From Gemmatimonadaceae bacterium (GTDB lineage: Bacteria > Gemmatimonadota > Gemmatimonadetes > Gemmatimonadales > Gemmatimonadaceae): DNA of 64,000 nucleotides. The stretch covers positions 124,001 through 188,000 of the forward strand of contig JAUSJA010000033.1 in NCBI GenBank assembly GCA_030647905.1. Reading direction: 5' to 3'. Shown here piece after piece: positions 1-64,000 of this stretch (position 1 is the first letter of the stretch; each line of letters starts with the position of its first letter). Both the position numbers and the translations under genes were made by a program. The notes beneath the pieces were generated by a model, which did no database searches, was not told where the DNA came from, and worked only from the letters and a program-made list of their open reading frames with translations.

Positions 1-920
1 AAGCTGCCGAGGTCGAGGTTGAGATTGCCCTTGTCGAGAATTCGCAGCACGACCTTTTCGCCGAACAGAGTCGGAAGGGTCGAGACACGGTAGTCAATCA
101 CGCGGTTCAGGATCTTGAGCTTGATGCGCCCGTCCTGCGGTACGCGGCGCTCCGAGATGTTGAGGCTCGCCATGATCTTGAAGCGCGAGATGAGCGCCGA
201 CCGCAGCTTGAGCGGCGGTTTCATGATTTCCTGCAGCACGCCGTCAATGCGATAGCGGACGCGGAGCTCGTGCTCGAAGCATTCGAAGTGAATGTCCGAC
301 GCGCCTCGCGCGACGGCATCCGTGAGGAGGGCGTTGATGAGCTTGACGACGGGTGCGTCCTGAACGGCGATCGAGAGCGCCGCCGCCGACATCTCCTCGT
401 CAATCTGCTCGACCAGCTCCACTTCGGTATCGCCGAACTTCGCGATATCCTTGAGGAGCGACTCCATCTGGACTTCGTTCGACTCGTAGTACCGCTCGAT
501 GGAGTTTCGGAGCGTATACTCGCCGGCGATGACGGGGAAGATGTCGCACCGGGTGATGAACTTGAGATCTTCGAGGACGCTCGTGCCGGTGGGGTCCACC
601 ATGGCGACGGTGAGCGTGCGGCCGTCGCGCTTGAGGGGGAGCACGAGGTGCTTGATCGCCATCTCGGCCGGAATCAGGCGCGCGATGCGCGGGTCGACCT
701 CGAAGTTGGAGAGGTCTACCGCCGGCATGCGATACTGTCGGGCAAGCATTCTCGTCATGTCGGTTTCCTTCACGTACCCGAGCTTGACGAGGTTGTAGCC
801 TACGCGAGTACCGTTTTCGGTCTGTTCCTGAAGAGCATGGTTGAGCTGTTCGCGCGTGATGAGTCCTTCACGTACGAGCATATCCCCGATGCGCTCGGAG
901 ATTACGGCAGGTGCGGTCAA
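1..920 (-). CDS. pilB: PilB/GspE-type type IV pilus assembly ATPase (N-terminal part, cut by window edge)
   Basis: The 306 visible residues contain an N-terminal MshE/GspE-N domain (about 1-150) followed by the start of the secretion-ATPase domain. Diagnostic stretches are DAPVVKLINALLTDAV, ASDIHFECFEHELRVRYRID, SERRVPQDGRIKLK and LPTLFGEKVVLRILDKG, all hallmarks of PilB. The Walker A motif lies beyond the left edge. The start is TTG at 920-918, overlapping the stop of the upstream gene as TTGA, with a GGGGGGAGA Shine-Dalgarno 7 bases upstream. Known role: cytoplasmic hexameric ATPase powering pilus extension. It follows a ComEA-like gene directly, which suggests a link to natural transformation (inference). 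Confidence 0.93.
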   Translation of the reverse strand, partial: MTAPAVISERIGDMLVREGLITREQLNHALQEQTENGTRVGYNLVKLGYVKETDMTRMLARQYRMPAVDLSNFEVDPRIARLIPAEMAIKHLVLPLKRDGRTLTVAMVDPTGTSVLEDLKFITRCDIFPVIAGEYTLRNSIERYYESNEVQMESLLKDIAKFGDTEVELVEQIDEEMSAAALSIAVQDAPVVKLINALLTDAVARGASDIHFECFEHELRVRYRIDGVLQEIMKPPLKLRSALISRFKIMASLNISERRVPQDGRIKLKILNRVIDYRVSTLPTLFGEKVVLRILDKGNLNLDLGS

Positions 921-1423
921 TTCTCTGTCTCCCCCCGACGCGGTTTCCGTCGGCCCTTGGCGTGACGGGAAGACCGCAAAGATTCTGTGCTTGAAGGACG
1001 TGGAAGGAGCGAAAAGGTCACGCTGGAGTCGATCTTCAAGGAGAGCCTGGGACCGATGCCTTTCACACGTTGCAGCTCGTTCAGGCTGCCGAACGGACCG
1101 AGGCTGTCGCGATCGGCGACGATCCTGCGCGCCATGGCCGGCCCGATGCCCCGCAGCGTCTCGATCTGCTCCGCGGTGGCGATGTCGAGGTCAATGACCG
1201 CGGGGACGACGACCTCGGGTTTCTTCGACTTCCTTCCCTTCCCCTTCTTCCGGCCATGCTTGCGAGCGGAATCCACCGCGTCTATCTGACGCTCGATCGC
1301 CGCCTTCGCCGCGGGATCGGCGTGCGCCTCTCCACCGATCGCTCGCGCGACCCGCACGCTTCCGCCGAGTACGATGACGGCGCTGAGGAAGAGCAGCGCC
1401 TTCCGTTCGCCGGGGGTTCCCAT
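917..1423 (-). CDS. ComEA-like helix-hairpin-helix protein with N-terminal membrane anchor
   Basis: A 168-residue protein. It has a hydrophobic segment at about residues 9-28 (signal anchor), then a basic Lys/Arg-rich linker (HGRKKGKGRKSKKPE), then a double helix-hairpin-helix unit at about 76-135 with LRGIGPAMARRIV and LQRVKGIGPRLSLKI. This is the ComEA architecture: an envelope protein that binds double-stranded DNA during uptake. The tail is basic and low-complexity. It overlaps pilB by 4 bases, so the two are probably translationally coupled. ComEA function is inferred from domain order and neighbour; a general DNA-binding envelope protein remains possible. Confidence 0.75.
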   Translation of the reverse strand: MGTPGERKALLFLSAVIVLGGSVRVARAIGGEAHADPAAKAAIERQIDAVDSARKHGRKKGKGRKSKKPEVVVPAVIDLDIATAEQIETLRGIGPAMARRIVADRDSLGPFGSLNELQRVKGIGPRLSLKIDSSVTFSLLPRPSSTESLRSSRHAKGRRKPRRGETEN

Positions 1424-1513
1424 GTGCGCATCATATCGCTGCGTTTGCCTCTGCCGTCATCGTCTGGTCTTGCGCGACATTCCAATCACGCGCCGGAGCC
1501 CCGGAAAAAAGCG

Positions 1514-2494
1514 CTATCGCAATAACGCCTCGGCAACCTCGCCGACAATGGACAGCGACTTCGTCGAGATCTTGTCGATCGTATCAGTCGGCCGGTGATG
1601 GTACGGATAGTCGATGTCGATCACATCGATCACACGATAACCGGCCTGCAGAAGCGGAACGTGATCGTCGGTGATCGCTGACTGCTCCACCGGGAGAAAC
1701 ACCCGGTCGTAACCCAACTCCGCGGCCTTGGACCAGACGCGATCGACGACCTCGGGAGCCTGCTGAACCGAATATCCCTCCTTCTTGATCGCGAGATCCT
1801 TGTCGCCGATCATGTCCCACAGCACTCCAAAGATCGGCCTGTATCCCGGCTCGGGTGGATTCTTCGCGAAGAACGCGCTCCCGATCAGAACATCCGCGAG
1901 CTTCTCATCGAACTGACCGTAGTCCTCGCCATCCACGAACAGCAGATCAACGCCTGCCGTCGTGGGGTTCTTCTTCAGGGCGTCGCCGAGCGCGATGAAC
2001 AGTCCGACACCTGACGCGCCATCGTTGGCGCCAGGAACGGGCAGCTGCCGCTGGTTCGGATCCTCCGCGTTATCGCTGACCGGGCGCGTATCCCAGTGCG
2101 TCACATAGAGAATGCGATCGGCCGCCTTCGGATTGTAGCGCGCGAGAATATTTCGCATCGGCAGCTGCTTTCCATCCAGCGTCACGTGCGTCCAACTCTG
2201 CACGATCACAGTGTCGGCGCGTGCGCGCATCTGCTGAATGATCCAGTCGCCGGCGCGTTGCGCGCTCGTGGTGCCCGGAATGCGCGGTCCAAAGTCCAGC
2301 TGCGCCTTCGCATAACGGAGCGCCCCTTCACCGTCGAAGTTACCGCCCTTCGGCTCCCTGCCGCGGCATGCAATGGCCGAGATCAGAACGACGACGGCAA
2401 GCGCCACCGCCGCGCGCGGCGAACGCACCCGCGGAATTCGTCGAAGCCTGGAAGAATTGCGATACGCGTGTTGCGAGGGTTCGGCGGATGTCAC
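1514..2494 (-). CDS. Secreted M28-family zinc peptidase / glutaminyl-cyclase-like lipoprotein
   Basis: A 326-residue protein. A basic N-terminus and hydrophobic stretch end in a lipobox-like SAIAC at about residue 43, so it is probably a lipoprotein. The zinc-ligand pattern of M28 enzymes is visible: His and Asp in THWDTRP, Asp in GANDGASGVG, Glu-Asp in FVDGEDYG, Asp in WDMIGDKD and His in YPYHHRPTDT. The spacing and the WDMIGD signature resemble glutaminyl-peptide cyclotransferase-like M28 members more than classical aminopeptidases. The start overlaps the sprA stop by 4 bases (ATGA). Exact reaction (aminopeptidase or glutaminyl cyclase) is undetermined. Glutaminyl cyclases act on exported proteins in Bacteroidota, which would suit the SprA neighbour (inference). 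Confidence 0.85.
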   Translation of the reverse strand: MTSAEPSQHAYRNSSRLRRIPRVRSPRAAVALAVVVLISAIACRGREPKGGNFDGEGALRYAKAQLDFGPRIPGTTSAQRAGDWIIQQMRARADTVIVQSWTHVTLDGKQLPMRNILARYNPKAADRILYVTHWDTRPVSDNAEDPNQRQLPVPGANDGASGVGLFIALGDALKKNPTTAGVDLLFVDGEDYGQFDEKLADVLIGSAFFAKNPPEPGYRPIFGVLWDMIGDKDLAIKKEGYSVQQAPEVVDRVWSKAAELGYDRVFLPVEQSAITDDHVPLLQAGYRVIDVIDIDYPYHHRPTDTIDKISTKSLSIVGEVAEALLR

Positions 2495-5400
2495 TTCATG
2501 TCCCCGGCAAAGAATTGAAGGTGCAGCACCGCGCTCAGCACGGTCTGGGTAAATCGGCGGTTCAGGTTCTTGTCGAAACTCTCCACGCGCGAGAATACGA
2601 AGCTCGAGGAAAGATTCTCGGCAACGTCCGTATCGGCGCTGAAGCTGAACGCACGCCGGCCGTTGTCGGTGAGCCGGCTTTCCTGGCTCAGAGCCAGCGG
2701 ATTCAGAACGAAGTTATCGCCACGCGTGTCCTGATAGCTGAGCCGGGTACGGATATCGCTGCGCAGCTTCCAATCGGGCGGGACAGCCCACGGCTTTGAC
2801 AGCTCCACGCTGATGTCGCTGTTCGCGTTCTTCGAGCTGAGCCCCGGACGGGTCTCGCTCCGCTGCGAGAACGCGTATCCCAGACTCGCGGACAGCGGCC
2901 GCTGGCCGGCGAACACGACTGCGAGATTCGCGGGATAGCTACGCACCACGGTCTCGCCGCGGTCTACCGCGAACGCCGGCTGTGCCAGCGCATCGGCGCT
3001 CTCCGTGCCCCCACCTGGCGACGTAAACAGCTCGGGCTGCCGGCTGTTGACCTGCCGCGTCTGCACGGCACGCGCGCTGCCGCCGATGCTCGATATCACG
3101 TTCCGCAGACGATCGGGCTTCATGCTCCACCTGAGGGACAGATCGGGGAACACGACCTGCGTGCCATCGGTCACTGCCTGGCCGTCATCGAGACGGCGCG
3201 TCCAGTTCCGCGCGCTGATGAGCTGATACCGGTTGGCGAGACTCGCTCCCAAGGGGAGCAGGATCGTGTGGTTCGCCGAAAGCTGGTTGATGATCCCCGC
3301 ACTCGTGGCGGCGCTTCCGCCGATCTCCCTGAATCGCCCGACCCCTCCGAACGCCAGCTGATACGACAGTGGCGGCGAGAATGGAGTCTGATCGAAGACG
3401 GAAAGCAGACTGCGATTGTAGTTCACGTCAATGGGTTGAATTGCGGTGAGCAACCGGTGCACCCAGCCGGTGCTGTCCAGATAAAGCTGCGCCGCGCGCG
3501 GCAGATCCAGCGTCACGCCCGCGGTGCTCGTCTGCGAGCTGCCGAGCCGGCGTGGAAGGCGAACGGTCCCCGCCGAATCCTCGATTCGCAGCAAGCTCAA
3601 CGTATTCGGATCGCGCAGCATGTTGTACGAGCTTCCGAAATCCACTCGCGGACGCAACCACGCGGAGAACGCCGGCGTGTAGCTGAGGCCCGCCTGCAGC
3701 TCTCGCTCGCGCTCGAGACCGGCGTCGGCGCCAAGTATGCGGACGCGGTCGCTGCCGGTGACGATCCCGAGCGGCGTATCGTCGCCATACCCGCGAAGAT
3801 CCCGAACTGAATTGAAATCGAGTCGCCCAGAAAGCGATTTCGTCGGCCTGAGCTGGAATGACGTGCCGTTCCGCCAGGTACTCATGAGTCCCGCAATCTG
3901 ACGCGGGATGTCGTCGCGCGCCTCGGCCGGCTTGAGGAATGTCAGACGGCGGTCACTGCCGCGCGTGTACACGCTCGTTACGTGAAGCTCCGCCGGGGAC
4001 CAGCGCGAAAGCTCCGGCAGCAGCGCCCGCGAGAGATTGTAGTCGAGGCCGACAGTGAGATTGTGCGCTCGCCCGTTCTCGTACTCCGTGCGGGCGGTGC
4101 CGGACGTGTATGTGGCGGCGAGCGAAAGATTGTTCAGGAGCGGCGCGAAGCGGGAATTCTCCAGAGGCCTCGCGCGCGACATCGCGAACGTCACCGACGT
4201 CGCCGCCGACTTCGGGGTGCGCAAACCCTCGACGATGTCTCCCTCGACGTCGGTGCGCGAGACGAACAGCGGATCACTCGATGTCGCAGCGTAGTTGACG
4301 CTCACCGGCACGGACCAGCCGAACCCGCGCGGCAGCAGCTTCTCAAGATGGAACGCGGAGCTGATGTTGAGCGCGTTATCCGTGAGGAAGCTCGGCTCCT
4401 CCGCGAGCTGCCGAAAGTTGGGGTCGCGCCGGCTGACGTTCATGCGGATGTCGGCGAAGTCGCCGGCGAGAATCGAAAGCGCCATCTGGCCGGCGAATCC
4501 TGCTTCGTCCACGACTCCGCCGAGGCGGATGTCGTCCACCCACAGCTCCATCGTATCGCCCGGTGCGAGCGGACGCGCGGATACACCGACGCCGGTGCGA
4601 AGCATTCCAACGGCGAGCTCCTGCACGGACGCGAGATTGGGAGGACTGATTCCCGGATCCGACGTGTACGCGATGTAGCCATCGGAGCATGCCACGTATC
4701 GCACTCCGTCCAGGGGAAGCGGAGTCCGCGCGATCAGAACGGAATCGAGCGCGGTGCATGAGTTCTGCGTGATTCCCTGCAGATACGCGTTCTGGATCTC
4801 GCCGCGCAGGCGGAAGAGCCGCTGGAAATCCACCTTGACCTCGGGCAGCCAGGCCGAGCGATCGGTGCCGCCGTTCAGCGGCGTCCGATACATGTAGAAA
4901 TTATTCGGATCGCGGCCGATCTTGACGAAGAATTGAAGGTCGCCGTCCGATCCCCATCCGTTGCGAACTCCGCGCGCCCAGAGCCGGAGCTCCTTGTACG
5001 CCATGAAGTTCTTCTGGCCCTCGGGAAAACGGAAATACGCCTCCGCGCGCTCGTACTGGCCGAGTCCTCCGGCGGTGAGACGCAGCGACCGCTCGTTGAT
5101 CTGAACGCGATTCGTCTGGAAGTTGCTGCGTTTGGTATCGGGCTCGTCCACGACGCCGGGCGGAGACTCGTAGCTGATTCCGCTGGCGAGATTCCTGTCC
5201 TGCGTGCCGATGACGCCCGCGTTCACATAGCCGGACCCTCGCTCCTCGGCTCCGACCCCGCGCAAACCGGCATCGCTCCGCTTGAGCCACGGCGCGCCAG
5301 TGAGCCGAAGGCGCGCTATCGGCACTTGTGTGAATTCGTTGTCACCGATGCCCGCTCCGGAGATCATCGTGATGCGGAACGCGCGCATCCTTCTCAGCAA

Positions 5401-8400
5401 CGGCGCGCCAAGCGAGTCATCGGCAGTCCGGAACGGAACCCTGAAGAGCACCCAGCAGACGTCCTCCGGCGGTGGTCCGACGACGGTGCGCGGGCTGGTC
5501 GAGCACCGTCCGACCCGGCTGAATCCCGCGGAGTCCGCCAGGTTCACGATGTAGCGCCGCAGCTCTTCGGCGTCACGCTCCCCGCTCGCCAGGTTGAGGA
5601 CGTTGTCGGCGTCCAGGTCCTCTTCGTCGAGACGATTGTTGCCGACCGTGCAGTCGGTGCGCGAGTCGCCGAGTATTCGGATCAGCGAGTATCCGCCATG
5701 GCAGATCGCGAAGTTGCCAACCGTTGCCACGACAGCGGGGCGGCCGGGAAGAGTGTCGTTGATCACCGTGATGGCGCCGGCCACATCGCCCGCGAGACCG
5801 TTGTCATTCACTCCGACATTGAACGCGCGCGAGAACTGGTCGCGCTCGCTGTCGAGCCTGTCGAATCCCTGGAGCGACTTGCCCGTGTAGGTCGAATCGC
5901 GTGCCGAGGACTCCCCCGGCGTGCGTCGCACGGTGAGCGTATCCGGTGAGAAAGAGACTGAATTCTCGGAGATATCGCCAAAATCGAGCACCAGCACCGG
6001 ATTGCGCGCGCGGCGCGCGCGGCTCACGGGAATCTGTGCCCAGAACTCGATGCTCTCGATGCGCGACAGGTCAGCGCCGGTCGGTCCGAGCGGCGTGCGG
6101 ATGGAGCGCCATCTCCGCCCTGGCGGTGTCCTTCCCACCGTCCACTGAAACGCTCCCTCGCTGCGCAGCCCTCCGACCGAGAGGGGATAGAGCGTCATCC
6201 AGAGCAAGGGCTCGGGGGCCGACAATCCGGTTCCGATGATGTTGGTGAGAGGATCTATGTCCTCGATGCGCGGACGGATCGCGTTGCCGCGCGCGTCGAG
6301 GCCGTCACTCTGCCACGCCATCGTCGCCGCCCGGCTGAGATCCAGCGCGTCCGATCCGAAGCGAGCGGGAATCTGACGACCGCGTGCAGGCTGGCTGCTG
6401 TAGTACCACTGGGCGTCGGTCAGCGGAACCTGAATGCCGCCCTCGCCCTCGAACGATTCGATGAACGCCTGCCCGGTGGCGTTCGGCTTGGGACGGCTGG
6501 CGGCAAATTCACCGGAGACGTTGATGCGCGACGGCGCTGATGTTTCGCCATATGGAAGGCGCGACATGAGCGACGTCAACGCAGATGCATCGAAGCTGAA
6601 TTGCGCCGTTACGCCCGCAACGAGCGACGCAGCGGGCTCGAATCCGAGCGGCGGACGGTTGAACGTGCTGTTCTGCGTCTGCGAGATGGCGGTGAAGTTC
6701 ACGCTGCCGTTGGTGAGTGGGAACTCGGCCGTCACGCCCAGTATCGAAGTCGGCGTTTCCGCGAACAGCGGATTCTCCTCGAACTGCGCGGTGACTTGCC
6801 GCGGCCTTGGGAAAAGCGTGTCAGGCCGCGCGAAAGTCACCCGTCCGAGATCGTAATCCACCGAGTAGTCGGTCCCGCGAACGAGCGGAATCCCATCCAC
6901 CGAAAGACGTTCGGAGTTGGGTCGCACCTGCACGGACCCCAGCATGAGCGAGCCGCCCTCCCCGCTTCCCTCGGCCTGGTATCGCACGCGGATGTGATAC
7001 ACCGACTGGGGGCGCTGCGCCGATTTCACGTACTCGGACGGCGTCGTGTAGATAGTGTCATTGGACGGATTACCGCCGCGGGCAAGGCCGTTTTTCGCGA
7101 ATGGCCGCAACGATGGGAAAACAAGGAACTGATCCCGTATCACGGGGGCCGCGGATGCGCCAAGGCTGAGCTCGAAGTTGGGGTCGGAGGGGCGCGGCCA
7201 GAGTCGGTTCTCGATGTCGAACGTGGACGTGTTGGTCCGCTGCGCGAGACCGAACAGCTGCAGATAAGTGTTGGCCGTCTGCGTCTTCGATTCGACCGCC
7301 TTCTCCTGATCGTCGCTCGTTCCCGTCACGACCTTCACGACGACGCTCGGCCGCCGCATTTCCGGCCCGCCGATGCGGTAGACGCTGCGGATCTCGCGCT
7401 CGAACGCCGGGTCCGAAGGAGTCACCTGTGGATCCCAGAGGAGATTCGCGAACTGCTCGGCCTGCGACCGGTACTCGAGATCGGGGGTGCCGCCGGTGGA
7501 AACGTGAATCGTGTCCTGCCCGTTCACGCGGACGCGATACGCGACGATGAGGCGCTCGTTGTTGAGCGACAGCGGACGCACCAGCGCGATCCACAGCTGG
7601 GAAGGATCGACATAGTAGTCCACGCCTTCACGCAACCGCTCGTACACCGGGCCGCGCCGCGACCGTGGATCGCCGAGAATGCGGAATTGTGGCCCGCTCG
7701 GATTCGGAGGCTGTCCGCCGATCAGCAAACGGTAGAGATAGATGCGCGTGGGCCGCAGAGTGTCGGGCAGCGACATCGCCAGCTGCTCCATCCGGCGGCT
7801 GTCCAGAATGTCAATGTTGGGATAGGTCGCGCCGAGCAGCTTCGGCGGGATCGTGAAGAAGAATCGCCGCGCCTCGAACTGGTGATCCTCGATACGCCGG
7901 TCCACCGCCGACACCGTTCGGTCGCCGACCGTGAAGACGCGGTCACTCACGATGTTTCCCTTCTGTTGGGCGATGATTCCGCGGAAGCGGGCGGAGCCGA
8001 GCTTCGCGATCGCCTGGAGCCCGTAGTTGCCGCTGGGAATTCCGGCGGTGATGAACCGCGATACGGGCGGCTGGAAGGTGACGTTGCCGAGCTCGATCCG
8101 CTGGATCGTCTCGCTTCCCTTCCCTTCATAGCTCACCGAGATGTTGTTGGATCCGTCGAACTCGCGCTGCGTGTCGTAATCCACGTCCACGTGGACGCGG
8201 TCGGCGACCACGCCGCCGGAGCGCGTGTTGAACTGGAAGTCAATGAGTGGGAGGAAGTTGCTCTGGCAGTCGAACACGGGCTGCACGAATCCGCTGACTG
8301 CGCAGCGCTCGTTGAGATTCTTCTCACCGCGGAGCTCCATTCTCGCGTTGAGCTGAAGTGTCAGATCGGAATGCTCGGCGATGATGTCGCCGGCGCGGGC

Positions 8401-8868
8401 GGCGACTTTTCGCTGCGACTTGTCGTCCGGCTCGGTGGCGAAGGACGGGGGCTTCTCGGATGTGGCGAAGGTTGAGGCGGCGACCTGTCCCCATACCGCC
8501 TGGATGATGGCACGGGTGTTCTGCTGGAAGGCGGTCGCGCGGGCGGCCTCGATCTGCTCGACGGCGCGCCGATAGCTCTCGCGCTCGGCCCGGGACAGAA
8601 CCGAGGGCAGGCGTATCGGGACCGAGTCCTGTCCGATTCGAATCCGCAGGCCAGGAGGCACGGCGACCGTATCGCGCGGCACGGGAATCGAGTCCCGGAC
8701 GGGCGGCTTGACCGTATCCGCCGGCACGATTTGGGCTTCGGCGGGGAATGCCACGCACGCGAGCACGACGAGCGCGCATATCGCGGCCCGGAGGTGTACG
8801 AGATCTGACCGTGACCAGCGCGCCTCCGGCGCGGGGTCACAGGTGCATCGGCCCCCCGTATATTTCAC
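2491..8868 (-). CDS. sprA: SprA/Sov-type giant outer-membrane translocon (type IX secretion)
   Basis: About 2125 residues, mostly beta-strand and turn composition. SprA-family hallmarks appear in order: AFIESFEGEGG followed by PLTDAQWYYSSQPARG (about residues 805-835), LVLDFGDISENS (about 960), and EEDLDADNVLN (about 1083). The N-terminus has a hydrophobic signal ending FPAEAQ at about residues 35-55. In Bacteroidota SprA is the very large beta-barrel that moves cargo across the outer membrane. No ATG fits the signal peptide; the best in-frame start is GTG at 8868, with GGAG 11 bases upstream, giving a longer than usual n-region. A more upstream start would run into lptF. No other T9SS gene is recognisable in the window. 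Confidence 0.85.
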   Translation of the reverse strand: MKYTGGRCTCDPAPEARWSRSDLVHLRAAICALVVLACVAFPAEAQIVPADTVKPPVRDSIPVPRDTVAVPPGLRIRIGQDSVPIRLPSVLSRAERESYRRAVEQIEAARATAFQQNTRAIIQAVWGQVAASTFATSEKPPSFATEPDDKSQRKVAARAGDIIAEHSDLTLQLNARMELRGEKNLNERCAVSGFVQPVFDCQSNFLPLIDFQFNTRSGGVVADRVHVDVDYDTQREFDGSNNISVSYEGKGSETIQRIELGNVTFQPPVSRFITAGIPSGNYGLQAIAKLGSARFRGIIAQQKGNIVSDRVFTVGDRTVSAVDRRIEDHQFEARRFFFTIPPKLLGATYPNIDILDSRRMEQLAMSLPDTLRPTRIYLYRLLIGGQPPNPSGPQFRILGDPRSRRGPVYERLREGVDYYVDPSQLWIALVRPLSLNNERLIVAYRVRVNGQDTIHVSTGGTPDLEYRSQAEQFANLLWDPQVTPSDPAFEREIRSVYRIGGPEMRRPSVVVKVVTGTSDDQEKAVESKTQTANTYLQLFGLAQRTNTSTFDIENRLWPRPSDPNFELSLGASAAPVIRDQFLVFPSLRPFAKNGLARGGNPSNDTIYTTPSEYVKSAQRPQSVYHIRVRYQAEGSGEGGSLMLGSVQVRPNSERLSVDGIPLVRGTDYSVDYDLGRVTFARPDTLFPRPRQVTAQFEENPLFAETPTSILGVTAEFPLTNGSVNFTAISQTQNSTFNRPPLGFEPAASLVAGVTAQFSFDASALTSLMSRLPYGETSAPSRINVSGEFAASRPKPNATGQAFIESFEGEGGIQVPLTDAQWYYSSQPARGRQIPARFGSDALDLSRAATMAWQSDGLDARGNAIRPRIEDIDPLTNIIGTGLSAPEPLLWMTLYPLSVGGLRSEGAFQWTVGRTPPGRRWRSIRTPLGPTGADLSRIESIEFWAQIPVSRARRARNPVLVLDFGDISENSVSFSPDTLTVRRTPGESSARDSTYTGKSLQGFDRLDSERDQFSRAFNVGVNDNGLAGDVAGAITVINDTLPGRPAVVATVGNFAICHGGYSLIRILGDSRTDCTVGNNRLDEEDLDADNVLNLASGERDAEELRRYIVNLADSAGFSRVGRCSTSPRTVVGPPPEDVCWVLFRVPFRTADDSLGAPLLRRMRAFRITMISGAGIGDNEFTQVPIARLRLTGAPWLKRSDAGLRGVGAEERGSGYVNAGVIGTQDRNLASGISYESPPGVVDEPDTKRSNFQTNRVQINERSLRLTAGGLGQYERAEAYFRFPEGQKNFMAYKELRLWARGVRNGWGSDGDLQFFVKIGRDPNNFYMYRTPLNGGTDRSAWLPEVKVDFQRLFRLRGEIQNAYLQGITQNSCTALDSVLIARTPLPLDGVRYVACSDGYIAYTSDPGISPPNLASVQELAVGMLRTGVGVSARPLAPGDTMELWVDDIRLGGVVDEAGFAGQMALSILAGDFADIRMNVSRRDPNFRQLAEEPSFLTDNALNISSAFHLEKLLPRGFGWSVPVSVNYAATSSDPLFVSRTDVEGDIVEGLRTPKSAATSVTFAMSRARPLENSRFAPLLNNLSLAATYTSGTARTEYENGRAHNLTVGLDYNLSRALLPELSRWSPAELHVTSVYTRGSDRRLTFLKPAEARDDIPRQIAGLMSTWRNGTSFQLRPTKSLSGRLDFNSVRDLRGYGDDTPLGIVTGSDRVRILGADAGLERERELQAGLSYTPAFSAWLRPRVDFGSSYNMLRDPNTLSLLRIEDSAGTVRLPRRLGSSQTSTAGVTLDLPRAAQLYLDSTGWVHRLLTAIQPIDVNYNRSLLSVFDQTPFSPPLSYQLAFGGVGRFREIGGSAATSAGIINQLSANHTILLPLGASLANRYQLISARNWTRRLDDGQAVTDGTQVVFPDLSLRWSMKPDRLRNVISSIGGSARAVQTRQVNSRQPELFTSPGGGTESADALAQPAFAVDRGETVVRSYPANLAVVFAGQRPLSASLGYAFSQRSETRPGLSSKNANSDISVELSKPWAVPPDWKLRSDIRTRLSYQDTRGDNFVLNPLALSQESRLTDNGRRAFSFSADTDVAENLSSSFVFSRVESFDKNLNRRFTQTVLSAVLHLQFFAGDMK
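8860..8865 (+). promoter_or_regulatory. Candidate -10 box for leaderless lptF mRNA
   Basis: TATATT lies 6 bases before the GTG start of lptF and no Shine-Dalgarno is present between. A transcript from this box would begin at or near the start codon. No convincing -35 is seen, so the call is tentative. The box overlaps the first codons of sprA on the other strand. Confidence 0.3.
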
Positions 8869-8871
8869 CCC

Positions 8872-10587
8872 GTGAAGATACTCCACAAATACGTCCTCAA
8901 GGAGCACTTCGGACCCCTCGTCTTCGCAATGACAGCGCTCACGTCGTTGTTGCTGCTGCAATACATTGCGAAGCGGTTCGGAGAGCTGGTCGGCAAGGGA
9001 CTCCCGTGGAGCGTCATCGCGGAGTTTCTCGTGCTCTCCATTCCGCTGACCGTCGCACTGTCGCTTCCGATGGCCGTGCTGGTTGCAACCTTGTACGCCT
9101 TCAGCCGGCTGGCGTCGGAGAACGAGATCACGGCGCTAAAGGCGAGCGGGGTGAGCCTGCGCAATATGCTCACTCCCGTCCTGTGGGCAGCCGTCGGAGT
9201 GACGCTGTTCATGGTAGCGTTCAACGACCAGGTTCTCCCACGCGCGAATCACCGGCTTCGCACGCTTCAGGGAGACATTGCGCAGAAGAAGCCGACGTTC
9301 GGGCTACGCGAGCAGGCGATCAACGAAGTAAGCCCCGGCAAGCTGTATCTCCGCGCCGGGCGGCTCTCCCAGACTTCCAACGTCATGCGAGAGATCACCA
9401 TCTACGACCTCGGGGATCCGACACGCCGCCGCACGATCTACGCGGACAGCGGGCACATGGCGATGTCGGCCAATCAGGCCGACCTGCAGCTGACGCTATA
9501 CAGCGGAACAGTGCAGGAGGTTCCGACCGACAAGCCGGAGCAGCTTCAGCGACTGTACTTCAAGACGCAGCTGATCCGCGTTGCCGGCGTGGGCAACGAG
9601 TTCCAGAAGACGACGAACGACACCTACAAGGGTGAGCGTGAGATGTCTGTCTGCGAGATGGAGCGGAACGCTGCAGATGCCCGGCGCCGCTTCGTCGAGG
9701 CGAGAAAGGAGTATCGCGAGAAGGTCGCACTGGCTGGGCAGCGAAAGGTGAAGCTGTCCAGGGAAGCGCTGGCGACGCGGACAGTGGAGCCGGTGGACAT
9801 TGGCCTTGGTCACGCTTACTGCGCGCTCCTCGCCAGGACCAGGGTGAAGGAGCTGATCGCGCAGACGTCGGCGGTGCAGGATCCGGTGAAGGCGCGCACC
9901 GATTCGACGCGCGCCGGCGTGGATTCAGCGGCAGCCACGAGCCTTGTGCAGTCCGCGCCGGTGCAGTCCGCGCCAGTGCAGTCCGTGCCGGTGCAGTCCG
10001 TGCCAGTGCAGTCCGTGCCGGTGCACGCGCCGCCCGTGCGCGCTCCGTCGCAGGGCGTCTCCATTCCGGCACCTTCCCCGAGTGCGGCGAACACCGGCTC
10101 GGCCGTACCGCCGCAGGCGATTCCGAATGAAGTCATACCGGGTCAGGTCGAGGCCGCACGGCTTCGGCTGATCGACTCGCTCCGCAGCATCAACCGCTTC
10201 GACGTCGAGATCCACAAGAAATTCGCGCTCGCTGGGGCCTGCTTCATCTTCGTGCTCCTCGGCGCGCCTATCGCGCTGCGCTTCCCGCGCGCGGGGGTCG
10301 GCCTCACGATCGGCGTGAGTCTGGTGGTGTTCGGCCTGTACTACGTGGGCCTCATCGCCGGTGAATCGCTCGCACGGAGAGGTATGGTGCCCCCGTTCGT
10401 CTCGATGTGGATCGCGAACGCCGTATTCGGCGTGCTCGCGCTGGTGCTGCTGGCGCGGATGGGCAACGAAGCGGCCTCGTCACGCGGCGATTTCCGCGAG
10501 GTGCTCGACAACCTGAGGTATCGGTTCAGGCGCCGTCATCAGCGGGTGGCCATTCCGCGGAGCTCCCCTCGGGCCAGCGAATCGTGA
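8872..10587 (+). CDS. lptF: LptF/LptG-family lipopolysaccharide export permease with long proline-rich insertion
   Basis: 571 residues, versus about 360-390 for typical LptF. The N-terminus MKILHKYVLKEHFGP and three membrane segments (about residues 15-37, 45-80, 98-117), followed by a periplasmic beta-rich domain and three C-terminal membrane segments (about 445-545), match the YjgP/YjgQ family. The extra length is an insertion at about residues 250-435. Part of it is predicted helical and charged, and part is a tandem repeat of V-Q-S-A/V-P (residues 359-388). Known role: permease half that lifts LPS from the inner membrane with LptB and LptG. It overlaps lptG by 4 bases (GTGA). The GTG start has no Shine-Dalgarno; see the -10 box at 8860. 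Confidence 0.88.
   Translation: MKILHKYVLKEHFGPLVFAMTALTSLLLLQYIAKRFGELVGKGLPWSVIAEFLVLSIPLTVALSLPMAVLVATLYAFSRLASENEITALKASGVSLRNMLTPVLWAAVGVTLFMVAFNDQVLPRANHRLRTLQGDIAQKKPTFGLREQAINEVSPGKLYLRAGRLSQTSNVMREITIYDLGDPTRRRTIYADSGHMAMSANQADLQLTLYSGTVQEVPTDKPEQLQRLYFKTQLIRVAGVGNEFQKTTNDTYKGEREMSVCEMERNAADARRRFVEARKEYREKVALAGQRKVKLSREALATRTVEPVDIGLGHAYCALLARTRVKELIAQTSAVQDPVKARTDSTRAGVDSAAATSLVQSAPVQSAPVQSVPVQSVPVQSVPVHAPPVRAPSQGVSIPAPSPSAANTGSAVPPQAIPNEVIPGQVEAARLRLIDSLRSINRFDVEIHKKFALAGACFIFVLLGAPIALRFPRAGVGLTIGVSLVVFGLYYVGLIAGESLARRGMVPPFVSMWIANAVFGVLALVLLARMGNEAASSRGDFREVLDNLRYRFRRRHQRVAIPRSSPRASES
9946..10035 (+). repeat. Six 15-bp tandem repeats encoding VQSxP pentapeptides inside lptF
   Basis: Five near-identical 15-base units (GTGCAGTCCGYGCCR) and a sixth degenerate one encode VQSAP/VQSVP repeats. 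The unit length is a multiple of three, so copy number could change without a frameshift. Confidence 0.9.
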
Positions 10588-11666
10588 GCCTGGTCCGCCC
10601 GTTGGACCGGTACGTATTCTCGGAGTGGTTCAAGATCTTCCTGGCGACGTCGCTGGGTTTTCCGCTGCTCGTGATCCTCTTCGACGCGACGGACAATCTC
10701 GACAAGTATCTCGCCAGGAAGCTGCCGCCCGGCGACATCGCGATGAGCTACCTGTACGGGCTGCCGGACTCGGTCTTCCTGATCCTGCCTGCGGCGGTTC
10801 TTTTCGCGACGGTCTTCTCCATCGGCTCGTTCACGCGTCACTCGGAGATCACTGCCGGCAAGGCCTCGGGAGTGAGCTTCTACAGATTCATCGCGCCGAT
10901 CTTTCTCGGCGCGGTGATCGCCGCCGCGATGGGGCTCGTCATCGGCGAGTACGCACCCCTCGCCACCAAGCGGAAGCTCGAGTTGCTGGAGCGGCAGACG
11001 GTAAACACGACGAGCCAGCGATATAATTTCGCGTATGCCGCGGACGCCGGACGGGTCTACAAGATCCAGACGCTGTTCGTGGCGCGGAAAGCGATTGACG
11101 GCGTGACGATCGAGCGGAAGGGCATGGGCCCGAGCTATCCGTCATACATTCTCAGCTCGCGGTCGGCGACGTATGATTCCCGGAAGGGATGGAAGCTGGC
11201 GAACGGAACGATGCACGTCCTTCTCGATTCCCTGGACAACATGACCTACTCGTTCGACTCGGCGCGCGACAACAGGTTCACCGAGCAGCCGCAGGATCTG
11301 ATGCTCACTCCCAAGGCGCCGCAGGACATGAACTTCCGCGAGCTGGGGCGATTCATCAGGGCGATGGAGCGCTCGGGCGCCGATGTCAACGTGCTCAAGG
11401 TCGAGCAGATGCTGAAGATCGTGATCCCGATCACCAGCGTGATAATCCTGCTGTTCGCGGCATCGCTCGCCACGAGCACGCAGCGCGGAGGAGCCGCCTA
11501 CGGCGTGGGTCTCGCGCTCGGAACCACGGTGATCTTCATCTTCCTCGTGCAGCTCACGAAGGGGCTCGGCGGGAACGGTCTGATTCCGCCGGAGATCGCT
11601 GCGTGGACGCCGAGCATCGTATTCGGCTTGCTCGGCGTGATCCTTTTCGCGAGGGTCCGCACCTGA
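10584..11666 (+). CDS. lptG: LptG-type lipopolysaccharide export permease
   Basis: 360 residues of normal family length, starting MSLVRPLDRYVFSEW from a GTG that overlaps the lptF stop as GTGA. It has three N-terminal membrane helices, a periplasmic jelly-roll-like domain (about 120-270) and three C-terminal helices ending VILFARVRT. The segment RHSEITAGKASGVSFYR corresponds to the conserved cytoplasmic coupling region that contacts the LptB ATPase. No lptB is found in the window, so the ATPase must be encoded elsewhere. It is translationally coupled to lptF and probably to the mlaE homologue downstream. LptF and LptG assignments follow order and length and could be swapped. Confidence 0.88.
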   Translation: MSLVRPLDRYVFSEWFKIFLATSLGFPLLVILFDATDNLDKYLARKLPPGDIAMSYLYGLPDSVFLILPAAVLFATVFSIGSFTRHSEITAGKASGVSFYRFIAPIFLGAVIAAAMGLVIGEYAPLATKRKLELLERQTVNTTSQRYNFAYAADAGRVYKIQTLFVARKAIDGVTIERKGMGPSYPSYILSSRSATYDSRKGWKLANGTMHVLLDSLDNMTYSFDSARDNRFTEQPQDLMLTPKAPQDMNFRELGRFIRAMERSGADVNVLKVEQMLKIVIPITSVIILLFAASLATSTQRGGAAYGVGLALGTTVIFIFLVQLTKGLGGNGLIPPEIAAWTPSIVFGLLGVILFARVRT

Positions 11667-12427
11667 CGCGCGCGCTCAAGACACTTTTCGCGCGCATCGG
11701 CGAGCGGGGGTATTTCCTTCGCGACATCGGGCGCGGCTTTCGGGATCCGAAGACGTACGGCGCGGAGACGATCCGCCAGATGAGAAACATCGGCGTGGAT
11801 TCCCTTCCGCTCGCGGCGATCGTAGCGGCGTTCATCGGCGCGGTAACGGCGTTCCAGACGAGGTATCAGCTGTTCGGTGGGGTGCAGCTTTCGGTCGTCG
11901 GTCTGATATCGCGCCAGTCCATCATCCTCGAGCTCGGGCCGCTGCTGACGGCACTGGTGCTCACGGGACGAGTCGGGGCGCGCATCACGGCCGAGATCGG
12001 GACGATGCGCGTCACGGAGCAGATAGACGCGCTGGAGACGCTGGCGTACGATCCGATTGCGTATCTGGTGGTGCCGCGACTCATCGCTGCGATCATCATG
12101 GTGCCGATCCTGACGATCCTCGCCAATGCGATCGGCGTGGGGACGGCGTTCATGACGGCGGTCCTCGCGACTGACGTGACGAGCGCCGCGTTCTCCGAGG
12201 GACTGCGGCTGGCGTTCGCCCCGTTCCAGATCGTGTACAGTATCATTAAGGCCACGGCCTTCGGTGGAGCGATCGCCTTCTTCTGCTCCTACGAAGGGTA
12301 CAACACGACCGCGGGCGCCGAGGGAGTCGGGCGCAGCACGGCGCAGGCCGTGGTCATCACATCCGTGGCAATCCTCGTTCTGGATGCGCTCACCGCACTC
12401 CTGCTCGCACCTTACCTACAGGCATGA
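11663..12427 (+). CDS. mlaE: MlaE-family ABC permease for envelope lipid transport
   Basis: About 254 residues with an N-terminal amphipathic region and five membrane segments. Family motifs include ELGPLLTALVLTGRVGARIT, AEIGTMRVTEQIDALETLAY and DPIAYLVVPRLIA. Homology to the family clearly extends upstream of the first ATG (11780), through the RALKTLFARIGERGYFLRD helix. The only candidate start there is CTG at 11663, overlapping the lptG stop as CTGA; starting at the ATG would remove about 39 conserved-region residues. It is followed with a 4-base overlap by the MCE gene. The usual partner ATPase (MlaF) is absent from this operon. Confidence 0.87.
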   Translation: MTRALKTLFARIGERGYFLRDIGRGFRDPKTYGAETIRQMRNIGVDSLPLAAIVAAFIGAVTAFQTRYQLFGGVQLSVVGLISRQSIILELGPLLTALVLTGRVGARITAEIGTMRVTEQIDALETLAYDPIAYLVVPRLIAAIIMVPILTILANAIGVGTAFMTAVLATDVTSAAFSEGLRLAFAPFQIVYSIIKATAFGGAIAFFCSYEGYNTTAGAEGVGRSTAQAVVITSVAILVLDALTALLLAPYLQA

Positions 12428-13326
12428 AGAAACGCGACGACGTACTCGTTGGAATCGTAATGGCGGTCGCACTAATCGTGGCGATCATCGGCTCACTCTG
12501 GCTGGCGCGCGGTGGCCTCTCCAAGGGCTATGCGCTGTACGCCAAATTCCCCTGGTCATCGGGTCTCAAGCAGGGACAGCCGGTGCTGCTCGCCGGCGTG
12601 AACGTCGGCTACGTGGACCAAGTCGAGCTTCGCCAGGACGGAACGGTTCTCACGACTTTCCGCGTCGGGGATCAGTACAAGGTTCCGCAGGGAACTGTCG
12701 CGACTGTGATTCCGAACGGAATCTTCGGGGACATGGCGATCGCGCTCACCCCGAGGACGCCGAATTCGCTGTTTATTCCGAAGAACGACACGGTGGCGGT
12801 GGGCCCGAGCGCGCCGGGCCTCGCACAGCTCACGGGCAAAGCCGATTCAATCTCGACTTCGGTCAACGCGATAACGACGGCATTACAGAAGGAGCTCGTC
12901 GCATCGGGTGGCATCACCGATCTGCGCCGCAGCCTGGCGGCGTCGAATCAGCTCATGGTCAGCATGAACCGGCTGGTTTCGGAGTTCAGCGTCATCGCCG
13001 CGGAGCAGAACCGGCAGCTCACCGCCACCCAGGTGTCGCTTCGAAGCGCGACGTCAGGCGTCGATTCGGCGAAGATCGACTCGACTCTCAGGAACGTGCG
13101 CGAAACTTCCGCGAACATGGCGGTGCTGACGGCCGACTTCAGGAAGACGAGTACCCGGCTGGATTCGATCGTGAACAAGGTCAATCAGGGCACGGGCACC
13201 GTCGGACTCGCGCTCAACGATCCCGGCGCGTACAACGATGTCCGCGCATTGATTCAGCACATGGATTCGATACTCGTGGATTTGAAGCGCAATCCGCGGC
13301 GGTATATCAACCTCAAAATCTTCTAG
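12424..13326 (+). CDS. mlaD: MCE-domain (MlaD-type) lipid-transport protein
   Basis: 300 residues with one N-terminal membrane helix (about 9-28), then an MCE domain at about 38-118 containing GLKQGQPVLLAGVNVGYVDQ and VPQGTVATVIPNGIFGDMAI. The remainder is helical, rich in Ser, Thr and Asn, and resembles the coiled helical tail that forms the hydrophobic tunnel in MCE hexamers. Known role: periplasmic substrate-binding ring of a phospholipid transport system working with MlaE. The ATG overlaps the mlaE stop by 4 bases. It is the last gene of the lptF-lptG-mlaE-mlaD operon. Confidence 0.9.
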   Translation: MKKRDDVLVGIVMAVALIVAIIGSLWLARGGLSKGYALYAKFPWSSGLKQGQPVLLAGVNVGYVDQVELRQDGTVLTTFRVGDQYKVPQGTVATVIPNGIFGDMAIALTPRTPNSLFIPKNDTVAVGPSAPGLAQLTGKADSISTSVNAITTALQKELVASGGITDLRRSLAASNQLMVSMNRLVSEFSVIAAEQNRQLTATQVSLRSATSGVDSAKIDSTLRNVRETSANMAVLTADFRKTSTRLDSIVNKVNQGTGTVGLALNDPGAYNDVRALIQHMDSILVDLKRNPRRYINLKIF

Positions 13327-13332
13327 AAGACC

Positions 13333-13367
13333 GTTACCCGCTACCCGCTACCCGCTGCCCGCTACCC
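13333..13367. repeat. Heptamer tandem repeat (GCTACCC x5) between convergent genes
   Basis: Five consecutive 7-base units of the form GYTRCCC sit between the stop of mlaD and the stop of the convergent plug-domain gene; the last unit overlaps that gene's stop codon. A related heptamer array occurs at 45744-45811, also between convergent stops. Confidence 0.8.
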
Positions 13368-14147
13368 ATGCCACCGCGTCCATACGACGATGGCAGCGCA
13401 GTCGTTGGGATTGGGGCTGAACTCGGGGGGCACGGTGGCAATGCCGTGGTATACCTCAATCGCCTCGATATCGAGCGGGCTCAGCGAGAAGTAATCCCTG
13501 AACGGGTCGTGACTGCGAATACCGTCTATGTATACGTTGACCGTTTCGCAGCGCAGGAACTGGACTGACGGGGTATTCCCGCGATACCGGACGCGAACGC
13601 CGGTGACCATGCGTAGCAGGTCTTCCGATTTCTGCGCGTTTCTCGCGTCAATGATCTCGCGCGTCAGAAATGTCCCGAGACCCTGCGACCTCCTTCTATA
13701 GAAGTCGTCGAATCGCCCGGTCCTGGCGTAGCGCTCCGGCTTCAGAGCGCTCGCGCGCACAACCACCTTCTTCAGGTCGGCGGCGACCGACTTGAGCTGG
13801 TAGCGCGCATCCCGACTCACGCCAGGAGTGACGGAGATCGGTATGGACAGCTCGGAGAATCCGAGACGCCTGATGCGCAGCACGGCCTTGCCGGTTGGTA
13901 CCGCGACGAGCACCACTCTTCCCGCGTCGTCGGTGCTCCCACGAAGCGAAGTGCCGACGACCTGAACCTCGGCCCCTGACAGAGGTCGGCCCGCGGTGTC
14001 GGTGACGAATGCCACCACGATAGAAGTCTGGTCCTGGAGCTGCTGCGCCTGCACGCTTGCCGGCCGCATGGCAGCGAGTGCCACGAGCGCCAGAAAAAGG
14101 CGCGCGACGGGTGGTGGGAATCCGAAACCGCGTGGTGTGGCTCTCAT
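13362..14147 (-). CDS. Secreted carboxypeptidase-regulatory-like + TonB plug-domain protein without beta-barrel
   Basis: 261 residues. A signal peptide (about 1-35, ending VQAQ) is followed by a carboxypeptidase-regulatory-like beta-sandwich (about 42-115; AFVTDTAGRPLSGAEVQVVG) and then a plug-like domain (about 140-255; ITREIIDARNAQ-type helix, VTGVRVRYRGNTPSVQF, VNVYIDGI, LSPLDIEAIEVYHG). A normal TonB-dependent receptor would continue with about 500 residues of barrel; here the protein ends at a stop inside the heptamer repeat. Function is unknown; it may be a periplasmic accessory to a receptor or signalling protein. It lies near two full receptors but about 100 bases separate it from the nearest. 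Confidence 0.75.
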   Translation of the reverse strand: MRATPRGFGFPPPVARLFLALVALAAMRPASVQAQQLQDQTSIVVAFVTDTAGRPLSGAEVQVVGTSLRGSTDDAGRVVLVAVPTGKAVLRIRRLGFSELSIPISVTPGVSRDARYQLKSVAADLKKVVVRASALKPERYARTGRFDDFYRRRSQGLGTFLTREIIDARNAQKSEDLLRMVTGVRVRYRGNTPSVQFLRCETVNVYIDGIRSHDPFRDYFSLSPLDIEAIEVYHGIATVPPEFSPNPNDCAAIVVWTRWHG

Positions 14148-14245
14148 GTGCGGCTCTACGTCAGCTCTTTCTCTAACGTAGGTACCGTACCAAGGGCCCG
14201 CAACGGCCAGATTGGCTGGCGGGAGCGGGGCGTGTCGACGGCCTT

Positions 14246-16390
14246 CTATCTGGACCGGGGACCGATCGATACCGAGACAATGAAGGACCGCCCGGCCCCC
14301 GGCTCGAACGCCACCGGCACGCCGTTCACGATGTCCGGATTCACGAATGCGGATCCGATGTAACGCTGATCGGTCAGGTTCTCGACGGCGAGAAACGCCT
14401 TGAGGGACAGATTACCAAACGAGATTCCGCTTGCCGTTGATACGGTCGCCCCGAACGTCCGATATCCGGGCACGGCAACCATGTTCGCGTCGTCCACGAA
14501 ATAGTCTCCGACACCGCGCATGCTGACCTGGAGGCGGAGCGGAATGTTCTCGCTCACCGACCTGCCCGCGGTCAGATTGTAGAACAAGCCCGGGATTCCG
14601 GCGACGTCGTTGTCGGCGTAATCCGCCGACCTGCCTGGCCGGCCGTAGTGAACGGAATCGACCGTGTAGTGGATGTAGCGGTTCTGCGACATCGTAACGC
14701 TCCCCGTAAGCTCGAGATCGCTCCCCCCAAGCACCGACGCCCCAAGCTCGGCTCCTCTCCGCCGCACTTTCCCGGCGGTGAAGTAGAATCTTCCGCCCCG
14801 GTACGGAACGATCTCGTTCGCAACGTCTATTTGATAGAGCGCGATGTCATATGAGACCGCCGAGATGCTGCCGCCGGAGAGCGGAAGCATGTGTCTCGTT
14901 CCGACTTCGTAGCTCGTCGAGCGGATCGGGTCGAGGAGAGGATTTATTGCGGTGACGGTGTCCTGCCCGAAGGTCGAAGCGGGATCGGTCTCGTTGCCGG
15001 CCGGGGCCTCGACTCCCCCGCCGACGTTGGCGTAGAAGCTGTGTGCGGGTGTGACGCGGAAGTTGACGCCGACCTTGGGCGAGATACGGGCGAAATCCTT
15101 CGCGTCGTTCAGCCGCGGATCCATGAAGCTTCGATAGTCGTAGCGGATCTGGTCCCAGCGCGCGCCGATGTCGGCGCCCAGCCGGTCTCCGAAAAGAAAG
15201 GATTGCTGGAGGAAGACGCCGGTGTTCATCGCCGCCTCTCCCTTGTTATCGCGGAGCTCCGTTCCGCGCTTGCCGTCGCTGGTGAGCGAGTAGAACAGGA
15301 TGGTTCCGTTCTGGTATGCGCGATCGGCCCCGGCTACCGTGCTGGCCGAAATACCCGGCTGGATTTCGTAGCCCGCCCGATATATCGCGTTTCCGCCCAG
15401 GTGATACCGGTTGAAGTCGCGGAATGTCCCGCGCTCGGAGCGCTGGAGCACCTTGGGATTCACGAACAGCATTCCGGACAGCGAGCTCGCCTCGCTGAGC
15501 GCGTGGCGAAGCGAGACACCGATGCGGCCGACGCGATTGTAGCGTCTTTCGTCACGCGCCGCGTAAGTCGCGTTAGCACCCCGCGGATCGGAATTCACCT
15601 CGGCCAGCGTCAGAGGGCCCGGAATATGGAAAAGATCGTTGGCCGCGGAAATGAACAAGCCGAAGTCCGTGGATTCTCCGAGCGGGGACGTCATGGACAC
15701 GTTGACGAGGGCGCGCCGGCTGTCGGAGTGCGCGCGATATCCCTCCTGCATCGTGTTCGTGAATGTGAGTGCGAGCGCGGCGGGGCCGAGATGGGTGCCT
15801 CCCTGAAGGGAGGTGCGCAGGAATCCGTAGCTGCCCGCCATCTGCTGTGCGGTCGCGAAGGAGCCATGGAACTCGGGAACCGTGCTGATGTTTATCACTC
15901 CGCCGCCGGCATTCCCCCACAGAGCGGAGGCATTGGATCGGACGACCTCGATCCTGTTCGCGGCGGCGAGGTCCACCATGTCGAACGAAGTCCGGCCGTC
16001 GGGCTCGGTCTCGGGAATGCCGTCAATCAGGACGCGGATGCCGCGCGACGTTCCAGCATTGGAGCGATCGCCCGCGCCGCGCGCGCCGAAGCCGCGAATG
16101 GTGAGCCGGATGTCGCTGGCTCCATACCTGGACTGCGCGAATACGCCGGGCACGGATGACAATGCTTCGTCGAGCGAATAGCCGCGCTTGTTCTCGAGCT
16201 GCGGCCGGCCGACGACCGTAACTGCCAACGGAGTGGAGAATATGGAAGTTGTCTGACGGGTAGCGATGATGGTCACGGGCGCCAGGCGCACCCGGGCGGA
16301 ATCAGTGGAATCGGCGGGCGCGGCCTGAGCGCTCGCGCGCACCGGAAGCACCACGCCGGCAGCGAGAAGGACGAGGGACAAAAATCTCAT
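14246..16390 (-). CDS. TonB-dependent outer-membrane receptor (siderophore/FecA-like)
   Basis: 714 residues with a signal peptide ending RASA. The plug domain (about 40-165) has ENKRGYSLDEALSSVPGV, DIRLTIRGFGARGAG and IDGIPETEPDGR with IEVVRSNASALWGNAGGGVI. A 22-strand barrel of normal length follows, ending VAFEPGAGRSFIVSVSIG. This is the compact receptor type used for iron chelates or other small ligands. There is no carboxypeptidase-regulatory domain or FecR-type signalling extension. The substrate cannot be read from sequence. It lies downstream of a strong hairpin that separates it from the larger receptor gene at 16481, so it is probably transcribed independently or by readthrough. Confidence 0.9.
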   Translation of the reverse strand: MRFLSLVLLAAGVVLPVRASAQAAPADSTDSARVRLAPVTIIATRQTTSIFSTPLAVTVVGRPQLENKRGYSLDEALSSVPGVFAQSRYGASDIRLTIRGFGARGAGDRSNAGTSRGIRVLIDGIPETEPDGRTSFDMVDLAAANRIEVVRSNASALWGNAGGGVINISTVPEFHGSFATAQQMAGSYGFLRTSLQGGTHLGPAALALTFTNTMQEGYRAHSDSRRALVNVSMTSPLGESTDFGLFISAANDLFHIPGPLTLAEVNSDPRGANATYAARDERRYNRVGRIGVSLRHALSEASSLSGMLFVNPKVLQRSERGTFRDFNRYHLGGNAIYRAGYEIQPGISASTVAGADRAYQNGTILFYSLTSDGKRGTELRDNKGEAAMNTGVFLQQSFLFGDRLGADIGARWDQIRYDYRSFMDPRLNDAKDFARISPKVGVNFRVTPAHSFYANVGGGVEAPAGNETDPASTFGQDTVTAINPLLDPIRSTSYEVGTRHMLPLSGGSISAVSYDIALYQIDVANEIVPYRGGRFYFTAGKVRRRGAELGASVLGGSDLELTGSVTMSQNRYIHYTVDSVHYGRPGRSADYADNDVAGIPGLFYNLTAGRSVSENIPLRLQVSMRGVGDYFVDDANMVAVPGYRTFGATVSTASGISFGNLSLKAFLAVENLTDQRYIGSAFVNPDIVNGVPVAFEPGAGRSFIVSVSIGPRSR

Positions 16391-16409
16391 GATCGATCGG
16401 GTATGAAAG

Positions 16410-16445
16410 CATTGCGGGCACGGACCTTCATCCGTGCCCGCAATG
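16410..16445 (-). terminator. Strong hairpin between two receptor genes
   Basis: A perfect 15-bp stem (CATTGCGGGCACGGA and its complement) with a 6-base loop lies 35 bases after the stop of the larger receptor gene. The U-tract is poor, so it may be an attenuating or RNA-stabilising hairpin rather than a full terminator. Confidence 0.6.
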
Positions 16446-16480
16446 TGTCTGCACGCGTCGGATTCAGTCGAGCCGTACCG

Positions 16481-19400
16481 CTAGTTGAACGTGTACCTCA
16501 CGCCGAGCTGCACCCTGAAGACATCCCCAATGCCGGCGGTCTTTTCCAGGGAAGTTGTCATCAGCTCATTGTTTATCGTGCGAAGCCTGTACTGCGCCCG
16601 TCCCTGGGCGTCGGCAGCACCGCCCTGGGTGCTGGACGGCACGATCAAGGGTTGTGTGTTGACGAAACGCTGGCCGACGCCCCAGTTCTTGTTGAGCAGA
16701 TTGCCGACGTTGAGGATGTCGGCTCTGATCTGGAGAGAGTTCCGCTTGCCGGCCAGATCGGTAAAGACTTCCTGCGCGATGCTGAAATCCGCGCGGTTCA
16801 CCATCGGCAGGAAGACCGCACCGCGTACCGCATACTGGCCGCGATGCGATTTCAGATAGTCGTCCTGCCCTATGTAGGCTTCCCACGCCGCCGCCTGCTG
16901 GGCGGAGGTGAACGTCTTGGCCGACGCACCCGATCCCGAGGTGAACTGCTGGAAGTTCATCTCGGAAATGTCGCGGGGGATGTAGATCAGGTCATTGCTG
17001 AATCCGCCATCGCCATTGAGGTCGCCGGAATAGGTATAGCCCGCGTTACCGATGGTAGCCGCCTGCCAGAACATGGAAAGCGTGGTAGCGCCGAAGCGGA
17101 AATATTCCCGCCGATAGGACGCGGCGGTGAAGAGCCGGTGGCCCGGTGATGCACCAGAAAAGCCAAGTCCCGGATTGTTTGGATCCCCAGCGTGCTGATT
17201 GTTGTTCCAAGACCCGAAGGCGATCGAGCCGGGGTCAACAGTGTTCTTCGCCTCGCCGTAGCTGTACGCGCCCTTGATGTAGAGCCCGTTGCTGAAAGGC
17301 TTTTCCAGCGAGCCGGCAATGTTCCACGAGCGGCCCTCGTTGGCATTTTTCAGGACCACCGCGTTTGCCACGTTGGAGTTGATGCGGTTGCTCGTAGTCC
17401 ACCGCGGGCGGTTGTCCGCTCCACTGAACTGCGTGTTGGACGGGGCGAGATTGGCATTTATGTAATAGATGCCGTTGACATCGCGATTGTAGAGAAACTC
17501 CGCAGTTCCGATCAACCCGAACGGCAGCCTCTGATCCACAGCAAGGTCGGTTCTCCACAACTGAGGGAACTTGAAATCGGGATCGGTCAGAGCGAGCTCA
17601 TAGCTGGATGCCGGAGCTCCCGTAACGTTCGTCGGCTTGTAATGATTCGGATCGGGATTGAACGGCCGCGTCTTCGTGTTGCTCAGATCCTGGAAGCCGG
17701 TGAGGACTCCAGTATTGCCGATCTGGTTTGAGATCCACACATACGCCGGACGTCCCGTGAACACGCCCGTGCCACCGCGGATCTGCGTGCTGCGATCGCC
17801 GCGAATGTCCCAGTTGAAGCCCAGGCGAGGGGAGAACAGAAGCTTCGGATCGGGCAGCTTGCCCGTCGAATACTTGACTGTTTTCCCGTTCTCGTCCCTG
17901 AACGACAGCGCGTCGGCGCTCGGGTTGTCAAACGCGGTATTTCCGAAGAACGGCACGTCGACCCTCAGGCCGACGTTGACCTTGAGGTTCGGCATTACCC
18001 GCCACTCGTCCTGCCCGTAGAGTCCCGTGTATACGACATCCAGCGGCTGCAAGGGCTTCTCGCTGCCCGGGATATTGTTCCACCGCACCTGGAATCGCCG
18101 CAGGGTGACCGGAGAGAGGGTACGATTCGGATTCGCAAGGTAGTCGTTCGCGTCGGTGTAGAAGTCCGCGAGCGAGTTGTAGATGTAGACGCTCTGAGAG
18201 CCTGGGAAGAACACGTTCTCCGAGTGATACTTCTCCGCGGTCACGCCGAATGTGAGGTCGTGATTGACGCCGTAACGGGTGAGGTTGTCCTGGAACTGGT
18301 ACGTGCCGTAGCGAAGCTCGTTGCTCGGCGTGAACGGCTCAAAGCCAAAGGACGTGTAGGTGGAACCACTTTCAAGCACATCGACCAGCGGGAAGAACGT
18401 GCCTCTCGACGCGCGGCTCTCGTCCTGGTACGTGTAGCCCGCAATCAGGTTGTTCGCCATGTTGGAGCCGATCGTAGAGTTCAGCTCACCGACGATGGAT
18501 CGGATGTTCTCCAGAATCTGGTAATTCGAGTTCTGGAAATTCAGGCTGGTGGTGTTGCTACGTCTGCTGCCGAAGCCCAGCGACGACGAGTTGGACTCCA
18601 GTACATCGGTGTGAGAGTCGAGATGGTTGTAGCGGAGACTCACCTTGTTCCGCTCGTTAAGGTTGAGGTCGAGCTTGCCCAGGAACCTCATCGCGGGCGT
18701 CTCGCCGCTGTAACCCTGATACGGCCCCGGATCGTAGTTGAGCTTGGACTTGAGGAAGGCGGAGAGAGCGTCGAGATCGGAAGCCTTTACTCTCGTGACG
18801 CTTCCCCCTACTGTCTCGGTGCCGGTATTCGCCCTGAACGTGGTTCCCGGCTCGGTCAGCCCTTCATTCTCGTAAGTCAGGAAGTAGAAGAGCTTGTTCT
18901 TGATGACGGGCCCCGCCACCCAGCCGCCGATATTGTTGTAGTTGAAGGTGCCCGGGTCGAACTTCTGCGAGCCCGCCTTGGTGCCGACGAAGCTCTCGTC
19001 GCGCTTCGAATAGTAGAGCGAGCCGCGCAAGTTGTTGGTTCCGCTTCGGGTCACAGTATTGATCGCGGCACCGATGAAATTGCCTTGGCGCACATCGAAC
19101 GGAGCGACGTTGACCTGGACCTGCTCGACTGCAGCGAGGGATATCGGAGCGACGCCCGTCCGGTCGCCGGGGGTGCTGGCGAGGCCGAACGAGTTGTTGA
19201 AGTAGGATCCGTCAACGGTGATGTTATTGAGCCGGCTGTCCTGTCCGGCGAAGGACATTCCGCCGCCGGACTGGGGCGTCAGGCGAACGACCGACTCGAG
19301 TCTCCCCGAAATGGTGGGAAGAGTCGCGAGCGCTTCCCGGCTGACGAAAGTTGCGGCCCCGGTTCTCGACTCGCTGAACGTCTCGCTGCTCCCGGTGACC

Positions 19401-19771
19401 GTCACGTCACCCAGCTGCGTCGCGGCCTCACGCATCACGAACTGCAGATCCGTCGAAACACCGAGGGTCAGGAATACATCTTGTTGCATCTCGCTCTGGA
19501 GACCGATGAAAGCCGCAGTAACTCTGTAAGGCCCGCCCACTCTCATTCCCGCGAGAGTAACGCGACCATCGGCCCGCGTGCGTCCCTGATACCGTGATCC
19601 TGACGGCTCGTGCACCGCCGTCACACGCACGTCCGGTCGCGGTTGACCCTGGGCGTCCCTGACGATCGCGCTGATAGCAGAGGTTGTGACACCCTGCGCC
19701 GCGACCGACGTGCACGGTACGATCACAAGTAATGCCGCGATTGCGGTAAATAACGAACGCCTTCGAATCAT
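16481..19771 (-). CDS. Oar-like TonB-dependent receptor with carboxypeptidase-regulatory N-terminus
   Basis: 1096 residues. A signal peptide (about 1-25) is followed by a carboxypeptidase-regulatory-like domain (about 28-112; IVRDAQGQPRPDVRVTAVHE), then a plug (about 118-250) with the Oar/RagA-type sequences GQDSRLNNITVDGSYFNNSF and VEQVQVNVAPFDVRQGNFIG, then a long barrel ending LGVRYTFN with the terminal aromatic residue typical of Bam substrates. Oar-family receptors in Myxococcota and Bacteroidota import or export large ligands including peptides and proteins. The substrate is unknown. A hairpin follows the stop. It is separated by about 175 bases from the upstream permease gene on the same strand, so it probably has its own promoter. 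Confidence 0.9.
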   Translation of the reverse strand: MIRRRSLFTAIAALLVIVPCTSVAAQGVTTSAISAIVRDAQGQPRPDVRVTAVHEPSGSRYQGRTRADGRVTLAGMRVGGPYRVTAAFIGLQSEMQQDVFLTLGVSTDLQFVMREAATQLGDVTVTGSSETFSESRTGAATFVSREALATLPTISGRLESVVRLTPQSGGGMSFAGQDSRLNNITVDGSYFNNSFGLASTPGDRTGVAPISLAAVEQVQVNVAPFDVRQGNFIGAAINTVTRSGTNNLRGSLYYSKRDESFVGTKAGSQKFDPGTFNYNNIGGWVAGPVIKNKLFYFLTYENEGLTEPGTTFRANTGTETVGGSVTRVKASDLDALSAFLKSKLNYDPGPYQGYSGETPAMRFLGKLDLNLNERNKVSLRYNHLDSHTDVLESNSSSLGFGSRRSNTTSLNFQNSNYQILENIRSIVGELNSTIGSNMANNLIAGYTYQDESRASRGTFFPLVDVLESGSTYTSFGFEPFTPSNELRYGTYQFQDNLTRYGVNHDLTFGVTAEKYHSENVFFPGSQSVYIYNSLADFYTDANDYLANPNRTLSPVTLRRFQVRWNNIPGSEKPLQPLDVVYTGLYGQDEWRVMPNLKVNVGLRVDVPFFGNTAFDNPSADALSFRDENGKTVKYSTGKLPDPKLLFSPRLGFNWDIRGDRSTQIRGGTGVFTGRPAYVWISNQIGNTGVLTGFQDLSNTKTRPFNPDPNHYKPTNVTGAPASSYELALTDPDFKFPQLWRTDLAVDQRLPFGLIGTAEFLYNRDVNGIYYINANLAPSNTQFSGADNRPRWTTSNRINSNVANAVVLKNANEGRSWNIAGSLEKPFSNGLYIKGAYSYGEAKNTVDPGSIAFGSWNNNQHAGDPNNPGLGFSGASPGHRLFTAASYRREYFRFGATTLSMFWQAATIGNAGYTYSGDLNGDGGFSNDLIYIPRDISEMNFQQFTSGSGASAKTFTSAQQAAAWEAYIGQDDYLKSHRGQYAVRGAVFLPMVNRADFSIAQEVFTDLAGKRNSLQIRADILNVGNLLNKNWGVGQRFVNTQPLIVPSSTQGGAADAQGRAQYRLRTINNELMTTSLEKTAGIGDVFRVQLGVRYTFN

Positions 19772-19947
19772 AGACTTAGGCTCCTGTACGAACGGAACGG
19801 GTTAAGGGACGTCTGACCAGGAAGGAGGGCAGAGTGTGTAGTCAGCGGCGGGTTCCGAATCGCGTAAAAATATCCCGCGGGACCCATCCCGGCAAGCAAG
19901 AAATCGGGTCGCCAGGTAACGCTCCGGCAACAGTGCCGCGGACAGGA

Positions 19948-21369
19948 TTATCCCCGCGCTCGATTCGGCCGCCGTCCCACAGTCATATAGTAGACGGGAA
20001 TTCCCGCGACGATGCCGCCGAGGACTCCGAGAGTCGGCCACCGGCTCGACGGATCGAGGATCGCGTTCACGAGGAGAAGCACGGTTGACACGATGAAAAG
20101 CAGCGGCACGACAGGGTATCCCGGGACCCTGAACGACGGATCATAATCCGGCCTCTTCCGCAGCACGAACACGGACGCCACCGCCAGCGCGTAGAACGGG
20201 ACGATCGCCGTCACGAAGGCATCCGCCAGCTGCTCGAACGTCCCGGCCAGTACGAAGATCGCCGCCAGGATCGCTACGACCGTGATGGACACGTAGGGAG
20301 TCCGGAAGCGCGGATGCACCTTCGCCATCCCACCGAAGAGCAACCGGTCTTCGGCCATCGCAAAGAGAATCCTCGGCCCGGTGAACATCGAGCCATTGAG
20401 GCCGCCGAAGGTCGAGATCATCACCACCGTCGCGACGAATGCGACGCCGGTGCGCCCGAGAAGCCGGTCAGCGACGTCCGCCGCCACGAGCTTGGACGTC
20501 CGGATCTCCTCGACGGGAAGGACCGCGAGGTAGCCAAGGTTGGCGAGCAGATAGATGACGATGATGCCGCTCGTGCCGAAGATCAGGGCGCGAGGGAGAT
20601 TGCGCCGCGGATTCTCCACCTCGCCCGCGACGAAGCTCAAATCCGCCCACCCGTCGTAGACCCACAGCACCGAGACCAGCGCCAGCCCGAAGCCAGCAAG
20701 AGTGAAGCTGCCCGATGGCGCGACCGGAACATAGTGACCCCCTGTCTGCGGCAATCCCATCCCGAATGCGAGCACCACGATGAACAGAAGACCACCGACC
20801 TTCGCCAGGGTCGTGAGATTCTGCACGGTTCCCGCCGTGCGCACCCCCACATAATTGAATGCCGCTGTGATCAGGATCGCCGCCGCGGCAACGTAGTGCA
20901 CATATGCCGAGTAGGGCGCGACTCCCGGATCGTGCCCGGTGACTCTGATGAAATACTCGGCGAAAGTCGTCGAGATCGCCCCAAGCGCAGCGGCGCGGAT
21001 CATCACCAGCTCCGACCATCCGAACAGAAAGGCGCAGAGACGGCCCCATGCTTCCCTGATGAAGACGTACACCCCGCCCGTCTTCGGAAACGCGCTCGCC
21101 GCCTCGGCAAGCGTAAGCGCACCGCACAGTGCGAAGATGCCGCCCACCAGCCATACGCTCAGAAGCGGGAGCGGTCCGGGCAATCTGTTGGCGATGCCCG
21201 CGGGCGATCTGAATATCCCGGAGCCGATGGTGGAGCCGACCAGTATCGCGACAGCCGTCCACAGTCCGATGCGACGCGGCAGGCCGTCGGGAGTGCTGAT
21301 GTCGGGCGATGTTTGCGGCGCGTCCGCTGTGCGAATAGCGGAGGAAACGCTCGGAATCGGCTCTGTCAT
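19948..21369 (-). CDS. APC-superfamily amino acid permease
   Basis: 473 residues from the ATG at 21369. Twelve hydrophobic segments begin at about residue 36 with WTAVAILVGSTIGSGIFRSP, whose GSGIF is the conserved substrate-binding helix 1 of amino acid/polyamine/organocation antiporters. Helix 3 and the DGWADLSFVAGEVENPRRNL stretch are also typical of the L-type (LAT-like) subfamily. The cytoplasmic N-terminus of about 35 residues is Ser/Thr/Pro-rich. A longer reading frame extends upstream to 21597, but it is hydrophilic, lacks family similarity and would overlap the divergent small gene, so I reject it. Substrate unknown. Confidence 0.88.
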   Translation of the reverse strand: MTEPIPSVSSAIRTADAPQTSPDISTPDGLPRRIGLWTAVAILVGSTIGSGIFRSPAGIANRLPGPLPLLSVWLVGGIFALCGALTLAEAASAFPKTGGVYVFIREAWGRLCAFLFGWSELVMIRAAALGAISTTFAEYFIRVTGHDPGVAPYSAYVHYVAAAAILITAAFNYVGVRTAGTVQNLTTLAKVGGLLFIVVLAFGMGLPQTGGHYVPVAPSGSFTLAGFGLALVSVLWVYDGWADLSFVAGEVENPRRNLPRALIFGTSGIIVIYLLANLGYLAVLPVEEIRTSKLVAADVADRLLGRTGVAFVATVVMISTFGGLNGSMFTGPRILFAMAEDRLLFGGMAKVHPRFRTPYVSITVVAILAAIFVLAGTFEQLADAFVTAIVPFYALAVASVFVLRKRPDYDPSFRVPGYPVVPLLFIVSTVLLLVNAILDPSSRWPTLGVLGGIVAGIPVYYMTVGRRPNRARG

Positions 21370-21450
21370 GCGCAAACGGTACTGCAAAGCGTTCGGGTGC
21401 GCGAGTAGTTTTACCCGCGATGAACACACTCCCCGTGGGAGCGAGCGGCT

Positions 21451-21687
21451 CTGTATCACACTGACGGAATAGCTCACACGCTTGCTGAGCCGATCTTCTG
21501 GATCTCCGCAGCGCTGTGTCTGATCGCCGAGCTGGCGATTCTGCGCGCCGCGTTCACTCCGCGTAGCGACGACGGCTGGTCGGGGCCGATCCCGCATTCA
21601 CCCCGCGGCGCGGAGATGATGTGGGCCGTCATTCCCGCGATCGCGCTCATTTTCCTGTTCGCCGCCACGTGGCGCGCGATTCACTGA
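21451..21687 (+). CDS. Small two-helix membrane protein resembling the COX2 N-terminal hairpin
   Basis: About 78 residues with two hydrophobic helices. The second, AEMMWAVIPAIALIFLFA, closely resembles the second transmembrane helix of cytochrome c oxidase subunit II (E-x-x-W-T-x-I-P-A). No CuA domain follows. No ATG or GTG is available in frame; CTG at 21451 with GGAG 9 bases upstream is the best start, and ATA at 21469 is an alternative. The stop is 10 bases before ctaA, so it is probably cotranscribed with the heme A genes. Either a free-standing small oxidase or heme-biogenesis subunit or a COX2 remnant. Confidence 0.6.
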   Translation: MYHTDGIAHTLAEPIFWISAALCLIAELAILRAAFTPRSDDGWSGPIPHSPRGAEMMWAVIPAIALIFLFAATWRAIH

Positions 21688-21697
21688 TAAATCGCCA

Positions 21698-22630
21698 ATG
21701 CAAACACTGAAGCGTCTATCCGCAGTCGCACTCGTACTCGCGTTCGCCGAGATCGTTTTCGGCGCCATCGTCCGGATCACGGGATCGGGAATGGGATGCG
21801 GCGAACACTGGCCGAAGTGCGCCGGGCTGTGGTTCCCTCCGCACGACCGCATGGACCTGATCATCGAGATCACGCACCGATACATCGCGCTCGGTCTGTC
21901 GCTCGTGATCGTCGCGCTGCTCGTGGCGGCGTTCACGCGGCGCAATGAGCCGGGAGTCGCCGGAAAGGGCGGAGTGCTGCGCCCGGCAACTCTCGCCGGG
22001 ACGCTGGTCGTAGCCGCCGCGCTCCTCGGCGCGGTCACGGTGAAGATGGCGCTCAATCCGCTCGTCATCGCGTCGCATCTCACTATCGCGATGTCACTTC
22101 TGGCGACGCTCGCGGTAGCTCTTGGCCGCGCTGGCGGTCTGGGAGCGAACGCCGATCTGACAGGCGGGACACAGCGGACCTTCAGATCGGCGAGAGGCGC
22201 CGTCGGGCTCGCCATCGTTACGCTGGTGCTCGGCGCGCTCACAGCGAATCTTCCGGACGCAGCGGCGTCGTGCGGCGGCTTTCCGTGGTGCCGCACGATC
22301 AACTTCGGCGGGACGGCTCTCTGGGTGAACATCATCCACCGAATCATCGCGTTCGCGCTTTTCGGTCATCTGTGGAGAATGGCTGTCATGGCGGGCAAGC
22401 GCCACGATCCGGCCATCGTCGTACGGGCGGCGCGGTTCGCGTTCGCCGCGGCGGTACTGCAGGTGCTCGTCGCCGCGGCGATGGTCGAGATGCATTTCCC
22501 GGCGTACCTCAGATCGCTGCACCAGGCGGCGGGCACACTGGTGTGGCTGGCAGTCGTCATACTCGCGATCGTCGCGACGCGAGCCAGACGCTTCGCCGAA
22601 TCGCAACCCGTGGTGCGAGCAGCGGCTTGA
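21698..22630 (+). CDS. ctaA: Heme A synthase, COX15/CtaA family
   Basis: 310 residues with eight hydrophobic segments in two four-helix repeats. Family signatures are GAIVRITGSGMGCGEHWPKC (residues about 28-47, with the conserved extracytoplasmic Cys pair CGEHWPKC), the heme-ligand histidines in EITHRYIA and VIASHLTIA, CGGFPWCRT (second Cys pair) and IIHRIIAF plus LHQAAGTLVW in the second repeat. It oxidises the methyl group of heme O to the formyl group of heme A in the inner membrane for aa3/caa3-type oxidases. Its stop overlaps the TTG start of ctaB (TTGA), as expected for consecutive steps of one pathway. Confidence 0.92.
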   Translation: MQTLKRLSAVALVLAFAEIVFGAIVRITGSGMGCGEHWPKCAGLWFPPHDRMDLIIEITHRYIALGLSLVIVALLVAAFTRRNEPGVAGKGGVLRPATLAGTLVVAAALLGAVTVKMALNPLVIASHLTIAMSLLATLAVALGRAGGLGANADLTGGTQRTFRSARGAVGLAIVTLVLGALTANLPDAAASCGGFPWCRTINFGGTALWVNIIHRIIAFALFGHLWRMAVMAGKRHDPAIVVRAARFAFAAAVLQVLVAAAMVEMHFPAYLRSLHQAAGTLVWLAVVILAIVATRARRFAESQPVVRAAA

Positions 22631-24084
22631 CATCTGCGCAGGTGACGCCGGCGGCGGAGCGCTCGCTGCTCCAGGACCTGGTGATGCTCACCAAGCCGAG
22701 GATCATCTCGCTGCTGCTGGTGACCACCATCGCGCCGATGTTCGTAGCGGGCAGTCCCGGCTGGCTGCTGGTGCTCATCGTGGGCATTGGCGGATACCTG
22801 ATGGCCGGCGGCGCCAACGCGGTGAACATGTACATGGACCGCGACATAGACGACAGGATGGCCCGCACGCGGCTGCGTCCCATCCCGAGCGGGCGCATGA
22901 GCGGAATCTCCGTGCTCGCCTTCGGCGTCGCGCTGGCGACTGCGGCGACGTTCCTGTTCGCGTACTTCGTCAACGTCCTCTCCGCGGCGCTGGCACTGGG
23001 CGGATTCTACTTCTATGTCTTCATCTATACGCGTTGGCTGAAGAGGACGACGCCGCAGAACATCGTCATCGGCGGGGCCGCGGGAGCGTTCCCGCCCCTC
23101 GTCGGGTGGGCGGCGATGACCGGCGGCATTGATCTCGTCGCTGTTTATCTCTTTCTGATTGTGTTCTACTGGACGCCACCGCACTTCTGGGCGCTGGCGC
23201 TGCTGAAGCAGGGGGATTACGCCAGGGCCGGCGTACCGATGGCGCCGCTCGTGTGGGGCGAGCGCGAGACGATGAACCAGATGCTGTGGTACACGCTGAT
23301 CCTCATCCCGCTGACCGTGCTGCCCTTCACCTTCGGCGCGTTCGGACTGCTGTATCTGGTTTCGGCCGTGCTGCTCGGGCTGATACTTCTCGTGGGAGTC
23401 GTGCGGATGCGTGCCGCGAGGGAATGGACTGCTCCCGCGTGGTGGGTTTACAAGTATTCCCTGCTCTATCTCGCGCTCCTCTTCGTGGCCATGGCGGCTG
23501 ACCGCAAGCTGGCCGGTCACGACGTGAGGACGCTGTCGCTCGAGGATCTTCGCGGCGCGATCGGGATGGTGCCGCAGGAGCCTGCGCTCTTCAGCGGGAC
23601 CGTGCGTGAGAACATCGCATATGCGCTGACTGATGACGGGCGCATGCCCCCCGATGAGGACATTCGGCGCGCGGCGTCGGCCGCACACGCGACCGAGTTC
23701 ATTGACCGGATGGTGGAGGGGTTCGACACGCTGGTCGGAGAGCGGGGAGTCAAGCTGTCGGGCGGACAGCGGCAGCGGCTCGCGATCGCGCGCGTTTTCC
23801 TCAAGGATCCGGCGATCGTGATTCTGGACGAGGCGACCTCGAGCCTGGACAGCGAGAGCGAGCGGCTGGTCGAACAGGCGATGCAGGAGCTGCTTCGCGG
23901 ACGCTCCACGATGATCATCGCGCACCGCCTGAGCACGGTTCTCCGCGCCGATCGTGTGGTGGTGCTGGATCGCGGGCGTGTGGTGGAGGAAGGCAGGCAC
24001 GCCGAACTGGTGGCGTCCGAGGGAGTGTATTCGCGGCTTTATCGCGGGCAGTTCCGCGATGACGAGGCGTTCCTCGCGCGCTAG
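22627..24084 (+). CDS. ctaB: Heme O synthase (CtaB/CyoE) fused in frame to a truncated ABC-exporter ATPase domain
   Basis: 485 residues. Residues 1 to about 295 are a near-complete protoheme IX farnesyltransferase: LTKPRIISLLLVTTIAPM, the prenyl-diphosphate motif NAVNMYMDRDIDDRMARTR, and YARAGVPMAPLVWGERETM, ending in the family's final helix YKYSLLYLALLF. At about residue 296 (nt 23505-23520) the sequence switches to an ABC-exporter nucleotide-binding domain that begins after its Walker A: LEDLRGAIGMVPQEPALF (Q-loop), LSGGQRQRLAIAR (about 376), VILDEATSSLD (Walker B, about 396) and IIAHRLS (H-loop). Without Walker A this ABC part cannot bind ATP normally. The start is TTG overlapping ctaA. 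The prenyltransferase should still work. The fusion is either a real deletion or an assembly chimera. Confidence 0.85.
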   Translation: MTSAQVTPAAERSLLQDLVMLTKPRIISLLLVTTIAPMFVAGSPGWLLVLIVGIGGYLMAGGANAVNMYMDRDIDDRMARTRLRPIPSGRMSGISVLAFGVALATAATFLFAYFVNVLSAALALGGFYFYVFIYTRWLKRTTPQNIVIGGAAGAFPPLVGWAAMTGGIDLVAVYLFLIVFYWTPPHFWALALLKQGDYARAGVPMAPLVWGERETMNQMLWYTLILIPLTVLPFTFGAFGLLYLVSAVLLGLILLVGVVRMRAAREWTAPAWWVYKYSLLYLALLFVAMAADRKLAGHDVRTLSLEDLRGAIGMVPQEPALFSGTVRENIAYALTDDGRMPPDEDIRRAASAAHATEFIDRMVEGFDTLVGERGVKLSGGQRQRLAIARVFLKDPAIVILDEATSSLDSESERLVEQAMQELLRGRSTMIIAHRLSTVLRADRVVVLDRGRVVEEGRHAELVASEGVYSRLYRGQFRDDEAFLAR

Positions 24085-24149
24085 CTGGTTGTCGCATCCC
24101 CGAGGCAATTCAAAAACTTTGCAACGCTCTTGATCTTAGCGCCACGATA

Positions 24150-24998
24150 CTAGCGCGGCGCGGCACCGGAATCAGACACAGGCGCGGGCGCTGCGACCCC
24201 AAGCTTCAGTGGGACAGTAGCGGGCTGCCCCGCGACGAAGGTGACGGTCTGCTCGGCGACGCCCAGCAGCGGGTGCCAGGCCTTAATGTGCCAGGTGCCC
24301 GGCGGAATGTCGTCTATCGTGAACGTCCCCGTCTTCTCCGACACCGAGAAATACGGGTGATCGAACACTAGAATCCATGCCTTCGACCATGGATGCAGGT
24401 CGCAGGTGACCTCCAGCTGCGCGGGCTTGTCCAGCAGCCGATCGAACGGCACGACTTCGCCATTGTCGTTGAACGGCGCGATGGCTTCGGTCTCACCGGT
24501 TCCAACATTGACGATGCGATTTCGGTGCATCGCCACATCCTCGCTCGCCATGTTGAGCGTGCCGGGGGCGAATACCGCCTGGACGCGCGGGCTGAGGAGG
24601 CAATCCGTGTTCACGAGCTCGAAGCGACGCTCGACGGGCAGACGCTTGCCGGCGCGGATGTCCGTAAGCCAGACCACAACGCCACCGATTCGTGTACCGG
24701 TACGCTGGATCGAGGGGTCGGTGATGGACCGGCCGCAACCCGGCTGATCCGTCGGCAGCGTGATGACGGAATCGGCGGGAACCGGACCGTCGAAATCGAT
24801 CGTTCCGGTCAGGCGCGCACCGCCGGTGACCGTCATCTGCCTGTACGCCTCCGTTGGCGTCGAAACGACCGTCGGACGCGGAGCGACATCCCCTTCCTTC
24901 AGGCGCGCGGGCTGAGCCGCGTCGGCTTTCTTGTCGGTTGAACAGCCCGCCAGCAGTACGACGGACAACAGTAATGTGCCGGACAGACGCTGATTCAT
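24150..24998 (-). CDS. Lipoprotein with cupredoxin/carboxypeptidase-regulatory-like fold
   Basis: 282 residues from the ATG at 24998, which places a clean lipoprotein signal (SVVLLAGCSTDKK) at residue 16-20; another ATG at 25016 is possible. The mature part has LTGTIDFDGPVPADS, paired cysteines in QPGCGRSI and NTDCLLSP, then VTCDLHPWSKAWILVFDHPY and a carboxypeptidase-regulatory-like tail GTFTIDDIPPGTWHIKAWHP. The Cys-x-x-His arrangement recalls MauL-like cupredoxins, but the expected Met after HPW is Ser, so type 1 copper binding is doubtful. Downstream of the amidohydrolase gene on the same strand (69-base gap). Function unknown. Confidence 0.7.
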   Translation of the reverse strand: MNQRLSGTLLLSVVLLAGCSTDKKADAAQPARLKEGDVAPRPTVVSTPTEAYRQMTVTGGARLTGTIDFDGPVPADSVITLPTDQPGCGRSITDPSIQRTGTRIGGVVVWLTDIRAGKRLPVERRFELVNTDCLLSPRVQAVFAPGTLNMASEDVAMHRNRIVNVGTGETEAIAPFNDNGEVVPFDRLLDKPAQLEVTCDLHPWSKAWILVFDHPYFSVSEKTGTFTIDDIPPGTWHIKAWHPLLGVAEQTVTFVAGQPATVPLKLGVAAPAPVSDSGAAPR

Positions 24999-25067
24999 TC
25001 TTGATTTCGCTTGCATCGATGCGGTGTGGAGGGGCAACGGACGTGCCACGCCCACAACTACGGACAG

Positions 25068-26777
25068 TTATCTCTTCTCGTACACGCTTCGCCCGCCGAG
25101 CCATGTGGACATGACGCGGGTCTGAAGGATTTCGCTCGCGGGAACGGTCATGATGTCGCGATCGAGTACCACGAAGTCCGCGTATTTCCCGGGAGTGATG
25201 GAGCCCATCACGTTCTCCTGGAACGCGGCGTAGGCCGGCCAGATCGTCATGGACTCGAGCGCCTCCGAGCGCGTCATGATCTGATCGGGATACCATCCGC
25301 CGGGGGGCCAGTTCGACGCATCCTGCCGCGAGACGGCGGCGTGAAACGAGATGAGCGGGTTGACCTCTTCGACGGGGAAATCGCTCCCGTTCGGAATTAT
25401 CACGCCGGTATTGAGGAGCGATCGCCACGCGTACGCTCCCTTGATCCGGTCGGGCCCGACACGTACTTCGGCCCAACGCATGTCGCTGGTCTGGTGACTC
25501 GCCTGCATTGACGCGATCACACCGAGGGTCGCGAACCGCGGGATGTCTTCGAGAGAGATGACCTGGGCGTGCTCGACGCGGAAGCGGTGGTCGGCAACGG
25601 GCACCGCTTTCAGCGCGGCATCGAAGGCGTCCAGTACGACGCGATTGCCGCGATCGCCGATGGCGTGCACTCCCACCTGGAATCCCTTGCGCAGCGCCAG
25701 AGTCGCCACGCGCTGGATGTGAGCCGTCGCGGAGACGAGCAGGCCGGTGTTGCCAGCGTCGTCAGCATACGGAGTGAGCAGCGCCGCGCCGCGGGAGCCG
25801 AGCGCGCCGTCGGCGTAGAGCTTGATGCTGCGAATCCAGACGCGCCCATCGTAGAGAGCGCTTTGCGGTCCGCGCGACATGTAGTGCATGATGGCGGCGC
25901 TGTCGTCGGATATCAGGACGTAGTTGCGCAGGTTGAAACGTCCCGCCCGCGCAAGCGACTCGTAGATGTCTATCGTGCTTCTGCTCGCGCCGGCATCGTG
26001 AATTCCGACGAGGCCCCACTTGTTCGCTTCGGCGATCGCCTCGAGAATCGCCTGCGTCGTCTGCGCGCGCGTCGCTCGAGGCACCGCGCGTCCCACGAGA
26101 CCTTCGGCGTTGTCCACGAACACGCCGCTCGGGGACTTGTCCGGCATCCTGATGATGCGCCCACCGGAGGGATCAGGAGTCGCGGCCGTCACGTTGGCGG
26201 CGCGCATCGCCATCGCGTTTGCGAGAATCGCGTGGCCGTCTATGCGAACGAGGACCACAGGATTCTGCGGCACCGCGAGAGAGAGAGCTTCGTGCGTCGG
26301 GAACTGCTTGTCGGGCCACAGGTTCTGATCCCAGCCGCGCCCCTCGATCCATTCGCCCGGCTTCATCTGCTTCGCGCGCGCGACGACGCCGGCGATGACC
26401 TCGTCGTAGGATTTCGATCCTGCGAGCTGCACGTTTCGAAGCGACGTTCCGAGGCCGAGGAGGTGCGCGTGCGCGTCTACCATCCCGGGAATGACTGCGC
26501 CGCCTCCGGCATCTATCACACGTGTCCGCGGTCCCGCGAGTGAACGCACTTCGCGCTCGGAGCCGGCGAAGAGAATCCGTCCACCCTTCACGGCGAACGC
26601 GGAAACCATTGGGCGCCTCTCGTCCACCGTATAAACGCGTCCGTTGACGAGTATGAGGTCGGCGGAGCCGGAGGGACGCACCGCATTGGACGTGGCGGAA
26701 GCCTGCGCGATTGCCGGAGCGGGCGCCGCGGCGACCAGCGCGCAGATCAGAGCACGAAAAAGATTTGTCATTCGCAT
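25068..26777 (-). CDS. Exported YtcJ-like metal-dependent amidohydrolase
   Basis: 569 residues with a signal peptide ending AIAQA. The amidohydrolase-3 pattern is complete: VIPGMVDAHAHLLGLG (HxH metal site, about residue 100), RGWDQNLWP, FRVEHAQVIS and GVHAIGDRGNRVVLDAF (histidine ligands), and a final NGSDFPVEEVNPL aspartate. Members hydrolyse C-N or C-O bonds of diverse small molecules, often amides or carbamates; the substrate cannot be assigned. The signal peptide implies periplasmic or secreted action. It is divergent from the GH18-like gene with a 68-base shared upstream region. A second ATG two codons in is an equally good start. Confidence 0.87.
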   Translation of the reverse strand: MRMTNLFRALICALVAAAPAPAIAQASATSNAVRPSGSADLILVNGRVYTVDERRPMVSAFAVKGGRILFAGSEREVRSLAGPRTRVIDAGGGAVIPGMVDAHAHLLGLGTSLRNVQLAGSKSYDEVIAGVVARAKQMKPGEWIEGRGWDQNLWPDKQFPTHEALSLAVPQNPVVLVRIDGHAILANAMAMRAANVTAATPDPSGGRIIRMPDKSPSGVFVDNAEGLVGRAVPRATRAQTTQAILEAIAEANKWGLVGIHDAGASRSTIDIYESLARAGRFNLRNYVLISDDSAAIMHYMSRGPQSALYDGRVWIRSIKLYADGALGSRGAALLTPYADDAGNTGLLVSATAHIQRVATLALRKGFQVGVHAIGDRGNRVVLDAFDAALKAVPVADHRFRVEHAQVISLEDIPRFATLGVIASMQASHQTSDMRWAEVRVGPDRIKGAYAWRSLLNTGVIIPNGSDFPVEEVNPLISFHAAVSRQDASNWPPGGWYPDQIMTRSEALESMTIWPAYAAFQENVMGSITPGKYADFVVLDRDIMTVPASEILQTRVMSTWLGGRSVYEKR

Positions 26778-26835
26778 GTCGGGATTTTGGCTCCGGGACG
26801 GAGCGATTGCCAGATCACGCGCGGCAAAGCTTTGC

Positions 26836-26841
26836 CATAAT
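26836..26841 (+). promoter_or_regulatory. Candidate -10 box close to a start codon
   Basis: CATAAT lies 4 bases before the ATG of the GH18-like gene and no Shine-Dalgarno is present, suggesting a leaderless transcript. No good -35 at the right distance. Confidence 0.25.
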
Positions 26842-26845
26842 TTCC

Positions 26846-27859
26846 ATGATGCTCATCAGCAAGAGGAGCGCGGTGGCGCTCGCCGCGACAGTGATTGCGG
26901 GCGGCGGTCTCGCCTGCGCGAGGCTGCCGGGAGCACTGCCGACGCCGGCGACGGTGTGGCTCGTGCCCGCGCCCGGCGCGCGCGACGCGCTCACGGCGAG
27001 CGGATCGGTGGGCTCCGCTTCGCCATTCGCGGGACCACTTATCGTACTCGACAGCACGACGCTACGGCCGGTAGCGCTCCTCACCTCTGCGCGCGAGGTG
27101 AGTCGCGCGGGAGATTCCGCGACAGCTCGGATCGCGGTGGTGACGACGTATCAGGGAGGACGCTACCGACCAGAATCGGTTCGGGCCCTGTCGGACGACA
27201 GAGACGTTCTCGCTGCATCCGGGGGCGCGATCGCGCTGGCCGTATCCATGGTCGCGGGCGGAGTGTTCATGGATTTTCAGGGCGGAACTCCGAACGATCT
27301 CCCCGGTCTCGTCGCCCTCGCGCGGGCGACCGCTGACTCCGCGCGTGCGCGCGGGCTCGCGCCGGTGGGAATAGTGGTTCCGCCGGGAGACACGGTCGGA
27401 TATCCGACCGCGGTCCTGGCGCGCATTGCCGATCTCATCGTGGTGCGGCTTCAGGGAGAGCACCGGCCGGGCACTTCACCGGGGGCGCTCGCTTCTCCTG
27501 GCTGGGCGGCGCGTCAGCTCGCGCTGCGCACAGTCGAGATCGGAGCGAATCGCGTGGTCGCAGAGCTCCCGCTGTTCGGCTATCGCTGGGATGCGGGCGG
27601 GAGCGCCCGACCGATCACGTTCGCTGGCGCGCAGGCGCTGGTCGCGGCTGAGTCGGGCAGCTTCAGACGTGATCCGGCGACGGGATTCCTCACCGCCGTG
27701 GGCCGTGACGGATGGACGATATGGGTCCCTGACTCGCGCTCGATCGAGCTGCTCATCGCGGCAGCCCGCCGAAGCGGCGTGCACCGGATTGCGCTATCCG
27801 GAATCGAAGGCGCCGATCCGGCCATCGTTGACCGGTTGCTCGGGTCGATCAGACGATGA
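26846..27859 (+). CDS. GH18-like TIM-barrel lipoprotein lacking the catalytic glutamate
   Basis: 337 residues starting MMLISKRSAVALA, with a hydrophobic signal and a Cys at about residue 24 (GGGLAC, a weak lipobox). The C-terminal half resembles GH18-type barrels: VAGGVFMDFQGGTPNDLPGL where DxxDxE is expected, VAELPLFGYRWDAGGSARPIT (typical ELPLYGYxW), and WTIWVPDSRSIELLIAAARRSGVHRIALSGI. The position of the catalytic Glu is Gln (MDFQ), so glycosidase activity is doubtful and a carbohydrate-binding or structural role is more likely. The 3' end overlaps the convergent M24 gene by 11 bases. Confidence 0.6.
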   Translation: MMLISKRSAVALAATVIAGGGLACARLPGALPTPATVWLVPAPGARDALTASGSVGSASPFAGPLIVLDSTTLRPVALLTSAREVSRAGDSATARIAVVTTYQGGRYRPESVRALSDDRDVLAASGGAIALAVSMVAGGVFMDFQGGTPNDLPGLVALARATADSARARGLAPVGIVVPPGDTVGYPTAVLARIADLIVVRLQGEHRPGTSPGALASPGWAARQLALRTVEIGANRVVAELPLFGYRWDAGGSARPITFAGAQALVAAESGSFRRDPATGFLTAVGRDGWTIWVPDSRSIELLIAAARRSGVHRIALSGIEGADPAIVDRLLGSIRR

Positions 27860-29027
27860 TCAGCTCTTTCTGGTATTGGTCCGGCGTGATGACGAGCTGA
27901 CGCTCGCCGATCCAGCCGTTGACCTCGCTTCGCATTCCGACATCGCCCGTGAGATAGATCCCCGGCTCGATCGAGAACCCGACGCCGGGAATCAGCAGAC
28001 GCTCTTCTCGCGTCTCGAGATTGTCTATATGCGGCCCCGAGCCATGCAGGTCGCGGGGATCGATCGAATGTCCGGTGCGGTGGATGAATCTCTCGCCATG
28101 GCCGCGTGAGGTGATGACCGCGCGTGCGGCATCGTCAACTTCTCCTCCCTTCACCGGAATGCCCGCCGGAATCCGTTCGCGTAGAAGCGTGATGGCGGCA
28201 TCTCTCGCATCGCGAACGGCTTCCCAGATTCCGATCTCGCGCTCGCCCGGCTGGCCGAGCGATCCCATCCAGGTCTGATCGGCGAAGACGCCGTTCTCTT
28301 CCCTCGCCCAGAGATCGATCAGCAGGATGTCTCCATTGCGGATGAGCGCGCTCTCTTCCGCGGGCGGACTGTAATGCGGGTTGGCCGCGTTGGGACCGAT
28401 GGCGACGATCGGACCGTGGTCCGTCTCCAGCCGGTTTTTTGCGAATTCGCCAAGTATCCATTGCTGGAGGGCGAATTCGGTGATGGGGGAGCCGGACCGG
28501 GCCGCATCGCCGGCACGCTGCATCGCTTCGTGGGCAACGCGAGCGATGACCACCGCTGCTCGCCGATGCGACGCGAGGTTCTCCTCTGTCCAGACCGCGT
28601 AGAACCGGCTCACGAGGTCCGCGCTCGATACAACCGTCGCTCCGGCGCCACGAACCATCTCCAGCACCCCAGCTGGAACCCTGTCGAGATAGGGAACCGC
28701 GTCGCCCGGCGAATACTCCATCGCTACCCGCTTGCCCTTTACCAGTGTGGCGAGCTGCGACTCGAGCTCGCGCCAGCCGCTGTATTTCGTGCGGCCCCAT
28801 TCGGCGGGCCAGAGCCGCCATGGACCCTGTTCGATGGCGTGCGTGATGGCGACCGGACTGCCGGACCTTGGTATGAATGCGAAAATCCTGCGCGTCGCCA
28901 TGCCCTCGAGGCCGAGCATTCCAAGGGCAACCGGATTGAGTCCGTGGAAATCGAAGATGAGCCATCCATCGAGGTCCGCGTCGGCGAGTGCCGCCTGAAG
29001 CGGGGGAAGCAGTTCCGGATTCAGCAT
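27849..29027 (-). CDS. M24-family metallopeptidase (Xaa-Pro aminopeptidase-like)
   Basis: 392 residues. The N-terminal creatinase-like domain (about 1-140) has LDGWLIFDFHGLNPVALGML. The C-terminal pita-bread domain carries the full di-metal site: Asp in ILLIDLWAREENGVFADQ (two), His in RFIHRTGHSID, Glu in VGFSIEPGIYL and Glu in GMRSEVNGWIG. No signal peptide, so probably cytoplasmic. A longer reading frame to 29084 overlaps the upstream V4R-like gene; the ATG at 29027 leaves a 10-base gap and has a GAGTGA element upstream, so I prefer it. Likely removes N-terminal residues before proline from peptides. Confidence 0.9.
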   Translation of the reverse strand: MLNPELLPPLQAALADADLDGWLIFDFHGLNPVALGMLGLEGMATRRIFAFIPRSGSPVAITHAIEQGPWRLWPAEWGRTKYSGWRELESQLATLVKGKRVAMEYSPGDAVPYLDRVPAGVLEMVRGAGATVVSSADLVSRFYAVWTEENLASHRRAAVVIARVAHEAMQRAGDAARSGSPITEFALQQWILGEFAKNRLETDHGPIVAIGPNAANPHYSPPAEESALIRNGDILLIDLWAREENGVFADQTWMGSLGQPGEREIGIWEAVRDARDAAITLLRERIPAGIPVKGGEVDDAARAVITSRGHGERFIHRTGHSIDPRDLHGSGPHIDNLETREERLLIPGVGFSIEPGIYLTGDVGMRSEVNGWIGERQLVITPDQYQKELIIV

Positions 29028-29037
29028 GGTTCGGTGG

Positions 29038-29661
29038 TCACTCGTTGTGGCTTCGCCATTCCGCGCGCCATTCGCAGATGCCATCGCCGCGCTGAACGCA
29101 GTGGACGTGATCTATCTGTCCGCCGCCATTGATAAGCAGTCGGATCAGCTCGCGGAGGGCATATTCGTAGAAGACGCAGCCGCCGGATTTCGGGGTCCCG
29201 TTGACCGTCGCGGAATTGGGGATCTTGAGCGTAATGAAGGAGCCGCTGCGCTCGAGCGTTCCGCCGAATTTTTTCTCGACGACGACGCGGAGCTGCTTGA
29301 GCGCCATCCGCCGGCTTATGAAGGCCGGGCCGACCCGGATCGTTCCGCGACGCGTCGGCGACAGGGATTGGTAAATATCGCGCGCGAGGATGACACCCGC
29401 GTTCCTGAACAGCTCCTCGGCATCGGGGCGGCGTCCGATCAGCGTGCCCAAGCCTTCGGCTTCGGCGAACGGGACCTGCTGGCCGCGCTTCATCGCGTCG
29501 GTGTACCGCCTTATCTGGGTGTACACCGTATCGCTCAGCCCCAGTCGCTTGTTTCGGAGCTCAGGGACATATTCGGCCTCCACCTGATCCTCCGGTGTAT
29601 CTATGCGGCGAATTGCTTCGAGAAGGCTTAGCGGGATGCGAGCGTTGACTGTCGGGGGCAT
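29038..29661 (-). CDS. V4R-like small-molecule-binding domain protein, function unknown
   Basis: 207 residues, soluble, no signal peptide. The C-terminal half shows a four-vinyl-reductase-like pattern ending in HVHCVQRGDGICEWRAEWR, where the Cys and GDxxCxW spacing recalls V4R domains that sense or bind hydrophobic ligands in Bacteria and Archaea. The N-terminal 80 residues (PPTVNARIPLSLLEAIRRID) resemble nothing I can name. It is upstream of the M24 peptidase with a 10-base gap, and divergent from the DUF92/radical SAM cluster with 12 bases between the starts, so it could be a regulator of that cluster (inference). Confidence 0.5.
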   Translation of the reverse strand: MPPTVNARIPLSLLEAIRRIDTPEDQVEAEYVPELRNKRLGLSDTVYTQIRRYTDAMKRGQQVPFAEAEGLGTLIGRRPDAEELFRNAGVILARDIYQSLSPTRRGTIRVGPAFISRRMALKQLRVVVEKKFGGTLERSGSFITLKIPNSATVNGTPKSGGCVFYEYALRELIRLLINGGGQIDHVHCVQRGDGICEWRAEWRSHNE

Positions 29662-29673
29662 TTGCTCCGTAAG

Positions 29674-30540
29674 ATGGGTCCGGCATCGGCCGGCGACAGC
29701 GAAAGTTATTGCAAACCGGTCGAAGGTGAACGACTGACAGACATCTTTTTCGCGTCCGCGGCGGCCCGCGTTCTCGCCGGAGTCGCCATGGTGACAGTCA
29801 TCGCCCTCGCCGCGCGCCGGCTCGATTCGCTGTCCGGGAGTGGCGCCGTGGCGGCAGTCGTCATCGCGACCGCGTGCATGGCCGCGGGCCGGACCTGGGC
29901 ACTGCTGCTCATCGCGTTCTTCATCACCGGCGTCGGACTGTCGGCAACATGGAAGAAAGCGAAAAGCGTGCGCACCGGAGACGTCGTCGAGAAGGGTGGC
30001 GCCCGGGATGCGTGGCAGGTGCTCGCGAACGGTGGCGTGCTCGCCGGGGCGGCGATGGGCAGCGTGCTTTGGCCCTCGCCTTCATGGCAGGTGCTCGGCG
30101 CCGGTGCGATCGCGGCGTCCACCGCCGACACGTGGGCGACCGAGATCGGCATGCTGTCGTCACGGCCTCCCCGGTCGCTGGTTTCGTTCGCCACGGTAGC
30201 GCCCGGCACCTCCGGCGGGGTGACGTGGCTCGGAACGATTGCGGCGGCCGGAGGAGCGCTCTTCATCGCGCTAGCTACGTTTCTTTTGAAGTGGCCCCTG
30301 CACGCTGTCTGTGCCGCGGCGATCGGGGGATTCGCCGGTTCCATCCTCGATTCCCTGCTCGGCGCAACACTCCAGGCCACACGCTGGTGCGAGCACTGCG
30401 GTCGCGCCACGGAACGAGAGGTGCACTCGTGCGGTACTGTCACACTTGCGACTGGAGGCATTCGCTGGCTCGACAACGACGCAGTCAACGCCCTCAGCTC
30501 GCTCGGCGGAGCGATCATCGGGATGCTCTGCCTGTTGTGA
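29674..30540 (+). CDS. DUF92-family integral membrane protein (VTE6-like)
   Basis: 288 residues with about seven hydrophobic segments and the DUF92 signatures VTWLGTIAAAGGALFIALAT, GFAGSILDSLLGATLQ and CEHCGRATEREVHSCG (a conserved CxxC near the C-terminus), followed by WLDNDAVNALSSLGGAI. Plant VTE6, a member of this family, phosphorylates phytyl phosphate; bacterial members are mostly uncharacterised. ATG at 29674 is used; TTG at 29662 is an alternative. The stop is 19 bases before the radical SAM gene, so cotranscription is likely and it may handle an isoprenoid precursor for the cluster (inference). Confidence 0.85.
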   Translation: MGPASAGDSESYCKPVEGERLTDIFFASAAARVLAGVAMVTVIALAARRLDSLSGSGAVAAVVIATACMAAGRTWALLLIAFFITGVGLSATWKKAKSVRTGDVVEKGGARDAWQVLANGGVLAGAAMGSVLWPSPSWQVLGAGAIAASTADTWATEIGMLSSRPPRSLVSFATVAPGTSGGVTWLGTIAAAGGALFIALATFLLKWPLHAVCAAAIGGFAGSILDSLLGATLQATRWCEHCGRATEREVHSCGTVTLATGGIRWLDNDAVNALSSLGGAIIGMLCLL

Positions 30541-30559
30541 AGCGATCCTTGGGGGCTCG

Positions 30560-32050
30560 ATGAGATCCACCGATTCAGCGAGCTCTTGCCCGCGCGACGG
30601 AGCCCGAGTCCTGCTCGTTAGCACCAACCGCGAGAGGCAACCCTACCCGGTGGTGCCCAACGGGCTGGCATGCGTCGCGTCGGCTCTCGAGCGAGCCGGA
30701 CATGAAGTGCGGTTTCTGGACCTGTGCTTCGAAGCGGATCCAGTCGCGGCGGCATCGCGCGCGGCGCGCGAGTTCCAACCGACTATCGTCGGAGTTTCGG
30801 TGCGAAACATAGACAACAGCGACGCGATCGCGCTCCGTCATTACATGCCTGAGGCGCGCACCATCTTCGCTGCGCTGCGAGAGGCGGTTCCGGCGGCGAA
30901 GATCATCGCCGGAGGAGCGGCGTTCGGCGTCGCACCCGAGGCGCTCTTCCGCGATTTCGGCGTGGACTTCGCGGTCGCCGGAGACGGCGAGCGCGCGAGT
31001 GTCGCACTCGTGGGAGCGCTCGCGCGCGGCGAAGACGTGACGGCCCTGGCGGGTGTCGTTCGCTCCGTGGATGGAAGAGTGCACTTCACTCCGCCCGGAG
31101 AGGACGCCGACCTCGACGCCCTGCCATCTCCATCGCTTCACCGCTGGATAGACCTGAGGCGCTACGAGAGGCATGGCGCAACGATCCCGATCCAGACGAA
31201 GCGCGGATGCGTTTACAAATGCGTCTACTGCACCTATCGGAACGTCGAGGGGTGGGGATATCGCACCCGCAATCCGGAGCGCGTCGCCGACGAGATCGAA
31301 GAGCTGTGGCGAAGCGCCGGCGTTCGCAACTTCGATTTCGTGGACTCGACGTTCAACTCGCCTCAGGGGCACGCGATCGAAGTGTGCGAAGCGATCATCC
31401 GCCGGAACATGGGCGTCCATCTGGACACGACCAATTTCACACCCGCCGCGGTCTCCGATGAGCTTCTGGACGCGATGCGTGGAGCGGGCTTCCGCACGCT
31501 CGGCATCACCGCCGAGAGCGCCAGCGATCCGGTCCTCGAGCGCCTGGAAAAAGGATTCAGCGCCGCAAAAGCGCGCGACGCGGCCGAGAGGGTGGAGCGG
31601 GCGGGGATTCGCGCACTGTGGATCTTTCTCGTCGGCGGGCCGGGAGAAACGCCACACACGCTCGAGGAGACGCTTGAGTTCGCGGCGTGGCGGCTGCGCC
31701 GGGGCGACGCGGTTTATCTGACTGTCGGACTGCGCATCTATCCAGGCACGACGCTGCATCGAATCGCAATTGACGAAGGGGTGGTGGTCGCGGAAGCGTC
31801 GCTGCTCGATCCGACATTCTATTTCAGTCCCGGGCTCGGGTTCGACGCTGCGGTAGATCGTCTTCGCCGTTTCTCCGCCGATCACCCCCGCTTCATGTTC
31901 TCGGCTGATTCGCGATCGGTGCTCCTCCCATACCTTACGCGAGTGGCGTCCATTCTTCGGCTGCCAAGGCCGCACTGGCAGTACATGGGAATCTTTCAGC
32001 GCGTCTCGCGCGCCGTTTTGCGACGTCCCGCCGCGGTATCGCATGCCTGA
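30560..32050 (+). CDS. B12-binding radical SAM protein
   Basis: 496 residues. The N-terminal cobalamin-binding Rossmann domain (about 15-150) lacks the classic DxHxxG, as in many class B enzymes. The radical SAM core begins at TKRGCVYKCVYCTYRNVEG with the CxxxCxxC cluster at C217, C221 and C224, followed by NFDFVDSTFNSP and LGITAESASDPVLERLEKGF. Preceded by GGGGG 5 bases from the ATG. It overlaps the next gene by 8 bases. Known relatives perform difficult C-methylations or ring closures and other radical rearrangements. It is the first enzyme of an apparent six-gene operon through 36255; its product is unknown. Confidence 0.9.
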   Translation: MRSTDSASSCPRDGARVLLVSTNRERQPYPVVPNGLACVASALERAGHEVRFLDLCFEADPVAAASRAAREFQPTIVGVSVRNIDNSDAIALRHYMPEARTIFAALREAVPAAKIIAGGAAFGVAPEALFRDFGVDFAVAGDGERASVALVGALARGEDVTALAGVVRSVDGRVHFTPPGEDADLDALPSPSLHRWIDLRRYERHGATIPIQTKRGCVYKCVYCTYRNVEGWGYRTRNPERVADEIEELWRSAGVRNFDFVDSTFNSPQGHAIEVCEAIIRRNMGVHLDTTNFTPAAVSDELLDAMRGAGFRTLGITAESASDPVLERLEKGFSAAKARDAAERVERAGIRALWIFLVGGPGETPHTLEETLEFAAWRLRRGDAVYLTVGLRIYPGTTLHRIAIDEGVVVAEASLLDPTFYFSPGLGFDAAVDRLRRFSADHPRFMFSADSRSVLLPYLTRVASILRLPRPHWQYMGIFQRVSRAVLRRPAAVSHA

Positions 32051-33281
32051 CGCGCAGGTGATCGTAGTGGGCGGCGGCCCCGCAGGCTCGTCCACCGCGT
32101 TCTTTCTCGCGCGCGCCGGCGTGGATGTACTGCTGCTCGACCGCGCGTATTTCCCGCGCGACAAGACGTGCTCCGAATACATGAGCCCACAGGCATCGCG
32201 GATCCTGGCGGAGATGAACGCTCTCGACGCAGTCGAGGATGCGGGCGCCGCACAGCTCGCCGGGATGCGGGTTCACGCGCCCAACGGGTCAGTCATTCAC
32301 GGGGAATTCGCGGCTGCCCACCGATTTCGCGGATACCGCGACCGGGGGCTGGCTGTCCGTCGGACGATACTCGACGCAATTCTTCTCGAACGCGCCCGCG
32401 CGGCGGGCGCGACAGTCGAGGAGGGCACGCGCGTGACCGACATGATACGGGATGACCGCGGGCGCGTCAGCGGCGTGATCACCGCCGGCGCAAGTGGAGT
32501 CGCGGAGAGGCGTGCGCGGCTGATCGTCGGCGCGGACGGCCTTCGCTCAGTCGTCGGACGACGTCTCGGTCTCATCCGCTCGTCGCGATGGCCTCGGCGA
32601 ATCGCGCTCGTCACCCACTATTCGGGGGCAGAAGAAGTTGGCCGGTTCGGTGAGATGTTCGTGGATCGCGACGGCTACTGCGGAGTCGCCGATGTCGGCA
32701 ACGGGCTCACCAATGTCGCCGTCGTCGTTCCCGTGTCGCGCGCCGCAGAGGTCGCGGTGGACCGCACGGAGTTTCTCGAGAGCTGGATCGCCGAGCGGCC
32801 ACGAATCGCGGCGATGTTCGCGCGCGCGACGCGCGTGGATCCGGTGCGCGCCACTGGCCCGTTCGCGACGTCGGCCCGAAGGGGATGGGCAAGAGGTGCC
32901 GCGCTCGTCGGCGATGCGGCGGAGTTCTTCGACCCGTTCACCGGCGAGGGCATCTACACCGCGCTGCGTGGCGGCGAGCTGCTGGCGGATTTTGCGGCCG
33001 AGTCGGTGCGCGCCCGGGACGGCGCGACGGCGGATGCCCCGCTCCGCGCCTACGAATCAGCGCGCCGCGCCGAGTTCTCGGGCAAGTGGAGGGTCGAGCG
33101 CCTTGTCGGAGCAGCGGTCGCAATTCCCGCCCTCATCAACCGCGCTGCCGACGTGCTTTCACGACGGCGAGACATGGCCGACCTCCTCGTCGGAGTGGTC
33201 GGGGATTTCGTTCCCGCGCGGGAGGTTCTGCGGCCCGGCTATCTTCTCAGTCTCATATTCTCCCCTTCGGGCCGCGCATGA
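32043..33281 (+). CDS. Geranylgeranyl-reductase-family FAD-dependent oxidoreductase
   Basis: 412 residues. The N-terminal FAD fold is QVIVVGGGPAGSSTAFFLARAG (GxGxxG), followed by KTCSEYMSPQASRIL, the second FAD-contact motif LIVGADGLRSVVGRRLGL and the GD motif AALVGDAAEFFDPFTGEGIY, the form typical of geranylgeranyl reductases and related monooxygenases. Reactions in this family are saturation of prenyl double bonds or aromatic hydroxylation. It overlaps the radical SAM gene by 8 bases and the flavin reductase by 4 (ATGA). Placement beside a flavin reductase suggests reduced flavin is supplied in trans (inference). Confidence 0.88.
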   Translation: MPDAQVIVVGGGPAGSSTAFFLARAGVDVLLLDRAYFPRDKTCSEYMSPQASRILAEMNALDAVEDAGAAQLAGMRVHAPNGSVIHGEFAAAHRFRGYRDRGLAVRRTILDAILLERARAAGATVEEGTRVTDMIRDDRGRVSGVITAGASGVAERRARLIVGADGLRSVVGRRLGLIRSSRWPRRIALVTHYSGAEEVGRFGEMFVDRDGYCGVADVGNGLTNVAVVVPVSRAAEVAVDRTEFLESWIAERPRIAAMFARATRVDPVRATGPFATSARRGWARGAALVGDAAEFFDPFTGEGIYTALRGGELLADFAAESVRARDGATADAPLRAYESARRAEFSGKWRVERLVGAAVAIPALINRAADVLSRRRDMADLLVGVVGDFVPAREVLRPGYLLSLIFSPSGRA

Positions 33282-33754
33282 CCGTAGACCAGGACTCATT
33301 CCGCTCTGTACTCGGCCGCTTCGCAACAGGTGTGACCGTCGTCACGACCGTGGACGCCAGTGGTCGCGACGTGGGGATGACCGTGAGCGCGTTCGCGTCG
33401 GTAAGCCTGAATCCGCCGCTCGTCCTCATCTGCGTAGATCACGCGGCTTCCATCTACGACGTGCTGTCGAAGGCGAGCCACTTCATAGTCAACATCCTGT
33501 CAGAGGGACAGGAAGCGCTGGCGCGGCGGTTCGCGGAGAGTGGACAGAACCGGTTCGACGGAATCGGCTACGACCGCGGCCAGACCGGTGCGGCAATCCT
33601 CGACGAAGTGCTTGGGTACATCGAATGCAAGGTGGTGACACGGCGCGAGGCGGGAGACCACGACATCCTGACAGGAGCGGTAGAGGTCGCGGTCGCGAAC
33701 GAAGGCAAGCCGCTGCTCTACTATCGCGGGGGTTACGCGCAGCTGGAGCGCTGA
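33278..33754 (+). CDS. Flavin reductase-like FMN-binding protein
   Basis: 158 residues with the family start FRSVLGRFATGVTVVTTVDA, then GMTVSAFASVSLNPPLVLICVDHAAS and CKVVTRREAGDHDILTGAVE. It matches the small component of two-component flavin monooxygenases, which reduces FMN or FAD with NAD(P)H and hands it to a partner. The partner could be the preceding FAD oxidoreductase. Start overlaps that gene by 4 bases; the methyltransferase start follows after 2 bases. Confidence 0.9.
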   Translation: MTVDQDSFRSVLGRFATGVTVVTTVDASGRDVGMTVSAFASVSLNPPLVLICVDHAASIYDVLSKASHFIVNILSEGQEALARRFAESGQNRFDGIGYDRGQTGAAILDEVLGYIECKVVTRREAGDHDILTGAVEVAVANEGKPLLYYRGGYAQLER

Positions 33755-33756
33755 TT

Positions 33757-34455
33757 GTGACCGGACTACTGACGCCTGCGCGGCGGCGCGGTATCGAGAT
33801 ACTCGACGATCCCGCCGTGGATCCCGCACTGATGACGCGCTCGATGCGCGACGTTGCCCGCGCCAACATCCTGTTCGGCGGCCGGAGGGCGGCGATCACC
33901 GAGCTGATGCCCGCGCTGCGGGAGATGCATGGATACGGGTCAATGCTCGACGTCGGAACAGGCGTCGGCGACATACCGGCCGCCGCGAGGCTTGCCGCAG
34001 CCGGCCTCGGCGTGAAGCTGCGCACCATCGGCATGGAGATGTCGGGTCCACTCCTGTCCGCGTACGGGAGCGCCAACGACACCGTGGTGTGCGGAGATGC
34101 TGTCGCGCTGCCTTTTCGCGACCGCAGCGTGGACGTCGTGATGGCGTCACAGCTTCTGCATCACTTCATTGCCGCTGACGCCGCCGCGCTCGTCCGCGAG
34201 ATGAATCGCGTGGCGAGGAGCCGCGTCGTGATCAGCGATCTTCGTCGCAGCTTCGTGGCGGCGGCGGGAATCTGGCTCACATCGTTCCCGCTGCGCTTTC
34301 ACACGGCGAGCCGGCACGATGGTGTAGTTTCCGTGATGAGAGGGTTTCTTCCCGATGAGCTCGCGGACATCGTCGAGGCCGCGACCGGCGAGCGGCCGGT
34401 CGTGCGACGGCGCTTGGGCTATCGCATCACCACGAGCTGGATACCGCGGACATGA
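33757..34455 (+). CDS. SAM-dependent methyltransferase (class I)
   Basis: 232 residues from a GTG. Motif I is SMLDVGTGVGDIPAAARLAA, the acidic loop is GMEMSGPL, and VCGDAVALPFRDRSVDVVMA is the adenine-binding region, followed by LLHHFIAADAAALVREMNRV. This is the small Ubi/Coq5-like layout used for O- or C-methylation of small molecules. The acceptor is unknown; the neighbouring ketosynthase and flavoprotein suggest a lipid or polyketide-like acceptor (inference). Overlaps the SRPBCC gene by 4 bases. Confidence 0.88.
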   Translation: MTGLLTPARRRGIEILDDPAVDPALMTRSMRDVARANILFGGRRAAITELMPALREMHGYGSMLDVGTGVGDIPAAARLAAAGLGVKLRTIGMEMSGPLLSAYGSANDTVVCGDAVALPFRDRSVDVVMASQLLHHFIAADAAALVREMNRVARSRVVISDLRRSFVAAAGIWLTSFPLRFHTASRHDGVVSVMRGFLPDELADIVEAATGERPVVRRRLGYRITTSWIPRT

Positions 34456-34997
34456 CGGCGATCGAGAGACAGCCGTTCGAGCTCGGACCGATGCCTCCTG
34501 GCCGTTGGATGGAGACGGTGGATGAGCGGCTCGTTCGTGCGCCATGGCGCACCATCTTCGGACTCGCGCGCAGAGTCGAGGAGTGGCCGGCGCATCTTCC
34601 GCATTACCGGTACGTGCGCTTTCGCGAGCGCGCGAGGGACGGCGGCGGAATCGTGGAGATGGCAGCGGACCGGCCTTTCGGACCGGTCGCCTGGCCGACG
34701 TGGTGGTTGTCCGAGATGTCTGTGGATGATGGAGCGCCGGTAATCCGATTCCGTCACATCGCGGGTATAACGAAAGGCATGGACGTGGAGTGGACGTTCC
34801 GCGCGGAATCCGGCGGAACCCGGGTAAGGATTCTGCATGTGTGGGATGGCATCCCCGTTCCGTTCATCGGAATTCCGGTGGCCACGATCGTAATCGGGCC
34901 TGTCTTCATTCACGGTATTGCGTCACGAACGCTGGCGGGGCTGGCAGCGGTCGCGGAGCGCGAAGCGGGCAGTCGCAGCGGCGCCGGCCCGGGATAA
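34452..34997 (+). CDS. SRPBCC/START-like (polyketide cyclase or coenzyme Q-binding type) protein
   Basis: 181 residues, helix-grip fold pattern: ETVDERLVRAPWRTIFGLARRVEEWPAHLP at about 20-50, beta strands ending in VEWTFRAESGGTRVRILHVWDG, and a C-terminal helix IHGIASRTLAGLAAVAEREAG. Members cyclise polyketide chains or bind quinone/lipid intermediates. It is placed between a methyltransferase and a ketosynthase with a 4-base overlap upstream, which supports a role in shaping or carrying an intermediate of this pathway. No catalytic residue can be assigned. Confidence 0.72.
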   Translation: MTAIERQPFELGPMPPGRWMETVDERLVRAPWRTIFGLARRVEEWPAHLPHYRYVRFRERARDGGGIVEMAADRPFGPVAWPTWWLSEMSVDDGAPVIRFRHIAGITKGMDVEWTFRAESGGTRVRILHVWDGIPVPFIGIPVATIVIGPVFIHGIASRTLAGLAAVAEREAGSRSGAGPG

Positions 34998-35013
34998 CTC
35001 AGCGGAGCAGCGA

Positions 35014-36255
35014 TTGTCGAAGCGGAGAGTGGTAATAACTGGAATCGGTGCCGTCACCCCGATCGGATCCACCGTCGAAGGCCTGTGGGAAGGCCTGCGT
35101 CGCGAGCGGTCCGCGGTGGGGGCTGTCACGCGCTTCGACCCGTCGATCTTCAAGAGTCACAATGCCGCGGAGGTGAATGACTTCGTCGCGACCGATCACC
35201 TCGAGCGGAAGAAAGCCAGGCGGCTCGATCGCTTCGGGCAGTTTTCCGTGGCGACGGCGCGAATGGCGATCGAGGACGCGGGCATCCATCTCGAGAGCGA
35301 AGACCGGGAGCAGATCGGCTCGACGATGGGGAGTGCGCTCGGCGGGCTCGAATTCGCGGAAAGCCAGTTGAATCTGTATCTGAAAGAGGGGGTCCGCGCG
35401 GTGGATCCGATGCTCGCGCTTTGTGTCTTCGGCGGAGCGGCGAGCTGCAACATCGCCATCGAGCTCGGTGTGTCCGGACCGAACTCGACGAACTCGATGA
35501 GCTGTGCATCGGGCACGCTGGCGATCGGCGAAGGATTCCGGTTCATCCGCGATGGATACGCCGACGTGATGATATGCGGCGGTGCAGAGGCGCCGCTCGC
35601 TCCGCTGTGCTTCGGCGCGTTCTCGATCATCCGGGCAATGTCAACGCGGAACGAGGACCCGGGAAGCGCATCGCGTCCGTTCGACAGGGACCGCGATGGC
35701 TTCGTGATGGGAGAGGGCGCGGCCGTAGTGATTCTTGAGGAATACAATCGCGCAGTCGCGCGCGGGGCGAAGATCTATGCGGAGGTGGCGGGATTCGGGT
35801 TCACCAACGACGCGTACCACATGACGGCGCCGCGGCCTGACGGCTCGCAGGCGGCGAGATCGATGCGACTCGCGCTGAGGGACGCGCACGTCGGCCCGGA
35901 GGAGATCGGCTACGTGAACGCGCACGGCAGCTCGACTCCGCTCAACGATCCGACGGAGACAAAGGCGATCAAAGACGTCTTCGGAGATGCGGCCTACTCC
36001 GTGCGGGTGAGCGGGACGAAGGGGTACTACGGCCACGCGCTCGGAGCTTCGGGTGCGATCGAAACGGCCATATCGGCGCTCGCGATCGAGCGCGAGTGGC
36101 TTCCTCCGACAATCAACCTCACCGTTGCCGACGAGGCCTGTGACCTTAACTTTCTGCCCGGAACGGGACAGAGCGAGAGAGTGGAGCATGTTCTCACGAA
36201 CTCGTTCGGATTCGGCGGCATCAACGCCGCGCTCGTGCTCCGCCGCGTGAACTGA
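35014..36255 (+). CDS. FabF-like beta-ketoacyl-ACP synthase (ketosynthase)
   Basis: 413 residues from TTG at 35014, with GGAG 6 bases upstream. Triad intact: C164 in NSMSCASGTLAIGEG, H304 in GYVNAHGSSTPLND and H341 in KGYYGHALGASGAIE, with K336 in place. The sequence departs from housekeeping FabF at the active site (SMSCASGT rather than xACATGx; KGYYGHALG rather than KSMTGHLLG), so it is probably a specialised enzyme rather than the primary fatty-acid KS. No acyl-carrier protein, chain-length factor or acyltransferase follows; an ACP from elsewhere would be needed. Last gene of the apparent operon. Confidence 0.88.
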   Translation: MSKRRVVITGIGAVTPIGSTVEGLWEGLRRERSAVGAVTRFDPSIFKSHNAAEVNDFVATDHLERKKARRLDRFGQFSVATARMAIEDAGIHLESEDREQIGSTMGSALGGLEFAESQLNLYLKEGVRAVDPMLALCVFGGAASCNIAIELGVSGPNSTNSMSCASGTLAIGEGFRFIRDGYADVMICGGAEAPLAPLCFGAFSIIRAMSTRNEDPGSASRPFDRDRDGFVMGEGAAVVILEEYNRAVARGAKIYAEVAGFGFTNDAYHMTAPRPDGSQAARSMRLALRDAHVGPEEIGYVNAHGSSTPLNDPTETKAIKDVFGDAAYSVRVSGTKGYYGHALGASGAIETAISALAIEREWLPPTINLTVADEACDLNFLPGTGQSERVEHVLTNSFGFGGINAALVLRRVN

Positions 36256-36301
36256 CGCGGTGAGGGTGCCGCGGCCCTCACGTCAACAACGGAGCTTCCT
36301 T

Positions 36302-37036
36302 ATGCGGGATTCCTGGCGCCATTTCGTCGCCGAGTTCATCGGCACCTTTGCGCTCGTCTTCGTCGGCGGCGCCGCGATCATGATCGCCAAGGACTCCAAT
36401 AGTCCCGCGGGGCTCGTCGGCATCGCGCTTGCGCACGGACTGATTCTGGCCGTGATGGTAAGCGCGCTGATGCGGATCTCCGGTCACTTCAATCCCGCGA
36501 TAACGCTCGGATTTCTCGCGGCGCGCCGCATCGACGTGCCAATGGCGGGGGTCTACATCCTCGCTCAGATCATCGGCGCCATTGTCGGCGCGTACGCTCT
36601 CAAGTGGACGTTCCCGATCGCGCTTTTCGAGGCGACGCGCGGCGGCGGTCAGGCCATCGCTCTGCAGGTGACTGGCGGACAGGCATTCCTCCTCGAGTTC
36701 ATTGCGACGTTCTTCCTTGTGCTCGTCGTGTTCGGCACGGCCGTGGATCCGAAGGCGCCGAACATTGGCGGCCTTGCAATCGGTCTAACGGTCACGGCGG
36801 ACATGCTCGCGATCGGGCCTCTCACCGGCGGGTCCATGAATCCTGCGCGATCGTTCGGACCCGCCGTCGCGAGCGGAATCTTCGAGGCACAGCTCATCTA
36901 CTGGGCGGCGCCGATAGCTGGAGGAATCGCGGCGGCACTGCTGTATGAGTACCTGTTCCTGCGGCGCGAGATGGAGCCCGTATCGCATGGGACGCTGCGG
37001 CCCGCGGCGACCACGCGCGAAAGGCCGCGGGCGTAG
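36302..37036 (+). CDS. Aquaporin / MIP-family channel
   Basis: 244 residues with six membrane helices and both NPA half-helices: SGHFNPAITLGF and GGSMNPARSFGPA. FAEFIGTF-type N-terminus (RHFVAEFIGTFALVFVGG) is typical. Narrow-filter residues cannot be assigned reliably without alignment, so water versus glycerol selectivity is open. Good Shine-Dalgarno (CGGAGC) about 7 bases upstream. The C-terminal 25 residues are hydrophilic and basic. It starts 46 bases after the ketosynthase stop and may or may not be part of that transcript. Confidence 0.93.
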   Translation: MRDSWRHFVAEFIGTFALVFVGGAAIMIAKDSNSPAGLVGIALAHGLILAVMVSALMRISGHFNPAITLGFLAARRIDVPMAGVYILAQIIGAIVGAYALKWTFPIALFEATRGGGQAIALQVTGGQAFLLEFIATFFLVLVVFGTAVDPKAPNIGGLAIGLTVTADMLAIGPLTGGSMNPARSFGPAVASGIFEAQLIYWAAPIAGGIAAALLYEYLFLRREMEPVSHGTLRPAATTRERPRA

Positions 37037-37309
37037 CGTCAACATGGATCCAGGCTTCCTTATTTTCTTGGTTGACGGCAACGACATTGCTACCATCCAT
37101 AGCCGTAACGATCCCGACGTAGCACGCCGACTCGCAAACCGCTGTCAGAACCAAAAGCAGTTGTCTTTCTCTGCGGTCTCGACGGTCTCTGTGTCGACAA
37201 GCGGCAGTTCATTGGCCTCCAAATTTGCAGGAGCCAGCCGTTCGAGAGGGTGTCTGGAACGTAACCTGCCATTCGGGTACGACGATGTGAGGGCTCACAG
37301 GAGAACCAG
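37037..37309. other. Intergenic stretch of about 270 bases, visibly lower in GC
   Basis: No coding sequence or RNA motif recognised here. The base composition looks more A/T-rich than its surroundings (for example CAGAACCAAAAGCAG). Its position next to the lldD remnant makes acquired or degraded sequence possible. Confidence 0.4.
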
Positions 37310-37660
37310 ATGACCGCGATGAGACGGATCATGCTGCTGGCGGCGAGTGCCGTGCTCACCGCATGCGCAACAACCGGGACCACGGCGCAAACCGACCGGC
37401 ATCCCGCGACGACCGTGGAGGTGGACAATCAGGCGCTGCTCGACATGACGATCTACGTCCTGAGAGACAGCCAGCGCATGCGCCTCGGTATCGCGACCGG
37501 ACTATCGAAGACACGCTTCACGATTCCCGCCGGAATCATGTTCGGCGTCACCACACTGCGGTTCATTGCCGACCCAATCGGCGCCAATCGCTTGCCAGTG
37601 ACCGAGGAAATCACCGTCAGCGAGGGCGACGAAGTGGTGTTGAGGATACCGCCTTACTAA
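37310..37660 (+). CDS. Small predicted lipoprotein, function unknown
   Basis: 116 residues. Lipoprotein signal LLAASAVLTACATTG (Cys at about residue 19). The rest is beta-rich: VEVDNQALLDMTIYVLRD, RLGIATGLSKTRFTIPAG and SEGDEVVLRIPPY, similar in style to small secreted beta-sandwich lipoproteins. No known domain recognised. A start at the second Met (37319) is equally possible. Its stop overlaps the stop of the lldD remnant on the other strand. Confidence 0.65.
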   Translation: MTAMRRIMLLAASAVLTACATTGTTAQTDRHPATTVEVDNQALLDMTIYVLRDSQRMRLGIATGLSKTRFTIPAGIMFGVTTLRFIADPIGANRLPVTEEITVSEGDEVVLRIPPY

Positions 37661-37797
37661 GCGAGCAGCGACCGGTCCACCGACCCGATCGAAGTCAGGC
37701 CGGAGAACGCGAGCTGTAGATCTATCTCCGCCATCATCGTGCGGATGATGTGACGGACCCCTTGCTCGCCATGGCTGGCCAGACCTTCGTCTCTACA
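37657..37797 (-). pseudogene. 3' remnant of an FMN-dependent alpha-hydroxy-acid dehydrogenase (LldD/lactate oxidase-like)
   Basis: The minus strand reads GLASHGEQGVRHII then RTMMAEIDLQLAFSGLTS and GSVDRSLLA before a TAG. This is the conserved C-terminal end of L-lactate dehydrogenase (LldD) type proteins (usual form GExGVxxxLxxLxxELxxxMxLxG with a closing DxDRSLV-like tail). Only about 45 codons are left of about 370, and no start codon precedes them: the ppa stop lies directly upstream. It therefore looks like a deletion scar. Not a functional gene. Confidence 0.7.
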
Positions 37798-37800
37798 AGG

Positions 37801-38340
37801 CTACGGTCCGACGCGGAGGTACTTCTCCTCATACCGCTCCATGGACGCCTGGATGATCTCCATGGCGGCGTCGCTCTTCTCCCAGCCCACGATCTCGACT
37901 CGCCTGCCCTCGAGATCCTTGTAGATGTGGAAGAAGTGCTCGACCTCCTTCAGGTAGTGCTGCGAAAGGTCGGCGATGTCGAAATACTCGTTGTAGAACG
38001 GATCGAACGACGGGACAGCGATGATCTTGTCGTCGGGCTCGCCGCGGTCGAGCATCTTGAGCACGCCGAGCGGCCGGCAGTCTATCTGACATCCGGGGAA
38101 CGTCGGCTCGTTGATGCTGACGATGATGTCGAGCGGATCGTTGTCCTCGTGCAGTGTCCGCGGAATGAATCCGTAATCGCCGGGATAGTGAACCGCCGAG
38201 AACAGCACGCGGTCGAGACGAAATTGTCCGCTCTGCTTGTCGAGCTCGTACTTGTTGCGGCTTCCGCGCGGAATCTCGATGACGGCGGTGACGACTTCAG
38301 GAGGATGCGATCCCACGGGGAAATCGTGCCATGGGTTCAC
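37801..38340 (-). CDS. ppa: Inorganic pyrophosphatase (family I)
   Basis: 179 residues from GTG at 38340, with an AAGGTGG Shine-Dalgarno 5 bases upstream; the longer frame to 38439 lacks family similarity. Active-site sequences include NPWHDFPVG, EIPRGSRNKYELDKQSG, VHYPGDYGFIPRT and the Asp cluster DNDPLDIIV. Typical length for family I (about 175-180). It hydrolyses PPi to 2 Pi in the cytoplasm and drives biosynthetic reactions forward, including those of tetrapyrrole, lipid and nucleic acid synthesis. It lies downstream of hemB with a 104-base gap. The lldD remnant abuts its stop. Confidence 0.94.
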   Translation of the reverse strand: MNPWHDFPVGSHPPEVVTAVIEIPRGSRNKYELDKQSGQFRLDRVLFSAVHYPGDYGFIPRTLHEDNDPLDIIVSINEPTFPGCQIDCRPLGVLKMLDRGEPDDKIIAVPSFDPFYNEYFDIADLSQHYLKEVEHFFHIYKDLEGRRVEIVGWEKSDAAMEIIQASMERYEEKYLRVGP

Positions 38341-38444
38341 GAAGCCACCTTCACGGCCACGTCGGTCCCGGCGAACATGCGATACTGCATCTGTCGGGTC
38401 TCCTGGTTCAGACCTAAAACTACCCCGACTTGCGGGCATGTGAA

Positions 38445-39434
38445 CTACCGGCTGAGCTCCAGGCGCAGAGCCCGGGCCGCATCCACGGCGAAGTAGGTCA
38501 GAATGAAATCGGCTCCCGCCCGGCGGATCCCCACGAGCGACTCCATCATGACGCGATCGCGATCTATCCAGCCCTTTTCGGCGGCTGCGCAGATCATTGC
38601 GTACTCTCCGCTCACCTGGTAGGCGGCAACAGGATAGCCCGTCGCCTCTTTCACTCGGGTGATGATGTCGAGGTACGGGCCCGCCGGCTTGACCATCACG
38701 GCATCGGCTCCCTCCTCGATGTCGGCGAACACCTCGCGCAACGCCTCCTCGGCGTTGGCGGCATCCATCTGGTATCCCTTTCGGTCGCCACTCTTCGGCG
38801 CAGACTCCGCCGCCTCGCGAAAGGGACCGTAGTAACCCGATGCGTACTTGGCCGCATAACTGAGGATGGGAGTGTTCGCGAAACCGTTCTCATCGAGCGC
38901 GGCGCGAATCGCTCCGACCCGCCCGTCCATCATGTCGCTTGGCGCTATCATGTCCGAGCCGGCGGCGGCGTGCGAAAGCGAGGCGCGCGACAGAAGCTCG
39001 AGAGTCGCGTCGTTCACGACCTCGCCGTCCTCGAGAATACCGCAGTGACCGTGATCCGTGTACTCGCACATGCAGACGTCGGTGATGACGACCATCTGCG
39101 GCAGCTCGCGCTTGAGGAGACGCACCGCCTGCTGAACCGCGCCCTGCTCGGCCCATGCTTCAGTGCCGGTCGCATCCTTGGTGTCGGGAATCCCGAAAAG
39201 GATCACGCCCCCGACCCCCGCCTCGGCGGCAGCAGTCGCGTCGCGCAGCAGCTCGTCGGGCGAGGTCTGCGCCGTGCCCGGCATGGACTCGATCGGACGG
39301 CGCAATCCGGATCCACTGCGTGCGAAGAGAGGGAGGACGAGCTGCGATGGGACGAGCGTCGTTTCACGCACGAGGCGGCGAAGTGCCTCGGTCCGGCGCA
39401 GTCGGCGCCCACGATATACGGGAAAAACAGGCAT
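38445..39434 (-). CDS. hemB: Delta-aminolevulinic acid dehydratase (porphobilinogen synthase), zinc type
   Basis: 329 residues from the ATG at 39434, 2 bases after the hemC stop; a longer frame without similarity is rejected. Zinc-binding cysteine cluster [14 protein letters not shown], first catalytic Lys in [16 protein letters not shown], second in [13 protein letters not shown]. The cysteine cluster marks the zinc-dependent rather than the Mg-only enzyme class. Condenses two aminolevulinate molecules to porphobilinogen, the first common step of heme and siroheme synthesis. Follows hemC and cobA-hemD in a tetrapyrrole operon. Confidence 0.95.
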
Positions 39435-39436
39435 GT

Positions 39437-40399
39437 TTACTCGGGTTGCGGCGGATTGAGCTGCCCGGAATTGCGCAGCTCCAGCAACAAGCTCGATGCG
39501 CCGCGCGTGCGCAAGTCCGCGGCGAGGGCGCGACCTGCGTTCTCGGGCGAATCTATGTCCACAATAGTGGATCCGCGGACGGCATCGCGTCCGCGCACAT
39601 CGCTTACGAAACCATGCAGTGTCCAGTTGCCGGCGCTGTCCGGCGTGGCGAGCGCTCCGATCGGAACCTGGCATCCGCCCTCAAGCGCAGCGAGAAACGC
39701 CCGCTCCGCCCGTGTCGCGATCTGCGTCGGACGGTGATCGACGTGCGACAGGATCTCCCGCATCTCATCGTCGTCTCCGTGAATCTCGACTGCGATTGCG
39801 CCCTGCCCTGCCGCCGGCAGCCACTCCGGTGGCTCGAGGAACTGAGTGATCCGCTGGCGAGCGTCGAGCCGGATGAGTCCCGCCGCGGCGAGAATCGCGG
39901 CATGCACCTGGCCGGTGTCCACCTTCTTCAATCGGGTAGCAACGTTGCCACGCAGCTCCACTACCTCGAGGTCGGGACGGATCGCCATGAGCTGCGCTCT
40001 CCGTCTGAGACTCGAAGTGCCGACGCGCGAGCCGGCCGGAAGTGAGGCGAGATCGTCCGCCTGCGTCACCGGATTCACCACCAGCACATCGCGTGGATCT
40101 TCGCGCTCGAGGATCGCACCGAGCACGAGCCCGTCGGGCAGCTCGGTGGGAAGGTCCTTCAGCGAATGGACGCAGCAGTCCACCTTCTTCTTCTCCAGCG
40201 CGACTTCGAGCTCGTGCGTGAACAGCCCCTTGGCGCCGATCTCGCTCAGCGGCTCGTCGAGGTGCTTGTCGCCAGTGGTCTTGAACGTGACGATCTCGCA
40301 CGCGACCCCGCGCGTCCCGAGCAGGGATTCCACCATCCGCGCCTGGCGCAGCGCCAGCTCCGACGATCGTGTCGCGATGCGGACGACGCGGTCACTCAT
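39437..40399 (-). CDS. hemC: Hydroxymethylbilane synthase (porphobilinogen deaminase)
   Basis: 320 residues. Family N-terminus [54 protein letters not shown], and the dipyrromethane cofactor cysteine in [11 protein letters not shown]. Polymerises four porphobilinogens into hydroxymethylbilane. Starts with a 4-base overlap with the stop of cobA-hemD, whose HemD domain uses its product, so product channelling or coupled translation is likely. Confidence 0.95.
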
Positions 40400-41919
40400 T
40401 TCAGCGCGCGCTCCACGGCGGCGACGAGTCCGTCGGTGGTGGACTCCGTGGCTTCACAGAGGAGCTCGATCCCCGCCGCCTCGATCGCCTCGGTCGTCCG
40501 CGGTCCAATGGAAGCCGCGGGCGCCTTGAGCGCGAGCTCCTCGCCGACTGCGTCAACGTATGCGCGCACGGACGACGCAGACGTAAATGTGGCGGCGCTG
40601 ACCGTGCCGCCCTCCAGAGCACGCTTGAGCCGCGCCGCGCCGGCTCCATCCTGAATCGAGCGATAGGCGGCGATGAGTTTCACCTCGGCGCCCATTTCGG
40701 TGAGCCCGTCGGGAAGGATCTCGCGTGCGCCTTCCGCCGTCACGCAGAGAACGCGCGCGCCGGCAATGTCGTCGCGCTCGGCGAGCTTCTCGAGCAATCC
40801 TTCGGCGACGAAACGCTCGGGGATGACATTCACAGCGATGCCGTGCTCGAGCAGCGCTCCCGCTGTCGCCGGACCGACGGCGGCAATCCTCAGCCCCGCC
40901 AGCGAGCGCGCGTCACGTCCGCCGCCAAGCAGCTGTTCCCAGAAAATCGACACTGCATTCTGGCTGGTGAAAATGAGCCACTGATAGTCGGCGAGGCGCG
41001 TCATCTCTTCCCTGAGCGGCGACAGGTCGAGGCGCGCGATCCGCGTCGCGGGCATTTCGAGGACATCGGCGCCGAGCTCCGCGAGCTTGTCGCTGAGTGC
41101 CGATGCCTGCTGAGCAGCACGTGTAACGACGATGCGGCGGCCGAACAGAGGCCGGTTCTCGAACCAGTTGATCTCATCGCGCAATAACACGGTCCAGCCG
41201 ATGACCGTGATGACCGGAGCGCGCACACCCGCGGCGGTCGCCTTGTCCGCCAGTGTCGCCAGCGTCGCGGTGACGGTGCGTTGCTTCGGATGCGTGCCCC
41301 ACTGCACGGCGGCGGCCGGAATATCCGGAGACATGCCGCCCTCGATCAGTGCGGCGGCGATCGCGGGCAGTGTTTTCACTCCCATGTACAGCACGATCGT
41401 TCCGCCAGCCTTCGCCAGCGCATTCCAGTTGGTCTGTGTCGTGGGTTTCGCCGGATCCTCATGTCCGGTGACGAACGTGACCGACGTGCTGAGCCCGCGG
41501 TGCGTGACGGGAATGCCGGCGTATGCGGCGGCCGCGATTCCCGCGGTGACACCCGGCACCACCTCGAAGGCGACCGAGGCATCGTTGAGGGCCTGCGCCT
41601 CTTCGCTCCCTCGCCCGAACACGAACGGGTCGCCGTCTTTCAGGCGCACCACGCGCTTTCCGTCGCGAGCGAGGCGCACGAGCAGGTCGTTGATCTCGTC
41701 CTGCGTGACGGATCGGCTGTCGCCGCCCCGTTTCCCGACATTGAAGAGCTCGGGATGTCCCGTCTCCCGCGCGTCGGCCGGCAGCAGCTCGCGATTGGCG
41801 AGAGCATCGTACACGATCGCGTCGGCGCTTTCGATCAGCTTGCGGCCGCGCACGGTGATGAGACCGGGATCACCCGGTCCCGCACCGACGAGAAACACGA
41901 TGCCCTGCTTGTCGCTCAC
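40396..41919 (-). CDS. cobA-hemD: Fused uroporphyrinogen-III C-methyltransferase / uroporphyrinogen-III synthase
   Basis: 507 residues with two domains. Residues 1 to about 245 are the SUMT (CobA/CysG-type) methyltransferase: VFLVGAGPGDPGLIT, RLKDGDPFVFGRGSEE and VPGVTAGIAAAAYAGIPVTHR. Residues about 255 to 505 are the HemD synthase: FGRRIVVTRAAQQAS, WLIFTSQNAVSIF and a C-terminal AATFTSASSVRAYVDAVG. The enzyme makes uroporphyrinogen III and then methylates it to precorrin-2 on the siroheme/cobalamin branch. Fusions of this kind are known in several phyla. It overlaps hemC by 4 bases and is 94 bases downstream of ccmD. Confidence 0.93.
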   Translation of the reverse strand: MSDKQGIVFLVGAGPGDPGLITVRGRKLIESADAIVYDALANRELLPADARETGHPELFNVGKRGGDSRSVTQDEINDLLVRLARDGKRVVRLKDGDPFVFGRGSEEAQALNDASVAFEVVPGVTAGIAAAAYAGIPVTHRGLSTSVTFVTGHEDPAKPTTQTNWNALAKAGGTIVLYMGVKTLPAIAAALIEGGMSPDIPAAAVQWGTHPKQRTVTATLATLADKATAAGVRAPVITVIGWTVLLRDEINWFENRPLFGRRIVVTRAAQQASALSDKLAELGADVLEMPATRIARLDLSPLREEMTRLADYQWLIFTSQNAVSIFWEQLLGGGRDARSLAGLRIAAVGPATAGALLEHGIAVNVIPERFVAEGLLEKLAERDDIAGARVLCVTAEGAREILPDGLTEMGAEVKLIAAYRSIQDGAGAARLKRALEGGTVSAATFTSASSVRAYVDAVGEELALKAPAASIGPRTTEAIEAAGIELLCEATESTTDGLVAAVERALK

Positions 41920-42013
41920 GCGTACCTCCGGTCGTCACCGCCCCGAATGGTCTCCCGATCCACGCCGGTCCACTCACACCACGCGGCGATCTCGCACGGC
42001 ACCACTGTCTCCA

Positions 42014-42148
42014 TCATTCCACCGAGCCACCGCCGCGCCGCTGAGCCCTGACGCGCTTGCGCCTGGCAGTCAGAAGCAACGCATATCCGAGGTAGATCGC
42101 GGCCGCCACTGCGTACGCGAGACAGAAAAAGCGCGAATTGTCAGGCAA
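42014..42148 (-). CDS. ccmD: CcmD-like small heme-exporter subunit
   Basis: 44 residues from a TTG at 42148, overlapping the ccmC stop by 8 bases. The peptide begins MPDNSRFFCLAYAVAAAIY and has one membrane helix followed by a basic tail (ARRKRVRAQRR). Position (immediately after ccmC), length and single-helix-plus-basic-tail layout are those of CcmD, which stabilises the CcmABC complex and helps release CcmE-heme. Easily missed because it is short and lacks ATG. Confidence 0.75.
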   Translation of the reverse strand: MPDNSRFFCLAYAVAAAIYLGYALLLTARRKRVRAQRRGGGSVE

Positions 42149-42809
42149 CGTACGACTCCGGAGGATGCGCGTCGTCGCGCTCGACGGCGTAGCGGTAGCG
42201 CGCCCGCAGCAACGCCACGTACAGCAGCGTGAATGCGGCGAACGCCAGCAGCAGCGTCGTCAGCATCTCGCCCGGAAGTGACGGCGCGCTCAGCTTTATC
42301 AGGATCGGCCGCGGATGCAGCGTTCTGAAGAGGTAGACGCTCAGATAAATGAACGGTATGAGCAGCGCACCGAGAATTCCGAGGACCGCGCTGTAGCGGG
42401 CGCGAACTTCCCTGTCGTCGAGCGCGCCGCGAAGCACCAGACAGGCGACATAGATGAACCACAGGAACAGCGTCAGCGTGAGCCGCGCGTCCCAAATCCA
42501 GTAGGCGCCCCAGGCCGGCTTGCCCCAAAGTGGCCCGGTCGTGAGAACGACCGTCGTATAGACGACGCCCACCTCGGCCGACGCTTCGGCGATTCGGTCG
42601 AGCCGCTCCTCGCCAAGCCATAGATAGAGCGCGCTCGCGAGGGCGACGAGTCCGAACGCCATGAAGGCAACCCATGCGGCAGGGGCATGGATGTAGAGAA
42701 TCTTCTGGGCGGGGCCCTGGATCGCCTCGAGAGGCGTGAAGAAAATGGCGCGAATATACGTAACGACGACCGCCACGATCGCCGCGACGGTCAGAGGAGT
42801 CGGTTTCAT
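42141..42809 (-). CDS. ccmC: CcmC heme-handling protein for cytochrome c maturation
   Basis: 222 residues from the ATG at 42809, overlapping the upstream ccmA/B stop by 4 bases. Six membrane helices. The tryptophan-rich heme-handling motif is WGAYWIWDARLT (WGxxWxWD), and periplasmic histidines flank it in YIHAPAAWVAF and FRTLHPRP. CcmC transfers heme to CcmE in the periplasm. It is followed by ccmD and precedes the tetrapyrrole genes on the same strand, linking heme supply with cytochrome c assembly. Confidence 0.93.
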   Translation of the reverse strand: MKPTPLTVAAIVAVVVTYIRAIFFTPLEAIQGPAQKILYIHAPAAWVAFMAFGLVALASALYLWLGEERLDRIAEASAEVGVVYTTVVLTTGPLWGKPAWGAYWIWDARLTLTLFLWFIYVACLVLRGALDDREVRARYSAVLGILGALLIPFIYLSVYLFRTLHPRPILIKLSAPSLPGEMLTTLLLAFAAFTLLYVALLRARYRYAVERDDAHPPESYVA

Positions 42810-43105
42810 TCCTCGAGAGTGAATGGATAGGCCAGAGCGCACGCGACGACGAAGACAATGTCGAATGCCACCAGCAATTTAAGCCATGCGACGGCATCTC
42901 CAACCGGGCGCCCGCTCATCAGCTTCGCTGTTGCCTGCGCGGCGGGGATGACGATGGGAACGAAGAAGGGCAGCGCGAGCATCGGAAGCAGCAATTCGGC
43001 ATCGCCAGATCCGACGGAGAGCGTCACGCCATCCACGGCCCGGCGCGTCCCGAAAGACCTGGTCAGGTTCTCAGTGGCGACGACTGTGCCGGTTGCGGTT
43101 TGCAT
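42806..43105 (-). pseudogene. In-frame fusion of ccmA 5' end and ccmB 3' end (internal deletion)
   Basis: 99 residues. Residues 1 to about 31 are the start of the CcmA ATPase (ENLTRSFGTRRAVDGVTLSV), ending just before where Walker A should be. From about residue 33 the sequence is the last part of CcmB (LLLPMLALPFFVPIVIPA, then AWLKLLVAFDIVFVVACALA). About 1 kb of normal ccmA and ccmB is missing; the junction is near nt 43005-43012. Neither fragment can work as an ATPase or a permease. ccmC starts at its stop (ATGA). Either a real deletion, or two genes collapsed by assembly. Confidence 0.8.
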
Positions 43106-43183
43106 GTGTCCGAAAGGTGACACTCTGGCGCGTCCCGTGCAAAACGGGATAATGTTCGCGAAACACGCACACTCTCCGGCAAC

Positions 43184-45148
43184 ATGACAAACATCGACGT
43201 TCTTCTCCAGGAACACCGCAAGTTCCCGCCGGGCGACGAGTTCCGCGCCGCGGCGCTGGTCTCATCGCCCGATCTTTACGACGAGGCGGCCCGGGACCTC
43301 GAGGCCTTCTGGGCGAGAATGGCCGCCGAGCTGGAATGGATCGAACCGTGGAACAAGGTCCTCGACTGGAAGCCGCCGCACGCGGAGTGGTTTACCGGAG
43401 GGAAGATCAATGTCGCGGTGAACTGCATTGACCGGCACATCCGTGGGGCGCGCCGCAACAAGGCAGCGCTGGTCTGGGAAGGTGAGCCCGGCGACAGGCG
43501 AACACTCACGTACTGGGACCTCTATTGCGAGGTCAACAAGTTCGCCAACGTGCTCCGCCGACTGGGAGTGAAGAAGGGCGACCGCGTCGCGATTTACCTG
43601 CCCATGATACCCGAGGCGGCGATCTCGATGCTGGCGTGCGCGCGCATCGGCGCAGTCCACTCCGTCGTGTTCGGCGGGTTCTCTCCCGAATCCCTGAGCG
43701 ACCGCATCAATGACGCGCAGGCGAAGGTGCTCATCACGGCCGACGGCGGTTATCGCCGCGGCCAGGTGATTCCGCTCAAGCGCAACTCCGACAAGGCGCT
43801 CGAGGAGACGCCGTCCATCACCGACGTGATCGTCGTGCAGCGCCGTCCGGGCAGCTCAGGCGACGAGGCCTTCGCCGACATGCAGGAGGGTCGGGACCAC
43901 TGGTGGCACCGACTGATGAAGACCGCGTCAATTCGATGCGAGCCGGAAGTGATGGATGCCGAAGATGTGTTGTACATCCTCTATACATCGGGTACGACAG
44001 GCAAGCCGAAGGGAATCGTGCACACGACCGGTGGATACCTCACCGGCGTGACCACAACGATGCGGATTGTTTTCGACCTGAAAGAGGATGACGTCTTCTG
44101 GTGCACGGCCGATGTGGGCTGGGTGACCGGGCATTCGTATCTCGTATATGGCCCTCTGGCCAATGGCGCTACGTGCGTGATGTACGAAGGTGCGCCGGAC
44201 TGGCCCGAGAGGGACCGGTTCTGGGAAATCTGCGAGCGGCACGGCGTAACGATTCTCTACACCGCGCCGACGGCGATTCGCGCGTTCATGAAATGGGGTG
44301 ATGAGTATCCCGCCGCTCATGACCTGTCGAGACTGCGACTACTTGGCACGGTCGGTGAGCCGATCAATCCCGAGGCATGGATGTGGTATCGCGAGCATAT
44401 CGGGGGCAACCGGTGTCCGATCGTTGACACATGGTGGCAGACGGAGACGGGCTGCATCGTGATCTCCCCGCTTCCGGGCGTTACGGCGACCAAGCCGGGT
44501 AGCGCCACAATGGCGTTACCAGGCTTTTCCGCCGATCTGATGGACGCGAAGGCGGAGCCGATTCCCGTGGGCGGTGGTCTGCTCGCACTCACCCACCCGT
44601 GGCCGTCCATGCTCCGGACCATCTGGGGCGACGACGCGCGGTATGTCGAGACCTACTACACCAAGTGGCCCGGCCGCCCGGATCTTTATTTCCCGGGTGA
44701 CGGGGCGAAGCGCGACGAGGAGGGCTACTTCTGGATCCTGGGTCGGGTGGACGACGTGCTGAACGTTGCCGGTCACCGGATCGGGACGATGGAAGTCGAG
44801 TCCGCTCTGGTCGAGCATCCGTCGGTAGCGGAAGCCGCCGTGGTCGGCCGGACTCACGAGCTTAAGGGTCAGGCGATCGCCGCGTTCGTCACCCTCCGCG
44901 AAGGTCGGAAGGCGAACCCTGCGCTGCGCGACGAGCTCAGGCAGTTCGTGGCGGACAAAATAGGGGCTCTGGCGAGGCCGGACGACATCATATTCAGCGC
45001 CGATCTCCCGAAAACCCGCTCGGGGAAGATCATGCGGCGGCTGTTGAGGGATATCGCCGAGGGGAGGACGCTGGGGGACACCACCACGCTGGCGGACCCG
45101 AACGTGGTGGCCAGCCTCAAAGACCAGTACGAGAGCGAAGAGGGGTAG
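43184..45148 (+). CDS. acsA: Acetyl-CoA synthetase (AMP-forming)
   Basis: 654 residues of normal length. AMP-binding P-loop [47 protein letters not shown] and the acetylatable lysine in [15 protein letters not shown]. Acetate + ATP + CoA gives acetyl-CoA in the cytoplasm. Divergent from the ccm/hem operon with 78 bases between start codons; GATAAT at 43151-43156 is a possible -10 for it. Acetylation of the C-terminal lysine is known to regulate this family. Confidence 0.96.
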
Positions 45149-45203
45149 CGTCGGAAGATCGGTGCCCATAGTGGAGCAAACGCAGCTCCTTTGAAAGCGT
45201 AAT

Positions 45204-45230
45204 CACAGATGGCGCACAGATGACACAGAA
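45204..45230. repeat. CACAGATG-type degenerate repeat in intergenic region
   Basis: CACAGATGGCG, CACAGATGA and CACAGAAA follow one another in the 224-base gap after acsA. Degenerate CACAGATG-unit sequences are a familiar dispersed intergenic element in many environmental bacteria. Nothing else is recognised in this gap. Confidence 0.4.
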
Positions 45231-45372
45231 AAGGCGGGAAAAGACTTAGGGGGAACTACGTGGCTGGGTGCCCGGGGGATCGGCGCGGATGCTCCCGACG
45301 GGCGTCGCCTGACCATGGTATGAACCCTGCCTTAGATTTCGGCTGTAGAACTCAGATACCCGGGACGGTCAC

Positions 45373-45747
45373 ATGCTAGGTGGTTTGTTTCCTGAATCGA
45401 TTTTCGGCAGAAAGCTGAACCCCAACGCGGAGCGGCGTCTTCGACTGTCGCAGGCGCGTGCCGAGGAGACCGTCATCCGCGCTCATGTGGACAATGCCCT
45501 GATGTTCGTGGACACCCTGGCCGAAGATCTCTCATTCGATCGGGCGATCGACACCTATATCCGGGTCATGGGGATCCCCGAGCCGCTCGCCAGCACCGTC
45601 GCAACGCGGGCTCTGGTGAGCCTGGGCCGGGATCTGGTCCCGTTCCGCCGCCGTGCCCGCGAAGACGGTCAGGAGGACGAGGATGTGAAGCCGCGCCTCC
45701 GCCTCGACGACGCCGCTGCCAGGCAGAGGAGCATCAAGAGAGCGTAA
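45373..45747 (+). CDS. Hypothetical soluble protein
   Basis: 124 residues, mostly helical, starting MLGGLFPESIFGRKLN, with a central region ETVIRAHVDNALMFVDTLAE and a basic C-terminus RQRSIKRA. No domain recognised and no signal peptide. Preceded by a possible -10 TAGAAC about 37 bases before the start. The 3' end runs into a heptamer repeat. Confidence 0.6.
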   Translation: MLGGLFPESIFGRKLNPNAERRLRLSQARAEETVIRAHVDNALMFVDTLAEDLSFDRAIDTYIRVMGIPEPLASTVATRALVSLGRDLVPFRRRAREDGQEDEDVKPRLRLDDAAARQRSIKRA

Positions 45748-45811
45748 CCCGTTACCTGTTACCTGTTACCCGTTGCTGTGAGCAGCGGGCAGCGGGCAGC
45801 GGGCAGCGGGT
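45744..45811. repeat. Two heptamer arrays between convergent genes
   Basis: GTTACCY repeated about four times (45744-45771) is followed, after a short spacer, by AGCGGGC repeated four times (45784-45811). AGCGGGC is the complement of a rotation of the GCTGCCC unit at 13333-13367, so the two arrays could pair as an extended hairpin in RNA. The start lies inside the last codons of the hypothetical gene. Confidence 0.75.
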
Positions 45812-45812
45812 C

Positions 45813-46760
45813 CTACTTGGGCGTCGCGACTCGCTGGGGGAATCCGCGGAAGGCCGCCTGCAGTGTATTGCCAAGGCCACCGAAGACGTTTGAGCCCCAG
45901 CAGTATGCGTTGCCGTCCGTGCCCACCGCGCTGATGCTGGCGAACGTTGCGATGGCTTCGCCTCCGGAGACGGGGATCGGCGTAGTACTGTGCACGACGC
46001 GTGCATCGCCGAGTTGTCCGAAAGAGTCAGCACCCCAACAATAGGCTGCTCCAGCAGTTGTGAGAGCGCATGTGTGCGCGCCGCCAACGGTTATCGAGTT
46101 GAACGTCAGAGCTGAGGTTACGAGAGTCGGCTGCGCACGATCGCCGGTCTGTCCGTTGCCGATCTGTCCGAACGAATTCATTCCCCAGCAATACGCACGA
46201 CCCGCAATGCTGATGGCGCACCCGGTGGAATCTCCGCTCGCGATCGTGGCGAAATCGATGTCGCGGGAAATCCGTATAGGCAACAGGCTACACGGTGTCG
46301 CTGCGGAAACGACCGAATCACCTGAGATTGTGGTCGTCTGGTTTTCCGGGAAGCAAGTCGAGTCGGCTCTAGCCCCGAGTTGGCCGTGGTTATTAATACC
46401 CCAGCAGAAGCCCTGACCGAGACTGATCAGGCCACATCCGGCGTCATCCCCTGCTTCGATGCCGTTGAGCAACGAGTTCCCATTCAGGAATACACGCGGA
46501 AGGACGAGAAGCGCTCCCGTGCCAGTCACTCCCTCGCCGAGAGCGGTAATGGATACGCTTCCCGACCCGGAGGTAGCCAGCTTGGCGGTGGAATCACTCG
46601 TTTGAATGACCGAGACAGAGTTATTCGACGCACCAAAGGTGAATCGCACGTTCGATACGCGTGCGCCATTGGGCCCGAAGGCGCGGGCAGTAACCGTTGC
46701 CGTATCGCCGGCGACAACGGCAGTTCGAGCGGATGCGGCCAATGCGGCTTCAGAAGGCAA
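45813..46760 (-). CDS. RCC1-repeat secreted protein, probably 5'-truncated
   Basis: 315 residues if read from TTG at 46760. An Ig-like region (about 1-85; VVAGDTATVTARAFGPNGAR) is followed by three RCC1-type repeats (CWGINNHGQLG, YCWGMNSFGQIGNG, YCWGADSFGQLG) and a last YCWGSNVFGGLG. Such proteins normally carry a signal peptide, but a stop lies directly before this start. A better start context (AGGAG, 4 bases, ATG at 46785) lies upstream in a different frame and would encode only MLAGRHRLIAF. I therefore suspect loss of about 60-100 codons or a frameshift. Secreted, function unknown. Confidence 0.65.
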   Translation of the reverse strand: MPSEAALAASARTAVVAGDTATVTARAFGPNGARVSNVRFTFGASNNSVSVIQTSDSTAKLATSGSGSVSITALGEGVTGTGALLVLPRVFLNGNSLLNGIEAGDDAGCGLISLGQGFCWGINNHGQLGARADSTCFPENQTTTISGDSVVSAATPCSLLPIRISRDIDFATIASGDSTGCAISIAGRAYCWGMNSFGQIGNGQTGDRAQPTLVTSALTFNSITVGGAHTCALTTAGAAYCWGADSFGQLGDARVVHSTTPIPVSGGEAIATFASISAVGTDGNAYCWGSNVFGGLGNTLQAAFRGFPQRVATPK

Positions 46761-46913
46761 TCAGACGATGTCGCCCGGCCAACATAGAACTCCTGCCGAA
46801 GAGCGTCAATGCACTAATGCAATGGTTGTTCGCTTTCGCGTGTAGTATCTCGTTTCCGTTACAAGAAAAATTGCGGTGGAACGTGGTTCAATCGAGCAAG
46901 CACTCAGTCCCGC

Positions 46914-47357
46914 TCAGGTATCCCCGGGATCCGACCCACGCCTCGTGTCCCGGTAATCAGCGACACACACCAGGAAGATGCTGGTCACGATGATCGCCGA
47001 CATGACGCACCACTGACAGATCGCGTGGATCACGAACAGCTCGAGGTACGTCAGCCACGCCGAGAAGAGGACTCCGGTGCCGGCTGCGGTGACGAGCGCC
47101 AGCGACACGGACACCGACTCGGCGTAGCGTTCCCCAGTGCTCGCGACGGCCAGCACGAACATCCCGCCGTAGAACGCGACTCCCCAGCCGGCGACCGGGA
47201 TGCCAAAGAATGTCGCCCACCTGCTGGTGTTCACCGTTTCGCACGAGCCGATGCTGCACGTGAGCGCGCCGACCATGCCCAGCTTGTACAGAAGCAGATA
47301 GAGCGCGACGAAGATCCCGGCGAGCGAGAGCGCCGCCACGACCATCCGCTTCGTCAC
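46914..47357 (-). CDS. Vitamin K epoxide reductase (VKOR)-family membrane oxidoreductase
   Basis: 147 residues with four hydrophobic helices. Conserved VKOR cysteines are the periplasmic loop pair in GALTCSIGSCETVN and the active-site HAICQWCVM (CxxC). Bacterial VKOR reoxidises DsbA-like proteins and passes electrons to quinone. It follows the DsbA-like gene with a 4-base overlap, so the pair forms a complete disulfide-forming module, useful for cytochrome c assembly and secreted enzymes. Confidence 0.92.
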   Translation of the reverse strand: MTKRMVVAALSLAGIFVALYLLLYKLGMVGALTCSIGSCETVNTSRWATFFGIPVAGWGVAFYGGMFVLAVASTGERYAESVSVSLALVTAAGTGVLFSAWLTYLELFVIHAICQWCVMSAIIVTSIFLVCVADYRDTRRGSDPGDT

Positions 47358-48067
47358 TTCTGCGTTGCCGAGTCCACGATTGCCTTGAGGGCGTCGTAGG
47401 GCAGCGCGCCAGGGTACATCTTGTCGGCGATGATAAACGTCGGCGTCGTGTCCACCCTGCGGCGCTCACCTTCCGCCTGGTTCGCCATGATGCGGCCCTG
47501 ATACTTGCGCGAATCGTAGCAGCTCTCCCAGACGTTCGTGTCGAGGCCGATGTCGGACGCGTACTTCTCGAAGAACGGCTTCGGATTGTCGGTCGCCTCC
47601 GTGTTCCACTGATCCTGGGCCATGAAGATGCGGTCGTGCATCTCCCAGAACTTCCCCTGATCGTTGGCGCAGGCAGCGGCGTTGTGCGCGCCCTGGCTGT
47701 TCTTGTGCTGCGGGAGGGGGAAATCGTAGAAAGTCAGGCTGGCCAGCCCGGTGTCTATGATCCGCTTCCTGACGTCGGGCTCCGTGACGGTGGCGAACTG
47801 GCCGCATCCCGGGCACTCGAAGTCCGCGAACTCGACGATCTTCACCGGGGCATCGGACTTGCCCATGGTGTAGCCTTGCGCGGGGCCGACGGTGGCGAGG
47901 TCCACCTTGACCTCAGTGCCGACTGCACCGGCAGGTTTGCGGAGCAGCGTATAGCCCAGTATGCTTGCGCCGATGACCGCGATGGCGGCGAGGACGTAGT
48001 AGAACCCGGTTGGCCGGGTTGATGCGTTGCGGACGGTGCTCCGTCGCTTGTTCTTGTTGTCAGCCAT
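47354..48067 (-). CDS. DsbA-like thioredoxin-fold protein, membrane-anchored
   Basis: 237 residues with a membrane helix at about 22-42, then a DsbA-type thioredoxin fold: VKIVEFADFECPGCGQFATV (active site CPGC), TFYDFPLPQHKNSQGAHNAA and a cis-proline loop TTPTFIIADKMYPG. It also has a Cys-containing helix (NVWESCYDSRKY). Together with the overlapping VKOR it should oxidise cysteines of exported proteins. Divergent from the alpha/beta hydrolase gene (79-base gap). Confidence 0.92.
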   Translation of the reverse strand: MADNKNKRRSTVRNASTRPTGFYYVLAAIAVIGASILGYTLLRKPAGAVGTEVKVDLATVGPAQGYTMGKSDAPVKIVEFADFECPGCGQFATVTEPDVRKRIIDTGLASLTFYDFPLPQHKNSQGAHNAAACANDQGKFWEMHDRIFMAQDQWNTEATDNPKPFFEKYASDIGLDTNVWESCYDSRKYQGRIMANQAEGERRRVDTTPTFIIADKMYPGALPYDALKAIVDSATQK

Positions 48068-48146
48068 TACCGAGCCGTGTTAGAGTGTTTCCAAGCGTCG
48101 TGAAGACGCGTGACCGAGGCTGAAAAGCTAGGGGAGAGTACCCGTT

Positions 48147-48992
48147 ATGCAAGCTGATGTTCTTCGCGTACCAGTCGGCCCGGGCGCGATGCACGTCGAA
48201 AGATTCGGTCACGGTGGCACCGCCGTCATTCTGATACACGGCTTCGGCACCTCCAGTTTTCTCTGGCGCAACGTCGCGCCTGCGATCACCTATGCCGGTC
48301 ATACTGCGTACGCCATAGACCTGTTCGGGCACGGCGAATCGGACCGTTCGCCGGACGCCGATTTCGGCATCGCTGCCCAGGCGGAATACCTGGACGCGGC
48401 GATGACGGTGCTGCGCGTCGCGCGCGGCATCGTCGTCGGAGTGGACATCGGAGGAGACGTGGCCCTCCGACTTGCCGCCACACGCCCCGAGCGGGTCGAG
48501 AAGCTCGTGCTGATCAACACACCCGCGTTCGACGAGATCCCCGCGAAGGACATCACCCAGATGCAGCGCAGCACGGCGAAGTTCGCCTTCCGCACCACGC
48601 GGGGAATACTCGGAGCCGCGCCGCTGATCGAGGGCGTTCTCCGGGGCAGCGTCGCCGATCCCGACACTAACATGCCAACCCGGCTGGTCGCGCGGTATCT
48701 GGCACCGTTCGTTGGCAAGGACGGCGTCAACCATCTGCTGACTCTCGCAAGCTCGATCACCGATGAAGACATGGAGGAGATAGACCTCCGCACCATTCAC
48801 GTGCCGACGCTGATTCTCTGGGGAGAGCGCGACACATGGGTGGACCCGAAAATCGCCGACCGGCTCGTCAACGCGTTGCCCGACGGGCGGCTCGTGCGGT
48901 TTCCCGGAGTTGGACGCCTCATTCCCGAGGAGAATCCCGAGCAACTGAACGAGCTCCTGCTCGAATTCATGAGACGCCGCGCAGTTGCCTGA
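48147..48992 (+). CDS. Alpha/beta hydrolase with Asp nucleophile but no catalytic histidine
   Basis: 281 residues. Oxyanion HGFGTSSFLWRN (H31), a nucleophile elbow GVDIGGD with Asp100 (epoxide hydrolase/haloalkane dehalogenase type), and an acid at WGERDTWVDP. In the place of the usual G-x-GH histidine the protein reads PGVGRLIPEENP (Arg). The catalytic triad is thus incomplete, and a pseudo-enzyme or altered chemistry should be considered. No signal peptide. Function unknown. Confidence 0.8.
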   Translation: MQADVLRVPVGPGAMHVERFGHGGTAVILIHGFGTSSFLWRNVAPAITYAGHTAYAIDLFGHGESDRSPDADFGIAAQAEYLDAAMTVLRVARGIVVGVDIGGDVALRLAATRPERVEKLVLINTPAFDEIPAKDITQMQRSTAKFAFRTTRGILGAAPLIEGVLRGSVADPDTNMPTRLVARYLAPFVGKDGVNHLLTLASSITDEDMEEIDLRTIHVPTLILWGERDTWVDPKIADRLVNALPDGRLVRFPGVGRLIPEENPEQLNELLLEFMRRRAVA

Positions 48993-49035
48993 AAGACTGT
49001 AAAAACGACACTTTTCGATTAGATTTCGGGTATCA

Positions 49036-49320
49036 ATGTCAAATCTTTTACCCGGATTAATGAACAAGCAGAAGCCTAAATACACGAGAGGCGCCGCGCC
49101 GGTCACGACTCCGTTCGAGGAAGCGCGCGACGAGATGTTTCAGCACATCATGAAGTGTGGCGTCATCGGGTCTATTCCCGACGACCAGAAGGAGTGGTTC
49201 GACGGCACGATGAACTACCTTGCGGAGCGCTACCACGAGCTCAGCCCCCGCCAGATCGGTGAGCTGAGAGTACTCGGCGAGCGGTTCTCGCAGCCCGCCA
49301 AGGTCAAAGCGGCAGTCTAG
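49036..49320 (+). CDS. Small hypothetical protein
   Basis: 94 residues, helical and charged, with EARDEMFQHIMKCGVIGS and MNYLAERYHELSPRQIGEL. The ATG at 49060 (MNKQKPKYTRG) is an alternative start. No domain recognised; composition suggests a DNA- or protein-binding helical protein. Convergent with the next gene, 31 bases between stops. Confidence 0.55.
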   Translation: MSNLLPGLMNKQKPKYTRGAAPVTTPFEEARDEMFQHIMKCGVIGSIPDDQKEWFDGTMNYLAERYHELSPRQIGELRVLGERFSQPAKVKAAV

Positions 49321-49351
49321 TTCTCCGGCGGCAGCACGTGCGGAGCGCGCG

Positions 49352-49834
49352 TCAACGCCGCCGCTCCGCAGCCGCCCGGCGGATTATCACACCGATCCGC
49401 CCGCCACCTCCGAGGCCAGCCTCGACCGATGTCGTGAAGCCGTGGTGTACCGGTCCGTCCACGCCCGCGAACACGAGCAGATAGACGCGCCCCAGCCTGC
49501 TCTCGTCAAATCGCGCGCTCAATCCGCCTCCCCCGTATGGAGCCCATCGGTGCTCGCGGAACGGATCCAGGTGGAATCGGTTGATGAAATCAATTCTTCC
49601 GCTCAGCCCGTCACGACCGGCTCCCACGCCGGTAACCATTCCCGATCGCAGGTACGTCCCGACCGGGGTCGTGAAGCCGGCACCGGCCTGGAGCGCGCTC
49701 ACTGACGCGACGATCGCGTCTACGCGGGCCTCCACATCCATGCGGTGGGCATTGCTGCCCTGGGCGTTCGCCACGATTGGCATGGCCAGCGCGGCGGCCA
49801 GCCACAGACGGTTACCGGGCGGCTTTCGCGGCAC
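49352..49834 (-). CDS. Small exported protein, possible outer-membrane barrel fragment
   Basis: 160 residues with a signal peptide ending IVANAQG. The mature part is Gly-rich with beta-like alternation: AGFTTPVGTYLRSGMVTGVGAG and YGGGGLSARFDESRLGRVYLLVFAG. Looks like a short barrel or a lipid-binding strand protein. It overlaps the 3' end of the phosphatidyltransferase gene by 23 bases. No known domain recognised. Confidence 0.5.
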   Translation of the reverse strand: MPRKPPGNRLWLAAALAMPIVANAQGSNAHRMDVEARVDAIVASVSALQAGAGFTTPVGTYLRSGMVTGVGAGRDGLSGRIDFINRFHLDPFREHRWAPYGGGGLSARFDESRLGRVYLLVFAGVDGPVHHGFTTSVEAGLGGGGRIGVIIRRAAAERRR

Positions 49835-50351
49835 GTCGCGCTCGCTCCAACGCTACCGTATAGTCCACGATGGACACGGCTGACAGCGCACCAATGAGCA
49901 GCACAAGCGGCTGCACTATCCGCGGCGCCAGCAGCACCGCCAGAAGCAGCGCGAGCTGGAACGTCGTCACCGTCTTGCCCAGCAGCCGGGCCTGAAATGC
50001 CGAGGCCGTGAGTCCCGGAATGAATCGTGCCACTATGAAGCCGACAGCGGTGGCGATGTCTCGCGAGAGGAAGATGAAATACTGGCCGGTGGTGATGCTC
50101 CCTTCGACCAGATATGACGACACCGCGGCGAGAACGAAAACACGGTCAGCAAAGGGGTCAATCAGCGCGCCGGCGACCGTCGAGCTGTTGCCCCGGCGGG
50201 CCATCCATCCGTCGAGGTAATCCGTCGCGGCCGCTGAAAGGATGAGAACCACACGCTGCCACGGACCAGCGATTATTACGAACGCGAGCGCCAGAAGGAG
50301 GCGGGAAAGAGAGATGCTGTTGGGAAGAGTGAAGATCTTGCCGCGCTCCAT
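49812..50351 (-). CDS. CDP-alcohol phosphatidyltransferase (PgsA-like)
   Basis: 179 residues, about five membrane helices. The family motif is complete: DYLDGWMARRGNSSTVAG then ALIDPFADR (DGx2ARx8Gx3Dx3D). N-terminus FTLPNSISLSRLLLALAFVI is typical of PgsA/CdsA-related enzymes. It transfers phosphatidyl from CDP-diacylglycerol to a polyol such as glycerol-3-phosphate. Acceptor not determinable from the sequence. Confidence 0.88.
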   Translation of the reverse strand: MERGKIFTLPNSISLSRLLLALAFVIIAGPWQRVVLILSAAATDYLDGWMARRGNSSTVAGALIDPFADRVFVLAAVSSYLVEGSITTGQYFIFLSRDIATAVGFIVARFIPGLTASAFQARLLGKTVTTFQLALLLAVLLAPRIVQPLVLLIGALSAVSIVDYTVALERARRAAKAAR

Positions 50352-50415
50352 CGGCCAAAGCTAGGTGGCGTGTTCGACGCTTGCCAGCATGTCAAGTGAA
50401 CTCTAGGTTCCGGTC

Positions 50416-51963
50416 GTGTCAGGAGCCCTGAGCCAGTACCCGCTGCTTCCCGCGCTGTATATCGCAGCAGCGGCGATCATGGTGATGTGGGACGTGCTGG
50501 TCGCCGGCCGCGTGTCGCAGCTGCGCCGCGCTCCGCGCATTTTCGCGGCGATCAGCGCCTTCGCCGGGCTTCTGATCGTCCCCGCGCTTCTCATCGCCTA
50601 CGCATCGGCGTCCATTCTCTACGGACGCGCCATTCAGCCGGTGGCATGGGTGTGGCCGGTGACCACTGTCCTCTTCGCGCTGCAGGCGACGTACGCGCTC
50701 AGCCGGCGACTCGTCACGCCGCTCTTCGGCGTACCGATATTCGTCTACAACCTGCTCATCGCGATCGTTGCGGTTTCGAGATTCTCGATCGCGCGCGGCC
50801 TCACTCCGCCGGACTTCGGTCTCGCGCTTTCGGTGGCACAGGCGAGCGCGCTCGGCCTCTTCTTCGGTGCGCCCGCTCTATGGGGACCGGCATACATCCT
50901 TGTCCCGTTGATGTCGCCGTCGCTGCCTGCGCGGTGGCGGTTCAGCCGGCTCGTGCGCGCCGGGATCGCAGTCTCCGCAGCGGCGCTTGCCGGGCTGATA
51001 CTCATCGAGATGCCGAACGCGTTCGAGACCAACAAGAGCTATCTCCGCTACGCCAGGGAGCAGCTGCAGGAGCATCCCGACGGCGATTTCAAGATCGGGC
51101 TCAAGATCTTCCCGGATCTTCGCGGGCCGCCACCTCCCCTCGCGCTCGAGCTTGACATCGCGCTCGCCGATTCGCTCGACGTTGACGCGGTGTCGATGGT
51201 GATCGATCCCGAGGGTGCGCGACTCGCCGCGCTCGACTCCATCGCGCGAACGGTGGACGACAAGCGCGCGGACAGCACGCTCATCATCATCGCACTCGGA
51301 TACCCGAAGGACGCGGCGCGGAAGTTCCGCAAGTCGCCGGAGCAATACACGCGCGACCGGATCGCAGACGTGGACCGAATCGCCCGTCGGCTGCGGCCCG
51401 ACATTCTGATACCGGCGGTGGAACCGTACGGAGAGGGATCGCGAGCGATCGGCACGCAGCCGCCGGAGTACTGGATTGACTACGTCACCCGCGCGGCGAA
51501 GATCGCGCATTACGTGAATCGCCGCATCCGCGTCGCCGTGTCGGCGTCGAGCTACGGCGCACGCGACAGCACACTCTACTTCTGGGCGGCGGCGCGCAAT
51601 TCTCCCGTGGATGTGCTCGGCTTCTCGATGATGCCGGGCTTCGACGGCGCAACGTCGCTCGAGACACACATGCGCGTCGCGCAACGCTGGATGCGCGCAT
51701 TTCCCACGCGGCCCAAGCCGCACTGGGTGTTCTCGGCAGGCGGCTATCCCGCGGCGCATGGAGAGGAGAGCCAGGAACTCGCACTCTGGGGGGTGCTGGC
51801 GTGGGCGACGACGCAGACGCCGATCAAGGGACTCGTGGTGACGGAAGCCGGCGACTACGACGTTCTTCGCGGGCTGCTCACCGCGGGAGGCCGCTATCGC
51901 TCCTCGGTTTCAGCGATACTTCGCGCCGAAAGAGGATTGAGGGAGACGGTCGCGCCGCAGTAG
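50416..51963 (+). CDS. Membrane-anchored extracytoplasmic TIM-barrel-like protein, unknown function
   Basis: 515 residues. The N-terminal half has about six hydrophobic helices (residues 10-205). From about 220 a soluble, barrel-like domain follows: GDFKIGLKIFPDLRGPPPP, ALDVDAVSMVIDPEG-like strands, PDILIPAVEPYGEG with an EP pair where retaining glycosidases have the acid/base, and a later acidic VVTEAGDYDVLRG. These resemble clan-A glycosidase barrels, but no family can be named. GTG start at 50416. Two bases separate its stop from the convergent M16 stop. Possibly a polysaccharide-modifying enzyme exposed in the periplasm. Confidence 0.6.
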   Translation: MSGALSQYPLLPALYIAAAAIMVMWDVLVAGRVSQLRRAPRIFAAISAFAGLLIVPALLIAYASASILYGRAIQPVAWVWPVTTVLFALQATYALSRRLVTPLFGVPIFVYNLLIAIVAVSRFSIARGLTPPDFGLALSVAQASALGLFFGAPALWGPAYILVPLMSPSLPARWRFSRLVRAGIAVSAAALAGLILIEMPNAFETNKSYLRYAREQLQEHPDGDFKIGLKIFPDLRGPPPPLALELDIALADSLDVDAVSMVIDPEGARLAALDSIARTVDDKRADSTLIIIALGYPKDAARKFRKSPEQYTRDRIADVDRIARRLRPDILIPAVEPYGEGSRAIGTQPPEYWIDYVTRAAKIAHYVNRRIRVAVSASSYGARDSTLYFWAAARNSPVDVLGFSMMPGFDGATSLETHMRVAQRWMRAFPTRPKPHWVFSAGGYPAAHGEESQELALWGVLAWATTQTPIKGLVVTEAGDYDVLRGLLTAGGRYRSSVSAILRAERGLRETVAPQ

Positions 51964-51965
51964 CG

Positions 51966-54590
51966 CTAGACTATTTTTCCCACGCCGCGAACCACCCCTT
52001 CGACGCGGCGTGCGGGATCGAAAAAAGTCTGCGCCAGCTCCTGGATCCCGGCAGAAGTCACGGCCAGAACGCGACCGTCATGCTCGGTCAGCTCGCGCAG
52101 GCCCGACCCGAGCGTCCACGCATCCAGCAGATCGCCGAGCACCGCGGCGCCGCTCTCCTGGCGAATCGCGTGCGATCCGATCGCGTAGCGCTGCGCGCGC
52201 CCGAGCTCCTCGTCGGAGACCCGCGTTTCACACAGCTTCGCGAATTCCGCCAGGAGGCCCTGCCGCGCGACCTCCTCCTTCTCCGGCGAAGTGGCGATGT
52301 ACGCGAGAAACATCCCTGCAAGCTGATGCTCGCTCGTATATGCGTGAACCGTGTACGCGAGCGATTGCCGGTCGCGCAGCTCGTCGAAAAACCGTCCGCC
52401 CAGCCCGCTCGCAATCGTCGCCGTGAGCTGAGCGGCGAACCGCCGGTCATCGTCGCGGGGGGGACCGGGAAACGCGAGCGCCAGTGCGGTCTGTGCCTTC
52501 TCCCGCGACTCGACGACAACCTTCCCGTCTGCGGGCCACGAAGGTGCTTCAAGAGTGCGTGGCTCGCCCGGACGCAACGAATCGAGTTCGCGCGCGACGA
52601 CCGCGGCGGCATCGGCCGGAATCACGTCGCCGACGATCCCGATTACGAGCGGCGACGAGAGAAGCCGTCCGCGATACCATTGCCGCACATCTTCGACACT
52701 CAGCTCACGCAGTGATTCCTCGGTGCCGAGTGGCGAGAGCGAGTACGGATGCCCCTGGTACGCGCCCAGCATGAGAAGGCGGATCGGAAAACGGAACATG
52801 TCGTCGCGCAGCGCCGCGAGATCGGAGAGCGTGACCGTCCGCTCGGTCTCCAGCGCATCCTCCGGGATCACTGCGTTTTCGACGACGTCGGCCAGCAGAC
52901 CGACAGCCGCCTCGAGGTGTTGCACGGGAACGGACATGGACCAGCCGAAGCTCTCCGATCCCACGCTCGTCCCGATGCTCCCGCCGAGCATCTCGGAATC
53001 CTCGGCGATCTGAGCGGCGGTTCTCGAGGTCGTTCCCTTGATCGTTGTGCGCATGGCGAGTGTCGTCATGCCCGCGCGCTCGCGCGGCTCGTCGCGGACG
53101 CCTCCGACGGCGTGCAGTCCGATATGCACGATCGCGGCTCCCGGCTTGGGGCGAACGAGGATCGGCATACCGTTGGCCGTCCTGAACACCGACACACCGG
53201 CTTCCACGCTTTCCAGTCGCGGTGCGGAAGCATCGCCAGGCACGTAGAGAGTCTCGCGCCGTGGCAGAGGATCGAGCGGCTCCGGCCGGGCGGCGTCCAG
53301 CAGAGAGAGGATTCCGCTCGCATCCGACGCGACGGACGGCGAGACAGCCGGACGGTAGATGACGACTCCGGCTCTCTCGGGACTCAGATGTCGTGACACG
53401 ACGTCGTGAATCTGCTCGATCGTAACGGACATGAACCGCGCGTAGTAGTCGTCGCCAAGCTTCCAGTCGCCGAACGCTTCCCATTCGGCGAGATAGTTAG
53501 CCTGACCCTCCATGGACTCGAAGCGCCGCATCCACCGCGCCTCGAAGATGCGCCGGACGCGCTCGAGCTCCGCCGGCCTGATCGGATCCTCACGCAGAGC
53601 GCGCACCTGGTCCCACGCCGCGCGCGCGGCTTCGACAGCGCGCTCCGGACGGGTCTCCGCCTGCACGACGAACACGCCGAGCTCAGTCGGCGTGTAGTTG
53701 TAGGCGCTCACCGACGACGCCAGCTGCCGCTCGCGCAACGCGCGGTAAAGACGCGATGCCCGCCCTGCGGCGAGGATGTGAGCGGCAACGTCGAGCACCG
53801 GCGTGTCCTCGTGCATCGCGTTCGGCGTCCGCCAGCCGAGGACAACCTGCGACTGCGAGATATCGCCATTCAGCTCGCGATACCGGAAATCATCATGGTG
53901 CGGCTCGGCAGGACCGGGATTCCGCTCGGCGCACCCGTCGGACAGCGGCGCGTACAGCTCCTCGACGCGGCGCATCACTTCGTCAACGTCTACGTCGCCG
54001 ACGATTGACAGGATCGTATTCGAGGGCTGATAGAAATTACGGTAGAAGCGTGTCATCGCGTCGCGATCCAGCGCCCGAAGTCCCGCCTCGTGACCGATTC
54101 GCCACCGGCGCATGCGATGCTCATCGTGCAGCAGCTCGTACAACGTCTCGACGGCAAGCGCCGGCGGATTGTCCGCCTTGCGCTTCGCCTCCTGGATGAT
54201 CACCTCGAGCTCCCTGGTGAGTTCGGATGCATCTATGATCGAGTTGGCGTACGCATCGGCCTGGATGTCGAGACCAGCCGCGAAGCTGGACGACGGCAGA
54301 ACGGTGTGATATACGGTGCCGTCGTAGATCGTGTGCGCGTTGAGGTAGCCGCCGCTCGCCTTCGTCTCCTTGGCGATGTCGCCGACGCCGCGCCGCTCAG
54401 TCCCCTTGAAGAACATATGCTCGAGAACATGCGCAATTCCGTTGACCTCATCGGTCTCGTCGAAGTAGCCGGCCTTCACGTGCGTCACGATGGCGACGAC
54501 CGGCGCGGAAGTGTCGCGGCGGACGAGTACGGTGAGACCGTTGGCAAGCACCACGTGGTGCACGGTGGATGGATCAATGAACGAAGTCAT
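51966..54590 (-). CDS. M16-family zinc metallopeptidase, fused two-half form
   Basis: 874 residues with both M16 halves in one chain. The first half has the inverted HxxEH zinc motif in VNGIAHVLEHMFFKGTERRG and the downstream Glu in ELEVIIQEAKRKADNPPA. The second half (from about 450) has the conserved inactive-partner fold, ending RRVEGVVRGVGKIV. The fused form is typical of pitrilysin-like bacterial enzymes that degrade peptides up to a few tens of residues. No obvious signal peptide. Cotranscribed with the ABC-2 permease upstream (23-base gap). Confidence 0.92.
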   Translation of the reverse strand: MTSFIDPSTVHHVVLANGLTVLVRRDTSAPVVAIVTHVKAGYFDETDEVNGIAHVLEHMFFKGTERRGVGDIAKETKASGGYLNAHTIYDGTVYHTVLPSSSFAAGLDIQADAYANSIIDASELTRELEVIIQEAKRKADNPPALAVETLYELLHDEHRMRRWRIGHEAGLRALDRDAMTRFYRNFYQPSNTILSIVGDVDVDEVMRRVEELYAPLSDGCAERNPGPAEPHHDDFRYRELNGDISQSQVVLGWRTPNAMHEDTPVLDVAAHILAAGRASRLYRALRERQLASSVSAYNYTPTELGVFVVQAETRPERAVEAARAAWDQVRALREDPIRPAELERVRRIFEARWMRRFESMEGQANYLAEWEAFGDWKLGDDYYARFMSVTIEQIHDVVSRHLSPERAGVVIYRPAVSPSVASDASGILSLLDAARPEPLDPLPRRETLYVPGDASAPRLESVEAGVSVFRTANGMPILVRPKPGAAIVHIGLHAVGGVRDEPRERAGMTTLAMRTTIKGTTSRTAAQIAEDSEMLGGSIGTSVGSESFGWSMSVPVQHLEAAVGLLADVVENAVIPEDALETERTVTLSDLAALRDDMFRFPIRLLMLGAYQGHPYSLSPLGTEESLRELSVEDVRQWYRGRLLSSPLVIGIVGDVIPADAAAVVARELDSLRPGEPRTLEAPSWPADGKVVVESREKAQTALALAFPGPPRDDDRRFAAQLTATIASGLGGRFFDELRDRQSLAYTVHAYTSEHQLAGMFLAYIATSPEKEEVARQGLLAEFAKLCETRVSDEELGRAQRYAIGSHAIRQESGAAVLGDLLDAWTLGSGLRELTEHDGRVLAVTSAGIQELAQTFFDPARRVEGVVRGVGKIV

Positions 54591-54613
54591 GTTCTATTGA
54601 TGGCAATCGCCCG

Positions 54614-55327
54614 TCAGGCGAAAGGACGGCGCCGAAGTACGTAGAGTCCGGCCGCGAAGCACGCGGCGCTGTATCCGAGCAGCCAGATGGCATCCTGTGC
54701 GTTCACCGTGCCGCGGTCGAGAAGATCGGGCAGCGCGCCCTGCAGCTTGTACAGCGGGGGGAGAATGCTCAGCACCACTCTCCTCCATCCTTCCTGCGCC
54801 TGCCACATGGACTGGAAGATCGCGGAGCCGAGAAACACGGCCGCGAGAATCGGCCAGTCGTAGCGAAAAAGACTCGAGATGAGGAATGCGATGCCGCCAA
54901 ACGACAGGAACACCAGCGCGCAGTACACAAGCGGCGCGACAGGAGACACGGGACGCGCAAAAATCGCGAACACGCCGAGGAGCACGGCGCATACCGCCAT
55001 GAAGCCGACGAAGAACACGACGAACTGCTGCGCATAATACCCGGGGATGCTCACCGGCTTCGAGAAGAGAAAGCGGTAGTATCCCATCTTCCTGTCGTTC
55101 GACACGATCCCGTTGAGCGCCACGAACGACGCGATGTACGAGACCTGCGACAGCAGGATTCCAAGCACGCGCACCGCCGTCGCGTCGTCGAGGGCGCCGC
55201 CCACGGCGCGAATCGGTCCCACAATCGTGAACCCGATCGCGAGCCCGATCAGCAGCAGCGCGAACGCCCGGTCGCGAACGAAATCCCTGAATTGCCATAG
55301 CGCGTAGCGCCGCAGATTGCTTCCCAT
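54614..55327 (-). CDS. ABC-2-type transporter permease
   Basis: 237 residues with six membrane helices (e.g. FALLLIGLAIGFTIVGPI and PLVYCALVFLSFGGIAFLIS) and the ABC-2 layout of a single permease. Start ATG overlaps the stop of the ATPase by one base (TGATG). It forms a half-size exporter with the ATPase. Substrate unknown; the TPR and M16 neighbours suggest a peptide or envelope substrate (inference). Confidence 0.85.
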   Translation of the reverse strand: MGSNLRRYALWQFRDFVRDRAFALLLIGLAIGFTIVGPIRAVGGALDDATAVRVLGILLSQVSYIASFVALNGIVSNDRKMGYYRFLFSKPVSIPGYYAQQFVVFFVGFMAVCAVLLGVFAIFARPVSPVAPLVYCALVFLSFGGIAFLISSLFRYDWPILAAVFLGSAIFQSMWQAQEGWRRVVLSILPPLYKLQGALPDLLDRGTVNAQDAIWLLGYSAACFAAGLYVLRRRPFA

Positions 55328-56238
55328 CAGCTTGTCTCTCCGACCGCTTCCCTGAACTGCTGCTCCAGCACCGACCGGGCCGGTACCACGCTGGCGACCA
55401 GAACACCCCCGCCGATCGCACGACCCAGTGCCGCATTCAGCTCGGCGACATTGGCGATCGGTATCTCGAACTCGCCGCCGCCGAGATCCACGGCCGTCGG
55501 AAACATCTCCTTCATCCGGTCGGCACCGCTGACCACGGCGATTCGATACGTGCCCGCGGTCTCCGCGGTCTGATCGTATCCGGTGCGCACCAACCGCTGC
55601 AGCCGCCCCCGATCAATGATCGCCACGCGGTCGGCGAGCCGCTGCAGCTCGTCGAGATTGTGCGACGCGATAATGATTGTGCGCTCGGGACGTCTCAGGC
55701 CTTCGACGATTCCGCGGAACCTCTGGGTCCACACAGGGTCGAGACCGTGCGTCGGCTCATCAAGAACCACAACCGTCTCGTCGCGGAGAAGCGACTGCGC
55801 CAGGCCGACCCGCTGGAGGTTTCCCTTCGACAGCGCCTTTACCTTCTTCGACCGGTGCTCGCCGATTCCGAGCTGCTCGATCACCGCGTTGACGCGGGCC
55901 TTCACGTCAGCCGGCGGAACCGCGGCGAGCGTTGCGAACCTCGTGAGCGCCGCCTCCGCCGTCCAGTTGGGATTGATCGTCATCAGCTCCGACAGGTAGC
56001 CGATGCCGTTCCGCTCGACGTATTTGCGCGGCGAGAGTCCGGCAATGGTGACCGATCCGTGCGTTGGCGCGACATAGCCCAGCAGCAGCGATATGAGCGT
56101 GCTCTTCCCCGCTCCGTTCGGGCCGGCGATGCCGAGCACTTCTCCTTCCGCCACCTGCAACGAAAACTCCTCGACTGCCGTGACCGAGCGGCCGAGGAGC
56201 GATCTGTAGATCTTGGTGGCGGAATTGAATTCGATCAC
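55327..56238 (-). CDS. ABC transporter ATP-binding protein
   Basis: 303 residues from GTG at 56238, overlapping the TPR stop by 4 bases (GTGA). A longer upstream reading is discarded. Walker A IAGPNGAGKSTLISLLLG, Q-loop-like YLSELMTIN, signature ALSKGNLQRVGLAQ (SKGN in place of LSGGQ), Walker B TVVVLDEPTHGLDP and H-loop IIASHNLDEL, then a C-terminal extension of about 90 residues (ADRMKEMFPTAVDLG). The degenerate signature is seen in several ABC-2 exporters. Energises the permease that follows. Confidence 0.93.
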   Translation of the reverse strand: MIEFNSATKIYRSLLGRSVTAVEEFSLQVAEGEVLGIAGPNGAGKSTLISLLLGYVAPTHGSVTIAGLSPRKYVERNGIGYLSELMTINPNWTAEAALTRFATLAAVPPADVKARVNAVIEQLGIGEHRSKKVKALSKGNLQRVGLAQSLLRDETVVVLDEPTHGLDPVWTQRFRGIVEGLRRPERTIIIASHNLDELQRLADRVAIIDRGRLQRLVRTGYDQTAETAGTYRIAVVSGADRMKEMFPTAVDLGGGEFEIPIANVAELNAALGRAIGGGVLVASVVPARSVLEQQFREAVGETS

Positions 56239-57299
56239 AGAGGGCGGTTGGGGAGACAGGAGCTCCAGCTCCCGGGGCCGGCCCGGATGATGAACCGCTG
56301 CGCTTCGTCGAACCGGTTGAGGCGAGCGAGCGCGCATCCGAGATATCCCTGCGATGCCTTGTCGGCGGGATTCGCGTTGAGCGCGCGCACGAAGAACCGC
56401 CGCGCCAGCTCGTAGTTGCCGGCGGAAAACAGTATCAGCCCCATCTCGCGCAGCGCGATGGCGTTGGCCGGCTCGAGCCGGATCGCCGTCTCCAGCTCAC
56501 GCCGCGCTGTTCCGAGGTCGCCTTCCTCGCGAGCCAGTCGCGACAGGAAGACGTGAGGAGTCGCCATGTTCGGGTTCTCGCGCGCGATCTCCGCGAAAGC
56601 GCCCCGCGCTGCCTCGCGACGTCCCGACTGCATCGCCGCGACTGCTTCGTTCATCTGCTTGTCGGGATCGGCTCGGCGCGTGTACACCATATACCCGCCG
56701 ATCGCCGCCATGATCAGCACGGCAAGCGCGATGATGAACCACAGGTTCGCCGGAATGCGGCTCGGCCTGTCGGTGTACGTCGGCTCCTGTGAAGCCGGAG
56801 GAGCGCCCGCCGGCGGAGACGTGCTTGCCGGTGGCGGAGAATACGATGGCGGAGGACGCCGCGGGGGCACCGGACGCGAATAATCGGGTCCCGATGCCGG
56901 CGACGGCGCCGCTACCGGCGGGACAGCGGCAGCGGCCTGGTCGCCCGCAGGCGCGGCAAGTCCGGCCTCGAGCTGCCTGTATCCCTCACGTGCAACGACG
57001 ACGTCATTGTCGGTGGCACGGTATGTGGTGCGATTGGCGCGGTCGCGCGCGCCGAGAAACTCGAGCAGCGCGTAGGCCTGGCCGAGTGAGATCATCTCGC
57101 GCTGGCGCAACTCGCGGATGAGTCCCTGACCGCTCAGCGAAGACCCGCCCATGAGTGCGCGGAGCGCGTTCTCGGTTCCCTGCCAGAGCTCGAGGATATC
57201 GGCGGCGCGGTCCTCTCCGTCGCGAGAGCGATCGAGCCGCGCGACTATCGGCTCGGCCGCCCTCAGAGTGGCGAGCGCGGACTGCTGGTTGCCGTTCAT
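56235..57299 (-). CDS. Membrane-anchored TPR protein with proline-rich linker
   Basis: 354 residues. A helical N-terminus (1-115), then a Pro/Ala/Ser linker (PPVAAPSPASGPDYSRPVPP and PPSYSPPPASTSPPAGA), one membrane helix (about 188-208, IPANLWFIIALAVLIMAA), then four TPR-like units (QMNEAVAAMQSGRREAARGA to the C-terminus). The orientation suggests the TPR part is exposed to the periplasm. Overlaps the upstream TPR gene by 4 bases and the ABC ATPase by 4, so it belongs to the operon 58411-51966. Confidence 0.78.
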   Translation of the reverse strand: MNGNQQSALATLRAAEPIVARLDRSRDGEDRAADILELWQGTENALRALMGGSSLSGQGLIRELRQREMISLGQAYALLEFLGARDRANRTTYRATDNDVVVAREGYRQLEAGLAAPAGDQAAAAVPPVAAPSPASGPDYSRPVPPRRPPPSYSPPPASTSPPAGAPPASQEPTYTDRPSRIPANLWFIIALAVLIMAAIGGYMVYTRRADPDKQMNEAVAAMQSGRREAARGAFAEIARENPNMATPHVFLSRLAREEGDLGTARRELETAIRLEPANAIALREMGLILFSAGNYELARRFFVRALNANPADKASQGYLGCALARLNRFDEAQRFIIRAGPGSWSSCLPNRPL

Positions 57300-58411
57300 C
57301 TGACTATCCGCAGAAGCCCGGCGTTGGCGCTTCCGCGGATAAAGCTCTCCGCATCCGCCGTGGGAATGGAATATCCCGTGAGCGAATAGCCGCGGCGCGC
57401 CTCCGTCTGCATGAACTCCTTCAGCGAGCTCTCGCCCGCGACGCCTCGTGCCTCGCTCATCTTAAGCAGAATCTCCTCCCAGGTTCCTTCGAACGAGTGG
57501 TCCTCGTCGATGGTGATGCAGTGCTCGTGCGGCTCCGCCGATTTGTCGCTGGCGAAATTACTCAGCAGCGCTCCGAACAACTCCAGCTGGCCACGGGCCT
57601 CGCCCTCGGCAGCTTCCGCCGCCTTGGCCTCGATCTCCGCCAGCATCTCGTCAATGTCGTCCGGCTCGCCGGCAAGCTCGGCCAGGCGTTCTTCCCATGG
57701 CTTGAGCTCCGGGTCACTGTCACGCAAACGATAGACCATCTTCTTCAACTCGATGAGTCTCCAGATGCCCAGCTCGTCCCAGTGATCATCCGGCGTCGAG
57801 CGATCCAGATGGTACAGGGCCGCCTCGTAGTCTCCCCGGTCGTAAAAAATGTTTCCGAGGTAGATCCGGGCCTCGGCGTGATCCTCATCTATTTTCAGCG
57901 CGCGCCTGAGCGTGGCGATCGCCGAGTCGTCCTCGCCGAGCCGGTGCTGCGCATAGCCGATGCAAGACACCGCTTCGGCGGAATCGGGCGTCTGGCGTGC
58001 CGCCGTCTCGAAGTACTCGCGCGACTCCTCGATCAGTCCTTCGCGGAAAAGTGCGCGGCCAACCTGAAGCATCAGCTCGATGTCGTCCTCATAGCCGAGC
58101 TCGAGCGTGCGGCGGAAGCTTTTCAGCGCCGCGGCCCGCTGCCCGAATCTGAGAAGGGTTTCTCCGAAGCCGGCTAACGCGTCCTCGTGCTCAGGGTCGA
58201 GGACCAGGGCTTCCTCGAAGCTCCTGCGCGCCCACGCGTATTCCTCGCGGGCGTGATAGGCGTAACCGACGCCGATGTGCAGCTCCACCGCATTAGGGTA
58301 GAGCGCGAGCCCCTCACGAAGTACGTCCAACGCGTCATCGTACTGGCCTTCGTTGTACAGCTGATGCGCTCTCTCATCGTACTCCTCGGAACTCAGAAAC
58401 GGGGTAGTCAT
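57296..58411 (-). CDS. Tetratricopeptide-repeat protein
   Basis: 371 residues, soluble. About six TPR units from residue 8 to 210 (HQLYNEGQYDDALDVLREG, FEEALVLDPEHEDALAGFG, LRRALKIDEDHAEARIYLGN). An acidic, Ala-rich C-terminal part includes DDIDEMLAEIEAKAAEAAEG and a distinct segment CITIDEDHSFEGTWEEIL. No signal peptide. First gene of a five-gene operon with the ABC exporter and M16 peptidase; probably a scaffold. Confidence 0.8.
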   Translation of the reverse strand: MTTPFLSSEEYDERAHQLYNEGQYDDALDVLREGLALYPNAVELHIGVGYAYHAREEYAWARRSFEEALVLDPEHEDALAGFGETLLRFGQRAAALKSFRRTLELGYEDDIELMLQVGRALFREGLIEESREYFETAARQTPDSAEAVSCIGYAQHRLGEDDSAIATLRRALKIDEDHAEARIYLGNIFYDRGDYEAALYHLDRSTPDDHWDELGIWRLIELKKMVYRLRDSDPELKPWEERLAELAGEPDDIDEMLAEIEAKAAEAAEGEARGQLELFGALLSNFASDKSAEPHEHCITIDEDHSFEGTWEEILLKMSEARGVAGESSLKEFMQTEARRGYSLTGYSIPTADAESFIRGSANAGLLRIVR

Positions 58412-58557
58412 GGGCGGTCACAACCTCCGACTGATCGAGTTGCCATATTGTACTATTCGAAACCGCTTTTGTTCAAGGCAGATTTTGCACAGATTTTGCG
58501 CCGAACACGCGGCTACGAGAGCAATTCGTTCCTCTCTTTCGACGCGTTGCGTCGCTT

Positions 58558-59748
58558 TCACGTCACGACGGCCGTTCGCTCCGTGAAGCGCTCCCAGGAA
58601 GCGGTCTCGAGAGCGTCGTCTATCGCCTCCATGAGCGTGTCCACCTCGTCGTCACGGTTGAAGAAATGCGGAGCGACGCGGATGCCCGCTCCGACGCGAT
58701 AGTCCACGAGAATGTCGCGGGACAGGAGCACCTGCGTCACCTCGTAGCCGTGCGGCACGTCAACGGCGACGGTGCCACCGCGCCTCTTCGGGTCGCGATG
58801 GGCGAAGACGCGATAGCCCCGCGCATCGGCCAGCTGGATGAGCCGCGATGTCTGGCGGATGCTCTTCTCCCTGATGGCATCAACTCCGGCGCGCCGGATG
58901 ATCTTCACACCTTCCGCTGAGGCGTAAAGCGCGGGGATCACGGGCGTGCCGTTGAGCCAGCGGAATGGTCCGGGCGTGTACTCCATCCGCTCTTCGAACG
59001 CGAACGGGCGCGAATGCGCCTGCCAGCCCGTGAGCGCGGGAGCCAGCGTGTCACGGATCTCCGGCGATACATAGAGAAAGCAGCCGCCGGGACCGCCGCA
59101 CAGCCACTTCAGCACGCCGCCGGTGAGGAAGTCCACGCCGCTTCGCCTCACGTCCACGGGAATGATTCCGACCGAGTGGAACGCATCCAGCGACACCAGC
59201 GCGCCCATGCTGTGCGCGCGGGCACAGATCGCGTCCGCATCATTAATAAACGCGGATTTGAAAAGCACGTGGGAGATCGCGACGAGACGGGTGCGCTCGT
59301 CTATCGCCGCGAGCAGGCGATCCTCGTCTATCGAGATGCCGTCGTCGGAGCGCACCACCACCACCCTCGCGCCGAATCGCTTCGCCAGCTCCTCGTACGC
59401 GTATCGAACGGATGGAAAGTCGAACTCGGTCATCACGATCGTGTCTCGTGGCGCGGTGAAATCGATGGCCGAGCAGACCGCGGACTGGGCGATGGTGACG
59501 TTGGGCATCATCACGACTTCGCCCGGGCCGGCATTCATCAGCGGCGCGATCTCGTTGCCGACATCCACCGGCATCTCCCACCACCCGCGCGCCCACGCCT
59601 TGACGCCAAGCCCGCCCCAGTCAGCCGCGTACTCCGCCAGCCTGCCCGGCACCGATCGAGGCATGGGGCCGAGCGAGTTGGAGACGAGATATGTGGTCCT
59701 CTCGAGTATCGGAAATTCTTCGCGGTACTCGAGCAGCCCGTCGGTCAC
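58558..59748 (-). CDS. Class V aminotransferase-fold PLP enzyme (kynureninase-like)
   Basis: 396 residues from GTG at 59748. PLP lysine in LTGGVLKWLCGGPGGCFLYV, conserved DAFHSVG Asp for the pyridine nitrogen, and N-terminal VSNSLGPMPRSVPGRLAEYA. The GGPG loop is typical of kynureninase and related enzymes rather than cysteine desulfurases. It starts 3 bases after the M28 peptidase stop, so the two are co-expressed. Substrate: kynurenine or another aromatic-side-chain amino acid (inference). Confidence 0.78.
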   Translation of the reverse strand: MTDGLLEYREEFPILERTTYLVSNSLGPMPRSVPGRLAEYAADWGGLGVKAWARGWWEMPVDVGNEIAPLMNAGPGEVVMMPNVTIAQSAVCSAIDFTAPRDTIVMTEFDFPSVRYAYEELAKRFGARVVVVRSDDGISIDEDRLLAAIDERTRLVAISHVLFKSAFINDADAICARAHSMGALVSLDAFHSVGIIPVDVRRSGVDFLTGGVLKWLCGGPGGCFLYVSPEIRDTLAPALTGWQAHSRPFAFEERMEYTPGPFRWLNGTPVIPALYASAEGVKIIRRAGVDAIREKSIRQTSRLIQLADARGYRVFAHRDPKRRGGTVAVDVPHGYEVTQVLLSRDILVDYRVGAGIRVAPHFFNRDDEVDTLMEAIDDALETASWERFTERTAVVT

Positions 59749-59751
59749 GCG

Positions 59752-61392
59752 CTACTTCCGCTGCTTGTCGCGCAGCGGCTTGAACTCGGCGTCGGCATTC
59801 CACGTTGGGACGCCGGGCGCGTTGGCGAGCTGCCAACCGAAGCGCTGCACGATCCCGGAGAGCTGGACGGCGCCGGAGAGATCCCATCCGGCATGGTACT
59901 CGTCGGACGGCTGATGATAGCGGTGGGCCGTATAGTCGTCGTGCTGCTTCGCGCCCCACTCCTTCGGTAGCCCGACGAAGTCGTTGCCTTCCCCGATGGA
60001 GACCGATGGGATTCCAACCTTGGCGAGCGAGAAATGGTCGGAGCGGTAGAAGTAGCCTGCTTCCGGATGCGCGTCAGGTGAGAGTCGCATTCCCGACTGT
60101 GCAACGAAGCGTGCAAGTGATGGCCCGAGCGAGCTCTTGGTGTCGCCCAGGACGTGCAGATCCTTCACGCGACCGAGGATGTTGCCGCCGTCGACGTTGA
60201 GGTTGGCGATGATGCTCGCCGCGGGGACGGTCGGATTCTCCCCGTAGTACTGCGAGCCCAGCAGCCCCGACTCCTCGGCGGTTACGAAGAGAAAAAGCTG
60301 GGACCGGCGGGGTTTCGGTGACGCAGCGGCTGACCGGGCGATGGCGAGGACGTCGGCGACCCCTGAAGCATTGTCGCTCGCGCCGTTGTAGATCGAGTCG
60401 CCGTTGACGACCGGACCTATGCCGTGGTGATCCCAGTGTGCGCTGTAGGCGACGTACTCGTCGCGGAGCTTCGGGTCGCGGCCCCGCACGACTCCGACGA
60501 CGTTGGCGGACTTGAGGTGCTCGACCTTGTTGGTGAAGTGCGCGTCCATGTCTATGCCCGTGGCGACCGGACGAAAGTCGCGCGATTCGGCCTGCTTGCG
60601 CAGTGTCTGCATGCTGAGCCCCGCCTGAGCGAGGAGGGCCGTGGCCGCGCTGTCGGTGATCCAGCCGCGCACTCCGATCGGTGCGGGCGGCTTCGGGTCG
60701 CGGGGAAGCATGCGCTGCTCCTTCGCCCATGAGCCGACGACGGTGTGCCACGGATATCCGGCGCGGTCGGTGGTGTGCACGATGAGCATCCCGGCCGCGC
60801 CGCGGCGCTCCGCTTCCTCGAACTTGTAGGTCCAGCGGCCGTAGTAAGTCATCGCCTTGCCGCCGAACAGATTGGGCTCGCTCGCGGGCGCCGGGGGGTC
60901 ATTTACCAGCACCAGAAGCACCTTCCCCTTCAGATCCATTCCCTTGAAGTCGTCCCATCGGTACTCTGGGGCGAATGCACCGTATCCGATGAATACCAGC
61001 TCTCCTCGCGCGACACTCGTCGGCGTGGCGGAGCCGGCCCAGACGACGACGCCCTCGGGATAGCGGAGAGTTGCGGTGGCCTTTCCGCTTGCCGTGACGC
61101 TGACGGAGCCGTTCGTCGCGCCCACGACGTCAATCGGCACTTCCTGGAAATAGGAGCCCGTGACTCCCGGTTCGACGCCGAAGGCCTTGAGCTGTGTGGC
61201 GATGTATTCCGTGGAAAGCTTGTCGCCGCGGGTCGCCGGTGCGCGCCCCTCGAGGAGATCCGACGCGAGGAACTGGATGTGCGCGTCTATCTCATTCGGC
61301 GTGATGCGCTGGAGCTGTGGTACGGCCTGAGCGTGGAGTGAGGCAAGCGGCGCAAGGAGCGCGGCAACGAGAACGAGGCGGGCTGATTTCAT
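59752..61392 (-). CDS. Secreted M28-family zinc peptidase with PA domain
   Basis: 546 residues from ATG at 61392, giving a signal peptide ending LASLHAQAV. A PA domain lies at about 130-270 (GELVFIGYGAFAPEYRWDDF). The catalytic domain has His and Asp in VAYSAHWDHHGIG, Asp in NGASDNASGVADVL, Glu-Glu in TAEESGLLGSQYYG, Asp in NLNVDGGNI and His in AHRYHQPSDEY. Complete M28 site, typical length; predicted periplasmic or secreted aminopeptidase. Divergent from the patatin-ferredoxin gene (68 bases apart). Confidence 0.92.
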   Translation of the reverse strand: MKSARLVLVAALLAPLASLHAQAVPQLQRITPNEIDAHIQFLASDLLEGRAPATRGDKLSTEYIATQLKAFGVEPGVTGSYFQEVPIDVVGATNGSVSVTASGKATATLRYPEGVVVWAGSATPTSVARGELVFIGYGAFAPEYRWDDFKGMDLKGKVLLVLVNDPPAPASEPNLFGGKAMTYYGRWTYKFEEAERRGAAGMLIVHTTDRAGYPWHTVVGSWAKEQRMLPRDPKPPAPIGVRGWITDSAATALLAQAGLSMQTLRKQAESRDFRPVATGIDMDAHFTNKVEHLKSANVVGVVRGRDPKLRDEYVAYSAHWDHHGIGPVVNGDSIYNGASDNASGVADVLAIARSAAASPKPRRSQLFLFVTAEESGLLGSQYYGENPTVPAASIIANLNVDGGNILGRVKDLHVLGDTKSSLGPSLARFVAQSGMRLSPDAHPEAGYFYRSDHFSLAKVGIPSVSIGEGNDFVGLPKEWGAKQHDDYTAHRYHQPSDEYHAGWDLSGAVQLSGIVQRFGWQLANAPGVPTWNADAEFKPLRDKQRK

Positions 61393-61460
61393 GTCGGCGA
61401 TGTTATGCGGTTGGGTGGTGGATCGTAAGATAATAGCGAGTCGCACCTTCTTCTGAATCC

Positions 61461-62627
61461 ATGCCGTCACTCAGTCTCGATTATCCGTCCCGCGCCTCCG
61501 CGCCGCACCCGCGAAAGATCGCCCTCGTACTTGGCGGCGGTGGTCTCAAGGGGTTCGCGCACATTGGCGTGCTGGCCGCGCTCGAGGAGAAGGGAATCGT
61601 GCCCGCGGTACTCGCGGGAACCAGCATCGGATCGCTGATCTGCGCGGCTCAGGCAGGCGGCATGTCCATAGATGACATGACCGACCACGCCAAGGCACTG
61701 CGGCGACGGGATCTGTTCCGCTTTGACCGGCTGGGGATGCTTCTCGAGAGAGCACACGCACCATCCATCTACCAGGGTGGTCCGCTGCGCGATGTGTGCG
61801 CATCGATAGTGCGTGATGCGCAATTCGACGAGCTGGACACAACTCTGCTCGTGAATACCGTGGATCTCCAGCGCGGATCACCCGTCGTGTGGGGAGTTCC
61901 CGGGCTGCGGGACGTGAGCGTGCTCGATGCCGTTTACGCGTCGTGCGCGCTGCCGGGGTTCTATCCGCCGGGCACGGTGGGAGACCGGACCTGCGTGGAC
62001 GGCGGTGTGATTGACAACCTTCCGGTCGGGGTAGCGTCTCAGGGAATGGACGCGGTGATCGCTGTGGATACCGGCAGCAGCTCGCTCGTCACGCAGCGCG
62101 ACATCGCCCGGAACGGATTCACGGCTATCTACATGCGAGCCGCGACGACGATGATGCACGCCCTGCAGTTGTCTCCGTTGGAGCGATGGGCGGGTCCACC
62201 GATGATCCTCGTCAGGCCGCGCGTCTCGCACATCGACTGGTTCAGCTTCACGCAGACCGATGAGTTGATCGAAGCCGGGTACAAGGCGGCGATGGAGGCG
62301 CTCAAGCACTTCGACGAGACCCTCGAGGCCGAGAGCGGCATCTTCCCGCGGCGGGCCATGCGCATCTCGGTGAACCGGGAGAAGTGCATCGGGTGCACGC
62401 TGTGCGTTGCGCTGGCGCCGCAAGTGATGGCAATGGACGATACCGGCAAGGCGGTTCCGCGGATCCCTGTGGTGGACTGGTCACCCGCTGATGGAGACTT
62501 CGTGCATCACTGCCCGACCTACGCGATCGGGGCCGAGCCGGCCGTAGCGAATGGGAAGGAGAACATCCATGAGGCGATTGAAGCCAAAACGCCCGAGGAG
62601 AAAGAAGAGCGGCTGGAAACGGCTTGA
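61461..62627 (+). CDS. Patatin-like phospholipase fused to a [4Fe-4S] ferredoxin domain
   Basis: 388 residues. The N-terminal patatin domain has oxyanion motif VLGGGGLKGFAHIG, nucleophile Ser55 in LAGTSIGSLI (GxSxG) and Asp180 in CVDGGVIDNLP (DGG), with a complete Ser-Asp dyad. The C-terminal domain (about 300-360) has three cysteines of a cluster motif at C309, C312, C315 (KCIGCTLCV) and the fourth at C351 (HHCPTYAI), the layout of a single-cluster bacterial ferredoxin. No transmembrane segment is seen. I know of no characterised enzyme with this fusion; the iron-sulfur cluster could sense redox state to gate lipase activity (inference). Confidence 0.88.
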   Translation: MPSLSLDYPSRASAPHPRKIALVLGGGGLKGFAHIGVLAALEEKGIVPAVLAGTSIGSLICAAQAGGMSIDDMTDHAKALRRRDLFRFDRLGMLLERAHAPSIYQGGPLRDVCASIVRDAQFDELDTTLLVNTVDLQRGSPVVWGVPGLRDVSVLDAVYASCALPGFYPPGTVGDRTCVDGGVIDNLPVGVASQGMDAVIAVDTGSSSLVTQRDIARNGFTAIYMRAATTMMHALQLSPLERWAGPPMILVRPRVSHIDWFSFTQTDELIEAGYKAAMEALKHFDETLEAESGIFPRRAMRISVNREKCIGCTLCVALAPQVMAMDDTGKAVPRIPVVDWSPADGDFVHHCPTYAIGAEPAVANGKENIHEAIEAKTPEEKEERLETA

Positions 62628-62651
62628 AGGTGAACCGAGCACCCGCCCAAC

Positions 62652-62847
62652 TCCGGATTCCGTAGTGGGTCAGTTTCGAGTTGGCAGGATGGAGGCGAGC
62701 CGCCCTGCGTGCCACGGAGAATGGAGGCCCTCAGCACCGCACTATGCGTGGTCCCGCAGTTCCCCCAACAACCGTTTTCCTCCGTGTGCTTCGTGTCTTG
62801 TGGCAAGTGCAGAGACATGGCTAAACTGACCCACTACTCCGGATTCC
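62652..62847. mobile_element. Short MITE-like element with 15-bp terminal inverted repeats and 10-bp flanking direct repeats
   Basis: A 176-bp core (62662-62837) is bounded by perfect 15-bp inverted repeats, GTAGTGGGTCAGTTT at the left and its reverse complement at 62823-62837. Immediately outside lie identical direct repeats TCCGGATTCC at 62652-62661 and 62838-62847, as expected for a target-site duplication. No transposase is encoded. The end sequence GTGGGTCAGTTT recalls ends of some IS21-family elements, but the family call is a guess. Lies in the gap between the patatin gene and acnA, where nothing else is recognised. Confidence 0.8.
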
Positions 62848-62975
62848 ACCACGACACGCGTTCGTCTCGCGATATGCTACATTTAGAATAGCCTGACGCC
62901 CGCCAAAACCCAGGGCGCCAGTGGCTCAGAGCAACCGGCCAGCGCACGGCGCGGCCTGTTCCAGAGAAAGACACC

Positions 62976-64000
62976 ATGACACACCCGAATTCCTTCGGAA
63001 GCCGGTCCACGCTCGAGGCCGGGGGGCGCCAGTACACCATCTACCGCCTCGATTCGCTCGAATCGGTCTCCGGCGGCAAGGCCGCCAGACTCCCCTACAG
63101 TCTCAAGATTCTCCTCGAAAACCTGCTCCGTAACGAGGACGGCAAGTTCGTCAGGCGCGAGGACATCGAAGGCCTCGCCAACTGGGATGTGAAGGGCAAG
63201 ACGGAGAATGAGATCGCCTTCAGAACCGCCCGCGTCCTCCTTCAGGACTTCACCGGCGTTCCTGCCGTGGTGGACCTCGCGGCGATGCGCGACGCGCTGG
63301 CACGGCTCGGCGGCGATCCGAAGAAGATCAATCCGCTTCAGCCCGTGGATCTCGTGATCGACCACTCGGTGCAGGTGGACGAGTACGGCTCCGAGGCGTC
63401 GTTCCTGATCAACGCAAATCTCGAGTTCGATCGCAACCAGGAGCGCTACGCATTCCTCCGCTGGGGACAGAAGGCGCTGCAGAATTTCCGCGTCGTTCCG
63501 CCCGATACCGGCATCGTGCACCAGATCAATCTCGAGTATCTCGCGCAAGCTGTCTTCGTTCACGACGCCAATGGGGAAACGACGGCTTATCCCGACTCGC
63601 TCGTCGGCACGGACTCGCACACCACGATGATCAACGGCCTTGGCGTACTCGGCTGGGGCGTCGGCGGAATCGAAGCGGAAGCGGCGATGCTGGGACAGCC
63701 GGTATCCATGCTGATTCCCGAAGTCGTGGGATTCAAGCTGTATGGCAAGCTTCCGCCCGGCGCCACCGCCACGGATCTCGTGCTCACGGTCACGCAGCTC
63801 CTCAGGCAGAAGAAGGTCGTCGGCAAGTTCGTCGAGTTCTACGGAGCGGGACTCTCGTCCCTCTCGCTGGCTGACCGCGCGACGATCGCCAACATGGCGC
63901 CGGAGTACGGCGCGACCATGGGCTTCTTCCCGATCGATGCGGAGACGGTCAACTACCTTCGCTTCACGGGACGCGACGAGGCGCAGGTTCAGCTCGTCGA
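62976..64000 (+). CDS. acnA: Aconitate hydratase (AcnA type), N-terminal part, cut by window edge
   Basis: 341 visible residues of about 900. Starts [19 protein letters not shown] at an ATG preceded by AGAGAAAG. Family motifs include [54 protein letters not shown] and [15 protein letters not shown]. The cluster-binding cysteines lie beyond the right edge. Interconverts citrate and isocitrate in the TCA cycle and, as aconitase/IRP1-type, could also bind RNA. The 5' leader contains the MITE-like element, which could affect its expression. Confidence 0.95.

Follow-up and report, generated by a model that had tools for sequence, protein, structure and literature searches.

An In-Frame ccmA-ccmB Fusion as the Likely Scar of a Deletion in a Redundant, Decaying Cytochrome c Maturation System

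The ccmA-ccmB Chimera and Its Locus

The window, a stretch of DNA of 64,000 nucleotides corresponding to C33:124001-188000, harbors a short open reading frame of 99 residues in which the beginning of ccmA runs in frame into the end of ccmB (Table 1). The frame reads MQTATGTVVATENLTRSFGTRRAVDGVTLSVGSGD up to the join and AELLLPMLALPFF...TLEE* beyond it. Its N-terminal part shares 46-62% identity with the N-terminus of CcmA from congeners; the C-terminal part is 67-86% identical to congener CcmB and matches positions 144-213 of 215 in the Pfam CcmB family (E = 6e-9). The remainder of CcmA, including the Walker A motif, and about the first 160 residues of CcmB are lost. A preliminary description had read this locus as a collapse of ccmA and ccmB into a single in-frame chimera deprived of Walker A and of most of the permease, followed by intact ccmC and ccmD; the chimera is borne out by translation, Pfam and congener alignment, the extent of the loss by alignment with congeners, and the integrity of the two downstream frames likewise holds. 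Upstream of the chimera, on the opposite strand, lies an acetate-CoA ligase gene; past ccmD, the locus continues with a uroporphyrinogen-III methyltransferase/synthase gene, hemC and hemB.

Table 1. Coordinates of the ccm features. Positions are those of the window unless a contig (C33, C34) is named; positions within loci L003 and L068 are given in brackets.
Feature	Position	Strand	Evidence
ccmA'-'ccmB in-frame deletion remnant, 99 residues, type A (resident) Ccm system	42806..43105	-	Translation, Pfam, congener alignment
ccmA, first 35 codons, before Walker A	43001..43105	-	Translation; alignment with congeners
ccmB, last 64 codons and stop codon	42806..43000	-	PF03379 positions 144-213; congener alignment
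Deletion junction, microhomology of at most about 4 bp	42998..43003	-	Split alignment
ccmC, type A, intact; ATG overlaps the chimera stop codon (ATGA)	42141..42809	-	
ccmD-like frame, 44 residues, TTG start, overlaps the ccmC end	42014..42148	-	Position, length, one hydrophobic stretch
Type B ccmABCDEFGH operon	C33:298478-304243 (L003 5478-11243)	L003 minus strand	Pfam and motifs
Type B CcmB, full length, over the Pfam cut-off	C33:302847-303485		
ccmE remnant, Cys-type, CASRH for CASRY	C34:133202-133357 (L068 7202-7357)		
Type A ccmF, continuing in frame into the final ccmH codons	C34:133354-135444 (L068 7354-9444)		

Comparison with Congeners

The source genome (G000; 3.1 Mb in 37 contigs, 98.6% complete, 0.35% contaminated) was set beside 18 congeners, for a genus sample of 19 genomes; one scan of the genome collection returned no strain of the same species. 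The syntenic place of ccmAB was read in five congeners (G003, G006, G007, G013 and G015), all of which have intact ccmA and ccmB there, with the acetate-CoA ligase gene again upstream. Relative to these five, split alignment puts the segment missing from the source genome at about 1,096 bp (1,095-1,097 bp over all placements), and gap counts in DNA alignment give 1,096 bp against each of them. The comparison with sister genomes proposed in the preliminary description thus returns intact genes, about 1,096 bp longer, and the chimera is a gene remnant in that it lacks sequence still present in the intact orthologues of the syntenic locus. For the four clearest cases, the ambiguity that split alignment leaves at the junction is at most about 4 bp. 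CcmB of the same kind, hereafter type A, is present in 16 of the 18 other genomes of the genus, as frames of 228-323 residues apart from one of 157 residues that is ended by the end of its contig; the chimera is absent from all 18.

Further Lesions in the Type A System

The type A genes are split between the window locus and a ccmE-ccmF-ccmH locus on contig C34, where two more lesions bring the total to three places (ccmA-ccmB, ccmE and ccmF-ccmH) on two contigs. Only 51 residues of type A ccmE remain, an in-frame loss of 291 bp relative to the same five congeners, and Pfam finds no CcmE domain in what is left. The remnant also carries a substitution in its heme motif: type A CcmE reads C(A/G)SRY throughout the genus and the order, with one CGSRF, and the source-genome remnant reads CASRH, a histidine replacing the tyrosine of CxxxY, which is constant in 12 of the 12 congeners examined. 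Downstream, ccmF is itself intact and most of ccmH is gone, the deletion measuring 550-554 bp against G013 and 530 bp against G007. The contention of the preliminary description that the heme-handling arm had been kept, with damage confined to the ABC arm, is not supported for the window's own system, since its ccmE and ccmH are damaged as well.

A Second, Canonical ccm Operon

About 136 kb from the chimera, on the same contig, lies a complete second operon, ccmABCDEFGH, designated type B. Its CcmA, CcmB, CcmC, CcmE, CcmF and CcmH all have Pfam matches over the cut-off (CcmA to ABC_tran), CcmG has a thioredoxin fold, and CcmD is a short frame recognized by its position and length only. Type B CcmE is of the His type and reads KHSNEY; CcmH carries the motif LRCPVCQ. 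The operon therefore has the makeup of a canonical System I, namely the full gene set with an HxxxY CcmE and an LRCxxC CcmH, and, judged from its gene content, could mature cytochromes c in place of type A. It resembles System I of E. coli in its ccmABCDEFGH set and His-type CcmE and differs from it in sharing its genome with the remnants of another Ccm system. The search for another ccmA and ccmB elsewhere in the genome, advised in the preliminary description, thus finds both, and the broken heme exporter arm suggested there would apply to one system rather than to the cell: because a complete type B operon is present, the pathway is unbroken at the level of the genome, and the cell is probably not crippled by the ccmA-ccmB fusion. 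Damage to a gene, seen in a single stretch of DNA, does not by itself imply loss of the pathway.

Relation and Distribution of the Two Ccm Systems

The CcmC of the window is 43% identical to type B CcmC, and in a CcmC tree of 47 rows the two types fall into distinct clades, type A being spread across the order and type B found in the family only. Congeners endowed with both systems (G002, G006, G012, G014 and G015) have two CcmE each; the source genome has one over the cut-off. Within type B, the CcmC of the source genome groups with a Gemmatimonadaceae record (L191) and not with its nearest congeners G006 and G015, from which it is split with support of 92-93/95-97; its placement inside its own fork is supported weakly. 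The type B operon is kept between congeners and its flanks differ (loci L003, L174-L177 and L191). A conserved operon in unshared flanks fits a separate gain of the block, which is likely for type B; it is perhaps a mobile block.

Type A recalls System I*, the variant with a Cys-type CcmE that occurs in archaea, Desulfovibrio and others (PMC3601427, PMC9084895): its CcmE likewise has C-x-x-x-Y for H-x-x-x-Y, and it comprises homologues of CcmA, CcmB, CcmC and CcmF. It differs in that the type A system of congeners further includes a CcmH-like protein bearing a CQCGC motif; of the bacteria with a Cys-type CcmE, about one third contain CcmH (PMC3601427). This CcmH-like protein follows ccmF (L166 and L167; G003 and G013), and CQCGC stands in it in the place of LRCxxC. 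In the source genome, the System I* core of CcmA, CcmB, CcmC, CcmE and CcmF is no longer complete, only ccmC and ccmF being intact. The replacement of System I by System III in the mitochondria of Archaeplastida, as outlined in PMC10879542, offers a parallel insofar as one system disappears and its function is covered by another; in contrast to that case, both systems here are of the Ccm kind, the host is a bacterium and the loss is seen half way.

Constraint on the Remaining Type A Genes

Pairwise NG86 estimates of pN for the ccmB tail, ccmC and ccmF fall within the range of the other pairs and give no signal of relaxed selection for these three. As for private changes at otherwise constant sites, the ccmE remnant has three, against 0-1 in each other genome, the ccmB tail has none, ccmC has four (0-7 in others) and ccmF has 13, against 2-8 in others and 35 in one congener, the latter count probably reflecting sequence error. 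As the remnants show no clear loss of constraint, the deletions would be recent relative to the divergence of the species, or else some parts are still used.

Origin of the Chimera

The chimera most likely marks where a genuine deletion removed about 1.1 kb from a decaying, redundant cytochrome c maturation system. Type A, with its Cys-type CcmE and its order-wide distribution, would be the resident system, and the canonical type B, able to do the work, would have arrived before the type A losses. The resulting redundancy would have lifted constraint on type A, which would then have shed ccmA, ccmB, most of ccmE and most of ccmH through clean deletions at sites of little or no homology; type B would have taken over, and type A would presumably no longer be working. 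The process as such, here one kind of Ccm giving way to another, is well known.

The preliminary description had itself pointed to collapse by assembly, meaning that the organism retains intact ccmA and ccmB and that 1.1 kb was dropped by the assembler or through a chimeric read. All junctions were taken from the assembly, the remnants are otherwise well conserved, and the same contig has other clean deletions, among them the one behind the ctaB fusion and those in a gene of 438 residues near C33:14.2 kb, all of which would suit such an artifact. It is nevertheless unlikely. The ccmAB junction, with its ambiguity of at most about 4 bp, has no repeat of a length that could lead an assembler astray, so that a repeat-mediated collapse can be dismissed, and the sequences flanking the different junctions have no word of more than 10 bp in common. 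Moreover, the three lesions are concentrated in one pathway and lie on two contigs, the genome, rated 98.6% complete, has a single CcmE, and the point change at a motif residue of the ccmE remnant is not something that a dropped stretch could produce.

Two other explanations take the deletion as real and give its products a use. The type A CcmC, CcmD and CcmF might still function, whether alongside CcmA, CcmB and CcmE of type B or in some other heme task, the deletions in ccmAB, ccmE and ccmH having been favored in frame for the sake of coupled translation; the cell would then combine System I* and System I in a naturally occurring hybrid, in which Cys-type CcmC and CcmF remain under selection. 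The intact and conserved frames of ccmC, ccmD and ccmF, the overlap between ccmC and the chimera's stop codon and the in-frame nature of all three joins (ccmAB, ccmE and ccmF-ccmH) speak for it, yet recent decay also leaves long intact frames, three in-frame joins would occur by chance about once in 27, and the private changes in ccmF exceed those of most congeners, those in ccmC staying among the counts of the others. Cys-type and His-type CcmE, furthermore, are reported not to be exchangeable through substitution of that single residue (PMC3601427, PMC9084895). A mixed system is less likely on this account, and such a hybrid has a low probability overall. That the 99-residue product is a working small membrane protein is scarcely credible: the reading frame is uninterrupted and retains the beginning of ccmA along with the final membrane segments of CcmB, but it has no Walker A, most of the permease is missing and, among the 19 genomes of the genus, it is confined to this one. 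Read as the scar of a deletion in a redundant system, the chimera belongs to a natural experiment on which parts of the two systems are interchangeable, set in a genus where some species have both systems whole and one is shedding parts of the Cys-type one.

Other Deletions and Reading Frame

Other deletions were sought by gap tests on the alignable stretches of contigs C33 and C34 against few relatives, a scan that is uneven in that the ccm loci were compared with more relatives than other stretches. At window positions 23490-23530 (C33:147490-147530), ctaB is joined in frame to the C-terminal portion of an ABC exporter, the join falling beyond the Walker A; compared with G003 and G013, the source genome lacks 1,232 bp, and G015 is without the exporter. 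The proximity of both fusions to an ABC Walker A had been taken in the preliminary description as a likeness between them. A common mechanism has no support in the sequence: the ctaB break is downstream of the Walker A of an unrelated exporter, the ccm one upstream of a Walker A, and stretches of 200 bp at the two junctions have no exact word longer than 8 bp in common.

Four of the five clean intragenic junctions (ccmA-ccmB, ccmE, ccmF-ccmH and ctaB) are in frame. Given so few cases, the excess over the one in three expected by chance is weak and suggestive at best. Speculatively, the in-frame join of ccmA to ccmB may keep ribosomes running to the overlapping start of ccmC, an effect that could be of consequence if ccmC is still in use. 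The fifth junction belongs to a gene of 438 residues in G003, the counterpart of which shows an out-of-frame deletion of 397 bp next to another of 261 bp (C33:13759-14616, L062); a process that makes only in-frame deletions was rejected on this ground.
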